From: Rhizophagus irregularis
Taxonomy: Eukaryota; Glomeromycota; Glomeromycetes; Glomerales; Glomeraceae
NCBI RefSeq assembly: GCF_026210795.1
Contig: NC_089452.1
Coordinates: 1,860,001 to 1,924,000 of the forward strand
DNA: 64,000 nt
Direction of reading: 5' to 3'
Positions 1-64,000 of the stretch are shown here, piece by piece; within the stretch, counting starts at the first letter, position 1; the number at the start of each line of letters is the position of its first letter. The notes below the pieces were generated by a model. It made no database searches. It worked only from the letters and a program-made list of their open reading frames with translations, and had not been told where the DNA came from. Both the position numbers and the translations under genes were made by a program.

Positions 1-195
1 CATTATTTGGACTACTAACCCAAGGTGGATCTGGAAATAGTTGTGTATATGTGTAAGTACTAGCAATATAGCAATAATGTATTTAGGATATTTCATGTGT
101 CAATTCCATCAATTGTCTGATCCGTTAATTTATGCATGGCGCCTTTGGCTGTTTTATAGCGCAACAACCTTTCTCTTAGTACACTTTCCCCAAGA

Positions 196-917
196 TGAAG
201 TTTCTTTTCGGTTTGAAGGCTGATGGCTATGATCAATTACCATGTATTGAGATTGGAAGTTCATCAGCTCCAGAAGAGATCAGGAACAGTGTGATTGAGG
301 AATTTTTAAGAATGCATAAGGCATCCCACCATCACTAGCGCGTTTCCGCGATTATATATAACGTGACGTCCATCTTTGATGTTACTGTAAAGGTTTATCC
401 CCAGTATGAAGTCTCCGGAAGTCATGGAAAGGACCCATTGAGTGATCAAAATGGGTGACACAATTATTTCTGTAACTGAAGCAAAACGAGAAGATATTAA
501 CCAAGGTGTTGCCCAGAGCACTGTCCAAGCACATGCATCTTTACAATGCAATCGCAAAAACGTACTTATGATGATGCTGATTTGTATGAAGATGCAATGT
601 CTCAACGGGTGTGCTTGTAAAACAAATTCGAAAAATGACCTGAATTACTACTAGATCAAAATCACAGCGATTATTACTAACTCTTTTATTTGATATTTCA
701 AGAGTTGACTGGGTAATAACGAAAGTTCAAAATGGTATTGGAGATGGGAATGATAATAGTGATGAGAGGTCGAAGTTTTTTGTGTTCGCCTACTCCTACA
801 CCTCTACCTATCAACTACCCATCATTATTTCGCGATGAACTAGTCAGACCTATCGAGAAATTATATGGGCAAATCAAATGGGTTAGTGGGTTTTTAATCA
901 GCAAAAATCATCATTAG
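196..917 (+). pseudogene. Broken Crinkler-type (CRN-like) gene
   Basis: Three reading frames on the plus strand each carry part of one recognisable protein. From about 196 one frame reads through APEEIRNSVIEEFLR. From about 442 another reads GDTIISVTEAKREDINQGVA and then CNRK, and a shift gives RTYDDADLYEDAM. Near 690 a further frame reads VDWVITKVQNG, and DELVRPIEKLYGQ follows. The order and motifs match a large Rhizophagus family usually labelled Crinkler-type or restriction-endonuclease-like; that assignment is from memory of the family. At least three frameshifts and the absence of an N-terminal domain make it a pseudogene. No donor or acceptor pair was found that would repair the shifts. 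A related remnant lies at 18.9-19.2 kb on the other strand. Confidence 0.6.
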
Positions 918-2279
918 GTGATGGAAAGCGAGTCAAAATAGATAATTAGGACGTGTCTTGAGTTAATATTTCAGAAATTAGGGCATTAGCATAGGGAAAG
1001 TCGTCATGGATCATAGGCACAGTCCCCAGCTTTGTATTGATATTTTTCGCATGTATTAATAAAAATTTTTCTTGCAAGTTTTGCTGACGGGCCATTACAA
1101 ACTGAATCATGTAATTATTTACTACATCAATAAAGAATTCGGCCGAAAAGGCTATATATAGTATCAAGCGTGAAATAGAGATGTATGGTGAATAAAAAAG
1201 TGAGACCTAAAGTCCCACTTGGATAAAATAAATCGCATCCTACATGAAAGATCTTTGTATATTTGTAGCGTTTTATTATAATTTTAAGTGAATCCGTTGA
1301 TCAGATTTTTGTGATGTAATCATATTAACGTAGCATATAGATAGAGGAATAATTTTATTAGCTATAGATATTACTGGAAATGTGAGAGAGCAAAGAAATA
1401 AGCGTGATGTGGCACCCGCATTAAATGGCCTAGGATCTGTGTATTCTCTCCCTCTTTGATAGCATCATAATGTTTCTCTTGCTACCTCTATCACTTTCTG
1501 ATTCGCTATTGTACAGTATCTGAAAAATCATTAATAAAGTTTTAATCTTATCGGACTTATATTTTTTTAACTTATGTGCGCATATTGGTAAAAAAATGTT
1601 CATATTTCGGATTTTTATTGCATAAAGACATCGAATTTTTTTGTGTAACTCTTGCCACCTATCCTATTCTAATCTTCTCGCAAGATTTCATCTATGGAAA
1701 CACCGATGGATTTTTTTGTAAATTACTCCACCAGTAGAAATCCATCGGTGTATTTGTCATACACCGAGATAAGCCTGTTATTCCATGGATATCTAATAAA
1801 TACTCCATATGCACCAATGCTCCCCTCACTTCGGGACCCCAAGGTATCGGTGAATATTTCGGTTATTCATTGATACTTATGGAATAACAATTATAAACGA
1901 CAAGCCATTAATTGATAAAATTTATGAAATTTTTGAAACATTTTGACCCGAATCTGTTTATTGCAAATTGATTAAATTGGTAAATATGCAGTAACAACAG
2001 TTAATGTTAACCTTAAGTATTAAGAAAATTTCTGTTTTATTTTTATTTTTATTTTTTTTTTAACTTTATTAATATTATAACAATTATTACGAAGTAATTT
2101 GTTACAATTTAGACGACATGCATCTGCTAATAAAGTATCTACCCTAAAAGAAACAATTAATGAAAACGAAAATAAACTAAAATTAAACTAACTACAAATT
2201 ACCCACAGTACTAGCTATTTATAATTTTAATTTGATATTTTTAATTAAAATCTACGCTAATACTTACCATCATTAACAG
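918..2279. other. Gene-poor AT-rich stretch with small hairpins
   Basis: No gene is supported. The minus strand at 946-1167 is open for 73 codons and looks mildly protein-like, but it has no recognisable motif. At 1701-1713 and 1738-1750 there is a perfect 13-bp inverted repeat (CACCGATGGATTT), and a looser inverted pair (GTTATTCCATGG / GGAATAAC) lies further out, so 1.70-1.89 kb can fold as nested hairpins, possibly a small decayed foldback element. Confidence 0.4.
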
Positions 2280-4667
2280 TAGATACTTCACTAACAAAGT
2301 TGCCTCCCCTTCTTATTCTTTTTCTTCGATTTTCCACTTTTTTTACTTTTCCCTCTTTGAGCGGATTTATCTTTTTTCGCCACTGCTGTAAGCGTTGTTT
2401 CTAATCCACTTTCTGCGTCAGTACCATTACTACTAACTACCCTCTACTCAACTCTTCCTTGTTATATCGCTTATGTCCAACTTTTTCATCAACTGAAATT
2501 TCTTCTTTTTTAATTTCTGGTGATAAACGTCATGAACAAGCTTGATTTACCTTATTATATAACTCCACCTCCTCTTTGGAAACTGGCACCTCTCCAGTCT
2601 TTTTTTCCTTCCTTAAATCCTTAATCACATCAAGCACCCCAACCCTTTTTCTAAACTACGAGCTGGTAACGCACCCTTTCTATATCTATTCACTAATTCT
2701 ACTATTTCTTCCTCATCCACACTCGTCATTACCGTTGAAGAACTTGAAATTTTTTCCTTAGCATTAGCTTTTTTGTATTTCTTTGAACAAAACTTCCGTT
2801 TGTCTATCTTTATTTACATCACTAATACTGAAATCAATGTCACCTAATTTCAAACCCATCATTTTGCATACTTCTCTTACACTTTGATTAACATTTTCTT
2901 TAATCATTTCTTTCTCCTTGATCTGTTCTTCAATTGCCCTTGCCACAATCGCCTTCACATCTTTTTCCATGTATTTAAGAGTAGAACCACTCCCCTCATT
3001 ACTTTCTTTACTTGAAGATGTTCCAACATCAACATTTTCTGTCAAGTGATCTGGATTTACGCTCCCACTTGAAATAAAAGTATTAAAATTTTTTTTCTTT
3101 TGTGGAATAATCCAGACATCGTGTAATCCCATACCTAAACTATTAACTACAGCTTATTCTAACTTATCCTGATTAGCAAAATAAGCATATATAAATTTTT
3201 TTCCTTTGATAAAAATAATTTTAGTGTAAAACCATCCTTGATATTTATAATACTCTAAAATATCCATGTCCAAGGTGGTTCTCAAATCTTCCTTAATCTC
3301 TTTATAGGCCACAAACTTGAACCTGTCCCTAATTTCTGATAATTTCATGGAAGCTGGAAACCAACGGAACCAATACATTTTATCATCCATCATCAAATTT
3401 ATACTATGCCTACTTTTCCATTCTGCCTTATCTTGCTTCAGCTTTAAGTAGTGCATCAAAATCTTAGCCGATTTATACTTGAACTGATTCTTGATAGAAA
3501 TCTTTCTGACTAGACCCAAGATTTTAAAAACCTTGATAATTTGATCCTCTTTACACCATGCTGGAATGTCATACACAAGTATGTCTCCTTGTACAATGAC
3601 GTCTCAATTTTTTCGATTGGCAGTTGATCAACCAGAATTTCAGTCACACCTTTTTGTCTATTTGTGCCTTTCCTCTTTATTGTAATTTTTGGCACCTGAC
3701 TTTGCCTTTTTAAGCTCCAACCTCATTGATTCAACTTCTTGAGATACTTTTCTAATTTTCTCATTTTCTCCAATATTATTTGTTCTCTCTTTTCAGTCTC
3801 TTTAACTTTTTAATCACATCATGTGACATTTCTCTGTTTTGCTGCTGCTTCTCCTGCAGCCAACATCAAAGTTCCAAAACTTCTCTTGAAAGTCTTTTCA
3901 TTTCTTCTCTATAGACTTCATAAGACATACCAGCACACTTTAATATTATGTCTTTTATACTTATTTTTTTGTGCATGACCTCTTGTCTTATCAACTCCAG
4001 AAATGTATCTTCCACTCTATTAAGCTCACTGCCACTCAAAGTTCTCTTCCTTGTAAACTCTGAAACTTTGGAGCTAGCCTAAAATACACAGGTCGAAAAA
4101 TGAAAAATCAGGCATCAATCAGTCACAGGTACCTGATTGGTGACTGATTGGTGCCTGATTGGCATTTTCGCCAAATACCGTTACCAATCAGGCAGTTTGC
4201 TAACTTTTGATCCAGTGATCAGAAAAGAATGAAATATAGCTCATTGGAATCGTCTCAGCAAGACGAATCTAATGGTAGTAAAATCGCATTTCTAGGATTA
4301 ATAGTTAATAAAAAATTAAATAAAATATAAATGATACATTTTTATTTTTATATTTTACTTAATTTCTCATCAAGTATTAATCCTAGAAATGAGATTTTAC
4401 TACCATTAGATTCGTCATGTTAAGACGATTCCAATGAGCTATATTTCATTCTTTTCTAATGGATCAAAAGTTAGCAAACTGCCTGATTGGTGACGGTATT
4501 TGGCGAAAATGCCAATCAGGCACCAATCGGTCACCAATCAGGCACCAATCAGCTACCTGATTGGTGACTGATTGGTGCCTGATTTTTCACTTTTCGACCT
4601 GTGATAATTCCTTACTTTCCTTAAGAAACCTATACCTATATTCTGTAAAATTGTACGTTAACTCCAT
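2280..4667 (-). pseudogene. Decayed retroelement-associated ORF (ORF1-type)
   Basis: Read on the minus strand, an ORF starts at about 4665 with MELTYNFTEYRYRFLK, is cut by the foldback element at 4087-4603, and resumes with TRKRTLSGSELNRVEDTF and KCAGMSYEVYREEM. It continues after a frameshift near 3580 as VYDIPAWCKEDQIIKVFKIL, a stretch with the feel of an RNA-binding domain (about 3154-3576). After one in-frame TAA near 3154 it runs on at 2764-3132 with a Lys/Glu-rich segment, and decays towards a basic tail near 2280. I recognise this arrangement as a dispersed Rhizophagus family often found next to endonuclease/reverse-transcriptase ORFs, so an ORF1-like role is inferred, not shown. Stops, a frameshift and the insertion show it is dead. 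Confidence 0.5.
4087..4603. mobile_element. 517-bp foldback element inserted in the ORF1-type gene
   Basis: Two inverted arms of roughly 220 bp flank a loop of about 70 bp. The outer ends read CACAGGTCGAAAAATG on the left and, reverse-complemented on the right, CACAGGTCGAAAAGTG. The arms contain iterations of a 10-mer around TGATTGGTGCC. The flanking trinucleotide ATA (TAT on the other strand) occurs on both sides, consistent with a 3-bp target duplication. Removing the element plus one copy of it rejoins the interrupted host frame, apart from one adjacent stop. A CAC start with a 3-bp duplication would suit a CACTA-like non-autonomous element, but no transposase is present to confirm this. 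Confidence 0.75.
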
Positions 4668-5535
4668 TTTTGTGTTTATTTTTAATTGCTGATTCACCAC
4701 TCAGTGATACAAAATGATCAATAATTAATCTCGTCAGACATTTTTATATTAAATACTATTGCTTCTGAATGGTGTTTGCACAAATTTGAAAACGTTTTGT
4801 TGTAATATAAATACCCTAAAAATACATTAAAAAAGGTGTTACATTACTTAGGTAAAGTTTTATATAACTGGTAAAACTAAAACATTGCCAAAAAAAAAAG
4901 AAAAAAATTTTTTATTTTATTTTTTTTTAAATATTATTTTGTTAATATAAGCAAGAATATAACATATATTATATAATAGTACAAAAAAACCTTGGTGTAA
5001 AGTTACCTAAAATATGAGCTGGAATATTGACTTTCCCCAAAGTAAACTCTTTAAATTTTATAGCAAACGAAAAAAAATTTTTTTTTGTGACATATTCACA
5101 TTTGTCATTATTAATTGGTAAATTATGGTTGCATTAAGCATGACTTATGTAGGATAAAATTAGAGTTGAAATGTGCCGATCAACGTCATTCATATAAAAT
5201 TTTGTATCATTGAGTGGCGGATTGGCAATTAAGTGTTTTGTCAGTAAGCTCCTCTGTTAAATGTATTTTACTTTTTGCTGAATTTTTGGATGGAATGATT
5301 GTCAGAAAGTGTTTCCCTCCCAATTTCTGTTTTATAATTTTTGCTATACAACAATAAGGCTTGATAATTGATATACATTCCAGATATTCGGGTTGTGCAA
5401 AATTTGTTTGTCATACATGCAAATGCTTACACTCGTGATGATCAACACTTTGTACATAATGCATTTTGCAAAAATAAAAAAAATATTTACATTATCTTTT
5501 TCAGTTAAAGAGCATATTAATATAATTATATAATA

Positions 5536-8500
5536 ATGGCTTGTAGTAACAATAAAGGTAATAATAATATATAGCAATACAATTAGAATTCTAAAATTTT
5601 AAATAAATTTGCAATATAATAAAACTAGTTTCCAGTAGTATTGAAAAATTTGAAACAAGTAGCACTGAGATTTCTAAAGGTATATTGAACAAGCTGATAT
5701 TAAATTTTGTTTGTAAATAATTTAAATACTATATATAATTTACCTTATATAATACACAAATATAATTTTAACTATCTATATTATGTAAATAATTTAGCTC
5801 GTAAGTTAATAAGTTATCTTATAATTGAATAATAATGGAATTACTTATTATTTTATTATATTTCATGTAACTCAATATTCATCTAATGATAATAATACTA
5901 TAGTTGGTAAGTTATCACTTTAGGTCTTTACTTTATTTATTTTATAACATTCAAATAATCAAATTCTTTATTTAAATAACTATTTAATAATTAATTATAT
6001 TACAGATGGTAAGTTACAATACATATACTATATTTATTTGTTTAATATTTTATATAATTCAACTAATTATATTCTTAATTTAAATAACTAGATTGTAAGT
6101 AATATATATAATTTATTACAGTAAATACTTTCTTATATTATTTTTATATCTAACTAATTAATAATTAATTAATAATAATACAGGGTGTAAGTTACTGTAT
6201 ATGATATCTATATTTATATTATTTATATAATTTAAACTAACTAATTTCTTATTTAAAAAATGGTTTATAATTTCTTTTAGTTGGTAAGTTATAAGTTATT
6301 TATTTAATTATATTATTGCTGATTGTTATAATATTTACATAATTTAAACTATCTAATTTCTTTATTTAATAGATTGTAAGTTACAAGTTATTTATTTATT
6401 CTATTATTGCTTTTTGTTATAATATTTACATATAATTTAAACTATCTAATTTCTTTATTTAAAAAATTATTAAATATAATATAGGGAGTAAGTTATAAGT
6501 TATTTATTTAATTCTATTATTACTTATTGTTATAATATTTACATATAATTTAAACTATCTAATTTCTTTATTTAAAAAATTATTTGTAATTTTTTTTAGT
6601 TAGTAAGTTATAAGTTATTTATTTAATTCTATTATTGCGTATTATTATAATATTTACATATAATTTAAACTATCTAATTTCTTTATTTAAAAAATTATTA
6701 AATAATATAGATAGTAAGTTATTTATATAATTCTATTATTGCTTATTGTTATATATTTACATATAATTTAAACTATCTTATTTCTTTATTTAAAAAATTA
6801 TTAAACATAATATAGGGAGTAAGTTATAAGTTAATTATTTAATTCTATTATTACTTATTGTTATAATATTTACATATAATGAATTACTTTATTTAAAAAA
6901 TTATTAAATAATATAGATAGTAAGTAATTTATTTAATTCTATTATTATAATACTTATATATAATTTAAACTATCTAATTTTTTTTATTAATAGATCGTAA
7001 GTTATAAGTTATTTATTTTAATTCTATTATTGCTTATTGTTATAATATTTACATATAATTTAATCTATCTAATTTCTTTATTTAAAAAATTATTTGTAAT
7101 TTCTTTTAGTTGGTAAGTTATAAGTTATTTATTTAATTCTATTATTACTTATTATTATAATATTTACATATAATTTAAACTATCTAATTTCTTTATTTAT
7201 TTAATAGATCGTAAGTTATAAGTTATTTATTTAATTCTATTATTGCTTATTGTTATAATATTTACATATAATTTAAACTATCTAATTTCTTTATTTATTT
7301 AATAGATCGTAAGTTATAAGTTATTTATTTAATTCTATTATTACTTATTATTATAATATTTACATATATTTTAAACTATCTTATTTCTTTATTTAAAAAA
7401 TTATTAAATATAATATAGGGAGTAAGTCATTTATTTAATTCTATTATTGCTTATTTTATAATATTTACATATAATTTAAACTATCTAATTTCTTTATTTA
7501 AAAAATTATTTTATAGATTGTAAGTTATTTACTTAATTCTATTATTACTTATTGTATAATATTTACATATAATTTAAACTATCTAATTTCTTTATTTAAA
7601 AAATTATTTTATAGATTGTAAGTTATTTACTTAATTCTATTATTACTTATTGTTATAATATTTACATATAATTAATTATTTTATTTAAAAAATTATTAAA
7701 TATAATATAGCTCGTAAGTTATTTATTTTAATTCTATTATTGCTTTTTATTATAATATTTACATACAATTTAAACTATCTAATTTCTCTATTCAAAAAAT
7801 TATTAAATATAATATAGCTCGTAAGTTATTTATTTTAATTCTATTATTGCTTTTTATTATAATATTTTATATTTACATATAATTTAAACTATCAAATTTC
7901 TTTATTTAAAAAATTATTTGTAATTTCTTTTAGTTCGTAAGTTATAAGTTATTTATTTAATTCTATTATTACTTATTATTATAATATTTACATATAATTT
8001 AAACTATCTAATTTCTTTATTTATTTAATAGAGCGTAAGTTATAAGTTATTTATTTAATTCTATTATTACTTATTATTATAATATTTACATATAATTTAA
8101 ACTATCTAATTTCTTTATTTATTTAATAGAGCGTAAGTTATAAGTTATTTATTTAATTCTATTATTGCTTATTGTTATAATATTTACATATAATATAAAC
8201 TATCTAATTTCTTTATTTAAAAAATTATTAAATAATATAGAGAGTAAGTTATTTATTTAATTGCTTATTTTTATAATATTTACATATAACTTAAACTATC
8301 TAATTTTTTTATTTAAAAAATTATTAAATATAATATAGTTCGTAAGTTATTTATTTAATTATTGCTTTTTGTTATAATATTTACATATAATTTAAACTAT
8401 CTAATTTCTTTATTTAAAAAATTATTTGTAATTTCTTTTAGTTGGTAAGTTATAGGTTATTTATTTAATTCTATTATTACTTATTATTATAATATTTACA

Positions 8501-10832
8501 TATAATTTAAACTATCTAATTTCTTTATTTAAAAAATTATTAAATATAATATAGGGAGTAAGTTATTTATTTAATTCTATTATTGCTTATTGTTATAATA
8601 TTTACATATAATTTAAACTGTCAAATTTCTTTATTTATTTAATAGATTGTAGGTTATTTATTTAATTCTATTATTGCTTATTGTTATAATATTTACATAT
8701 AATTTAATCTATCTAATTTCTTTATTTAATAATATAGCTGGTAAGTTATTTATTTAATTCTATTATTGCTTATTATTATAATATTTACATATAATATAAA
8801 CTATCTAATTTCTTTATTTAAAAAATTTATTAAATAATATAGAGAGTAAGTTATTTATTTAATTGCTTATTTTTATAATATTTACATATAATTTAAACTA
8901 TCTAATTTTTTTATTTAAATAATTATTTGTCATTTCTTTTAGTTGGTAAGTTATAAGTTATTTATTTAATTCTATCATTATTTATATAATTTAAACTAAT
9001 AAAATCTTTATTTAAAAAATATTATAATTTAGTTTGTAAGTATCTATTGTTATATATTTTGTATAATATTTATTTTTAATTAAATTTTTTCATTTAAAAT
9101 ATCTATTTCTTTAGTTGGTAAGTTGTAAATTATAGGTTATTATATGTATTTATCAAAAAACTAAGACTTATATAATTTCTATTTAAATTTTAGAGTAAGT
9201 AATAATTATTTTAGTGTAAATTATAATACAATCTATAATATAATTTTAATTATTTAAATTTATAGATTTGGGAAAAGTGGAAATACAATTATAGATGATT
9301 TTATTCTTAAAAAAAGATTAAGATGGATTCCTTATAACAAATTTAAAAATGTTGAATATCTTAATGAAGGAGGATTTGGCATTATATACAAAGCTACTTG
9401 GTTAATAAAGAATTATAAACATAGAGATGTAATTCTTAAATGTCACAAGAATTTAAATGAAAATTTAGATGAATTTTTGAAAGAAGTATGACATATTGAT
9501 AGTATATATTATTTTTTTATTTTTATAATTTATATTAATAAATTATCATTATTCTTTTGTAGTGGGAATATCATATGAAGTGTTTAGTTTCATCTTCTGC
9601 TATTATTGAATTTTATGGATTTACAAAAGATCCAAATACTTCAAAATATATGGTAGTAATGGATTATGCAAATAAAGGTAATTTGAGAGAAAATTTAACA
9701 AGAATAGTCAAAAATAATTGGAATCAAAAATTACTTATGTTGTATAAGATGATTTCTGGACTTAAAAGGATACATAATCAAAAGCTTACTCATTGTGATT
9801 TTCATGATGGCAATATTTTAAATCATAATGAGAGTGTAATTTATATTAGTGATTTAGGATTATGCCAACCTGTAAAATCGGGTTTGAAAAAGTATGATAT
9901 TTATGGTGTTATACCATTTATGGCTCCTGAAGTTTTAAGAGGCAAACCTTATACTCCAGCTAGTGATATATATAGTTTTGCTATGATTATGTGGGAATTT
10001 ACATCAGGAATACCACCATTTAATAATAGAGCACATGATCTTCATCTTAGTTTAAGTATTTGTAAAGGTGAACGTCCTGAAATTATTGAAAATACTCCAC
10101 AACGTTATGTAGATTTAATGAAAAAATGTTGGAATGAAGATCCATTAAAAAGACCATCTACATCAGAAGTAATAGATGCTTTTGTTAGTTGGATTTTCCG
10201 TCCTCGTAATAATGAATTTAATGAAGAATTAAAAAACAACATTATGGAATTTATAAATGCACCAATTGGGCAGCTTGCTACTAAATCTCATCCTAAAGCA
10301 TGTTTTACAAGTCGCTTACTTGATTTTACTAGTAAAAAATTAAATGAAATTCTTGAAAGTGAAAATTTGGATAATTATTTAATTAAAGATTTGAAGTCAT
10401 TAGGTATACAATATAGTGCATATAAAATTTAATCTTGCAAATTATTTATGTGAAGATAATTTATTTACTTAATTATTTAGATGAAAATACTAGTGAAAAC
10501 TTGAATGAAATTCTTGAAAGCGAAGATTTACAAGCTAGTGTGAAAGTAAATGAAACATTAGTAAGTGAAAATTTGGATGATTATATAATTAAGGATTTGG
10601 AGTCATTAGGTATGTATTATGATATATAAAAAAAATTATATCTTATTAATCTTGCAAATTATTTATATGAAATTAATTTATTTATTTAATCGTTAAAACA
10701 GATGAGAATAATAGTAAAAAGTTGAATGAAATTCTTGAAAGTGAAGATTCACAAACTTATCATGCAAGCTATTCTTCTACTGTTATAACTGAAGATTTGG
10801 ATGATTGTATAATTAAAGATACAAGTAATTAG
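5536..10832 (+). CDS. TKL protein kinase with codon-sized microexons
   Basis: Proposed 41-exon gene encoding 498 residues. Exons are 5536-5557, 5629-5679, 34 triplet exons and one 1-nt exon between 5798 and 9194, then 9266-9485, 9563-10403, 10481-10609 and 10702-10832. Summed length is 1497 nt, exactly 499 codons. The kinase domain is clear: WIPY lead-in, glycine loop EGGFGIIYKA, lysine in VILKC, catalytic HCDFHDGN (Asp about 211, Arg replaced by Cys), DLG (Asp about 229) and APEVL. Probable cytoplasmic Ser/Thr/Tyr kinase; substrate unknown. The first 59 residues come from exon 1, exon 2 and the microexon array. All introns up to 9265 and those at the 3' end are phase 1; the 9486-9562 intron is phase 0. 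A simple caller would start at Met 9575 and lose the N-terminus, glycine loop and lysine. Skipping the 10404 intron would end the protein at 10432 instead. Confidence 0.75.
5680..9265 (+). repeat. Array of 36 introns separated by 3-nt exons
   Basis: Each unit (77-116 nt) starts GTAAGT (GTATAT in the first, GTAGGT once), has a branch-like TCTAAT 20-50 nt before its end, and ends TAG or CAG. Between acceptor and next donor there are exactly three bases, 34 times in a row. Triplet starts: CTC 5798, TTG 5904, ATG 6006, ATT 6092, GGT 6184, TTG 6281, ATT 6373, GGA 6485, TTA 6600, ATA 6711, GGA 6816, ATA 6917, ATC 6994, TTG 7110, ATC 7208, ATC 7306, GGA 7419, ATT 7517, ATT 7615, CTC 7711, CTC 7818, TTC 7934, AGC 8032, AGC 8130, AGA 8241, TTC 8339, TTG 8442, GGA 8555, ATT 8646, CTG 8738, AGA 8843, TTG 8943, TTT 9033, TTG 9115, then a single A at 9194. 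Units share a core around TATTTACATATAATTTAAAC. Indels occur throughout the introns but never in the triplets, apart from the final one. Confidence 0.85.
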
Positions 10833-11256
10833 GTATGTTGTATGTAATATAGTACTAAAGAAAAAACTAATTTTGCAAATTATTTATATGGATTAATTTT
10901 AATTTATTAATTATTTAGATATTGAAACAGATGAAACTAACTAATTATTAGAAGATTCATAGATTTTTTTAAGTGATATTTGACGTGATGTATTCAGCAA
11001 AAATTGTTTTTTATTTTATTTTTATATTTATTTAAACACTAAGACTAGAGTAGTAAAATATTTATAAGTTTCTTAGTTTGTAATTTAAATAATTCCTTTT
11101 TTTATAGCTCATCCAAGTATTATATTTCTTTATTTTTTTATTTTACTTAGAATTATTTAAACACTAAGGCTAGAGTAGTAATATTTTACAAGTTTCTTAG
11201 TTTGTAATTTAAATAAATCTTTTTTATAACTTTAAATTAATAATATTTTGCCATAC
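10434..11256 (+). repeat. Tandem 3' exon-intron modules and downstream direct repeat
   Basis: The last kinase exons are tandem copies of a module: an exon opening with phase-1 AT/GAx, the motif LNEILESE, and an end TCATTAG followed by GTATGT, each with a related intron (GCAAATTATTTATATG). Copies begin at about 10404, 10610 and 10833. The third exon has lost one base, turning its 3' end into an in-frame TAG at 10830-10832. A fourth, badly decayed exon starts at 10919. Further on, about 80 bp is duplicated at 11026-11107 and 11149-11229 (ACACTAAGACTAGAGTAGTA), possibly the 3' untranslated region. Confidence 0.65.
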
Positions 11257-11264
11257 ACCCCTAC

Positions 11265-11672
11265 TAGGGATGGCAACAGTCACGGTTATTAACCAGTCAT
11301 GACCAGTTATGACCGTGACCGATATCGGTCAGTCAAAGGCTTCTGACTGACCGTTTAACTGACCGGTTTGACTGACCGTTTGACTGACCATTTAACCGAC
11401 CATTTAACCGATTATTTAGCCATATTTATTCACTTAACACTTTTTTTACGAATTTAATCAATAAAAAAAGTTAAATAACGTTTTTTTTTTGATTAAATTA
11501 CACTTTTTAACGTTTTTTCTTGATTAAAATTTGTTAAAAAGAAAAAAGTGATCGGTTAAACGGTCGGTTAAACGGTCAGAAAAACGGTCAGCCAAAATGG
11601 TCGGTCGGTCAAAGACCCTTAACCGGTTATGACCGACCGATAACTGACCGTGACCGACCGTTGCCATCCCTA
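11265..11672. mobile_element. hAT-type MITE with 8-bp target duplication
   Basis: The element is 408 bp and its ends are inverted repeats beginning TAGGGATGGCAAC. It is flanked by perfect direct repeats ACCCCTAC at 11257-11264 and 11673-11680. Inside, the arms carry inverted iterations of GACCGTTTGACTGACC / GGTCGGTTAAACGGTC. Eight-base duplications with this type of end are the signature of the hAT superfamily. No transposase is encoded, so it is non-autonomous. Confidence 0.88.
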
Positions 11673-12440
11673 ACCCCTACAAACAATAAATGTCCAAAAA
11701 AATGCCTATTTTTTGCTACAAATTTGATACTTAAAAATTTGGCATATCTGAACTTTGTTCATAAGTTGTCCAGAACTTGTCCAGAACTTGTCTAATATAA
11801 AATTTTGGACAAATTCTGAACAGATAAATCTGGACAAAAAAAAATTCAGAACAAATTCTGGGATGTTATTTCCAAAAAAAAGGATAAATTAATTTTGCAA
11901 AAAAATGCAAAAAGCAATAAAACTGACATTCAGAATTTTATTATAGAAAAACTTTGCACAATAATTCAAAATCAAATGGATAGTCTTAAAAATCAGATAA
12001 TATCAAATTATTTATTAGTTATACAGTATTTATATGAAATCAATTTAATAAATTAATAAAGTAAACAAATTGACTTATGTACCTTCTTAAAATTTGCTAA
12101 GTAGGTCTGTATTTAAGAAGCTACAATTATAAAATTATTATATTTTTTTTATTAAATCGTTAACCAAAAAAAAATTTTTTCATTTATTTCTTAAAAAACT
12201 GGGGATAATATCATGATAATGAGGATTATTAATTTGAAAAATTTAGAAATATACTGTTTGGTTTAAATAAATAATAAGAGTAATGAAAAGAATTTTATTA
12301 TTAATTTGTTGAAAACCATTATTTGATAGTATATTGCTGGATGATTTAAAAAGAAAAGCAAGGAATGTTATTAAAATGAAAAAAAAATAAAAAATGTTAA
12401 AAGATCTGATAATGTTAAAATGTAATATTGATTTATTATT
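11673..12440. other. AT-rich intergenic stretch with a dispersed repeat
   Basis: No gene seen. About 130 bp at 11946-12075 (TTTGCACAATAATTCAAA through TTAATAAATTAATAAAGT) recurs on the plus strand at 55990-56110, and both resemble the introns at the 3' end of the kinase gene. Runs of AACTTGTCCAGAACTTGT near 11770 form a short direct repeat. Confidence 0.5.
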
Positions 12441-12651
12441 AGTATAAAAACATATTAATTGTGAAATCTATAAAGTTTAATACTTTAATTATAATATTAT
12501 TCTTTTTTAAATTTCTATATTTTCCTAATCTAATTAAAGATACCATAGTAAAAAATTTAATAAAATCATCAAATTAAACAATCATGCATTGTGCAATCTA
12601 ATTATGGAAAGAAATTATTTATATTATAAATTTTATGTATTTTCATAAATA

Positions 12652-12733
12652 GGTGACTTGGCCGAGTGGTCTAAGGCGCCGCAGTCAAGTTGCGGTCTCG
12701 AAAGAGGCGTGAGTTCGAATCTTACAGTCATCA
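12652..12733 (+). tRNA. tRNA-Leu (CAA), copy 1
   Basis: 82-nt class II tRNA. The acceptor stem GGTGACT pairs with AGTCATC with one G-U pair, the discriminator is A, the D arm has TGGCCGAGTGGTC (A box), the anticodon stem CCGCA/TGCGG encloses the loop GTCAAGT, so the anticodon is CAA. A long variable arm follows, then the T loop GAGTTCGAATC (B box). There is no intron. A T run ends the transcript about 15 nt downstream. Confidence 0.93.
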
Positions 12734-13025
12734 ATCACGATTTGTTTCTTTTTTTTTTTTCTTTTTGTAATAGAATAATATATATAATGTACGAAAAGAC
12801 ACACACAGATTAGTATAAAAATATATTAATTGTGAAGTCTATAAAGCTTAATACTTTAATTATAATATTATTCTTTTTTAAATTCCTATATTTTCCTAAT
12901 CTAATTATTAAAGATACCATAGTATAAAATTGAATAAAATCATCAAATTAAACAATCATGCATTGTGCAATCTAATTATGGAAAGAAATTATTTATATAA
13001 TAAATTTTATGTATTTACATAAATA

Positions 13026-13107
13026 GATGACTTGGCCGAGCGGTCTAAGGCGCCGCAGTCAAGTTGCGGTCTCGAAAGAGGCGTGAGTTCGAATCTTACA
13101 GTCATCA
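13026..13107 (+). tRNA. tRNA-Leu (CAA), copy 2
   Basis: Copy of the tRNA 374 bp upstream. It differs in the acceptor stem (GATGACT, now fully Watson-Crick with AGTCATC) and in the D loop (GAGCGGTC instead of GAGTGGTC). The anticodon loop GTCAAGT (CAA), variable arm and B box are identical. A T-rich terminator follows at about 13116. The better stem suggests this copy is functional and that copy 1 carries a compensated G-U change. Confidence 0.93.
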
Positions 13108-13184
13108 ATCACGATTTTTTTCTTTTTTCTTCTTTCTTTTTGTAATAGAATAATATATATAATGGACGAGAAGACACACACACG

Positions 13185-13766
13185 GGAAAGGACAAGAAAT
13201 AGGGAATGAGAAAGAACGAGATAGAAGGAAAAAGGAAGAAAGTATTAACGTTTAATAGTAAAAGACAGAAACATGTATTTTGAATGAACGATTTTATAAA
13301 ATAATAAGTATGCAAGTAGCTAAAACAATGAGTCATAATTTGTTAATAATTACTGCGTAAAATTAATTGGATACCAATGAAAGAACTCATATGACATAAG
13401 TAAATTCTTGAACAGTTTTTTACAGTACTGATATTTTAGTATCTAAATCTACTTGCAAATATTATTTTAGGACGCTCCCATTATTGCGGTAAATAGACAT
13501 ATTGTTCGTGCACATGCACAGACAGCACACATCACTACTGAAATTATAGTAAGTAAAAATAATTTAATACATATGAAATTTATAGATTACAGTACCAAAA
13601 TACTGATCACATGGTCAGTTTAATGAAAATATTATTAAGATATCTGATAAAAACTCATTTTAACATATACATATATACAATCCCAATATTATATGTTTTA
13701 TTTATACTAAAAAAAAAAACTAATAGTCTACATAATCCTAATAAAAAAATAATAACTAAAATTTTT
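13185..13766. other. Intergenic region between tRNA-Leu and the F-box gene
   Basis: AT-rich. The open frames here are low-complexity and none is supported as a gene. It presumably includes the 3' untranslated region of the minus-strand F-box gene. Confidence 0.4.
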
Positions 13767-15179
13767 TTAAAACCATTCAAAATCTTTATAAGTACGTCCA
13801 TACCAATCATTATTATATTTTTTAACTATACCTTCTACTTTATATTTTTTAATTAGATCAATATATTTTTTCATATCACCATTATTTATACAATAATAAC
13901 TATTACTTAATTGTAATAACATAGGATTTCTACCTTTCCAATTATCAAAAAATAATTTTAATGATTCTAATTTAATTGGTTTACTAGAATTAAAATTAAA
14001 TTTAAATTTAAATAAACTTTTTGGTGATGAAGTAGTTAAAATTTCAAATAAATCATTCCAATAAAATATAGTATCTATATAATAATCAGTAAGAATATAT
14101 AATCCATTTAAATTTTGACATTCAATTAATAATTTTTCTAATTCAAATATATTATTATTTTTAAGTAATAATTTAAGATATTTTAATTTTGGACAATTTT
14201 GATATATAGCCTTAATAATTTTTTTATTATTAATATCATCATGATTTATATTATCTATTTTTATTTCAATAAGATATCCATTTGTATTCTTAATTAAATT
14301 TGTTAAATATTCAACTTGAATGTTACTAACTCTTAATATACGTAAAAATGGTAAAAATAAATTCCCCAAATCTTCCAAATTACAATTTTTATTACCATTT
14401 AATTCTAATTCTTTTAAATTTATAAGAGATGAAAGTATATTTGTGGTAGGAGGTGTAGTCATCTTAAAATATTGAATAGTATTAGAATGTTTATTCAATG
14501 AATTTTCAAGAATATTACAAAATGTTCCATCCATATTTTGAGAATAAGTTATAAATCGAATATCAAATAAATTTTTTTGAGATTCTATTAATTTAACGAT
14601 ACCATAATTATTATTATGTACATTAATGAATAATTCCAATTCTTTAATTGATTTACATATTTCTGTTAATCCAGATAAAACATTATCATTTATACTTGTA
14701 TTACAACGAAGAAATTTAAGTTCTGAAAAACAATGTTTTGCTCCAGGAATAAGATGTATTTGATTATCAAATTGATAAGGTATATAAAGATGAGTATATT
14801 TTGTATTTTCATTAATAAAAATTCCTAATATTTCATCTTTAAAAATTATCATTTCAGAATCTTCATTTATAGTATTAATTATTCTCCTAATTTCATATAA
14901 ATTTAAATGTCTACAATAACTAATATAATCAAATAAAGGTTTTTGATATGAATTTTTTATAATATTATAAGTTGAATTTAATGATAAATTTGTTGTTATA
15001 ACTTTTAATAATGATTTTTCATTTCCTTTCTTTAAATATTTCCATGGATCTTTCCACAAAATTGGAATAATTATTTCACTCCAAGTTTTATTAACTAAAA
15101 GACATGAATAAAGAGCTTTTTTATCATCTTGTAATTCATGCAATACCATATAAAAAACATCTCTGTTTAATTTTGACAT
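13767..15179 (-). CDS. F-box / leucine-rich-repeat protein
   Basis: Single-exon ORF of 470 residues. The N-terminus (LNRDVFYMVLHELQDDKKALYSCLLVNKTWSEIIIPILWKDPW, given here in essence, residues about 4-47) has the F-box shape: Leu-Pro-like helix, Leu-Val-Asn/Cys and Trp positions. It would bind Skp1 in an SCF ubiquitin ligase. The rest is a Leu/Ile/Asn-rich repeat region, with phrases such as LINLKELELNGN and CPKLKYLKLLLKN, expected to form a substrate-binding LRR solenoid. This family is hugely expanded in Rhizophagus. The start is the first Met in a clean frame, preceded by an A/T-only leader. The last 90 bp overlap an unsupported plus-strand ORF. Target unknown. A fragment of a related gene lies at 35.9 kb. 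Confidence 0.88.
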   Translation of the reverse strand: MSKLNRDVFYMVLHELQDDKKALYSCLLVNKTWSEIIIPILWKDPWKYLKKGNEKSLLKVITTNLSLNSTYNIIKNSYQKPLFDYISYCRHLNLYEIRRIINTINEDSEMIIFKDEILGIFINENTKYTHLYIPYQFDNQIHLIPGAKHCFSELKFLRCNTSINDNVLSGLTEICKSIKELELFINVHNNNYGIVKLIESQKNLFDIRFITYSQNMDGTFCNILENSLNKHSNTIQYFKMTTPPTTNILSSLINLKELELNGNKNCNLEDLGNLFLPFLRILRVSNIQVEYLTNLIKNTNGYLIEIKIDNINHDDINNKKIIKAIYQNCPKLKYLKLLLKNNNIFELEKLLIECQNLNGLYILTDYYIDTIFYWNDLFEILTTSSPKSLFKFKFNFNSSKPIKLESLKLFFDNWKGRNPMLLQLSNSYYCINNGDMKKYIDLIKKYKVEGIVKKYNNDWYGRTYKDFEWF

Positions 15180-15818
15180 TTTTTTTTTTTTATTAATAAT
15201 AAAATAAAAAGGAAAATAATAATAATAATAATTTGTAATATATTAAAATTTATTCATTTATTCTCCGGAAAAGTACGACAAAAGAATATTAAACGTTATG
15301 CTATGTTTATTATAGCGTTGATCATTTGTGGCTTGTTGTACGGAACCTGCCACAAACATTAAAGACAAAAATAGATTTGATCATGTGATTTGAAATAATC
15401 ACGTGTACTTATTGGAGGTGAAATTTATTTTGTTATTATACAATGTGCATATTGTACAATTGTATATATTTAAATTAAATGAGATATATTTAAGTATATT
15501 TTAATGGTAATTGATGGATAAAATGATTGAAATGTGTTAATTAAATTATGGTACGTTACAGTATTATTGAGCAGAATACATAAAATGTATTATTAGAATA
15601 TACTCGTTAGTCGTTACTCGTTTAATTTAAAAATTTTTCATCATCGAATTTAAAATATACACAGGAAATGTTGATTTTTTTAATGAAATATAATTATTTT
15701 TTTTCTATTTATTTAAAATCAAAATAAATACAAGAACGTTTATGAATATTACAATGGATAATCATATTATGTCATATGTTTACTATGTATAAATTTTCAT
15801 ATGATAAATCATAGTGTT
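15180..15818. promoter_or_regulatory. Upstream region of the F-box gene
   Basis: This space lies between the divergent start of the F-box gene and the 3' end of the reductase gene. It is AT-rich with no gene. It should hold the F-box promoter, but no specific site could be assigned. Confidence 0.35.
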
Positions 15819-16855
15819 TTACGCTTGGCTAACAAGAGTTTCAATAACCTTGGTGACAGGTTGAGGAGTAAAACTGAATTTATCATTATCATATTCTGGA
15901 AAATTCGAATTTTCCGTCACAAAAGCTATGAAATCATCAGACATTGAGGGAATTGGATCGATCTTATTTTTGAAGCGATATCGTACATCTCTATCTTCAA
16001 TAACTTCCCATTTTGAACCTTCATAAATGTTACAAGATTTTAAAATTATAATTTTTTTAAAAAAAAAGTATTCAAAAAAAAAAAAAATTCTTACCGGTAG
16101 CTTCTTCAAACTTTTGAAGGTACTCATTTAATGTTAAGTATGCACCAATAACTCTAATATGAGCGTTTCGAGCTTCTGGTATTTTAAGTGTCTCAACTGT
16201 GTATTTTCCAATATCAGATAAAGAAGTAGAGGGTATCTTTGTGTTTCCATCCCCGTAGAACTTTGCTTTCTTATTCTTAACATCATATCCAAACCAGCCA
16301 AAAAATTCTTGGAATAATCCAGTGTGAATGTAAGTGTATTCAAGTCCACTTTTTTCTAATTCCTCTCGAAATCTGAACTTCTCATCGTTAAATACATGAC
16401 CTGTAGTTCTTTAATTATAAAAATGATAAATAAATTAACCTAAATGTTTTTATACTGTCTTTACCATAACAAAAAAAAAAATAAATAAAAACGTACTTAT
16501 AGCCGTTGGAAAATTCGGATGGGATGAACCTTTTAACAGAAGCTTCTTTGGCAGCAAGTAAAAATGAAACTTGAATATCATACAAGGACGTATTATTACT
16601 TGATTCAAATACAGCACTAACAAAAACGTCAGTTCCTTTAAGAGCTTTTACGAGATCATCTTTTTGACTGTGATCAGCATATACAATTTCCGCGCCTTTG
16701 GAATTTAAAGATTTGGCTTTCTCATTTTCATCTAGTTTTCTTCGAAGAATCTTTACGTTATAAGACCCATCATTTAAAAAAGCTTCGGCGATAGCATAAC
16801 CCACATTTCCGGTGGCTCCAGCAATAGTTACGGTATGGAATGGTGAATTGCTCAT
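15819..16855 (-). CDS. NmrA-like / isoflavone-reductase-like NAD(P)-binding protein
   Basis: Three-exon gene: 16855-16497, 16408-16095 and 16018-15819, giving 873 nt and 290 residues. Splice sites are GTACGT..AAG and GTAAGA..AAG, and the frame is continuous. The N-terminus HTVTIAGATGNVGYAIAEAF carries the GxxGxxG dinucleotide-binding motif of a Rossmann fold, followed by a basic segment (LRRKL) that would favour NADPH. KRFIPSEFSNGYK matches the RFxPSEFG motif of the isoflavone reductase / phenylcoumaran benzylic ether reductase / NmrA group, and the length is usual for it. Substrate cannot be deduced. Likely a soluble cytosolic reductase or redox sensor. It is convergent with nothing and stands alone between AT-rich spacers. 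Confidence 0.88.
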
Positions 16856-18899
16856 AATGAGTTGATATATTTATTTTTTTTACTCAATTACTCAAGAATT
16901 CGTCCTTTATTTTATACTTTAGAAAACAATTTGATTATTAATACAACATTGATAATAACAAAATATAATGGAACTAACTAGAAGGTATCAATAATGGTAT
17001 ACTATTAGGAAAAATTCAATAATAATCAAAAATGTCGCAATTTCATTAAAATTAGAATTTGTCAGCAAAATATGACGCGATCCTAGCTTAGGGTGTTACA
17101 CGATTCACACGTGTACCATACAGACTACTATTATTTATTACCAAATAAGGAAAGGCCTACTGTATTGTGACGCAAGATCATGTGACTTGTTTATAACCAA
17201 CACTACATAGCCAACACTCCCTAGCTATTATCATATAAGTAATTATAAAGCTAAAATGAAGTTCTTAAAACCTGACCAGCCCGGGCTCCCGGCTCAGACT
17301 GGTTAATTATTAATTCCAGACCGGTTCGGGTCCAAATTGATTTTAAACGAAATACAAAAAAAAAAAAAATCATGGGAATGTTCTGTAAATTTATCACGAA
17401 AACCATAAGTTTTTATTCCGATATTATCTATCTGATACCTACTGTATAGTTCGTAAAAATGAAATCATGACTAAGAAATATGTTAATTTACTTAAAATTA
17501 TTATATATTTTTTCTTAAATGCGCTTATAAAAATAAAAGCATGTAAATTAAATAATAAAAAATAAATTAAAAGCAAAAATTAATTTTTAATATATTATTT
17601 TTTTATTTTAATTCTATTAAAATGTCCAAACTCAATTATATCTAAAAAATCAACTTAACCAACTTTCATAAAAATAAAAAGTAAACCACCAAAACGTTTT
17701 CCTAAAATTTTTTAAATCTTATTTTAAAAGTTTTAGAGATACTGCATTTAATGTAATAATTAAATATTTCTTTTAATTGTGAATATAGTAAATGACTTTA
17801 TGGGTTATACATTCACATTTCATATGAATAGTCACGTAATTTTTATTATTTCACATTTCTTATACTTTTATATACTTAATTCTTGTTATTTTTATATATG
17901 CGTTATTAATTTGTATACCTATCCAAAAATACGATAACGAAAAAGTCACAACATATGTTAATAGTTTGTTTTGGATTTATTGTCCTGCTGAAAGAAAATG
18001 AACAGGTAAAACAGGTAGTCAACTACGCTATGAGGAAGAATCCCTTTGCCTGTTAAGTGACAAAATATGTGTGTGTGTGGGTGATCTGACTGACGTCCAC
18101 GTTGTACCAAAGTATAAAATTTGTGCTTGAATATTTTCTTTATGTTTGACATTTTTCTGTTATAAATCATCATATTCGGGTTTATTTGTTATTTGTATTA
18201 AAATATTAACATAAATATAAAGTTTTCATGAGATTTGTAAAAATTTAATGAATACGAATATACGATATTATTTAGTAATTTACTTCTTTTAATTTTAATG
18301 TCAACGAATTTATTAATTGATTAATTTGCTTCTTTGATTTGATATATTTTATAAATCCTTTTTCAATTTTTCAACAAATTAGACGGATACAAAATATTTA
18401 ATAATTAGAAGAATAATTTGGTATGATAGAGATTGTATTATTTGACTAATTTATCACTTTTCATTTTTTTTTTTAAAAAAAAAATATATATATATTTAGT
18501 TAAATCGTTTAAGATTAATTACAACATATCTCCTTATCTCCTTCATTTATGAAAATTATGCAATGTACAAATAAGTTTTAATTTTTAGATTCCCTTAACA
18601 TATAAATGTTATTCTAATAAATAATGTAGGTGTACAAGTTTGACAATGTAATTTAGAATAGATTAATATATCCGGATTGACCATACAATGGATTATATTA
18701 CGCTCAAATGATCAAATCCTAATATCATTACTGTTTAAAGGCAATTACGGTTTCAAATGCAAGAAATATTCATACCTTATTTATTTATTAAGTAATCACA
18801 TGATGTGAATATGGAGAATTCTATAATACTTAGTACTATGTTCAATTTTTGTCAATCTTGTTAATGTAATAAAGAATAGTCGAATAATTATTTTGATTA
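16856..18899. other. Long AT-rich intergenic region
   Basis: No gene is supported over about 2 kb. A small GC-rich patch at 17270-17345 (CCAGCCCGGGCTCCCGG) resembles the GC-rich bits of decayed repeats near 43.4 and 55.9 kb. There is a TGTGTGTGTG run near 18068 and a T/A palindrome near 18470-18500. The 70-codon minus ORF at 17958-18173 shows no protein character. Confidence 0.4.
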
Positions 18900-18904
18900 A
18901 TAAC

Positions 18905-19215
18905 TAATAATTATCTGAATTGTCCACAGGCTTCTGCGCCTCCTCCAGCAGCCATACAATACGTCCGATGCTCCGATCACACTTGGTTTGCATATTATCA
19001 TCTTTGTACACAATGATCACTTGTTCCGACAACTTAAACGATAGTTTCCCTTCACTGTCTAGTGTACATTCCATAAAATACCATTTTTCCGCCGCATCTG
19101 TTACAATCCATCATACTTTGTTGTGTTTATGGTACGTCAATGATGATTCCATCTGCATGGTCAGTAGCCTGTGCGAAACCCTGCTTAAAGTCGTCCACTA
19201 AACCAATGATCCCTA
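18905..19215 (-). pseudogene. Second Crinkler-type gene fragment
   Basis: The minus strand reads VDDFKQGFAQATDHADGIII, then after a frameshift and a stop VTDAAEKWYFMECTLDSEGK, LSFKLSEQVIIVYKDDNM and IGRIVWLLEEAQKPVD. These phrases are the C-terminal part of the same Rhizophagus Crinkler-type family as the remnant at 0.2-0.9 kb. Local G+C is visibly above the surrounding sequence, as expected for former coding DNA. The overlapping 93-codon plus-strand ORF is a shadow. Confidence 0.6.
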
Positions 19216-20022
19216 TTAGTCAAACGACAATCTATTGCATAATCGAGATTTCCTTGCTTCTGGTATGATTTTGAAATTTTTTTCTTAGAATGATACTATA
19301 CTAGCCAGATAACAGTAAGAATAAATAGCCTCATACGCAACATCAAGATAAATAAAAAATATGTCATATATAAACAACGACCATTCTTTTCTTATGCCCA
19401 TTTTCCCACACTTAGTCAAATACGGTCAACCGTAAATTGCGTAACAGTTAATATATAATTTATTGATTAAATTCTTTATTATTTAAAAATAATTGTTTTA
19501 TTGTTTACTATTTGATTGTATTTTTGATTGTATTGATATTTATTTATAGAATGAATTATTTATTCCGACACCCATAAGACATAGTGATATGGCTATTAAT
19601 AATTTGTTAGTAAAAAGAAATTTGTAGAAAGTTTTAGAAAGTTTTAGAATATTTACGTAGTCCTTTACGTAATTTGATTAGTAGTATTATGTAATTGTAA
19701 AATATTATTTAGAAAACACGCTTTAAAATATAAATAATATAAAATGATACCAATAGAATGGATCCTTGATACATAGTTTTTTGATATGGAGAAATAAAAG
19801 TAAGTAAAATGAAATATCGAAAATTTTAATTTAATATAGACTTTTGAAGGGAGTCGATAACTTTTTGCGCGAGAGAAATAAATAACGCTTTTTACTTGCG
19901 TTATGATAACAAAATTTCGTATCACGTATATCATTTATTGAATTAAAGTTTCCTTCTAATTATAAATTAAACTAACTTTACGGTTATCTTTTAGTAATTC
20001 ATTTTACTTACCGAACTTTTTA

Positions 20023-20361
20023 TTGTATATCCCGAATCCCAAATATCGTGAGAACGGAAAACCCGACCATAAATTTTTTATTGATCTGCATTATGATTGT
20101 TACACACCGTATCTGATACGCTTTTTCCTCCTGAGAATCAAAATGGATTTAATAGTTAAAAATTTTAAAAAAACATTCAAAATAGAAAATACCTTCATTA
20201 TTAATATTATAGAAGTAATAATAAATGAATTAACAGTTTTCGATAATGAATTACTAACTAAATTTAAATGCTATACTAGTATATCCAGTATCAGAATAAC
20301 TTTTTTATATGAAGTCGAGACTCGAGACTTACTTTATCCGATAATCATGTATTTTTCCTAG
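20023..20361 (+). CDS. Uncertain 112-codon ORF
   Basis: An open frame with no motif I recognise and an Ile/Phe/Asn-rich composition typical of AT-rich DNA. Its 3' end runs into the foldback arm that starts near 20341. It has no visible signal peptide. Probably a chance ORF or repeat-derived; listed only because it is the longest frame in the local 3 kb. Confidence 0.12.
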   Translation: MYIPNPKYRENGKPDHKFFIDLHYDCYTPYLIRFFLLRIKMDLIVKNFKKTFKIENTFIINIIEVIINELTVFDNELLTKFKCYTSISSIRITFLYEVETRDLLYPIIMYFS

Positions 20362-20759
20362 AAAATTTCCTAATTTTTAGGAATTTTACACAATTCTAAA
20401 TTTATACTCCTGAGAATTAGAATGAAAACTGTGGCTTGTTATTTTCAAATTAAGCAACACGTTGAATATTGGAAGAAAGTGGAGCGGACAGTACTTTCTT
20501 TTTATCAAAAAAAAACTATGAAACCTGTAAATAATAATAATCATTGATATGATTGAATTATCATTAAACAATTTTAAAGCATATAAAATCAAAAAATTGT
20601 TTGACAAGACAATCGCGACAATCGCGACATGGTTTTATTTATTGAATTTTTAAGTTTTGATTCCAAAAAGAGTGATTCTCAGAGGTAAAAAATTTAATTT
20701 AGAATTGTGTAAAATTTCTAAGAATTAGGAAATTTTTTTAGGAAAAATACACGATTATC
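20341..20759. mobile_element. Foldback element of about 420 bp
   Basis: The left arm (20341-20402, containing TTTTTCCTAGAAAATTTCC and GGAATTTTACACAATTC) is inverted at 20697-20759 (GAATTGTGTAAAATTTC, GGAAAATTTTTTTAGG on the reverse strand). An inner TACTCCTGAGAATTAG / TACCTCTGAGAATCA pair continues the inverted repeat. No ORF of transposase type and no clear target duplication. Confidence 0.6.
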
Positions 20760-20779
20760 TCGGGGATTGCTAAACGTCG

Positions 20780-21060
20780 CCTGGGCGATCATCGCCCGGG
20801 TTTTTTTTTCAAATATGTCACATGATGTACAATATATAGAGTAAATTTATTAAGGCTGATTTTTTTAACTTAGCTAATTTTTGATCGGTTAAACTTAAAA
20901 TTTTATTGCAAAAGATATTTTTTAAAAAAATTTTTTTTACAAACATATTTATTCAAAATAACCTTATTTTATGAAATTTTTTTTACAAACATATTTATTC
21001 AAAATAACCTTATTTTATGAAATTTTATTTGCAAATAATTTATTTTTAATGAAGTGGTAC
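20780..21060. repeat. GC hairpin with T run, then a 50-bp direct repeat
   Basis: At about 20785-20810 the sequence CCTGGGCGATCATCGCCCGGG is a near-perfect palindrome followed by nine T. Downstream, a unit of about 50 bp (TTACAAACATATTTATTC and AACCTTATTTTATGAAA) occurs twice in tandem between about 20935 and 21032. Confidence 0.6.
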
Positions 21061-22420
21061 AAATAAAGAAACAATAACAATAAATAAAAAAGATAAGTAA
21101 ATTACAATGATCAAGAAGAAAGATGCTAGTAAAAAAATGAAATAATGGAAAGTAATAGAAGATGAAAAAGAGTAACGAGAAGTGATAGGAAACAAAAAAG
21201 AGAAATAGGACATGATGGGAGATAAAAAGGAGTGATGGGAGACAAAAGGAAGTGATAAGCCTATATTTGTTAGTAGACTATCATATTACTAGTTTTTAAT
21301 AAATTTACCATATTAAAATGCTAATACAAAATTTTGGAATTTTTGCAAAGTATTTTAGTGTAATAATAATATAATGTTAGTCACGAGAAATTTATTCCAC
21401 CATAAAATAATACGAATGACTTCAAATAGCCTTATATATGAAGAACCCTGGATGTATCTAGGGTAAACTAGGGATCTATCCAAGAGATTTTTGATCAGTA
21501 AGCCCAGGTACTAACCTGGATGTGGGTAGTACCTGAGACTTTTTAAATCCCAAGTACCCTGAATGCATCCAGGGTAACTACTCGAGCATTACAGCGCTTC
21601 ATACATAATGTTCATTGCCTGTCTTGTCACATGATTTTATTCGTCAGAAATGCACCTATGCAGGAATTTGGTTGGCGTTTAAAGCAATTACTTTTTTGAA
21701 AATTTGAACCCATTGAAAAAAAATATTAAATCGGATTTTCCAACTAATTGTTATCATAATCTGAATGATTGGATTTCATTTATCGGCAGCATGGTTAAAA
21801 TGAGATTATGAGATCGGTTTTATTATAAATTTCATTTTAAGTTAAAATAAGGTACATCCGGTCGGTGTAATTTCGGTAAATCATAATGATCAGCAGACAT
21901 GAAATTGTTTAAAATTCTTATTATTAAAGATAAACTTTACTTTTTTCTTTTTGGATCGGCAACATGTAAGGGCCCAAAATCTCGACGATCAAAATCCGTT
22001 ATAATCCCGAAAGTTCGACTCATTATCCTAGCACTTGTTAACTTTTTTTTTTAATTTTTACATTATTTTTTTTTTAGACGTAATAATTTTGTAATGATTA
22101 ATATTTCTACTAATATGTAATAATAAATATTATTAATATTATTAGAATTCAGTGTCGAAATAGTGAGTGTCGGAGTTTAAATTTTCAGGATTGCGTCGAG
22201 TTTGTGTTATAATGGGGATTCCGTAGTAGATCCGCATGGTTACACATGTATATGAATTTCAAATAAGGTACATCCCGGTGATATATAGATTGTATTCAAG
22301 TAATGAGATCACTCATCGATGAATCCCTAATTTTATGTGATAAATTATGACTTTTTCTTTTTGTTTTATTTATTCATTGTTGATCGGAAACATGCATGGT
22401 TAATGAGATCGTTATTTTAT
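21061..22420. other. Intergenic region with short palindromic repeats
   Basis: No gene. Between 21120 and 21260 a purine-rich segment repeats GATGGGAGA(T/C)AAAA units. Between 21445 and 21580 ACCCTGGATGTATCTAGGGT-like half sites appear in both orientations (CCCTGGATG and CATCCAGGGT), giving a small palindromic cluster. GC-richer patches near 21970 and 22170 contain GTCGA-rich words and are probably decayed repeats. Confidence 0.4.
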
Positions 22421-22424
22421 TGGG

Positions 22425-22917
22425 TTACGGTACACTTCGGCCGAATGTTTTGCCATACCCATCAATATTCGTCTACCGAAAGTATATTTTATCGAATCCA
22501 TTTCACCAAATCGTCCATTTCACGAATTCCATTTCGCCGAATAAACATTTAACATTTTCATAAAAGATATTCAACATGCAATAATAAACAAATTCTTTTT
22601 ATTTTTAAATATCTTTCTTTTCCAAAATAATATCACTTTTGACATTCAAGTAACTGATATTAATTGTTACACATAAATAAATAACTGTATTTTCCCAAAA
22701 ACATTTAATTACGAAAAAGTAAAACAAAGATGATCCACGAGCCAACTGCCCCTGTAATCCGTTTTCTAATTCAAAGATTTCTTTATGTATCTAATATAAA
22801 AACTAAATGGAATAAGTAATTTTTCGGAATGTTTTATTCGGCAAAATATCTGTTCATTTGGCGAAATATCAATGGCTTCGAGCGAAATGGATTTTGGCGA
22901 AAAGTCCCGATACCGTT
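22425..22917. mobile_element. Decayed foldback element (CGAAATGG family)
   Basis: The left end contains TTTCACCAAATCGTCCATTTC and ATTTCGCCGAATAAAC. The right end contains the inverse orientation, GTTTTATTCGGCAAAATA, TTTGGCGAAATATC and GGCGAAAAGTCCCGATACCG. The outermost words ACGGTAC and ATACCGT are roughly inverted. About 490 bp, no coding capacity, no convincing target duplication. A related structure with ACCGACA words is at 51.5 kb. Confidence 0.5.
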
Positions 22918-24983
22918 TTAGGTTTTATTATACGCACGTATTTGTTCCTATTCAAGATATATTAATCAATTCACATGTCCCTCTATATATTAGCTAACTA
23001 AAAAAATTGGAATCAGTCTTTATTGTATTATTTATTATTTTATTGTTCGAAATTAAATGTTTTCCACCCCTTAGTAAAAAGTTGTACGAATTTCATTTTA
23101 TGTTAAAATAAAGTAATATAATATTCATCTTATCCTACTTATTCAGGTTTAGCGTTGATAAATAATAAAATTGGCCCTCATTTACCTTGCAAAAAATTTT
23201 TATGCTAAATTATACCAACTCAAATTTATGCAAAAAATGATCCAAATAACCCATTTGGTATAAATTTAGTATGAACACTTTTTATAGGGGCATTTATTGA
23301 TTAATAATTTCACGCGATAAATTCTTTCTTTTTGTTTATTTATTCACATGCAAACAAATAAATATAAAATATGTATAGTCAAAATATTTACATATAAAAA
23401 AATAAGTATATATATATCCCAAATTCCTGACGTAATAATATTAGTAAACGATCAAACACAATTTTAAACTTTCTTAAATACTTGTCAGAACTAAACATAT
23501 AGGCATCAAAATTATGACTTATTTTAATTTAAAATTATGATTCAATTATTATTGTTTCTGGTAATTACAAATTTGTAGAAATATAATCACCTTAATCCTA
23601 ATCAAAATATTTCACGTATTATTTCCTATTTTTTAACGCTCATTATCATTTTATTTGCTACGGCTTTTGTACCGGTCACTGAAGATAAAATCTTGAAATA
23701 TTGAACATGTTCGCATATACAAAATATAAACTTCAAGCAAAATATTATATTCTTTCTTTAAAAACTTAATTGGTTACTAGTATATATCGCTAAAGTTAAT
23801 AGACATATGGGCAGATTTTGTAAGATTTAGGTTACAGATGTAAATGGTAATTATGTAGCTGGTAATAAAAATTACCATAGATGCGACCTAGACACTAGAT
23901 TAGTATTGATACAGGATCGAGTGATGCATACTATCTTAATGCACATGTTAAAGCTAGTGCTAAGAAAACAAAGCATCGTGGCCATTTGTGGCTGATGTCT
24001 GCTATGATATTCGTGGTTTTACGTTTGATTGGACATTTAATCCTTACAAATATTGCGAATAACACGACGTAAATATCCTGAATTTATCACGCATATAAAA
24101 TTAATGCAGATATTATTTTTTATTTCAAATTCATGCTATTCCTAGTTTGATATTACTAGTTTAATATACATGGATAAATATGTTAAAATTAATAATTCAT
24201 CATATAGCCTTTTTTCTTTTTATAACCATATTAATCATATTCTGCGAATATTATGCCTCCATTTAAAATTGCTACAAACATAACGATCATTTCTTAGGTA
24301 ATAATCTTAATTTACTTAGTTATCTTTTTTTTTCAATTAAATTTGATTTACATAGTTATTCATATATTTTTTCATTATTTAATGAAACTTTAATCATATA
24401 ATGTTGAATAATATATATTGGTAAAATTCAGTTGTTTTATTTTAAGTGCCGTGAGCAATTTATTATATTGAAAATTACCGTACTTAAACCTTTTCTCATT
24501 TTGATAATATTCCGCAGTAAAAAAAAAAATTTTTGATTTTTGCTATACACTATATATGTATATGTATATACATACTCAATGGATGACCAAACCAGATTTT
24601 AGTGATGAATACTTATAATGCAACTCTCAATATTTTTGTGTTTTTCTGTCTTGTTGATTTTGTGTTTAAATAAAAAAAATTTTTTCTGCGTATGGTTACT
24701 CACGTGGAAAAAAGAACCAATCAGGTTAAAATTATAGACTGGGTGATTTGGCAAAACTTACAAACCGGAAGCTGGTAGAAACGTAATTTGTGGATCTCAT
24801 TTTGCGGTATAACAGATAATAAGTTTCAAATGTATCAAATGTATCGTAATTGTTTATATTACAATACTTAATAAATACTCCGCTATTTTTGTAACACATG
24901 AATAAAAAATACTACTGATGCGCAATATTATTACGTTGTAATTGTATAGTACTTTATTAAGTCGCAGAATCATGACTTGTTAA
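22918..24983. other. Gene-poor region with a small palindromic MITE-like unit
   Basis: At about 23173-23293 a 120-bp palindrome-like unit has ends GCCCTCATTTAC and TATAGGGGC and inner arms TAAATTATACCAA / TTGGTATAAATTTA. Around 23826-24052 the plus strand shows broken coding-like phrases (VTDVNGNYVAGNKNYHRCDL, then PFVADVCYDIRGFTFDWTF in another frame), possibly the relic of a small secreted protein. Nothing else is supported. Confidence 0.35.
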
Positions 24984-25460
24984 CTTTACAGAAACTTCCG
25001 ATTTTGCCAAATATGTTAGCAATATTTTTACAATATAACAGACATATCACTTTTGCATTTCTGTTATTTTCGTTCTAACTATATGCTCACAATATATCAA
25101 ACATATTAACATATAAAATTTTATTTATATAGCAAACATATAATAAAAATATGTTAAAAATATGTTTTGGATTTTTTATATGGCAACCATATATTGAACA
25201 TGTATTACATGTATTAGAGAAATTTAATTTTTATATAGCAATTATATATTAAAAATATGTTAAAAATATGATTAAATTTTATATAATCACCATGCGCCAA
25301 ATATATATTAATTATATTGCAAAATAATATGAAATGATATAATAATTACATGCCAAAAATATAATAATAATAAAATAGGAATATGATATCAAAAATACAA
25401 TAATCGCATAATAATATCAAGAATTTTAGTTTTCCTGATAAATTTAAGCGCTGTCTGCAT

Positions 25461-25670
25461 GTGATCTTTCGTAGTAAAAGTTCTCCAATAAAATTCAGGC
25501 GCGTGATCTTTCATTTTTGCCAATAAAATTCAAGTGCATGATCTTTCGTAATAAAGGTTTCCTCCAATAAAATGCATCAAGCGTGTGATCTTTCGTTTTC
25601 CCAATAAAATTCAAGCACGTGAACTTTTGTAGTAGAAGTTTCCAATAAAATTCAAGTGTGTGATCTTTAT
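25461..25670 (+). repeat. Tandem repeat of about 45 bp, five units
   Basis: Units share GTGATCTTTCGTAGTAAAAG and CCAATAAAATTCAAG, with length variation between copies. The segment lies inside the candidate inverted-end element and has no coding potential. Confidence 0.7.
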
Positions 25671-25699
25671 TAGACCTTTCTTTTCACTATAATTAAAAA

Positions 25700-27770
25700 A
25701 AATATAAGCAGAATTGAACTCTTTCCACTGATCACTATTTTCAAAAATGTTAGGATAGAAAAAAAATGGAAGAGTTCATTAAGTATATAGGAAAAGTTTT
25801 GACGCATTTCAATTTTCAACATTACCAACTGATTATTCACTCCTTTATGAACTGAAGAATATAAGTTTTAGGGGACTTCAAATAGTATTTTTCAAATTTC
25901 TTGCCCAAAAAGTTATTTCTTTTTGTTGACAATAGTGATAACCCAAAAAGGGCCAAGTAGGGTGAGGTATCGTCCTAAAAAAGTGAAGTGATAACATAGG
26001 AGCAGGAAAAACAAAGAAACTTCATTTACCTTTTGAAGTAAAGGCTTTCGTTGATATTGCTTTTTGGACTTTGTGATTTCTTAAGAATTTTTCGTTGCTG
26101 TTGTTTTTTGGTCGGCACAGCAAAAATTTCAGCATGAGATTGGAATCCTAAATTGGTAGTGTTAAATTTTTGAGGATTGAGATGATTTGATGTGGTACAA
26201 AATTGTCAACCGATTTCAAAACTGCAACAATTCACGTAATGTATTTGGATAATGGGATATATTTTCAAGTCCCATGATTTCACAAAATAAAGTTAAGTTC
26301 CTTAGAGTTTTGGATTGTGATATAACTTCAGATTTTTGGAATAGTTGCCAGCGAGCCTCGAAAACTGAAGAAAGTGATAGATAGGTTGGTGCCTTGGTAG
26401 TAAACCTTGAAAACCAGCAAGCGTACAAACTATGGAAAAGATGATCTTTCTGGATGAAGCCTTAGAAGGATTTCAAAGTACAGCTAGCATCTTCGCTAGG
26501 GTGGTTACTAAAAGTACTAGTAGTGGACGGATTTGCATCAAGAGATGTATAAAACTGCTATAGAAGATCAATACCAGACAAAAGGAGTAATCTGGCACCC
26601 TGTAGGATTTTTTTTAGGGGAGTTTAGATAGATTGGTAACTAGTTTGTAGATGTTTTTGTAGGATGGTTAATGAGTATTTGTTTGGGTTTAGTTTAGGTT
26701 AGTTTGGTTTTAGTATAGAAATGTGTCATATAAGTAAAAGGTTTAGCTCTATGGTCCGTTTTTCTTTATTATTCTTTATTTACTATTCAGTTGTTTATGG
26801 GTTCGTTGGGTTCGTTATGTCTATCTTGTAATTTTGCAAGTCACCTAGCACTAACTGTATACTTAGTTAAAGATAGCCTTTAGTGGTTAAGAATTTCTTT
26901 TTTTATACATATTAAATAGGGATAGTAGGGAGGAAGCTTATTTTAGGCAGTTTTGTAACAAAAGAAAATGGGTGGTAGGTAGAAAAGACGTCTTTAAAGT
27001 ATAAATATAAAAAGGAATTTATAGTGCACGTGTTATGACATTGACGCGTTAAAAAGTTTAATGTTGATCATTACGTGTTATTGTAATTTATTTTAGCTCA
27101 TGATACAGTATAGTATTATTATTATCATGTGATAATGCACAGATAAGCTACAAGCTTTTCACGGTTTTTTTAATTTTCTTTTTCAAATAATTACGAAAAA
27201 AATTTTTTATTATTAGAAATTTACAAGCTATTAATTTTTTTCTTTACAATTTTCTCTTTCCTTATTTATAATTTTCTCTTTAAATTTTTTTTTTCTTTGA
27301 AATGCAATTAATTTAAAATAGGATTTTCGCGTTTTTTTTAAAAAAAGTTCTATTCTTTAATTCTTTTTATAATTTTATAAATGTTCCTTTTCTTTGAATT
27401 CTTTTCTTTATAATTCTTTTTGTTAGTAATAATTTTTATTGTATGATGCTAATTTATTATGGTTTTTGACAGTTTATAATGTTATACGGTATATGACATA
27501 CAATTAGCATTTTTCTTATTATTTTTCTTTATCTTTTATCTTTAAATTTCTTTAATTTTATTTTCTAAAAATTTTTTTTTTATAATTATATTAGTATTTT
27601 CTCATGAAAAGACTCTCCTCTATGGAATAGGTAGAGATCCTATAGCATCTATAGTAGTGAGAAAGCCATTGATACAACTGAATATAATATAAAAAAATTA
27701 ATACACTAATAAAAATGTTTATAGAATAGTAATATCATAATTATTTACATCTTTATCTTATTTATTTACA
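25700..27770. other. Interior of the inverted-end element: no intact gene
   Basis: From 25.75 to 26.6 kb base composition is less skewed and the minus strand has a 70-codon frame at 26216-26428, suggesting a dead coding region that I cannot identify. From 26.6 to 26.9 kb a T/G-rich stretch (GTTTGGGTTTAGTTTAGG) looks like untranslated sequence. From 27.1 to 27.6 kb it is T-rich low complexity. Confidence 0.35.
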
Positions 27771-27775
27771 TTAGT

Positions 27776-28410
27776 TTGTCATATTATATCGAATTTAAAC
27801 ATATCACATATACTAGTACTATATTTTTACTATGTATTTTTATCATATTTTATGAAAATCAATACTGTACTAGTTTCAACGTATATATATTTTGGCATAT
27901 AAAATCATATGATAATTGTATTATATATTTATATTCACAAAATATATATGTTAACTATATTTTACTTTAATATATATTTGATATATAAAAATCATATTAT
28001 GATTATATTGTATTCACATATTGTTCATATTCTACTTTTAATATGAATTTCAGCATATAAAAAACATATTTTGGATATATTTTATTCGTATGTTGGTTAT
28101 ATTTTACTTTTAATATGTATTATGGCATATATAAATTATATTTTGGATTTATTTTATTCATATATTAATCATATTTACTTTAATATGTATTTTTGGCATA
28201 TAAAAACCATATTTCGAATATATTTTATTCACACATTGTTTACATTTTATATTTAGCATTTATTTTGGCAAATATTAAATATATAACAATTATATTTTAT
28301 TCACACATTGTTTATATTTTGCTTTTAATATATATTTTGGCATATAAAAATCATATTATGATTATATTGTATTTATGCATTAATTATATATTAGCAATAT
28401 TTTGAACTAT
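27776..28410 (+). repeat. Subterminal tandem repeat array
   Basis: Repeated blocks of roughly 60-70 bp share TTTTGGCATATAAAAATCAT, ATTTTATTCACA(C/T)ATTG and TATTTTACTTTTAATATG. Three overlapping short ORFs exist only because of the repeat period and should not be called genes. Confidence 0.7.
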
Positions 28411-28499
28411 GCAATATGTTGAATATATAAATGCTATTTATCAGTAATATGTTTAACATATTTGGCAAAATTGGAAGTTTCTGTAAAGAAATTAGCCAG

Positions 28500-29853
28500 A
28501 AATTTAATTCACATCGTCACCCCCAAATTTATCTGAGGGACTTGTTTTTTTCGAATAGGCAAAAACTTATTCTATTCGTCACTGTTTATTTTCACGTGTT
28601 AGTGTGCGGACTGTGTGCAAAATTTTGTCAGTGTGGCTGCTGAAAATTACTGAATTACTGCGTACTGCGGTATCATGGCTTAACACGTGATTTATTTTGA
28701 CTGTGACCTCCACAGCAATTATGGACGTGTCTATTGTCTTGATCAAAAAATTCAGGATTTGCTGACAAATAAGGATATCCCCAAATGAACAGTCTGCATG
28801 TTTGGTGATTTCTAAGTTTAGGAATGCAAACTTTAGAACACATCATAAACAAAAAGATTCTACATAACTACTCACCTAATTGCCAAAGGAAAAGTATTTA
28901 ACTCAACAATACGAAGCAAATCATTCACCATTGTATCAGTATAAGTTTCATCTGCTGTTCATGTTATTACCGTTGCATTCCTTACAACCAGTGATTATAT
29001 AGAAAGTTGTTATTATACCGGTAAAATGATATCAAGTATGATATAATCTTCATTGTAAATATTATAAAATTTTCAAAAAATAAAAAAAAAGTAGTTTTTT
29101 AATTACAAATTATTGTATACATTGAAAAATATAAAAAAATTTATTTCTCACCCCTGAATTTAATATAAAAATGAAGTCATGCAATCATTTCCACAACGTA
29201 ATTTTTGACAAAAAAATTTTTTTTTTAAAAAATAAAACCTTTAAAATTATAAGTATAGATGATTCTGCCTGCCCTACAAATTTATTTAATACCTTAAGAA
29301 AGGCTATAAATACTATTTTTTAACATTTTTGGCAATTTATGACTTGGAGGGTAAGGAATATCGAATATCATCCAGGGTGAGGAATAAATGGAATATTTTT
29401 TAAAAAAATTTTTTTTTTCGTCAAAAATTACGTTGTTCCTTTTTGGAAATGATCGGCAAATGATCAGGTGCTCAGCGTCTCAGCGTCAGTCAGCGATCGT
29501 TTTATAATCTTACTAAGTGTTAGTCATTCGACAATTTATCAATTGAAAAAAAATTTGTAGGCTATTATGACCAACATATAATTCCCTTTCTCCATTTGAT
29601 AAGTGAAATTACACATCATTTGTCATTTGATGTTTATGTTTCTAAAATGAGTACATTTTTTGTATACCTTAGCAGTACTTTAGTCACTCGTCAGACAGCG
29701 TGACAGTAATAGATGTCCCAATGACAAGTTCGTCCTATTTTTAAATCCATACATATAAAGCTTACTAGTACCGTAATTGTAGATAGAAGAAATCCTCGTT
29801 AGAAAATAATTACTTATTATTATAACAGGAAATAAGAAGAAATTTTTGAAATT
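28500..29853. other. Intergenic region with a 280-bp foldback
   Basis: An inverted repeat pairs about 29178-29235 (CATTTCCACAACGTAATT) with about 29400-29455 (AATTACGTTGTTCC), the arms continuing through long A/T runs; probably a small foldback element. No gene. The segment next to 29854 should hold the promoter of the DUF2283-like gene. Confidence 0.45.
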
Positions 29854-30695
29854 ATGGAAAGCAAGGATTTGAAGAGTCTAAAAATGTTGTCTTCAAGTAA
29901 GCGTTGGGGTAACAACCAACTTCCTATACAATTTATGAAGGTATGGTTTGTGAGATTTAGTTTATTCTGTTTTATTTCCTTTATTATATTATTTAACTCC
30001 AAAATAAAAATTTGAAGGAACTTAATATGCAAACAAAATCTACCAAAAATAATATCTGGTTACGTATTCTAAATAAATTATGGAGAGTTTCATAGTTCAA
30101 TATATAATATTAACATTCTACATTGTTTTATAGTATAAGGGATGATACGGTTTTTAAATATTATGAAGATATGGATAGGTTATCAATATATTTTGCAAAG
30201 GCAACTTCCGGCGTTATTAAAGATTGTAGAGGACCAAATGATTACACCCTCGCTTCTTATGACGGTGATGACAAGATAGTGTCATTTGAAATTTTTGATG
30301 CATCGAATTTATTGCGTTGCCACTTATTTGATACTTCAGAAATGATAGATAATAAACCACCACTCTCTCTATATCCCATTTGTTATGAAGATCGCGATGA
30401 GTTGGAGATTCTTTTTATTGGTTCTAAGCCTTCATTTATCACATTCGAGAAAACTGAGGATATAGATATTGAAGTGGGAATGGATGACGAAAATAAAATT
30501 GTGACATTATTGTTTCACAATGCAAGCAGCAGATTGGCGAAAACATTACCAGAGAAAGAGAGAGAAAAACTTGCAGAAGAAGTGAGGTTGAGTATTGCAG
30601 AATGGGATCGTTTGTTATTAGACAAGAAAGATGAACATAAACGATTTATTCAACAACGTCGTCATGCCAACAATGCCAACACTAATATCAACTGA
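29854..30695 (+). CDS. DUF2283-like protein
   Basis: Three-exon model: 29854-29940, 30018-30058 and 30134-30695, 690 nt, 229 residues. Exon 1 begins MESKDLKSLKML; introns are GTATGG..AAG and GTTACG..TAG, the second donor being weak. The central part, with YYEDMDRLSIYFAK, GPNDYTLASYDGDDKIVSFEI and FDASNLLRCH (given as separate phrases), has the fold pattern of DUF2283, a small beta-rich domain of unknown role found across microbes: a Leu-x-Ile-x-Phe strand, then Tyr-Asp-x-(D/E)-x-x-(I/V)-V-x-(F/I)-E-I-x-(D/N)-A-S. The C-terminal third is a charged helix (EKEREKLAEEVRLSIAEW) and a basic tail. No signal peptide or membrane segment. Without the upstream exons the ORF would start at an in-intron ATG at 30123. 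Confidence 0.7.
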
Positions 30696-31089
30696 AGATG
30701 CCATAATGGAAGATTTATTAATTACAAATTTCAAGAATATGAATCTTTTAAATTGACTGAAAAACATATAAATAATGAATAAATTGATATACAAATAATG
30801 GATAGATCTAAATAAGTTTAACAACAAAGTTTTTAAAATAAAAATAATTGCGTTATGATTTTTCCAATTATGCAATTAGCAAACATATTAATGTCATTAA
30901 ATTGATACTCAAAAACTAAACTAAAATAAAATTATTTTAAACAAAACTATTTTAGAGACTCGTTAAATACTAAAATAAATTTAACAATCAATATAGAATA
31001 ATAAAAAAAAATACTTCGGCATTTACTTTATAGAGACGTGGCTTTTTGGGATCGCATGTTGCCACAAGTTATCGATCATAAATCACTTG
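30696..31089. other. 3' flank of the DUF2283-like gene
   Basis: AT-rich, with AATAAA-like words near 30775 and 30835 that could serve polyadenylation. No gene. Confidence 0.35.
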
Positions 31090-31560
31090 GCAACGTTGAA
31101 GTTTGAACTCGATTTTTTCCGCATTCCTTGAGGGTTGGATGGTTGTTTAAATATTTTTCTGACATATTTATGACCCATTCATTTAGCATTTTCAAAGCGA
31201 CTTTCATATGTTTCGGTTCCTATTTTTATAATTTCCTTTTTTCCAATAATATGTTGATACACCATCTATCTATGTTGCAGAATATACATTGGCAAATCCA
31301 CCTTCACCAATTTCGTCTGTATCAGTAAATTCATCAAGTGATAACTATTCAATAGGCCCAAAATCATGATAATGTGTTGCTTTACTTACATTATACATCT
31401 CGGATTTATACTGGTCCATTCTTCAATTCTTCTATATGGGTCACATTCTAATTCCTTGATAAAGGGATTATTACAATACGAACATTTTTTGTTATTTGTG
31501 TTCTCTGAATTAGAATCAGATTATATTTTAGGTTATTTTCATGACTCACAATTTTAAGAA
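31090..31560 (-). pseudogene. TKL kinase N-terminal remnant
   Basis: On the minus strand, from about 31560 down, the frame reads NNKKCSYCNNPFIKELECDP and YRRIEEWTSINPR, matching the cysteine-containing lead-in plus the WTSGN motif of Rhizophagus kinases. After a frameshift it reads LDEFTDTDEIGEGGFANVYS and AT, i.e. the glycine loop GEGGFANVY, then a stop. Nothing of the C-lobe follows. This is the relic of a kinase like those at 9.3 and 62 kb. Confidence 0.65.
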
Positions 31561-33600
31561 ATCATTTTTTTCCATTTTTATCTAATAAAAAAAGATAATT
31601 AAGTTTGGCGGAAGAATTAACTTCGAAGTTCGTAGTAAACCAACGTAGTGCGTCGTGTGTTCTAAAAATGAACCATAATAATTTCGTCTCGAGTTAATAT
31701 TTATCATGATCATGCTGTCTAAGTGTGATTAAATGAAATTGTCCATAGTTTAAAAACAAAATTTACATTTGTTTATAATGCCAGATATTTCGCCAAAAAA
31801 AAAATCATAAAATTGAAATGATTACTGTAAAGGTATTCATTAGTTTAGATGTGCAAATGAATATTTTAAAGGGTCAAAGTGTGAAAAAATTATTTGACAC
31901 TTCTGATTTTGCAAATTTTCTATTGTAATATCGATTTTAAATTGAACTTAGCGATTATTTATGTATTTATTGGATCTTTAAATTACGCGCTATTTTTCGA
32001 AATGATAAATCTTTCGAACACAGGACAGAGTGCAATGAGTTTGATACTTTATATTAGTTTTTATTAGAAAAAAACTTTTATTAATTTCACATTTACAAAA
32101 TTAGGGTTGACTTCCAATAACTTTAATTCTCTGAATAAAAATAATAAAATAATTTGTATAGACTAAAGATATCACTATATTAATTAATAACGATAATTGA
32201 AAGAAGTTAATGAATTGACGCGGAAGAAAAAAAGAAAACAAAAAATTTTTTAATTTTACTAACTTCCTTTTTTGCATTGTTTAATGAATTTTTCGGAATT
32301 AAACATAACTACCAATAATTGGAATTTTATAACGAAAAAAGTGTAATATATATAATTATTTTCTTGCCAATTTTGAATAAAACGATACAATATCTCTGAA
32401 GTGCGAAATGTACGCTTTTATATGTTAACTTTTTTTATCCATTTGAACTTACCAAATTAAGTTAGTAAGTATTCTTTCGCGTAAATATTATTTGAATTGA
32501 TTTGGTCGTTAAACGTTCTCAAAAGATAATGTGCCGTTTTGTATTTACAAAAAATGAACCTTTTCATGTTTATCGACCTCTTTTATTTTAAATGTTATTA
32601 TTTTTAACCGGTTGAGGCATCTCAAAATCGGTAAAATCGGTTAACTTATAATCCTTATTTGCGTATACTGATTTTTTCTGAGATCATAATCGATAAAACA
32701 AAGGTTTTCTCAATAATAATGCGACAAATTTTATATTTTCAGGAATAAAAATAATGAGACTTGCTAACAATTTTATATTATTTATTAATAATAAAATAAC
32801 GGAATATACTGTAGTTTCATTAAAATGTACTATTACAGCGCAGCAATTTAATGAATTTAATATTGCAAAATTAAAGGAAAATAAAATTTTACTAATTATA
32901 AACGTATAATTTTTATGTTACCATTACAAATTAACCAAGATTAAATGTTCCAATTAATCGGTTATTTTTGACCGGCTTCAACTCCCAATTACTATAATTA
33001 AAAACTAAAATATTTATTCCATAACATACTAAAAACACTTCAATTCTTTATTTGTCTATTTAAGTCATTTAATTTTATAGGGCTTGGGTTTCTATTAATA
33101 AGGTATATAAAGCTTCGGTATCATAAAAAAAACTACGTGCGGGAACTGCGGGATGCATCAATCAAATTAATTATCGTGAGTATAAATTTATCGCTGCAAA
33201 TTGATTAATCGATACACTATCGCTACGCCAATATTATTTAAGAGTGATCAAAATGCATTAAATGTATTGTGTAATTTATGCACTATTATTATAAATATAC
33301 AGTTTATGTGCATTCGTAAAAGGAATTTTTGTTTTAATAAAAAAAAGACCCTATCAGAGGCGTTCTTTATTTAATATTTTTGGATTTGCAAGATGATAGA
33401 ATAAGATGTCTTAAACGTGAGTGAAAATATTATTTCCAGTTTTATGGAGAAATCCTTAGAAATACTTAAAGGAAGACGGAAATGTTATTGGACGTGGTTA
33501 TTTCACATTTATCAGATGAAACAAAAAAATAATTTGCAGGATCAAGAATTTACATGATAACTAAACAATCTATTAAAAAATCCTTCAATTTAAAAGTATT
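31561..33600. other. Gene-poor region
   Basis: About 2 kb of AT-rich DNA without a supportable gene. A loose inverted pair (GGTTGAGGCATCTC with AAAATCGGTTAAC near 32610, and ATCGGTTATTTTTGACCGGC with TTCAACTC near 32960) may be a decayed MITE of about 380 bp. Confidence 0.35.
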
Positions 33601-34084
33601 AAGATCCCTATGAAAAAAAATCATCCAATTTTTGTACAATATTTGTTCAAGTTCGTGTGGAAATTGTACAATTATTGCAGATTTTTGGATAAAAATAGCT
33701 ATGAAGTTTTTCAAAGCATATTAAAAGTATGCAATTTTTGTACAACTTAAATTTAGGATATAAAAAATGTTCAATTTTTGAGAAAACATTCAATTTTTGT
33801 ACAATAAAAATTGTGATTATTGTACAACTTGAAAATAGACATATGGAAAGCAATTTTGGATAATCCTACTATACTACTTTCCATCTTACCTGTATGGTTA
33901 CATTTGACCACTTTTAGGGTCAAATAGACCACTTTTAACCATTATAAATAGATTTTCCTAAGTAAAGTGATTTATGCAGTAAGGTTACACAAAATTCAAT
34001 TGCATATTTGTTTATAAACGGGCATCTTCCAGACCCATTGGTGAAATTTTTGTATCATCTTGTAACTAAAAAAAAGTCAAAAAC

Positions 34085-34656
34085 ATCAAAGAAGAATAGT
34101 GGAAAGAAAAAGAAGAAGAAGAAGAAGAACAAGAAGTGAAGAGAGAAGGAAGAGACTTACGAGGAAAAATGAATTATATTTTTAATCGAAGTCACGTGAT
34201 TCACGTAAAAAAGATTCCGATAACAAAATTAACAACAAAAAAAAAAAGTATTTTATTTTGACTCGTTCAATTTAGTTTAGAATACTAACTTTTATTCTTT
34301 GTAGGTATAAAGGGGATTTGGTGGAATATACTGTTTGGGTGTGGGACCGTTGGGACTCATCTTTTGAAGCTGCACATGGCAGACTCGAACATTATTACAC
34401 ATTTCATCTTTAATCCTACATTTTAAAATTTAGAATTCAAATAGTTAGGTTTCAAAAATAGTATAGTTTGCTAGTTTTAGATATTTTATTTTCAGGTAGT
34501 ATATTTATTTTATTATTTTTCTGTAATGTTTCTTTTTGTTTGGTTCGATTACTCTGTTATAGGGTTGTTACATGTTTAGCATGACCAGCTCTAAGTGTCT
34601 TGTAACTTAGGATAGTTTATTTGACTGACTCTAAATCCTAATAAAGATGCATTACA

Positions 34657-34687
<31 letters not shown>
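34085..34687 (+). mobile_element. Poly(A) retroposon 1
   Basis: Ends in 26 A after AATAAAGATGCATTACAG. The flanking direct repeat is an A-run plus GTCAAAAAC at 34068-34084 and again ending at 34696. These are the hallmarks of target-primed reverse transcription. The 3' part shares TTATAGGGTTGT, GCTCTAAGTGTCTT and the tail with three other insertions in this window, so it belongs to one LINE or SINE family. Near 34310-34410 a short open segment (GDLVEYTVWVWDRWDSSFEA) may be the remains of its protein. Confidence 0.8.
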
Positions 34688-34688
<1 letters not shown>

Positions 34689-34773
34689 TCAAAAACTTTT
34701 TATTAGGTTACACAAATAATTCTGACTGGAATTATAATTATACGGTAAAAATCAACTCTTAAAATTATATATT

Positions 34774-34985
34774 TACCCCAGTATCACCGACACTTTTATA
34801 ATTAAAATTCCACCCCCACGTGACCGGTGACATTTAATGGGATGTGAAAAAAATAATTTTGCGAGGCAAAAAAAAACTAAGTCCCTCAGATAAATATAAA
34901 CAGTGAAAACGCGGTGGGGTGTGATGCCGGTGATGAATATTACAAAATCACGTGGGGGTGGAAAAAGTGTCGGTGATACTGGGTA
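34774..34985. mobile_element. MITE of about 212 bp
   Basis: Ends are inverted copies of TACCCCAGTATCACCGACAC, and the arms continue with CCACCCCCACGTGA on the left and its reverse complement on the right, then less exact (CCGGTGACATTTAATG / CACCGGCATCAC). No ORF. No clean target duplication recognised. The CACGTG cores are part of the arms, not evidence of regulation. Confidence 0.75.
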
Positions 34986-35154
34986 AGATAAATTATATAT
35001 GTTGATCACGTGATCTGATCGTCAAAATAAATATGACGACGCGAAATGTTTTTGTTTATGTTTTTTTAACCTTTTAACCTTTCTTCAACTTTCTTTTAAA
35101 ATATCAGGTAAGAAAAACTTGTGTTCTTTATCTTTTTATTTTCCTAACTTTTTA

Positions 35155-35400
35155 CATTTTAATGTTACTAACTTGCTTTCTTCACTAACTTCATACTTTT
35201 TTTTTATTACTAACACTAATAATTTACTTTTTAACACTATTAATTTGCTTTCTTCACTAACTTCATACTTTTTTATTACTAACACTAATAATTTACTTTT
35301 TAACACTACCAATTTGCTTTCTTCACTAACTTCATACTTTTTATTTAATACTAATAATTTACTTACACTAATATTTACTTTCTTCTTTGATACTAACATA
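35155..35400. repeat. Minisatellite, unit of about 64 bp
   Basis: Three to four copies of a unit containing TTGCTTTCTTCACTAAC, TTCATACTTTTTTATTAC and AATTTACTTTTTAACAC. Because the period leaves both strands open, ORFs of 107 and 87 codons appear on opposite strands; neither has protein character. Confidence 0.8.
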
Positions 35401-35922
35401 CTTTATTTTATTTTATTTTCTTACAAATTTTTATATTTATGATTATATCAAATTTAGTATTTTATTTATGAAATATTGTGTATATTTTTTATATTTTAAG
35501 TCAATAAAAATTCATAATTTCACTTTATAAATTGCCTGTTATTACTGTAATATTTAACCTATAATTCCTAAAATATGGCCTAAAATTTGGCTCAAAAATC
35601 ACACAATAATTGTATAAATTCAGGTCAAAAATAGGATAATTATTGAATGAATTGCCATGCAATAATTGTGTGATTTATTGCAATTTTTAGCACAATTATT
35701 GTATGGTCAAATATACAGAAATCGTAGTGAATTTAATTGAATTATTTTTCAACAAAAATCACACAGACTTTTTTCATAGGGGATTAATTGTCATCGTTAT
35801 ACAACTAGTATATCATGGTATCGTTCAGAGAATTTATCTTTACCTTTATTACAAATTATAGTATTCTAGTCAAATCTTTACAAGCTTAATTAACGTTGAA
35901 ATGAAATTTGATTATATTAATT

Positions 35923-35993
35923 CAGGCTATTTATCGAAAATGTCCAAATCTTAAACACCTTAAATTATTGTTAAGAAATTGTTATATTTAGAA
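35923..35993 (+). pseudogene. F-box/LRR gene fragment
   Basis: The plus strand reads QAIYRKCPNLKHLKLLLRN, closely matching KAIYQNCPKLKYLKLLLKN in the intact F-box/LRR gene at 13.8-15.2 kb, then ends in a stop. Only about 70 bp of similarity remains. Confidence 0.6.
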
Positions 35994-36146
35994 TAGAAAA
36001 AAATATTAATTAAATATCAATATTTATTAATAATGTAAATAAGTAATTATTTGATATATTAACTAATTTATTTCCAGTTGGTTTACTTAAATTAATGATT
36101 AACTAAAATAAATCATTATCATATTTTTTAATTGTCCTTTCTAATT

Positions 36147-36347
36147 AAAATTACCTTTTTATTAGTTTAGCAAATATTTACATAATATTATTAGTAACTT
36201 AGTATAGATAGAATTTTAAATAATTTTATGTTCGAAAATTACTTAGTTATAGGGTTTTACAATTTATTTTTATTGTATTGCTCTAAGTGTTTTTATATTT
36301 AATTATGTAATTGTTCGCAATTTTAAATAATTAATAAAACGCGTTAC

Positions 36348-36378
<31 letters not shown>
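36147..36378 (+). mobile_element. Poly(A) retroposon 2
   Basis: About 230 bp ending in 25 A, preceded by AATAAAACGCGTTACTATTTT. A perfect 17-bp direct repeat AATTGTCCTTTCTAATT flanks it (36130-36146 and 36377-36393). It shares TTATAGGGTTTT and GCTCTAAGTGTTTT with retroposon 1. No protein; a 5'-truncated LINE copy or a SINE. Confidence 0.88.
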
Positions 36379-36517
36379 TTGTCCTTTCTAATTTAAATTT
36401 TACGACCAAGTTATTTTATACTGTTATTATTATTCATTCAATTATATGAAATGAAACAGTCATGAAACAAAGAATAAATTGCCAGAAAATTCAAAAAGAA
36501 ATTGGACAAAAATCATA

Positions 36518-39500
36518 CTAACTTATTTCACTTTTTTGTTGATTTAAAAGATTATCCAGATTTTTTTTAGCACCATTAATATCTTTTTGCATACCTTCAC
36601 CTTTTTCATATAATAATGCAAGACGTTTTTGTGCTTCAACATTCCCTCCTTGTGCAGCCATTTTATAGAAATTAATAGCTTCTTCTTTATTATTATCAAT
36701 TTCAATTCCATGTTCATAGATATAACCAAGTTTATATTGAGCATCCATAAATCCTAGATTAGCTGATTTTTTATAAAATTCGAATGCTCTAATTTCATTC
36801 TTATTAACACCTAGGCCTAATTCATAAAATTCACCTAATTTATATAATGCAATTTTATTATCATTTTCTGCTGCTTTATGGTACCAATAACAAACATTAT
36901 CTAATTCATTGATAGTATTCGTATCGTTACTAAGACCATTTTGTTCATTATTATTCTTTTTACCAGCTGCTTCATTATATAACTCAAAACCCTTTGCTTT
37001 ATTAACTTCAGTTCCAATTCCATTTACATAGCAATATCCGAGGTAAAATTTTACATTAAAATAACCATTTAGAGCAGACATTTTATAATATTCAAATGCT
37101 TTAATTTCGTCTTTTTCAACCCCAGTTCCTAATTCATAAGCTTCACCTAAATTGTATAATGCAATAGCTTTTCCATTTGTTGCTGCCATTTGATACCAAT
37201 AAAAGGCTTTTATTTGATCCTTTTTTACTCCCTGACCACAACTATATAAATAAGCAAGATTAACTTGTGCACCACCATCTCCTTCTTCAGCTGCTATACT
37301 ATAAAATTCAAATGCCTTTGTTTTATTAATTTCAGTACCGATTCCATAACCATAACAATATCCAAGTCGTAATTGGGCTTTTAAACATCCTTTTTCAGCC
37401 GATTTTTCATAGTATTCAAAAGCTTTAATTTCATTTTTTCCAACTCCTTCTCCAAATTCATAACATAAACCCAAATTATATTGTGCTACTTCATTTCCAT
37501 TTTCGGCAGCTTTATCATACCAATAAATAGCCTTTTCTAAGTTTTTTCCTGTTATCTCACCACATTCATACATTAATCCTAGATTAAATTGTGCGGTTAC
37601 ATGTCCGTTTTCTGCCGCCTTTTCATAAAATTCAAATGCCTTTGTTTTATCAATTTCAGTTCCAATTCCATAATAATAACTATTTCCAAGTTGAAATTGA
37701 GCATTTAAGCATTCTTTTTCAGCCGATTTTTCATAGTATTCAAAAGCTTTAATTTCATTTTTTTCAACTCCTTCTCCAAATTCATAACATAAACCCAAAT
37801 TATATTGTGCTACTTCATTTCCATTTTCGGCAGCTTTATCATACCAATAAATGGCCTTTTCTAAGTTTTTTCCTGTTACCTCACAACATTCATACATTAA
37901 TCCTAGATTAAGTTGTGCAACTATATGTCCATTTTCTGCTGCCTTTTCATAAAATTCAAATGCTTTTGTTTTGTCAATTTTAGTTCCAATTCCATAATAA
38001 TAACTATTTCCAAGTTGAAATTGAGCATTTAAATATTCTTTTTCGGCCGATTTTTTATAATATTTAAAGGCTTTAATATCATCTTTTTCAACCCCTTTCC
38101 CTAATCTGTAACATTGGCTCAAGTTGTACTGTGCTACTTCATATCCATTTTCTGCTGCTTTATTATACCAATAAACAGCTTTTCCTAAATTTTCTTCTGT
38201 TTCTTCACAATATTCATATAATAATCCAAGATTATTTTGAGCCACAGCATGTTCTTTTTCAGCTGCTTCTTCATATAATTCAATTGCCATTGTTTTATCA
38301 ATTTCAGTTCCAATTCCATTATCATAACAATATCCAAGTTGAAACTGAGCATCTAAATATCCTGATTCAGCTGATTGTTTATAATATTCAAAAGCTTTCA
38401 TTTCATCTTTTTCTACTCCTTTACCTAATTCATAGCATTGCCCCAAGTTATATTTTGCCATCTCATTTCCATTTTCAACTGCTTTATTATACCAATATAA
38501 AGCTTTTTCTAAGTTATTACCTGTTGCTTCTGTTGCCTCACCATATTCATATAATAATCCTAGATAAAATTGTGCAACTATATGTCCTTTTTCTGCTGCC
38601 TTTTCATAAAATTCAAGTGCCTTAGTTTTATTAATTTCAGTTCCAATTCCATTAAAATAACAGCATCCAAGTCTAAATTGTGCATCAAGGTGTTCTTTTG
38701 CAGCTGATATTTTATAATATTTAAAAGCCTCAATTTCATCCTTTTCAACTCCTTTTCCTATTTCATAACATTGTCCCAAGTTATAATTTGCTGCTTCTTC
38801 TCCCTTTTCAGCTGCTTTATTATACCAATAAATGGCTTTTTCTAAGTTTATTTCTGTTTCCACATCATATTCATACAATAATCCAAGACTATTTTGTGCC
38901 ATAGTATGTTCTTTTTCAGCTGCTTCTTTATATAATTCAATTGCTTTTGTTTTAATGATTTCAGTTCCAATTCCATTATAATAGCAATATCCGAGTTGAA
39001 ATTGAGCATCCAAATATCCTGATTCAGCTGATTTATTATAATATTCAAAAGCTTTAATTTCATCTTTTTCTACTCCTTTACCTAATTTATAACATTGTCC
39101 CAAGTTATAATTTGCTGCTGCTTCTCCTTTTCTAGCTGCTTTATTATACCAATAAATAGCTTTTTCTAAGTTTATTTCTGTTCCTATACCATATTCATAC
39201 AATAATCCAAGACTATTTTGTGCCATTATATGTTCTTTTTCAGCTGCTTCTTTATATAATTTGATTGCCTTTAATTTATTAATTTCAGTTCCAATTCCAT
39301 AGTAATAGCAAATTCCAAGCTGAAATTGAGCATTTAAATATCCTTTTTCAGCTGATTTTTTAAAATATCCAAAAGCTCTAATTTCATCTTTTTCAACTCC
39401 CTTTCCTAATCTATAAGATTGACCCAAGTTATATTGTGCTACCTCAAATTCATTTTCTGCTGCTTTATTATACCAATAAATGGCCATATTTAAATTTTTT

Positions 39501-41630
39501 TCTATTCCTTCACCATATTCATATAATGATCCAAGATGATTTTGTGCAATACAATGTCCTTTTTCAGCTGCTTCATTATATATCTCAAATGCTTTTGACT
39601 TATTAACTTTAGTTCCAACTCCTAAATAATAACATATAGCAAGTTGAAGATATCCATATTTGTCTTCTTTTTTGTATAATGTTGTATACATTCCAAATGC
39701 TTTATTTTCATTTTTTTCTACTCCTTTTCCAAGTTCATAACATTTTCCTAAGTGAAATAATGCAGTCTTATTGTTATTATTTGCTGATTTTTTATACCAA
39801 TAAAAAGCTTTATTTAGATCTATATCAGTTCCTATACCATATTCATAATAATCACCAAGACAAAGCTGTCCACAAATACTTTCATTATTTATAGCTTTAT
39901 TCATCCAATAAATTGCTAAATTATAATCAATTTCAGTTCCAATTCCATATCTATAAGATGTGCTTAAATACACTTGTGCAATATGATAATTGTCATTTGC
40001 TGCTTTTAAAAATAATTTAAGTGCCTTATCATCATTTTGTTCTTCTGAAATAAATTTATTAAAATAAAAAAATCCAAGAAAAAAAATATAAGGTGACTTT
40101 GTTTGGTTTTCTTTAAGCCATTCAAAAATAACATTTGAAGTTTGATTTGAAAGAAATATACAATGATTAATGAATAACTTTGTCTCATCAATATTATTTC
40201 CTTCATCTTGTGTTTTAATTAAAAGCATAATTAATTTATCAGTTAAAATATTTATGTTATCTGTTACATTAAATATTTCTGAAAATAATTTTTCTGCTTG
40301 ATTTAATATAATTGAGTTAATTTCATTATTTAAATGATCTAGCATCAATTTACTTAGATATAGTTCAGAATTATTACTTAACATATATTCTATAGAATTA
40401 TTACTAAGCATACATGCTAAATCAGATATAATTGATTGAGGATGATTCTCTTGTAATAATTCTGTTTTGATTTCCAATGAATTAATCTCATCATTATTTT
40501 CTCCAAAAATTACTTGTTTAAGAAATTTAACAACTTGATGAATAGTAGGACGGTTAGTTGGATCATCTTCCCAACATGCTAGAAAAATTAAATAAATTAG
40601 TGTTCTTTAATTAATAATATAATAACATGCATATGATAACTTAAATTTACCCTTATATAAATTACTATATTCAATAGGAGTATCCGGGACAATTTTTTCT
40701 CTTTGTCCTTTTATAATATTCATGATCAAATTTGCATCATATTCTACATTTTCAGCATAAAAAGGTCTATGTCCACTCGAAATTTGCCAAAGAAGAACTC
40801 CTACACTATAAACATCTGACTTTGCATTTAATTTATATGACTGGCTTTTATCTTTAATATTATTCAAATATTTTGGGTCGATATAAGGAACAACACCAAG
40901 AACATTTGTTGAATTGTATGATATATCAGTTATTTTTCTTGATAAACCAAAGTCCGCCAGCTTTATTTTATTTTGATGTACAAGTACATTTTGTGCATGC
41001 TATATTTGACAAAAATGCTAATTAATTTCATTAAATAATAATAAAAAACAATATTCAATAAATTATTTATTGCATTACCAAATCACAGTGAATAATTCCT
41101 TCGTTATTTAGACATTCTACAGCATTTGCAAGTTGGAGCGCTAATTGATATTTATCATTCCATTCAAGTTTATTAAAATTCTCTTTTAAATAGGATTGTA
41201 ATGATCCACAATCAGCATACTCCATAACCAATAAATATTTGTTTTCTAATCTTGAGATTCCGTAAAATCGAACAATATTTGAATGATAATCAACTTCGCG
41301 TTGCATTTTTATCTAATATTATAAATATAATAATAATATAATATTAGTAAGGACAAAACAAAAGACATTATTGTAATGTTTATAATAATAATTTACCTCA
41401 TTAACGATTTCTTCAATAGTTAAGTTAAATGGATATTTTAGAGCCATGACAGTATCAGAATCTTTACGATTTACACGAAAAACTTTTCCAAAAGATCCAT
41501 TATTTATTTCTTCTTTATTAGTGAATTCAGCATAATCATAATATTTAATATAATTTTCTGATATTGCTTTTTCTAACCAATCAGTATAAGTATCAGAAAC
41601 TTTTCCAGTTATTTCTGTCATGTTTTTCAA
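36518..41630 (-). CDS. TKL protein kinase fused to about 33 Sel1 repeats
   Basis: Four exons: 41630-41397, 41312-41079, 40999-40651 and 40578-36518, total 4878 nt, 1625 residues. Exon 1 has [19 protein letters not shown] and the glycine loop NNGSFGKVF with the lysine in MALKYP. Exon 2 ends at the catalytic loop HCDL, completed by HAQN in exon 3, followed by LADFGL and the P+1 region (PYIDPKYL). Exon 4 finishes the C-lobe ([15 protein letters not shown]) and carries the Sel1-like repeats, 36-residue helix pairs that serve as a protein-binding scaffold. Repeats run in sets of three (LGLLYEYG.., [17 protein letters not shown].., [14 protein letters not shown]..), roughly a 108-residue higher-order unit repeated many times, so unequal exchange is likely. 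Most probably a cytoplasmic signalling kinase with a large adaptor tail; partners unknown. Confidence 0.92.
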
Positions 41631-42114
41631 GTAAAAATCTTATTTTAAATTATAATATTATTCAATAATTTGAAAAATGTTTGAATAGAAGATCCTAAAC
41701 GCAATGTTTTTTTTGTTTATTATAGAGGTAACACAAATTTTCAAATTTGCCACATGACCAAATTTAATTTTATTTTTTCTGAACACAATTATGCAGTGAT
41801 ATGAATTACTTATTACTACAGTTTCAGATTAGATCACAACTTGTTTATTTAAGGGACATCCTGGCTAATTATTAACCCTCATATCAAATAATTCGATAGA
41901 TTTTTTTGTGCCAAAATGATGATCATATCCCGGAATGCATTACAATATTGACAATCATATCTTAAAATGAAAAATTATGAAAAATTGTGCAAAATTGTGC
42001 GTTTTTATGGATTAGTTAGTGCATTTTTATGGATTAGATTTTGCATTTGATCTAACCATAAATCCAAATTTGGATGAAAAAGTCTCAGATAATTTTATAT
42101 ATATATATGTTAGT
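41631..42114. other. 5' flank of the Sel1 kinase gene
   Basis: AT-rich, with TTATGGATTAG(T/A)T repeated near 42005-42040. No gene; expected to hold the kinase promoter, but no site is assigned. Confidence 0.35.
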
Positions 42115-42133
42115 ATAGCGAAGCCAACGTTTT

Positions 42134-42295
42134 ATGGGTCGGCAGTGGGATTTAGATCGTCTCGTAGAGCAATTAATTCTTATCCCCCCACAACTATTTA
42201 GTAACTAGTTAGCTAGAACTTTATTTTTGTAACTCGCGTTTTGTATCTTTATTCTAAAATTAACAAATATATGAGTTGAACCTTAAAAAAAAAAA
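42134..42295 (+). mobile_element. Poly(A) retroposon 3
   Basis: 162 bp ending in 12 A, flanked by a 19-bp direct repeat ATAGCGAAGCCAACGTTTT (42115-42133; at 42296-42314 with one change). The 5' part (GGGTCGGCAGTGGGATTTAG) faintly recalls a tRNA-type A box, but no B box is seen, so SINE status is open. It does not share the AATAAAGATGCGTTAC tail of the other three and may be a second family. Confidence 0.82.
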
Positions 42296-42315
42296 ATAGC
42301 GAAGCTAACGTTTTT

Positions 42316-43150
42316 TAGATTTTTTTTTGATTGAAAAAGGAAATAACTTTCCATTTTTACTTTAATTTTTTCTCTTTTCGTAACAACTTTTTTTTTGTTG
42401 AAAAAAAAAAATAATAAAATTTATAAAAATAAAAAAGGAAATACCCTACCATTTTTGATTTACTTTTTTCTCACGGCTTTTATAAATAAAATATTTAGTA
42501 TGCCTCCAGTTTATAGTAAGGATTTAAAACAACGTATAATATAATATCTTCGACATGATTTGTTGGCTTAGTTATTATACTTTTGTTGTAAGTCAATCCC
42601 ACAGTATATTTAAACACATTCGGCACCCAAAGCAGGTTCCTTGTTTACTTAAGTTTAGTATATTGTGTATCAGCTATTATTTTTTTTATAATTTGGATAT
42701 AATTTAAGAAATTTGAGTTTGATTTTATTTTGGCTTATAAAGTTTAATTTTGAGCTAAATTTAGTTAATGATCTTGATTTTTTGATTTCCCGATTTCCCT
42801 TTATACAGTACATACATGTGATAAAAAACCACCGACTACATCTTTTTGCAAATGGCTATAATTAGTAATTATAAAATATATAAAAATATCAATTTTTTTT
42901 TGAAGAAATTGTTGATTTAATAATAGATTATTATAACCAAATCCATATCCGAAATTCTCTAAATAAGTAAATACAAACAAGATTTTTGAATAAAGATTTT
43001 AATTCAAATAAATTAATAATTTATTGAGTAAAATGAGTACCAAAAGAATAATAATAAATAAAATAAATAGATTCTAATACATTGAATTATTCAAATATTT
43101 TTCCTAAGTTGGTTATAAGTTTAAGACGGGTGAGGAATAAATTTTTCTTT
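42316..43150. other. AT-rich intergenic region
   Basis: No gene. T-rich and A-rich runs at 42320-42440. Confidence 0.35.
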
Positions 43151-43230
43151 ATATAATATTTACATATAATTTGAACTAACTAAATCCTTAATTTATTTAA
43201 ATAATATAGGGAGTAAGTTATTTATTTACA
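43151..43230 (+). repeat. Solo copy of the microexon-intron unit
   Basis: ATAATATTTACATATAAT, the branch-like AACTAACTAAAT, ATAATATAG, GGA and GTAAGTTATTTATTTA reproduce the end of one array intron, a GGA triplet and the start of the next intron as found at 6816, 7419 and 8555. No kinase sequence is recognised next to it. It is 34 kb from the array. Confidence 0.72.
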
Positions 43231-43339
43231 GTTGATTTCATAATATACGAGCACCTAATAGTTACCGAGAGACAACTCGGTACATCTGGTAAAACTCGGT
43301 AAAGTTCAGAATAAGGTAAAAATATATTGTTAGATTCGG

Positions 43340-43560
43340 AGCATTGGTCCGAGCACAGTGGTGTTACTGGTGTAGTTTTTATTTTATTCTGAGTTATAGA
43401 CCCGGATCCGAGTTTGGGCTGGCAAACTTTAAATTCACCCGGCCCGGGTCCAGACCGGCACATGATTTTCGTTACCCGGATTTTCGTAATTCTGGCCAAA
43501 ATCGTCTTAATTCCGGCCGAAATTAAACTGGCCAAAATTAAGTTAGTCGATTTTTTTTTG
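43340..43560. repeat. GC-rich decayed repeat with TGGCCGAAAT words
   Basis: Sequence such as ACCCGGCCCGGGTCC and TTCTGGCCAAAAT / TTCCGGCCGAAATT. Similar CTGGCCGAAAT words recur at 47370-47560, and CCCGGGTCC patches at 17.3 and 55.9 kb. The two 60- to 105-codon ORFs here are repeat-derived. Confidence 0.45.
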
Positions 43561-43839
43561 TTTTTATAACAAAACTAGCTGGATGCCCGTGGGCCTGGCT
43601 AATTAAAACAGTTACCTTTCCGCTAAGCTGTTATATAAAGTCTAGAATGGTTATTAGCATTAAAAGTTTGTGGTAAATAGGGAATAAGTCTGCGTAATTT
43701 ACATGCATAGTGTGGCAAGTGATTTTACATTTTACATTGACAAAATAAAATAATAATAAAATATAATAATATGTAATACATTTTTTTATTATAATAGTCA
43801 TTATAATAGTTATAGTGGTTCATTAGGAAGCTGGGCTGC

Positions 43840-44660
43840 CTGGGCAAACCCAAAACAACATCCAAAGAATCATTAGACCTAAAAAAAGGTACTAAACTTT
43901 AAAAAAAGAAAAGAAAAAATGATTAGTAATTACGAAAAAGAATTCTTTAAAAAAAATCAAAAATATAATTCAGACTAACCTTCACTCTGAAAGGTATCAC
44001 CAAAACCTAAAAAAGAGAAAAGGGTTGTTCCCTACAAAAAAAAGTTAATTAGTGACATTTTTTTAAAGTTTAAAATTCATTTTCAGAACTTATCCAAGTT
44101 CTCAAAAATTGATCGTCTACTAAAAAAGAAAAAAATGAAACATCGTTAAAGAAATAATGTTATGAAAATTTTATTTACCAAAATTTACATCTGTCCAAGG
44201 TGTTGCAATACTGTCTAAACCACAAAATATAGAATACGAAATGTTAGTTAACATTTCATTTCATTAAGAAATAAAAAAAAATTAATGAAAAACACTTACA
44301 AATTCCATGTCCGGAAAGACCCAAAGAGCCACCCTACAGAATGCAAAATAAACATTAGTAAACATTTCGTCAACTAACATTATGTTAAAAGAAGCATTTA
44401 AAAGAACCTACTAAATTTCACGCGTCCAGAATCATGAATAAACCATATAAAAAAGGAAGAAATGTGATGTCAGTAAATGTTTTGTTAAAAAATTTTTCAG
44501 AGAAAAAATACTCACCACAATTCTGTTCATGTATAAATTATTCCTTTTATTCAGCCATCTAAAAAAAATGAAAAATTAAAAGAAATGTATTACCAAATTT
44601 CCACGCGTCTGAAGACAAACCAAGAAAACCACTGAAACCTAAAAAAAGAAGACTTTATTT
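43840..44660 (-). pseudogene. Array of short exons (27-45 nt), probably a decayed secreted-peptide gene
   Basis: Minus-strand exon-like blocks lie between acceptor and donor motifs: 44638-44594 (45 nt, GFSGFLGLSSDAWKF), 44558-44516 (43 nt), about 44443-44412, 44333-44300 (34 nt, GGSLGLSGHGI), 44214-44179 (36 nt, SIATPWTDVNF), 44006-43980 (27 nt, FGDTFQSE) and from 43878. Several start with phase-1 GGT and end TTTG before GTAAxx. Their similarity to each other shows tandem exon duplication. Some blocks have lost frame, and one lacks an AG acceptor. No first exon with a signal peptide was found, so the array is treated as broken. Confidence 0.45.
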
Positions 44661-45241
44661 TTTTGGTTTTTTTTGTGTTTTTTGCACAGTTATTAAATAT
44701 CTGTAATTGCTGTTATTAGAAATGTTCAATTCTCCCAGTAAAATCCTTGTGCTTAAAAATTTTGAGAGCTGTGCAGGCATTAGAAATTAAAAATTAAATG
44801 TAAAAGAAAAGGTGTATTTTTTTTAAAAGAAAGGGATTTTTTTTTCGTCATGTGGGAAAATTCAGAAACTGAAAAATATTTTTTTTAAAAAAAAAAAGAA
44901 AATTCGTTGTATGGGAAAATCAAAAAACTGAAATTTTTTTTTTAAAAAAAACAATGACGATTTCTAAAAAGACAATGATGATTTCTCATGTGAAGAAGTT
45001 TTACGCCAATCATTTATGCAGCCTAATTCAAAATTGTATTGGGATTAGGGCTGCCCAATTAAGCTAATCAATGTCAAATGATGCGCCACTCCGAAAAAAT
45101 CTGTAGCACAGGGCGCAGACACATGATGCTGGACGATCCAATGTAAATCCACCTTTTTATGCAAGGTAGTCTTAACGTCACGGTCGCACAATGCCTTTTT
45201 TTTTATAGATATAGATGATATAATAATAGTCCGGTACAACA

Positions 45242-46380
45242 TTAACAAGAAATGTACTTAACGAGACGGAATTTTTGAAGATTCCAAGGAAATCTATTAT
45301 CGGTATCAATAATAGTACCATTACATGCTATCGTAGAATTGGCATTTTCTTTATATATACTACGGATGATAAAGAATAGATGGTTCTCGAACAGGTAATT
45401 CTCCATATCCAAAGAAAACGCCGTAGATTTCCCCAGTGAAGTAAAGAGATCCAAGGGATTTGTTGAACTAGTACAATTAGCAAATATGAATGCGTATCCT
45501 TCATCAATCGTTGGAGTGACAGTCATATGATTTTGAGATGTAAGATTTTATTCCTCTTACAATTGAATCAAACCAAAATGCTTAAAAGTCCCATTGTCAG
45601 CTCCTCATAAAAAAAAGAGATAACAAATAAATTAGACCATACATAAAAAAATTAAAATCAAAAATTTTTTATTAATTATATGATAAAATTACACTTTAAA
45701 CTGTAGGAATTTAGAATTAATAATGATACCGAAAGGCGTAAGTTTAACACAGATGAATCCCTTGTCTTGTTCAATGTTTGTTTTAAAGTAAGAAGGGAGA
45801 GGGACATTATTATAGAAAGAAAGACCCAGCTGAATTTTACTATAAAAAAAGATATATCAGCAGTATACACATATAGTATCAGGTATTATGTTTTTTTTTA
45901 AAAAAAAACTAACCTGGAAACTTGGATCTTTCCACTTAAATCAACAAGTATTGCGCGTTTTTGGTAAGTAGATAAATCATTTTCATTATCAGTTACCATG
46001 TAGGTAACTAACAAAAATTACTTTTTATAGCATACAACTCCATAGGATTATAACTCTAAATCATACGAAAATTAACTTTTCGTATATCTAATTTTTCCAT
46101 TGAAATATCAATTGCATTAATAGATCCATTTGAATAAATTGTTCGAAACGATAACTTTTGTTCTAAATAAATATAATTAGCAATTTTATTAATTGGACGA
46201 ATTAATTATACGAGCAACCATCGTGTCATCATCAATTTTATTATATTAAATACAAGAGGTGTTTTGTCATTTTCATTTTGCTTCTCGTCGAAACTAATAA
46301 TAGAATCTGATTCTATTGGTAATATTGGTAATATTACAAATAAAACAACTAAAAAAATAATTAAAAAATAATTTAATTTC
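45242..46380 (-). pseudogene. Broken member of a secreted-protein family
   Basis: The minus strand starts MKLNYFLIIFLVVLFVILPI (signal-peptide-like), then SFDEKQNENDKTPLVFNIIK. A frameshift follows: the next frame continues with DDDTMVARII-like sequence and INKIANYIYLEQKLSFRTIY. Stops and a further shift separate a block at about 45676-45870 from the last readable block at 45242-45526 (TPTIDEGYAFIFANCTSSTN). The order matches a large Rhizophagus family of predicted secreted proteins of unknown function, recalled from family knowledge. At least two frameshifts and several stops make it non-functional. Confidence 0.55.
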
Positions 46381-46714
46381 ATTTCGTAAAATTTAATAAA
46401 ATTTGAAATAAAAAAAACGACGGTCGACGGATAAAAAAAAAATGAAATTATATAAAGTTTTTCTGGTCATAAGACTTTTACTCGTAATTACGCAATGCGG
46501 CTTTGTTTGAAAGTAGGATATCCTCAGAATTACTTCTGGTCGTCGTGGCGTGGCCGATTATATTTTTAAATTAAATGTTACTCAACAACAAATCAATAAC
46601 GCGTGAAACATCGAAAAAAGCCAAGAGTTGTTTTATTTTTCTTTTGATTTCCGAATCGATCACTAATTTAGGCCGATCTTTTAAGCATCAAAATTCGGAT
46701 TTTACTTTTAAGGA

Positions 46715-47706
46715 TTAGGGATTGGAATCAATTCTACCCAAAATCGAATTAATCGAAAATCGTATCTAAAAATCGAATCTCAATAAATCAATTTTTTATA
46801 TTATGGTGCAACAAAAGTGATCATGTCATTTCTATAACTTTACGCCGTTACGGTAAAAAAAATAATATCGGAATTATCAAAATTGCTGAAAAATGATCAA
46901 CATTTGATGATCAACACATAAATCACTTTTTTCTCACCATTACGAAAAACATGGCTACCACTACAGTCGAAGAAACAGAAAGACAAAAATTGGAAAATTT
47001 CCAGGTCTTGAGGAGTATGATTCCCTTGCATGGTGGGCAACAAACAAAGCCCAATATCCTATATTGCATAAAATGGCAATGAAATATCTTTACATTCCGG
47101 CTACCTCAGTACCATCAGTTACTCTTCAAAGAAATCGCCTAGATTCAAGCATCATTAATAAACTTATGTTTTTAAAAAGAAATAGAAAACACGTAGATAG
47201 ATTTGGGGTGAAAAAATAACTGATTGGTTTGAAAACGAATTTTAAAACCTTGATTTTTTTTGATATTTGTAATAAACAATTCAATATATCTAAATAAATA
47301 AAAATTTATTATAAAATAAATAAATAGATTAGTTATATTTTACATGAAGCCAAAATCCGAAGCGAAACTCTGGCCGAAATTTTAGAACATGGCCGAAATT
47401 ATTTGGTAATTCTGGCCAAATTTGTGGAATATTAAACAAAATTCATAATGCGGGCCGAAATGTATAGTGCTGGCCAGACAATTTCGTCAGAGTTTCAGTT
47501 TCGGGAATGACTGGCCGAAACCGAAACCTGAAATTATGCCGAAATTACTGAGTTTCGGCAACATGTATAAGTTACTTAAAATTTTGTACTGCAAGGTCAT
47601 CGAAATTGCTGCGCCACAAATACATTTAAGAAATGATTGCCCGTGAAACTATTATATATAAATTCGGTTTAGATTCGATTTTCGATTGAATCGATTCCAA
47701 TCCCAA
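46715..47706 (+). mobile_element. Internally deleted hAT transposon
   Basis: The ends are inverted repeats: TTAGGGATTGGAATC on the left and TTGGGATTGGAATCGATTC on the right (reverse strand), continuing through AATCGAAAATCG(A/T)ATCTAAA. TTAAGGA flanks both sides (46708-46714, 47707-47713), seven bases of a probable 8-bp duplication. Inside, from about 46950 to 47215, the plus strand encodes the C-terminal hAT dimerisation region in pieces: DSLAWWATNKAQYPILHKMA, MKYLYIPATSVPS, IINKLMFLKRNRK. The usual segment between VPS and the last helix is missing, and the catalytic part is gone. It is a defective derivative. A CTGGCCGAAAT-rich stretch fills 47.35-47.56 kb. Confidence 0.8.
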
Positions 47707-48068
47707 TTAAGGATAACGCCTTTGATCGATTGACGTTATGCCTTTTTTGTACAATACCGTAGAGCACTGCCCAAAACACCTGCGTATACCCGGTACACAG
47801 CAGGCAATGTATGAAGTGTATGAAATTCAAGTTAGCACAATGTGCAAATTACAAAATCGGAAATAAGAAGCCATGTTAATAAAAAAATCACAGTTTATGA
47901 GAAAAAAATGATGCGTTAATAGAAACACTACTGATGGAAAAAATGATTTTTTTTTTCAATATAAAGGCAAAGCTTTTCCGCTCTTCTTTCACCATCCAAT
48001 CGAAATATTAAAATATTTTAATATCAAGATTTTAAAAAATTTCTATTCTTTATCCATCAAAATCAATT

Positions 48069-48602
48069 ATGTTTAAGACTTTATTCGTAATTTTGATTTT
48101 TCTTGCTGGTTTATCATCTGCTTTGCCAGCAAATAATGAATTAGTTAACACGCTTATTAAGCGAAACGAGTGTTCGTGTAATGTCTTCTTCGCGGAATTT
48201 GGAGGTGAACATGACTCGAAACGTTCAACCGGGTCGAATGGAGCTGTTGGTTTTATGATCTTCTCTCAAAATGAACAAGGAGAAACCAATATCGCTGGAA
48301 TTTTCAAATCAGGCTTCACAAATGTCATCAAGTGTCCAAAAATTGTGATCAAAGATCACTGCGGTAGAGAACTCTTTGACCTCTCAGAGTTGAATGTACA
48401 ACCAACATCCGATAGTGGCACGAAATCTTTCAGAAAAGTGTTTAAAGATCTCAACATTAACTGTGGTCCAGACAGTATTTTTGCAAAAAATGAAAAGAGT
48501 TGCGATAACGGCAAATATCAGAAACGCCAAGGTGGTGGACCTACTGTTTCTGTTATTCCTCCGAATACAAGTTCGGAATTGATGGGCCCAATTAATGTTT
48601 AG
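48069..48602 (+). CDS. Small secreted protein with Kex2-type sites
   Basis: Single-exon ORF, 177 residues. MFKTLFVILIFLAGLSSALP is a clear signal peptide (cleavage near residue 18). KR pairs follow at LIKR (about 31-32), SKR (about 53-54) and QKR (about 152-153), suitable for Kex2 processing. The mature part has eight cysteines and no domain I recognise; VGFMIFSQNEQGETNIAGIF and CPKIVIKDHCGRELFDLS suggest a small beta-rich fold. A TATA-like ATATAAAGGC sits about 105 bp upstream and AATAAA words occur near 48690 and 48718, so the transcription unit looks complete. It could be an effector or a wall protein; role unknown. Confidence 0.85.
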   Translation: MFKTLFVILIFLAGLSSALPANNELVNTLIKRNECSCNVFFAEFGGEHDSKRSTGSNGAVGFMIFSQNEQGETNIAGIFKSGFTNVIKCPKIVIKDHCGRELFDLSELNVQPTSDSGTKSFRKVFKDLNINCGPDSIFAKNEKSCDNGKYQKRQGGGPTVSVIPPNTSSELMGPINV

Positions 48603-49380
48603 TGTTTATAAATTCTATTCCTAATCTCTTTTGAGATTATGGATTATTTCGCCTTACCCTCCCTCCATAGGAACGCATGTCTTATAAATAAAAGGATCGA
48701 AATTTTTTGTTTGTATAAATAAAATTATCTAAGATACTTTTTTCGGAAAAACCCGTCTTATCATTTCCACCTTAGTTTTGATTTATAACAAGTATATATA
48801 TACAGTATGTACGTCTATATTAGAAAATTTATAGAAAACAGGGTCAATTTGCTATTTATCGATCGTTATTATTACAAAAACAAAAATAAATAAATAAAAT
48901 AAAATAATAAGTATATAATACATTTTTGTATTACACGAAAATAAAATAGAACCTTCGATTAATAAAAAACAAAATATAATCATTGTCATTTATACTAACT
49001 CACGCTGTATTTATATTTGAAATCTCTCTTTTCATCATTGCGGATTTATGAAATTTGTCCGTCATGTCAAATTAAATGAATATTTGACAGTATTTTAGTC
49101 GCCAAATTTCTATTTAAGTCCCAGATACGTTGATTGTGAAGAGCGTCCAAAGAATTTTTGCGTTTGTCTTTTTGTTTGTGAGAATTATTATGGAGGTGGT
49201 AATTTTCTTCTTTCTTTTAGTGATGTTTTGTGAAGCTCGAAATGATATGCGCGTTGATTCCAGGTCACGGAATTGAGATCAGAAATAAAATTCTTAGGAA
49301 AGCTACACCCCTAGAGGAAAGTAATTAATAAAGGATCACGTGATGATCTTTTTGCCAATGTAATTGTAAAATAAATATGT
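48603..49380. other. 3' flank and intergenic region
   Basis: Contains the polyadenylation-type words of the secreted-protein gene and an (AAAT)n-rich segment near 48880-48910. No gene. Confidence 0.35.
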
Positions 49381-49395
49381 TAAATCAGCTGGTAT

Positions 49396-49473
49396 ACTCA
49401 ATTAATTTGTTGTCCTTGTAATTTGTACTTCGATTTGGTTCATCTGAAACATAAAATAAAAATAAAAATAAAA
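49396..49473 (+). mobile_element. 78-bp retroposon with (AAAAT)n tail
   Basis: A short insertion ending in AAAATAAAAATAAAAATAAA, flanked by the perfect 15-bp direct repeat TAAATCAGCTGGTAT (49381-49395, 49474-49488). Its body (TTGTTGTCCTTGTAATTTGT) looks like the extreme 3' end of a LINE. A longer insertion with the same type of tail ends near 51290. Confidence 0.8.
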
Positions 49474-49559
49474 TAAATCAGCTGGTATGTATTGATGAAT
49501 GAGGAGTATGCACGGGTGTTGACTATCCAGTGCAATGGGTGAACTCTCGGTTAGTGGTA

Positions 49560-50700
49560 AATTTAAAAGTGGCGATGAGGATTGATCGCTTATGTCGTTG
49601 TAGTGTGCTCTGTTAAAAGATCGACGAATTTATTTGTGTTTTTTTAAGACGTTCTGGATCCGTAGCATCTTTGCATTCAAACACAGGATATTTGACCTGT
49701 AGGATATAATTTTGGTGAAGAATGTCTGCGGTCGGGTAAATAAATCAAGATTTTCTAATTTTTGATCTTTGGTATTTGGACTAGTTGGAGAATCCATTGG
49801 ATTATGATGTAACCAGCGTTTGGTGTAGTATCAATCGATATTTCCATTTGTAACTTGATGATGTATGCGTTGAAGTGATTTGTTATTAACCAATGAGTTG
49901 AAGATGTGAGCTTGAATAGGCGTGTTGCTAGGATCCAGAAATATATATATAAGGGTCAGGTGGCGAAAAATTTTTTTACTATGAGCTGTACGCAGAGACT
50001 TTTTTATGAGTAGTACGCATAATTGACACCTGATATTGAAAATCCTGCAAAAATACGCAAATAAAATTCCAGACATCAAGTTATAAATTATTTTATCATG
50101 TTTTCTATATTATTTATAAAACCAAATACTAATGTGAAAAAAATGGAATTTATTCTAATTTACCATTTTTTCAATAATATTTTTCTAAAATTTCACTTTT
50201 TAACCCTTAGAAATTTCTTTCAATTAATACTAAATATGTATTACAATGTGGTTAACGTACAGTAAATATATTATATATATATATAGGATTAGCCCAAAAA
50301 TACGCAAACTAATTTTTACATATAAAAATTTTGATAAAAAATACACAATCTTGATGGATGAAAAATTCTTAAATTGTACGCAAATCAAAACTTTACTCCG
50401 TCTAATTCCATGATGGCGACGCAATGCCGACGCATCTGTGTACCCTACCCCTGTATGTATATTTCTAGGTCCTGTGTTGCTCCATTGTCGAATATTCTGG
50501 TTGACGACATATATGCTGCTTCAATTAATGAAACCTATGGATGTTTTATTAAAAAATTTGTAATTGACAATTATAGGATCTGGTATCTGAGCACCAAATG
50601 AAGCGAGGCGATCGGCTATTTCGTTGAATGTGTCGCCAGCAGAGTGAGCTTTAACTTTCTTGAGCGAAACTATGAGATGTTTCGATTCAATTAACCAAAA
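49560..50700 (-). pseudogene. LINE retrotransposon remnant with RNase H domain
   Basis: Read on the minus strand, 50700-50482 gives KKVKAHSAGDTFNEIADRLA then SFGAQIPDPI, the C-terminal RNase H signature (VKAHxG..NexAD). The frame continues to QNIRQWSN, is interrupted by the element at 49930-50473, and resumes in frame with TPIQAHIFNSLVNNKSLQRI (49929-49860), decaying after that. Removing the insertion and one 8-bp duplication restores the frame, so this copy was readable here when hit. The reverse transcriptase part is missing from the window. Confidence 0.75.
49930..50473. mobile_element. 544-bp hAT-type MITE inserted in the LINE remnant
   Basis: Flanked by perfect 8-bp direct repeats GTGTTGCT (49922-49929, 50474-50481). 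Ends are imperfect inverted repeats: AGGATCCAGAAATATATAT on the left and AGGACCTAGAAATATACAT on the right (reverse strand), then AAGGGTCAGGTGGCG / AGGGGTAGGGTACAC. Inside are several TACGCA words. A similar end (ATATATATATAGGTCAGGGG) occurs at about 59222, so the family is dispersed. Confidence 0.82.
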
Positions 50701-51300
50701 TATGAGGCCCCAGATAAATCTTGAGGCAATACTTATTTATTTTATGTAAAAGTGGGATCTTGAGGCAATACTTTATTCGTATATTATAGCAGACGATTGA
50801 TCACGTGACCAAATTCGGCCTAATCACGAGGTGACGGTCAATGTTCCAAATGTTGCATATGTGCGGACCCGTAATTTACCCACCAACACCGGCCCATGAT
50901 TAATCAACATTATTTAATAACAATTACGGACCTTTACATGTTTATACCATTATATACCTGACGGTATTTACGTATAGCACCAGATTAATAGAGTGAAAGA
51001 AAAATACAGATGATTAGTCATTAGTGTAGTTAGAATTCTTTTCTCCCCCCTTTTGTTCACTATATTATTTCATTGACATTTAGCCCCTTGAGGCATGCTG
51101 GAGCAGCAACTACGTTACTGATCTCCAGATCTTTTCCTTGAAGGGTGGTCCTGTATGGGATATGCATTTCTAGTTGATAGATAGTACGCCTTATTATCAT
51201 GTATTTGTTTACCTACCTCTGTAATTTTGCTTGTATCAAAATCAGCAGTTTGCCTGCCTTTCTAAAGTAAAAATAAAATAAAATAAAATAAATTTCCATT
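50701..51300 (+). mobile_element. Probable LINE 3' end with (AAAAT)n tail
   Basis: The GC-richer stretch from about 51030 (AGCCCCTTGAGGCATGCTGG, GATCTCCAGATCTTTTCC) ends at 51270-51292 in AAAATAAAATAAAATAAAAT. This looks like the 3' untranslated tail of a LINE. No target duplication was found, so the 5' limit is unknown; the 50.7-51.0 kb part has no gene. Confidence 0.45.
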
Positions 51301-51504
51301 TTGGAAATTTTATGAATTGATTATATTAATTTTCTTAAACAGACTTTCAAAATAAACAAAATTTTGATTAAAATTTGTAATATTCATCATGAACCTCTGA
51401 AAGGTAATATTCATATTAACCCTAGGGCCTAGGTACTATTCACCAAAGAATTAACACTGACTATTGACAAATTGTTATAGTTCTTAGATACTCTTTCCCA
51501 TTTA

Positions 51505-51985
51505 TTTCGCCGAAAATCATCTCACCGACAATCAATTCACCTATAATTGTTTTACTGACGGCCATTTCACCGACAAGATCATTTCTTTAATATGGTTATT
51601 TTACCGACGAGTACTAAATATATAACTTATTAAAACAAAGATTCATTAATTATTTTATTAATATTAATTACTACTCATAATTTGAATAGATTAAAAATTT
51701 TGTGTTAAATGTTTAATTATATTATGAAATAATATTAACATATAATTTCATAACGTTTATAAACATTTATAAACACTTAATGTGTTTAACATATAATATA
51801 GGTAAATACTCTTAACATTATAATTAATTATAATTTGTGAAGCTGAGTAAAAAATCGGTGAAATGATTTTTGGTGGACTAACACATTAACACTGTCGGTC
51901 AGTGATCCTGTTAGTAAAATAATTTTTGTGAACTCTGTCGGTAAGTTGAATGTCGGTGAAATAATTGTCAGTAAAACAAATTGAA
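51505..51985. mobile_element. Decayed foldback element (ACCGACA family)
   Basis: The left end has TTTCGCCGAAAATCATCTCA, CCGACAATCAATTCACC and TTTTACTGACGG. The right end has the inverse (GTCGGTGAAATAATTGTCAG and AAAATCGGTGAAATGATTTTT). About 480 bp, no ORF. Composition and layout resemble the element at 22.4 kb. Confidence 0.5.
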
Positions 51986-52990
51986 TTCCTTCCAACTTTG
52001 ATCATCTCTTTGATTAGTTTTAGTTAATCTATCTTCTTAGCCCATTTTTCGTGGTTCTTCTGACGGTTACCGTTACGCTTCCCGGTTCTGAAGTTGCCTC
52101 AACTTAAGAGCACAAAATATTCCTGATTCTTCTTCAATTCCTTTCGCTTAGTTAGATTCAGTTCTTGAAGTTATTTAAATGATTAACGTATTTAACATAC
52201 TTTTGATAAAAGATAACTTACGATAGCAATTTTAATACTACAATATATAGATACAATTCCGTTAAAAGTCCTATTACAAAATATTTTAAAGAAATTTTTG
52301 ATCAATGGTACTAAGATTTGTGAAAGATAGAGAAATCTTTGAACGAATTAATGAAGAGGATAAATTTAATAAGAAAAATCATCTTTTACAAAATCGCCAA
52401 TTAATACTGATCTCGGAACTTTGGCACACGTTAATATATCAAGCGCAGATGGTGATTATATCAAAAAATCAATAAATAAACGGTTTAGGCTAAGAGATCA
52501 AGTAATTTGAATTTCAATTTTTTTAATTGACCGGTTCCCCAGTTTCAAAAAAATGCATCATTAAATTTATCATAAATAATAAATACGCTATACGTTGACT
52601 TGAAGTTTAATTTTGCATTATCATTTTATGTTGAGTAGAAAATAGAACAATTTTTTTAAAAAATTTATTGGATTAATAAAATACATGAAATATGAAATAT
52701 GAAATTTTACAGAAAGAATAAACTATTTTATAAAAACAATTTTTTTTTTTTTAATGAACGGTGAAAAAATCATCACCAGTGATGATTCATCACCGAATCA
52801 ATTTATAAAAACCGAAATAAAAAAAAATAAGAAAGATTAAACTTTTAAACAACCTAAACCTTAATAAAAAAAAATTACTTTTGTATTATTATATTAATAA
52901 TCTAGGTTTCTCAAATAATTTAAAAATGCACATTATATATATATATCTATATATCTATATATAAAATAAATAATAAAAAACGTGAAATTA
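51986..52990. other. Intergenic region and 3' flank of the LPMO-like gene
   Basis: No gene. A short palindromic group GATGATTCATCACC / GGTGATGAATCATC lies near 52770-52800, and an (AT)n/(ATCT) microsatellite at about 52933-52965, both just downstream of the LPMO-like stop codon. Confidence 0.4.
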
Positions 52991-53554
52991 TTAATTTTTT
53001 AAAGCTCTTCTAGTTGTACCGATGGATCTTCTTCTCTTTGAATCCCAGCAATCAGGATATTTCTTTATTCTAACATTAATGCAATACAAGTAATTGTTTC
53101 CAACGTTATCATCCCATCTGAATCTCATTACACAATCTTCGTTATCACATTCATCGTGTGGTACCATAACAAACGCAGTGAATAAGCCTTTTTCCATGCC
53201 ACATGTTCCCAAGTTCTCGAAAGTCTCGAAATCTTTATCATATTTATCACCATATCGAGACAATTGCATTAAACAGTCTCCACCGTGAGTAATAGTTCTA
53301 TTATAGGCGATTAAAATTTTCTCACCAGGTTTGTATACTGTAACTGGGCCTGGACCATCACCGGCTAAACCACAGGGGAATTCCTTGGTTGGGTTGGAAA
53401 CCTTAAAGATTACATCGGTAACATTATCGCCATATAGAAGTCTTGGAGTAGGGCTAAGAAGAATACCATGAGCTGAAACTCGTCCAACGAGTCCAATTAA
53501 AAGTGTGAAGATAAGAATGAAGTTGATAGCACCAGAGATTTTGGATTGAACCAT
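52991..53554 (-). CDS. Secreted LPMO-like copper protein
   Basis: Single-exon ORF of 187 residues. A hydrophobic signal peptide ends at GRVSA, so cleavage after residue 28 leaves His29 as the mature N-terminus, as required for the copper histidine brace of lytic polysaccharide monooxygenases. A second candidate brace histidine is His90 in NRTITHGGDC. PCGL, THGGDCLMQLSRYGDKYD, LGTCG and the late DDNVGNNYLYCINVRI (compare GNREMYMNC in LPMOs) give the layout of an AA10/AA11/AA16-like or LPMO-like (X325) domain, with six or more cysteines for disulfides. The basic tail (KRRRSIGTTRR) is unusual. Acts outside the cell, on polysaccharide or, if X325-like, in copper handling; family membership cannot be settled by eye. 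The long A/T leader and the 61-bp tandem duplication upstream mark the promoter side. Confidence 0.78.
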   Translation of the reverse strand: MVQSKISGAINFILIFTLLIGLVGRVSAHGILLSPTPRLLYGDNVTDVIFKVSNPTKEFPCGLAGDGPGPVTVYKPGEKILIAYNRTITHGGDCLMQLSRYGDKYDKDFETFENLGTCGMEKGLFTAFVMVPHDECDNEDCVMRFRWDDNVGNNYLYCINVRIKKYPDCWDSKRRRSIGTTRRALKN

Positions 53555-53860
53555 TTTAAGATATTTTTCGTTAAAAGTTTTTTTTTATCGTATTAAAGAA
53601 CAGTTTTTAATAAGTAAATTTGAATTCTTATTTTATTGAGATCAATGAATTCTTTGCTTCTTCAAAGTCAGAAATTTTTAGGGATTTAAATATCTTTTCA
53701 GAAGACAAACTGTTAACCAATTTGATTTGTTTGCATTATGTAGTGCTTAAGAATTTTTTTCCCTCAAAGTTCCGGCGCGTATTTAGATTTATGCATTATG
53801 TAGTACCCTAAATTTCCCCCTTCAAAGTTTCAGAGCGTTATTTTTGATTAATTTGTATAA
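53555..53860. promoter_or_regulatory. Upstream region of the LPMO-like gene with a 61-bp tandem duplication
   Basis: GCATTATGTAGT starts at 53732 and again at 53793; the units share CCCT(C/-)AAAGTT(T/C)C(A/C)G(A/C)GCGT and are direct repeats of about 61 bp. They lie 180-300 bp upstream of the LPMO-like start. Duplicated promoter elements are possible, but nothing shows binding. Confidence 0.4.
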
Positions 53861-55850
53861 TTTGAACAATTAAAAAATTTTTTTTCATTCTAGGAGTTAT
53901 AGTAAAAAATATTAAATCTTTGTTATTTTATTTATATTCGTTTTTAATTATTATTTAATAATCGGTATCACATATATGAAACGATCATATAATTTTAACT
54001 TAAAAAAAAAAAAAGCCCCCCCAAATATATATGAAACGATCACAATAATAGTTGCATTTCTAGAATTCCGACAATTGTTAACATAATTGGTTGATCCAAG
54101 TTTAAAAATAGATTTTGGTGTGATGATTATCACGGGACTTTTAATTGCGTAACGGAATTGACAATTGAAATTGGAAATAAATTAACAAAACGTTTTAATT
54201 ATAAACCTTAATAAAATTTTCTTTGTAGGTACTAATTTTAGAGTTCTAAAAAATCGAACTTTTTGTTTTTTTTTATTATTTCCAAAAAAAAGTTGTATAT
54301 ATTCATTCAATTTCAAATTATGGAAATAATTATACGGATAAAATTTTTTGCGATAATATTTACAAAAATAACGTAATTGAATAATATTTTAATTCTTATT
54401 ACAAAGAATTATTTTAAAAAAAGAAAAAATAATTTTTAAGTATTTCATTAACTGTTACTATTTTTATGTCAGAACTAAAACGTCCCTTGATAAATAATTC
54501 AATTAACATCTGAAAGTTCTAATTTAAAGTCATGAAACGGTTAGGAAAATTTTTTAGCCTTTATGTTCGATGAATGCAGGACTAATTAAAATATATATGA
54601 TTTTTTAATTGTTGTTAAAAAGGACGGTTACACAAAAAAAACGAATTTTTAAGAGAAAAAAAAAAATATATCATACATTTTATAATATTATTTATTTACT
54701 ATACCTAATATATCAATTGATTGATATTTAAACATGTGCTAAAAAAGGATAATTTTTGATTTGTTATTGTATGATCATCCTCCAATTCGATTATTAATGA
54801 ATAAATCATATATAGCATGATTTTATTACTAAGATAATACTTCTTTATTATTAGTGCTTCCTTTTACTATAGTTAGTTTTTTTTTAATTTACACTAAATT
54901 TAAGAATATCTAAAAATGGATTTGTCTTTTAATCCTACATTTATCCTGTTAATTAATTTCGTGAAATTCAATGATTTACAAAGGGTCGATTTACAACGCA
55001 GGGTAAATGGATACGATTTTCAACTTTTTAATATTAAAGCGATTAAAATCGATTATGATAATATTTTATTTGTATTAGATCATTTATCCTTTTGCTTATA
55101 TCTCTTTGAAAATCTCTAATAATCATTCACATGTTGAGTTGCCGCTGATACCAAAAAAATTTCCTTTTCATAAAAAACTCTCCAGTTGATTTTAAGTAAA
55201 TTTAGCTTGATCTTAGCTTAGCTATGCTTATAGCTATACTTAAGCTTAAGCTAAGCAGATTTGAAAGTAATTCATTTTAATACCTTAAACTTTTTACAAA
55301 ACTTCTTCCTAATATAACCATTGAATATATGGATCATTTTCATATTCATGTATTTTTTACTTAATTTTGTTGATCAAAAATAAAAATTTTACTAATTTCG
55401 ATTTTGTTATTTTTTTTTTTATTTTAAAAAAAATTCTTGTCAAAAAAATAATAAAAATTCATTTTTTTTTTTTTTTGATTCTAATAAAGAAAATGAATTA
55501 TTTTTTTACTATTTTTAATAGAAAATCAATTTTTTTTTTTTCAATTCTAATAAAGAAAATATATGATTTTTTTTTTAACATTTTTTTTTCAATTTTAATA
55601 TAAAAATTTTAACTTTTTATTTAAAATTATTGTAACTACCTTCAAAAAAGAATGACATTATGAAAAAAAAAATTATTAACAACTATCTATAAAATAAATC
55701 ATCATATCTATTTATGAAAAAAAAATTATTTATTATTTATTAGAAAAATTGTTTTTATTTTATTTTATTAAAGATAAAAATTAAATTTATTCATGAATTT
55801 TTACAACATTAAACAAAAAAACTTGATTACGAAAAAATAGTTGGCCGAAA
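53861..55850. other. Gene-poor AT-rich region
   Basis: No supported gene in about 2 kb. The 60- to 78-codon ORFs are Phe/Ile/Lys low-complexity frames in T-rich DNA. Near 55200-55250 AGCTTAAGCTAAGC-like words repeat. Confidence 0.35.
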
Positions 55851-57570
55851 AATAATTAGTCGCAACGTGATCCGGACCCGGCTCAGGCGTAGATCGTGTG
55901 GAATTCCAGGGGATTTTCTGCGATTAAACCGGGTCCGGATGATCGGCAATCAGGAATTCGGCTCCGTTTTTTTGGCTAAAATTATCTAACTTTGCACAAT
56001 AATTCAAAACCAAAGAGTCTTAAAAAGTTAGATATATCAAATTATTTATTTAGTCATGTTTATATGAATTAACTTAATAAATTAATAAAGTGAACAAATC
56101 GATTTATGACTTATATAATATGTGATTACTATTTGTTGCTGACCAAGCCAAGTCTTTTAAAAACTTGTTGTCACCTGATCATCACGTTGAGGTGCAGCAC
56201 CATTGATCGAGGAAAAAAGGGAAAACGGAAGGGAAGAGAAAACGAAAGGGAAAGGGGAAACGAAAGGGAAAGAGAAAAGTAAAAGAAAACATACACACCA
56301 CCACACACAAACCCACACACAAACCTACGCACAACAACCCACATACCTAAAGGGAGACGTAAAGAAAAGGGCCTAAGAATAAAGAGAAGACCTAGACAGA
56401 CCTAAAAAAAGGAAGATAAAGAAGACCTAAAAAAAAGAACAAAGAGACATACTCAAGATTATGTGTTACATGTCATAACTCATAAGGAATGAATAATTTT
56501 TTTCGTGTAGGACAAACAGCAAATTATCAGTGTTACAAAAAAAAGTATGTAACAAAAAAAGAAAGAATAAGGATGACGCAAAGAAGGAATATTACATGGG
56601 TTAACTATCAAATCGTTTAGTGCATTCCTTCGTTACGTTCCAGAAAATAAATAAACCCTTACGATTTGGACGTCGGTGTAGATGGGATTAACAACAAAAA
56701 TCGAGATGTTAATCTGATACGTGCTAAACATTCAAAATTCCTAAGTCTGTTAGCCTAAAAGAATGCATCAATATTAATAAGAGATTCACTGCTAATAGAA
56801 ACTAACTTCTAAATATAATAGTATTATTTTTATTTTTTAAAAAAAGTTCAAACCATAAAAATAAACTACTTTATTATTTCTTTTTTCACAAAATAATCGG
56901 CACTAATTAACTTTGAATCTTACTTTAAATCTTACTTTGCCGCTTTCTAGACAAGAAATTTTAATATACTGCACAAACTTTTTTAAATGTTGTTTGGTCT
57001 AAAAAAAAAACTTTAACCGGTTAATTAATGAATTGGTCAATATATATATGTGCCTTGTGTTTAACGTATTTAAAGCGTCACGATCTATTCGTGCAACCAT
57101 AAAAAATACAAATATACTGTAATTACATTCTGTATATATGAAATTATTTAATCAAAGTTTGGATGTATTTTTTTTTTTTTTTTTTTTTTTTTGAAGAAAA
57201 TTTAATAAATATAATTTATTTATTTATTTTATAATAAATATAATTTGGATACACGTTCCAATAATACGATTATTATATAAATCATGTGAACTACAAATTA
57301 TGTAACTGAAAATTTCTGGAATATAATTTTGGAAATTTTAGACAAAATCTTTTATTATGAACAATTAGGATAATTTGTAAATATGAACCTAGAATTATAA
57401 GTACGTCAAAATTTCATTTCAGCTTTCGTTAATAATAAAAAATAACAAAAAAAAAATTCGTGATTCAAAGTCAGTTGACTTTATTTAAAATCTAAAAAAT
57501 ATGTAAATTTATATAATGCTTAAATAAAACTACTGATATTTTTTTGTTACTTACCAAAAATTTTGTGGTA
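55851..57570. other. Repeat-derived and low-complexity region
   Basis: A GC-rich patch at 55870-55975 (CCGGACCCGG, CCGGGTCCGG as an inverted pair) is a decayed repeat. 55990-56110 is the second copy of the dispersed repeat also at 11946-12075. 56215-56290 is a purine-rich GGGAAA(A/G)(C/G)GAAAG tract and 56290-56340 a CACACAAAC tract. A 25-nt T run at 57167-57191 may mark a reverse-oriented retroposon, but no target duplication was found. Confidence 0.45.
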
Positions 57571-57572
57571 AC

Positions 57573-57871
57573 CTAATCATTAACAAAAGCAAAAGGGCCG
57601 ACATGCCCAAATGCACCTTTCTTGAAAAATAAATTTATTTTTTAGAAAAGAAGAATTAAACAGTAATAAAATAATAAACTCTATTTACCTTCAAGAATCG
57701 GTCGAGCTTGAAAAATAAAATTGTTTTTTTTTTTTGAAAAAAAAGGAAAAGAAAAATTAAACAATAATAAAAATAATAAAATTTATTTAATTATTTACCC
57801 TCAGAAACCTCAGAAACTGATAAAATAATTACGATCACGAAAATACTAGTTAAAAGAGCTTTGACATTCAT
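57573..57871 (-). CDS. Three-exon secreted micropeptide
   Basis: Exon 1 57871-57799, exon 2 57706-57689 (18 nt), exon 3 from 57620 or 57616. Exon 1 encodes MNVKALLTSIFVIVIILSVS, a classic signal peptide, then EVSE. Exon 2 adds ARPILE. Both introns are GTAAAT..CAAG, phase 1, and similar to each other, so exon 2 plus an intron looks duplicated. Exon 3 has two acceptors four bases apart. Using 57620 gives a cysteine-rich end (ERCIWACRPFCFC, stop at 57580); using 57616 gives AFGHVGPFAFVND (stop at 57573). Both are open, giving 43 or 44 residues. Too small for most gene finders. Possible secreted signalling or effector peptide; function unknown. Confidence 0.55.
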
Positions 57872-59801
57872 TTTTTTCAATTACTTTTTAAAAAAGTTTG
57901 AGATGTTGTAAAAGATTATATTTCGATTTGTTCAAAAATTTAGAATATTCTACAAAATGTGTTACGTCCTAAGTCCTAACACCAAGTAATTATAGCGCTT
58001 TTTAAATTCAACGAATATTGTGGCTATTGTGGCAGAGTACTTTACATGAGTAAGTCACATTTATATACCAAAACATAAACTTACGTAATTTATATACGTG
58101 GCATAATTTCTTTTCTAAGCCACATCATCACAGTAATTCCAATAAATTGAAGATTGCCACGTTAGCCACTGCAAGTTGTATATAACTAAGCAATTCGCAA
58201 TTTGTTATGATTCTTATAGCTTAATCAGATTAATCAGCCTTCCTGAATGGTGTTAAAAATCAACAATCATTCGGCAAAAAAGGCTTAAGCTTACATTATT
58301 TATATACGTGGCACAATGTTTCTCTTATTATAAAATTTATATCATTTTATGTTAAGTTTTAAATTAACATCTAAATTTTTTTATATAAGTTTCAATATAT
58401 AAAGTAATTTAACGATAACTTTTTTATTATCAATGCAATTAACTTAACAGAAACTTCAAATAAAAATTTTATTATTCATTTAAAATATTTTCTAATGTTA
58501 CATTATTGACTGTTTATTTATTAATTAGCAAAAAAAATACAATTTTAAATACGATGTTGATGATGCATATAATGGCTATGCTCAATCTCGGCTTCACCTA
58601 ATGCAAATTGAGGATAATTTGATAAATTAAATTATATTTTATTCTTTTTTTTTAAATCATAATTAAATTATTATGTGATTACGAATATAAATTAAATTAT
58701 ATTTCATGATTATTATTTAAACGTTCGTTTTTAAATCTCACTTTTCATAAGTAATAATCATTATTAGAACATAAAAATCCTTGCTTATGTTTTACGAATA
58801 AAAATTGATAAACTTATTCGATTAATTCTGACTGAAGAGTAAAGATTATAATTCGAGCAAAATTTTTATTGTGCTTTTAATATTTTCGTTAATCTTTTTT
58901 TTTTAGAATTGTTATTAAAAAAAATTATCAAATAGAATAAGATAAAAATATATTTTAATTAATTGATTATAAATTATGCAAAGGTTTAATACAGGCGGTC
59001 CAGGTCTGCATGAAATACATATTTTTTTTAAATCCAGGCTAAAATAGGTCCAAATGTAGATCTGCTGTACGATCTTATGATCTTATCTAGGATCGCCAAA
59101 GAATTTTTTACTACACGTAACTTTGATTAGTGTCATGCTACATTATTATATTAAGAAAATCAGGATTGGCATTTTGAACCCGTATCCGGCCCACGGCTGC
59201 GGGTCGCTGAGGACCCCGAGTTATATATATATAGGTCAGGGGAGGTCGGCACACATTTACTACTATTAGCTCTACGCATTTCTTCAGGGCCGGCACTATG
59301 TAATGCCGGTCGGAATTATCCACAAATAAAAACGATCTACATGACTCTAAGCAAATAACCAGGACCTATCTATAGCTCGGGGGTATATCATTTATTTTAT
59401 ACGCTCTCGCGATATGTCATATGTATTACATCAGATTTTTCTATTTTATCTATTTTATCATACGTAGACCGATTATGATGATTGATAAAAATAACAAAAT
59501 TTTTAAATGAAAATTGGTTCTTTATTTATATTTTATTTTCACTAATGAAAGACGATAATTCGAAAATTTTCATTTCAATTATTACAATTATTACATAGCG
59601 TCAGCCGGTATTTTAGTTCAATCCAAATACCTACCTCATCATATACTTTAATGGTTTCTAGTTTATTTTTTAAAGAGAAAAATTATTAGTAATATTATCT
59701 TTTTAAGAAGGAAAATATCAAATATCATTATTTTCGTATTTTTATTTATTTTTTTTTTAAAAAAAAATCTTTATTATGATAAAAAAAAAATTACGGTACT
59801 T

Positions 59802-59806
<5 letters not shown>
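57872..59806. other. Intergenic region
   Basis: Near 58530-58625 the plus strand reads YDVDDAYNGYAQSRLHLMQI, which looks like a coding relic, but neither a family nor exon boundaries could be assigned. At about 59200-59310 a segment resembling the end of the hAT-type element at 49930 occurs (ATATATATATAGGTCAGG). No gene. Confidence 0.35.
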
Positions 59807-59837
<31 letters not shown>

Positions 59838-60005
59838 TGTAACGCATCTTTATTTAGTTATGTATGATATTAACGTGGAACTAAAACAAAAGATACCTAG
59901 AGCCATCCGTGCAAATCACGAGATAACCCTATAACAGAGTTTCCTATAACTAATAAAAAACACATTACAAAATATATATATAAATAAATACTTACCTACC
60001 TTAAA
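59807..60005 (-). mobile_element. Poly(A) retroposon 4 (reverse orientation)
   Basis: Starts on the plus strand with 28 T followed by AACTGTAACGCATC, i.e. AATAAAGATGCGTTACAGTT plus poly(A) on the minus strand, the same 3' end as retroposon 1. Flanked by the 14-bp repeat ACGGTACTTTGAAA (59793-59806, 60006-60019). Internal GCTCTAGGTATCTTTTG and TTATAGGGTTAT match the other copies. About 199 bp. Confidence 0.87.
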
Positions 60006-60019
60006 ACGGTACTTTGAAA

Positions 60020-61680
60020 ATGTTTATCGCTGATGAAGTAAATAATAGGACATTTATTATGATATTATCAAAAGAAAATTAAAATTATGCACTTTTAAAT
60101 AAACTGCTTGCAAAGGTCATAATTATAATTTCACGTTATCATCGTATTTCACTGGACATCGGTTATGACAAAATATACAAAAAAAAAGTAAAAAGAAAAT
60201 ATGACAAAAAAAAATACAACGAAAAAAAAAGGAAATAAAAAAAAAGCGTTACTACAAATAATCAAATTAATACAAGAGGCGGATTTGCACTTGATGATCG
60301 ACATTCCAATTCATAAGTGAGTCAAATCGCCCATGCTGTGGGATTTCCCAAAATGTTTCTTTATAAGAAATAGTAATGAAATTTGAAAGTTAGGTATAAA
60401 AGTGGTATTAATAGATACTTAAATATAACTTTGCCATCAAATATAGAATGACAATAAAAGGAAAATGTCAAAAATAAACAGGATAAGAAATAATAAAATA
60501 ATAATTTTGATTTGAATTCCCTTTTATATTTTACTGCTTAGGTTAAATTTTGTATTTTTTCTTATTTTATTTTCAAGAATTTTTTCATCATAATTTAAAA
60601 TTTGCTAGGGAAAAGGAATCGGGATATGACGACATCATCAAGCGTAGAGGTATACACTCCTTCGTTACACTTCAGACTAATAACTTTATCAATTTTTTTA
60701 CAATAAGTATAGTAAATGGTCTGCAATTCAGCAAAATAAGGCTATATCAATGATTGTATACTTATCTTTTATTCACTTTTTGATTTTACATAGTAGTTTT
60801 GATTGTTTCATTATTACTGTTAGTAAATTTTTAAGATATAAAACAAAAAAAAAATATCTTGAGCGAAAAGTCCAGATTTTTAAAATATGCAGTATCCCCG
60901 AGTATACATACGTACAATACCCTATTACCCTGACTATGATATCCCGTTAATATTTACATAAATTCATTTAGTACGAATATTTTTTAAATGATCTTAGCTA
61001 AAGAAAATGTTTTCGATAATTTTCAACAGTTTAATATTACTAATATTTGATCTTAAGTTTAAGAAAGTATGATTGATATTAACTGACAACTAATCATAAT
61101 TTATCATGATAATTTTTCTAAAAAGATGTATTTTTAACTTCGGCTTTTTCCTGCTTTATAATGAATTTTTTAATAGTAATTAATAAATTTTAAGTTATAT
61201 ATATATTTATATTGTTAATAAACTTTTTAAAATGACAGCATGTTTCAACTTTTTAGAATAATTATAACATTTTCATTATTAATTATTTACACATAATGAA
61301 ATTTAATTAACATAATAGTTATACAACGTACAGTATAAGAATTATATTATTTTATTTTGCTCTGTAGTTTAAAAGTTTTTAAGAGTTAAAGTTATTTAAT
61401 AAACGATAAATATAATATTGATATTACATAAAATTACTGAAATATAAAGTCATTAAATTTTAAAACTCTGCATAACATTATTCGTATTCTATTTTATTCA
61501 CTTTCAAGCCGTGGGATTTCTTTACCTTGTTTTAAAAGCTAAAACAGACTAATATTAAATAGAATTTTAATTTATAATCATGACGAAAAAAGAAAAAATC
61601 TTAAGAAAAAATATTCAAGTGCGTATAGTTTAAGAATTTATAACGATACACTATTGTAGTGAAATGATATTTCTATGGCT
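60020..61680. other. Intergenic region upstream of nothing identifiable
   Basis: AT-rich with A-rich runs near 60180-60245. The plus ORFs of 66-67 codons at 60550-60950 have no recognisable motif. The part next to 61681 is the 3' flank of the kinase. Confidence 0.35.
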
Positions 61681-64000
61681 TTAGACATCTTTACCTAAAA
61701 AAAAAACACAAAAATATATTAAATATGAATAAAAACATAAAATTAATATGTAGGTTAAGTAATTATTTACCATTTTCATTAATATTATTAATATTTAATT
61801 GAGAAATATCAATTTGCAAAGATTCTATTTAGTAAATTAAAATTTTAGTATTATTATCTTATAATTTAAAATATTATAATGATACAAATTAATTGATACC
61901 TGAAAATTCTCCACTTATTATGTTATCAGTCTGTTTGTAATAATCATCAGAATTTTTTGGTTCAGGAAGATTATTAAAATTAAGTATTCTACTTGTATAA
62001 ATAGCTTCTGAATGTGTTTCATATGACATTCCTAAATTAGTTAAAGATATTATGTCATTTGATGAATTCTTATTTATTTCTTCTGCTTCTTTAATTTGCT
62101 TCTGCAATTCTACTGTTTGACTTTTACTTTTTTTATTTATCCATTCGTGTAAAATATCATAAATTTCTTCTGCTTGTGGTCGATTTAACGGATCTGCGTC
62201 CAAACATCTTTTAATTAAGTAAATAATTAGTTGAGGCACTTTAATATTAAACCTTGGCCTGAATCCTTTACAAATTTTTATTGCTAAATTTTCATCATGG
62301 CTAATGTCATGATATGGAGGTAATCCAGAAATTATTTCATACATAATTATACCAAAACTATAAATATCTGAAGCTTTTGTATAATTTTGTCGTCTTAAAA
62401 TTTCAGGAGCTATATAAGATAAAACACCATATATGTTATTTTTTGCACTTTCTAATGGATTACAATCTGCAGGTTTACATAATCCCATATCAGCTATCCA
62501 CATATTAAATAATGAAATTAGTATATTTCCACTATGTAAATCTCGATGAATAAATTCATTTTTGTGAATACAATCAAGTCCACATGCAAGTCCTAGTAAA
62601 TGATTAAGCTTGCTATTCCAATTTAATTCATTATGGTTTGTATCTAAGTAATTTCGTAAGCTTCCTCCCTCTGCATAATTTAAAACCATTATATAATCTT
62701 TTGTTTCTGGATTCTGAGTAATTCCATAGAACTTTATAATAAAATTTTTGAAATTATTAAATCTACTATGTAATGCAATCTATATATTAAAATATGTTAA
62801 TAAAAATTAAATTTTCAATTGAGAATAAATAGATGAAATTTATAGTACCTCATTCATAAATTCTAATGTAATGTTTCTTGAATTATTTAAACTTTTTAAA
62901 GCCACTAGCATATTTCGATATTTTCCATCATTCCAAATTGCTTTATATACTTTACCATATCCACCTTTTGCAATATATTTAATATCATAAAATCTATCAT
63001 AAGGTATCCATTCTAATGCTTCTCCTAAATCGTAATGAGCTAATAATTGAGTATCTTGAATAAATTTATCAATATTATTATTCCCACTAGTCCAATTTAT
63101 AAATTTCTTATGAAATTCACATATACCATCACATTTTTCACACAAATCACTTAAAATCATCATATAATTCTTTGTTTTTGGATCTTGAGTTATTCCATAA
63201 AATTCATAATTTCCATTAATCTACAAATGTACTAAAAAATTAGTAAAAATAACAAAACTAAAATTCTAAACTTTAATTAAATAATACCTTATTTGTAACT
63301 TCTAATTTAATATTATTCAGATTAATACGCTTCAGAGTTACAAACATATTTTGATCATATCTTTCCCAATTTTGATTATATATATCCCAATTATAAATAT
63401 ATCCATCAATCCAATTTGCTCTAAATACTCCAATTTTTTCATTATATTTAATATTACAAAGTCTATTATAAGGTATCCATTCTAATGCTTTTTTAGATAC
63501 TTCATATTTATCATGTGTTGATAGCTGAGTATCTTGAATAAACTCATCAATATCATCATTACCACTAGTCCAATTATCATATTGCATTACATATATAATC
63601 ACATTTTTTACATTTGTCACACAAAACAATCATATAATTTTTTGTTTGTGGATCTTGAGTTATTCCATAAAATTCATAATCACTTTTAATCTACAAATAT
63701 ATCAAATTAGTAAAAAAATATAGTAAAAGTTTAAAATCTTAAAAATTCATTAAGTATACCTTATTCATAGATTCTAATGTAATATTTTTTGGATTATTTA
63801 AGTTTTTCAAAGCTACTAACATGTTTTCATTAGATCTTACCCAATTTTCATTATCCCGTTCATAAATATATCCATCAATCCAATTTGCTCTAAATACTCC
63901 AATTTTTTCATTATATTTAATATTACAAAATCTATTATAAGGTATCCATTCTAATGCATTTACCCTATAATAATAAGTATGCTCTAATAGCTGAGTACCT
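61681..64000 (-). CDS. TKL kinase with tandem N-terminal exon modules (partial)
   Basis: Exons on the minus strand: 64000 (beyond window)-63760, 63690-63288, 63220-62849, 62779-61900, 61824-61771, 61694-61681. The first three are copies of one module: EFYGITQDPKTKNYM, a Cys-rich patch (CEKCDGIC), INWTSGN, IDKFIQDTQ, EWIPY and a glycine-loop-like end. Only the last copy has a good loop (AKGGYGKVYKA) and lysine (VALKSL). The C-lobe exon has HRDLHSGN, ADMGL (DFG position), YIAPEIL and the final helices. The last two exons give ESLQIDISQLNINNINENG and KDV. Module introns are phase 0, the C-terminal ones phase 1. Exon 63690-63288 is 403 nt and carries a frameshift before NWTSGN, so the gene is broken, or that exon is skipped (which would also break frame), or transcription starts in the last module. 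Confidence 0.75.

Follow-up and report, generated by a model that had tools for sequence, protein, structure and literature searches.

Arrays of codon-sized exons predicted in protein-kinase genes of Rhizophagus irregularis

Introduction

A protein-kinase gene of Rhizophagus irregularis carries 34 units of the form [TC]AG/NNN/GTARGT in a row (5798-9117 of the window, the 64,000-nt stretch of DNA analysed here; slashes mark exon borders). Together with a predicted 1-nt exon this array sits between ordinary 5' exons and the protein-kinase exon. We consider it highly probable, judging from sequence evidence, that the 34 triplets and the 1-nt exon form a phase-1 link between the upstream exons and the kinase, by constitutive sequential splicing, with the units evolving by duplication. 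A preliminary description of this DNA had claimed 34 consecutive 3-nt exons with GTAAGT-type donors, and these were recovered (GTAAGT at 33 units, GTAGGT at one, 8649). Beyond it, we observed a gene family, a hypervariable array middle and genome-wide recurrence of the 1-nt exon.

R. irregularis is a model arbuscular mycorrhizal fungus of soil and plant roots, and dozens of its kinases are apparently affected. Nanopore cDNA exists for its strain DAOM197198, and Nanopore RNA-Seq reads are described in PMC10234402. If the array is spliced as the selection signal says, 36 consecutive introns would be removed for 103 nt of coding sequence in one gene, the usual notion of minimum internal exon length would be strained, and the arrays would be naturally suited to the study of sequential splicing. 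A unit of intron plus triplet would also allow single-residue protein change without loss of frame.

Results

The predicted exons are collected in Table 1. Reading through past the main kinase exon meets a stop at 10432. The downstream kinase domain asserted in the preliminary description scores well above the curated cut-offs (PF07714, 144.5 bits against 23.1; PF00069, 130.3 bits against 31.7).

Table 1. Predicted features of the window gene, with the evidence for each.
Feature	Position	Strand	Basis
Exon 1, ATG start, 22 nt (MACSNNK + 1 nt), end phase 1	5536..5557	+	start models
Exon 2, 51 nt (..SSSIEKFETSSTEISK + 1 nt), end phase 1	5629..5679	+	start models
3-nt exon 1, CTC	5798..5800	+	unit listing, start models
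3-nt exon 2, TTG	5904..5906	+	unit listing, start models
3-nt exon 3, ATG	6006..6008	+	unit listing, start models
3-nt exon 4, ATT	6092..6094	+	unit listing, start models
3-nt exon 5, GGT	6184..6186	+	unit listing, start models
3-nt exon 6, TTG	6281..6283	+	unit listing
3-nt exon 7, ATT	6373..6375	+	unit listing
3-nt exon 8, GGA	6485..6487	+	unit listing
3-nt exon 9, TTA	6600..6602	+	unit listing
3-nt exon 10, ATA	6711..6713	+	unit listing
3-nt exon 11, GGA	6816..6818	+	unit listing
3-nt exon 12, ATA	6917..6919	+	unit listing
3-nt exon 13, ATC	6994..6996	+	unit listing
3-nt exon 14, TTG	7110..7112	+	unit listing
3-nt exon 15, ATC	7208..7210	+	unit listing
3-nt exon 16, ATC	7306..7308	+	unit listing
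3-nt exon 17, GGA	7419..7421	+	unit listing
3-nt exon 18, ATT	7517..7519	+	unit listing
3-nt exon 19, ATT	7615..7617	+	unit listing
3-nt exon 20, CTC	7711..7713	+	unit listing
3-nt exon 21, CTC	7818..7820	+	unit listing
3-nt exon 22, TTC	7934..7936	+	unit listing
3-nt exon 23, AGC	8032..8034	+	unit listing
3-nt exon 24, AGC	8130..8132	+	unit listing
3-nt exon 25, AGA	8241..8243	+	unit listing
3-nt exon 26, TTC	8339..8341	+	unit listing
3-nt exon 27, TTG	8442..8444	+	unit listing
3-nt exon 28, GGA	8555..8557	+	unit listing
3-nt exon 29, ATT, donor GTAGGT	8646..8648	+	unit listing
3-nt exon 30, CTG	8738..8740	+	unit listing
3-nt exon 31, AGA	8843..8845	+	unit listing
3-nt exon 32, TTG	8943..8945	+	unit listing
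3-nt exon 33, TTT	9033..9035	+	unit listing; position conserved across arrays
3-nt exon 34, TTG	9115..9117	+	unit listing; position conserved across arrays
1-nt exon A, sets kinase frame (G/A/A = Glu)	9194..9194	+	unit listing, genome-wide sites
First kinase exon (FGKSGNTIIDDFI...FLKE)	9266..9485	+	kinase family match
Possible alternative acceptor ATTATAG/ATGATT inside kinase exon	9295..9300	+	two paralogue public models
Main kinase exon	9563..10403	+	kinase match; ends inferred from splice-site-like sequence
Further C-terminal exons	about 10481-10609 and from 10702	+	by eye; ends inferred from splice-site-like sequence

Genome-wide, the strict unit pattern matches 1,824 times against 0 for the reversed control, and no unit sites were found on the minus strand of the window; the array is therefore not a product of chance. 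One weak site overlapping a unit (6921, TAA before GTAATT) was left out of the window count. The range of 77-116 nt given earlier holds as unit spacing; as intron length it does not, since the introns measure 71-118 nt. Likewise, the spacer reported as invariant is 3 nt at all window units, but one further GTAAGT follows its acceptor after 1 nt (exon A), so that the GTAAGT spacers of the window are 3 nt in 33 cases and 1 nt in one. Over 26 arrays the spacer from acceptor to GTAAGT is 3 nt in 886 of 933 cases, as befits symmetric micro-exons, and 1 nt in 25; among the remainder, 10 have spacers of 0, 2, 6 or 10 nt and 12 are without an acceptor within 15 nt. A CTAAY branch-like motif lies upstream of 728/885 units (reversed motif, 29/885), at only 25/35 acceptors in the window. 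With a GT donor consensus, a branch-like site and an AG acceptor, the predicted introns fit the U2-type spliceosomal class.

The summed array length (34 x 3 + 1 = 103 nt) and a phase-1 frame open throughout, both claimed before, were confirmed on recomputation, and this reading predicts the tryptic peptides ALDDWFDWINR and NYSPLQQQILGNSEIVFEFGK. It had also been stated that the other frames stop or fail to join. The window triplets are stop-free in phase 0 too, and the window gene alone would therefore not settle the phase.

Arrays were present in all 25 further loci fetched, 19 of them picked by kinase hit alone; L035, for example, has 23 units and L042 has 47. The site of the predicted 1-nt exon occurs 72 times genome-wide. 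A plasmid similarity search gave no match. Start models, for which the script ranked phase 1 first and discarded models with stops, were obtained for 13 of the 26 loci. In 12 of these, exons 1 and 2 lead into the array in phase 1, L038 being the sole phase-0 model (n = 13). Exon 1 is 13, 16 or 22 nt long in the 12 phase-1 models, always 1 modulo 3, and exon 2 is a multiple of 3 nt in 13/13. The array begins with A-[LF]-[DNT]-[DN]-[WY] in 11 of the 12. At the other end, 24/26 arrays have CTT or TTT as their second-last unit and 20/26 have TTG as their last; the Phe at the last junction is kept in 24/26, including two in which TCG replaces TTG, a change at the phase-1 wobble base. Between its two ends the array is hypervariable.

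For the stop counts, units were located by plain sequence patterns. The pair tests dropped pairs <55 or >135 nt apart and sites <45 nt from the preceding one; the lag tests, on the 19 arrays and on seven fresh ones, also dropped runs of <3 units. In L039 one stop is read across a 193-nt interval, where a unit was probably missed.

Adjacent units of the 19 arrays form no phase-1 junction stop (0/668), whereas within-array shuffles gave a mean of 17.1 and a minimum of 6 in 5,000. Counting distinct pairs per array leaves the result unchanged (0/482 vs 15.4 expected), and the lag-1 test agrees (0/666, 15.3 expected). The seven fresh arrays gave 0/210 vs 3.4 expected, a value as low as that in 24/2,000 shuffles, and pooling all 26 arrays 0/883. 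Genome-wide, T/AG makes up one of 142 any/AG junctions, with 34.3 expected from the T-ending units (320/1,325). This selection signal points to joining and translation of the triplets. Counting against it are the single T/AG exception and the non-stop class C/CG, which is empty as well (4.4 expected). The proposal that all units are spliced into phase-1 codons formed across introns thus gains support from the pooled junctions, where only adjacent joins are protected, as well as from the start models, the constancy of the 3-nt exons and the wobble-base minimum described below.

Joins that skip units show stops at the chance rate. In the 19 arrays they number 14/614 with one unit skipped (lag 2, 14.5 expected), 12/562 with two (lag 3, 13.4 expected) and 19/518 with three; in the fresh arrays, 5/196 with one (3.3 expected) and 4/182 with two. 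Every unit therefore appears to be included, in order. The same counts bear on the idea that these are real exons with a chiefly combinatorial role, isoforms skipping different 3-nt exons. Being symmetric, the 3-nt units could be skipped in any combination without a change of frame, and schistosome micro-exon genes do vary through exon skipping (PMC4015677). Skipping isoforms would be without selective protection here, however, and we regard this idea as improbable.

Between identical flanks of 80 + 80 nt, triplets differ in 27/118 comparisons (8/59 groups), each group being counted against its first member. Intron control windows differ in 0/84, 1/82, 0/78, 0/77 and 3/76 (0-1 of 61-64 groups); with flanks shortened to 20-40 nt, some control windows vary too. 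Per base of the triplet the difference is 0.127, 0.034 and 0.195, lowest at the phase-1 wobble base. In L050, CTC, GGT and TTC were found between identical 160-nt flanks. Divergence of the triplets beyond that of their flanks, with its minimum at the wobble base, suggests diversifying evolution.

Discussion

In the explanation we favour, the N-terminal segment of the kinase would be encoded by tandem units of ~100 nt, each an intron (GTAAGT, mostly CTAAY, TAG) plus a 3-nt exon, and each phase-1 codon would take its first base from the end of one exon and its other two from the start of the following one. Three nucleotides leave no room for simultaneous binding at both splice sites of an exon; splicing would therefore rely on intron definition and probably advance step by step in the 5'-to-3' direction. 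Arrays may lengthen and shorten through duplication of intron-plus-triplet blocks while the triplets diverge, presumably under diversifying selection. In the product, a variable segment some 20-80 residues long would separate an A-L-D-D-W-type start from the F-E-FGKSGN kinase junction, and our guess is that this segment serves as a recognition or targeting part. A bolder and rather doubtful suggestion is that the arrays are a device for codon-by-codon diversification, with introns homogenised by duplication and exchange between units and genes and 3-nt exons swapped whole, whether through very intense diversifying selection, codon exchange over short patches or an exon-directed mutator. If so, the symbiont would gain a fast-changing repertoire of kinase N-termini.

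Word-based searches of a 5.8-billion-protein collection with the N-termini of the window gene and L035 and the window kinase start revealed no phase-1 array protein. Of the public models examined, some bypass the array, some begin within it and some show phase-0-like strings ending L-S-K-FGKSGN; a hypervariable portion of dozens of signalling proteins has therefore been invisible there. Some of these models would suit a minisatellite in one large intron, with exon 2 joined to the acceptor at 9295, or a downstream start, and the triplets untranslated. P0062 and P0046, public models of paralogues, splice exon 2 directly to DDFI in frame, many others begin near the kinase exon, and by eye the exon 2-to-9295 join keeps the frame in the window gene as well. 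Untranslated triplets would nevertheless not be expected to avoid stops between neighbours alone, to keep a constant 3-nt spacer or to outpace their flanks while varying least at the wobble base; the spacer is not free of coding constraint, and we hold this interpretation to be quite unlikely.

Least probable, and very unlikely in our estimate, is that the triplets are read as whole codons (phase 0), the last tiny exon being AGTAA (donor GTAATA), not A. The public proteins P0001, P0011, P0018, P0027, P0034, P0059 and P0010 (R. diaphanus) have the general look of phase-0 strings, and stops are also scarcer than expected in phase 0 (a single TGA among 722 units vs 16 expected from independent base frequencies; 0/224 in fresh arrays). 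Initially deemed probable from these proteins, this reading was dropped on the junction stops, whose restriction to adjacent phase-1 joins it does not predict, on the start phase, as exons 1-2 are out of frame with it in 12/13 start models, and on the 1-nt exon: the GT of AGTAA/GT is lost in 2/72 sites, whereas all 72 preserve GTAAG behind the first base, a count that the search pattern favours. Moreover, a TGA unit occurs in L036, and P0034, 98-99% identical to the kinase start of L052, mismatches the L052 units. A longer last exon from CTAAG/ACTTAT, apparently used in some public models, was discarded on visual inspection, since its length modulo 3 varies by locus (29 nt in the window, 36 nt in L034).

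Comparison with known systems

Among the open-licence matches listed, no literature account of genes with such arrays was found. Recursive splice sites, in which an acceptor stands beside a donor, resemble the arrays in this adjacency but leave no exon. Introner elements are repeated similar introns inserted into existing coding sequence; they share the repeated introns but would not yield a 3-nt step dozens of times running.

Exons of micro-exon genes (MEGs) range from 6 to 36 nt. The MEGs of Schistosoma mansoni have many very small symmetric exons and variable proteins (PMC4015677). They share with the R. irregularis arrays a gene family, many tiny symmetric exons and variable products; they differ in having larger exons, variation by exon skipping and mostly a signal peptide, against 3-nt exons, a protected order and kinases here. 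Variation by skipping seems not to apply to the arrays, judging by the skip-join stops. Aphid bicycle and megacycle genes contain many micro-exons of one phase, >100 in megacycle, and diverge rapidly (PMC9168663). Numerous same-phase micro-exons and fast divergence are thus common to both, whereas the consulted part of that source describes neither 3-nt exon arrays nor duplication of intron-plus-triplet units. Isolated 3-nt exons exist in mouse Ncam and Drosophila TnT (PMC8042270), and 1-nt exons in Arabidopsis APC11 and Fusarium CYP621A, the latter transcript-supported (PMC12940212). Such exons are as small as those predicted here but stand singly, whereas the kinase arrays of R. irregularis form fast-evolving runs of dozens.

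The window gene

The genome from which the window derives comprises 146.7 Mb in 32 contigs. For isolate DAOM197198, a published account gives an assembly of 146.77 Mb in 32 scaffolds and counts 2,533 kinases (PMC10234402). The preliminary description had placed a run of 3-nt exons, read in phase 1 (each codon formed by the last base of one exon and the first two of the next), ahead of a kinase domain. Its coordinates, phase and unit count are right. Listing by pattern gives 34 unbroken units, each an intron plus a 3-nt exon ([TC]AG-NNN-GTARGT), at 5798-9117, with introns of 71-118 nt. The phase-1 N-terminus reads MACSNNKVSSSIEKFETSSTEISK-ALDDWFDWINRNNLDHRNYSPLQQQILGNSEIVF-E-FGKSGN, and the kinase domain scores above the Pfam cut-offs. 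That the other frames stop or fail to join is right for phase 0 (triplets as whole codons) as regards joining, being out of frame with exon 2, the last ordinary exon before the array, but not as regards stops, of which it has none in this gene.

To enter the kinase frame, a phase-1 array needs 1 mod 3 nucleotides extra. The site of the 1-nt exon with its flanks gave 72 genome-wide pattern matches, counted by site alone (71 A, 1 T). GTAAG behind the single base is intact in 72/72, while two matches (C6:471730 and C19:3472395) no longer have the GT of the donor that a 5-nt exon, AGTAA, would need in its place, and at array locus L056 this donor reads GTCATA. Since the search pattern itself favours GTAAG, the contrast is supportive only.

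Positions of annotated features in the window
Feature	Position	Strand	Basis or context
1-nt exon	9194		precedes kinase exon
Kinase exon	start 9266		3' of 1-nt exon
Open ORF, 470 aa	13767-15179	minus	ORF listing
Open ORF, 1319 aa	36518-40477	minus	ORF listing; repeats
Second kinase ORF, 266 aa	61889-62689	minus	ORF and kinase match

In repeats of ~221 bp at 10430-10913, the kinase gene's C-terminal exons apparently recur. Short GACCG/CGGTC-type repeat blocks in both orientations at 11270-11670 (seen by eye, two by repeat analysis) are perhaps a small mobile element. We take the 1319-aa ORF to encode Sel1-like repeats, and the 470-aa ORF is presumably F-box-like.

Arrays across the genome

A strict pattern built to fit a single type of unit gave 1,824 matches genome-wide against 0 with the reversed control. 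As this pattern recovers 424 of 886 core units (26 loci), the genome may contain ~3,800 units by extrapolation. Twenty-five further loci were fetched, 19 by kinase match alone, mostly from the best-scoring rows, and six from unit-pattern clusters; five of these six also lie at kinase matches, and L042 is absent from the kinase match list. An array is present in 25/25, in a sample tilted to close relatives. Start models were obtained for 13 of 26 loci, with phase 1 in 12/13, a count that is not blind because the script put phase 1 first and discarded models with stops. The array begins A-[LF]-[DNT]-[DN]-[WY] in 11 of the 12 phase-1 models and V-S-D-W in L040; it ends CTT-TTG-A in 15/26 arrays and in variants of this in the other 11. 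In the 14 arrays for which the start is covered, 19 to 79 units were found; where no long interval interrupts the series, which is so in four, the counts are 23 (L035), 28 (L040), 34 (window) and 47 (L042). Unit junctions also extend over 13 kb at G000:C11:882045-895256, a stretch that may contain several genes or else a single giant array.

Stop avoidance and reading phase

Because every phase-1 codon spans an intron, a phase-1 stop arises only from two joined neighbours. Such stops occur at 0/668 junctions in 19 arrays, compared with a mean of 17.1 and a minimum of 6 in 5,000 within-array order shuffles. Repeated pairs do not account for the shortage, since distinct neighbour pairs give 0/482 against 15.4 expected. 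Joins skipping one unit show 14/614 stops (14.5 expected), and longer skips are similar. Seven new loci gave 0/210 at adjacent junctions (3.4 expected; 24 of 2,000 shuffles equally low) and 5/196 at one-unit skips (3.3 expected). Of the end/start classes in all 883 pairs, 32 have an expectation of 2.5 or more; no pair falls into four of these, namely C before CG and all three stop classes. Genome-wide by pattern, T stands at 1 of 142 junctions before AG (34.3 expected), for which Fisher's p = 3.5e-17 is too small because of duplication. Phase-2 stops number 113 (87 expected).

A shortage of phase-0 stops would also be compatible with triplets read as whole codons, and it is found: 1/722 units (16 expected from independent bases) and 0/224 in the new loci. 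However, this expectation is cruder, and protection of joins between units is no prediction of a phase-0 reading. Since avoidance is confined to adjacent joins, the most likely reading is that each unit is joined to its neighbour, none is left out and codons form in phase 1, a conclusion drawn from selection on the sequence.

Diversification of the triplets

Conclusions are drawn from 60- and 80-nt flanks because with 20-40-nt flanks some controls vary as well (offsets 25, 35 and -40; up to 93/322). With identical 80-nt flanks on both sides, triplets differ in 27/118 comparisons (8/59 groups), which are not independent because units duplicate in blocks (L039, L034); five intron control windows gave 0/84, 1/82, 0/78, 0/77 and 3/76. 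With 60-nt flanks the figures are 36/148 and, for controls, 0-3 of 91-121. Locus L050 has CTC, GGT and TTC in units with identical flanks. Variation per base is 0.127, 0.034 and 0.195, lowest at the second base, the phase-1 wobble position. The cause is either very strong selection for change or whole-codon exchange between units. Our guess is that the segment is a part of the kinase that varies and serves in recognition or targeting.

Public protein models

Of the models that share stretches of 97% identity or more with the loci, most begin at the kinase exon, slightly upstream of it or within it, and at least one (P0037) begins in translated intron. P0046 joins exon 2 to the kinase-exon residues DDFI. 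P0001, another R. irregularis record, is identical at 273/275 kinase residues, and its N-terminal string resembles a different phase-0 array; P0034 likewise carries a phase-0-like string. The kinase start of L052 is 98-99% identical to P0034, whose N-terminus does not match the L052 units, which means that the public model or the assemblies differ. The L035 phase-1 N-terminus as query matched four proteins: exon 2 alone is present in one, two run from exon 2 to a point beyond the array, and P0027 has a phase-0-like string; none of the four contains the phase-1 array.

Comparison with known systems

The nearest systems are schistosome micro-exon genes (MEGs), aphid bicycle genes, single 3-nt exons and 1-nt exons. 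We do not class the arrays as MEG because the MEG skipping signature is missing here. As far as the accessible parts of their descriptions go, none of these systems strings together 3-nt exons by the dozen.
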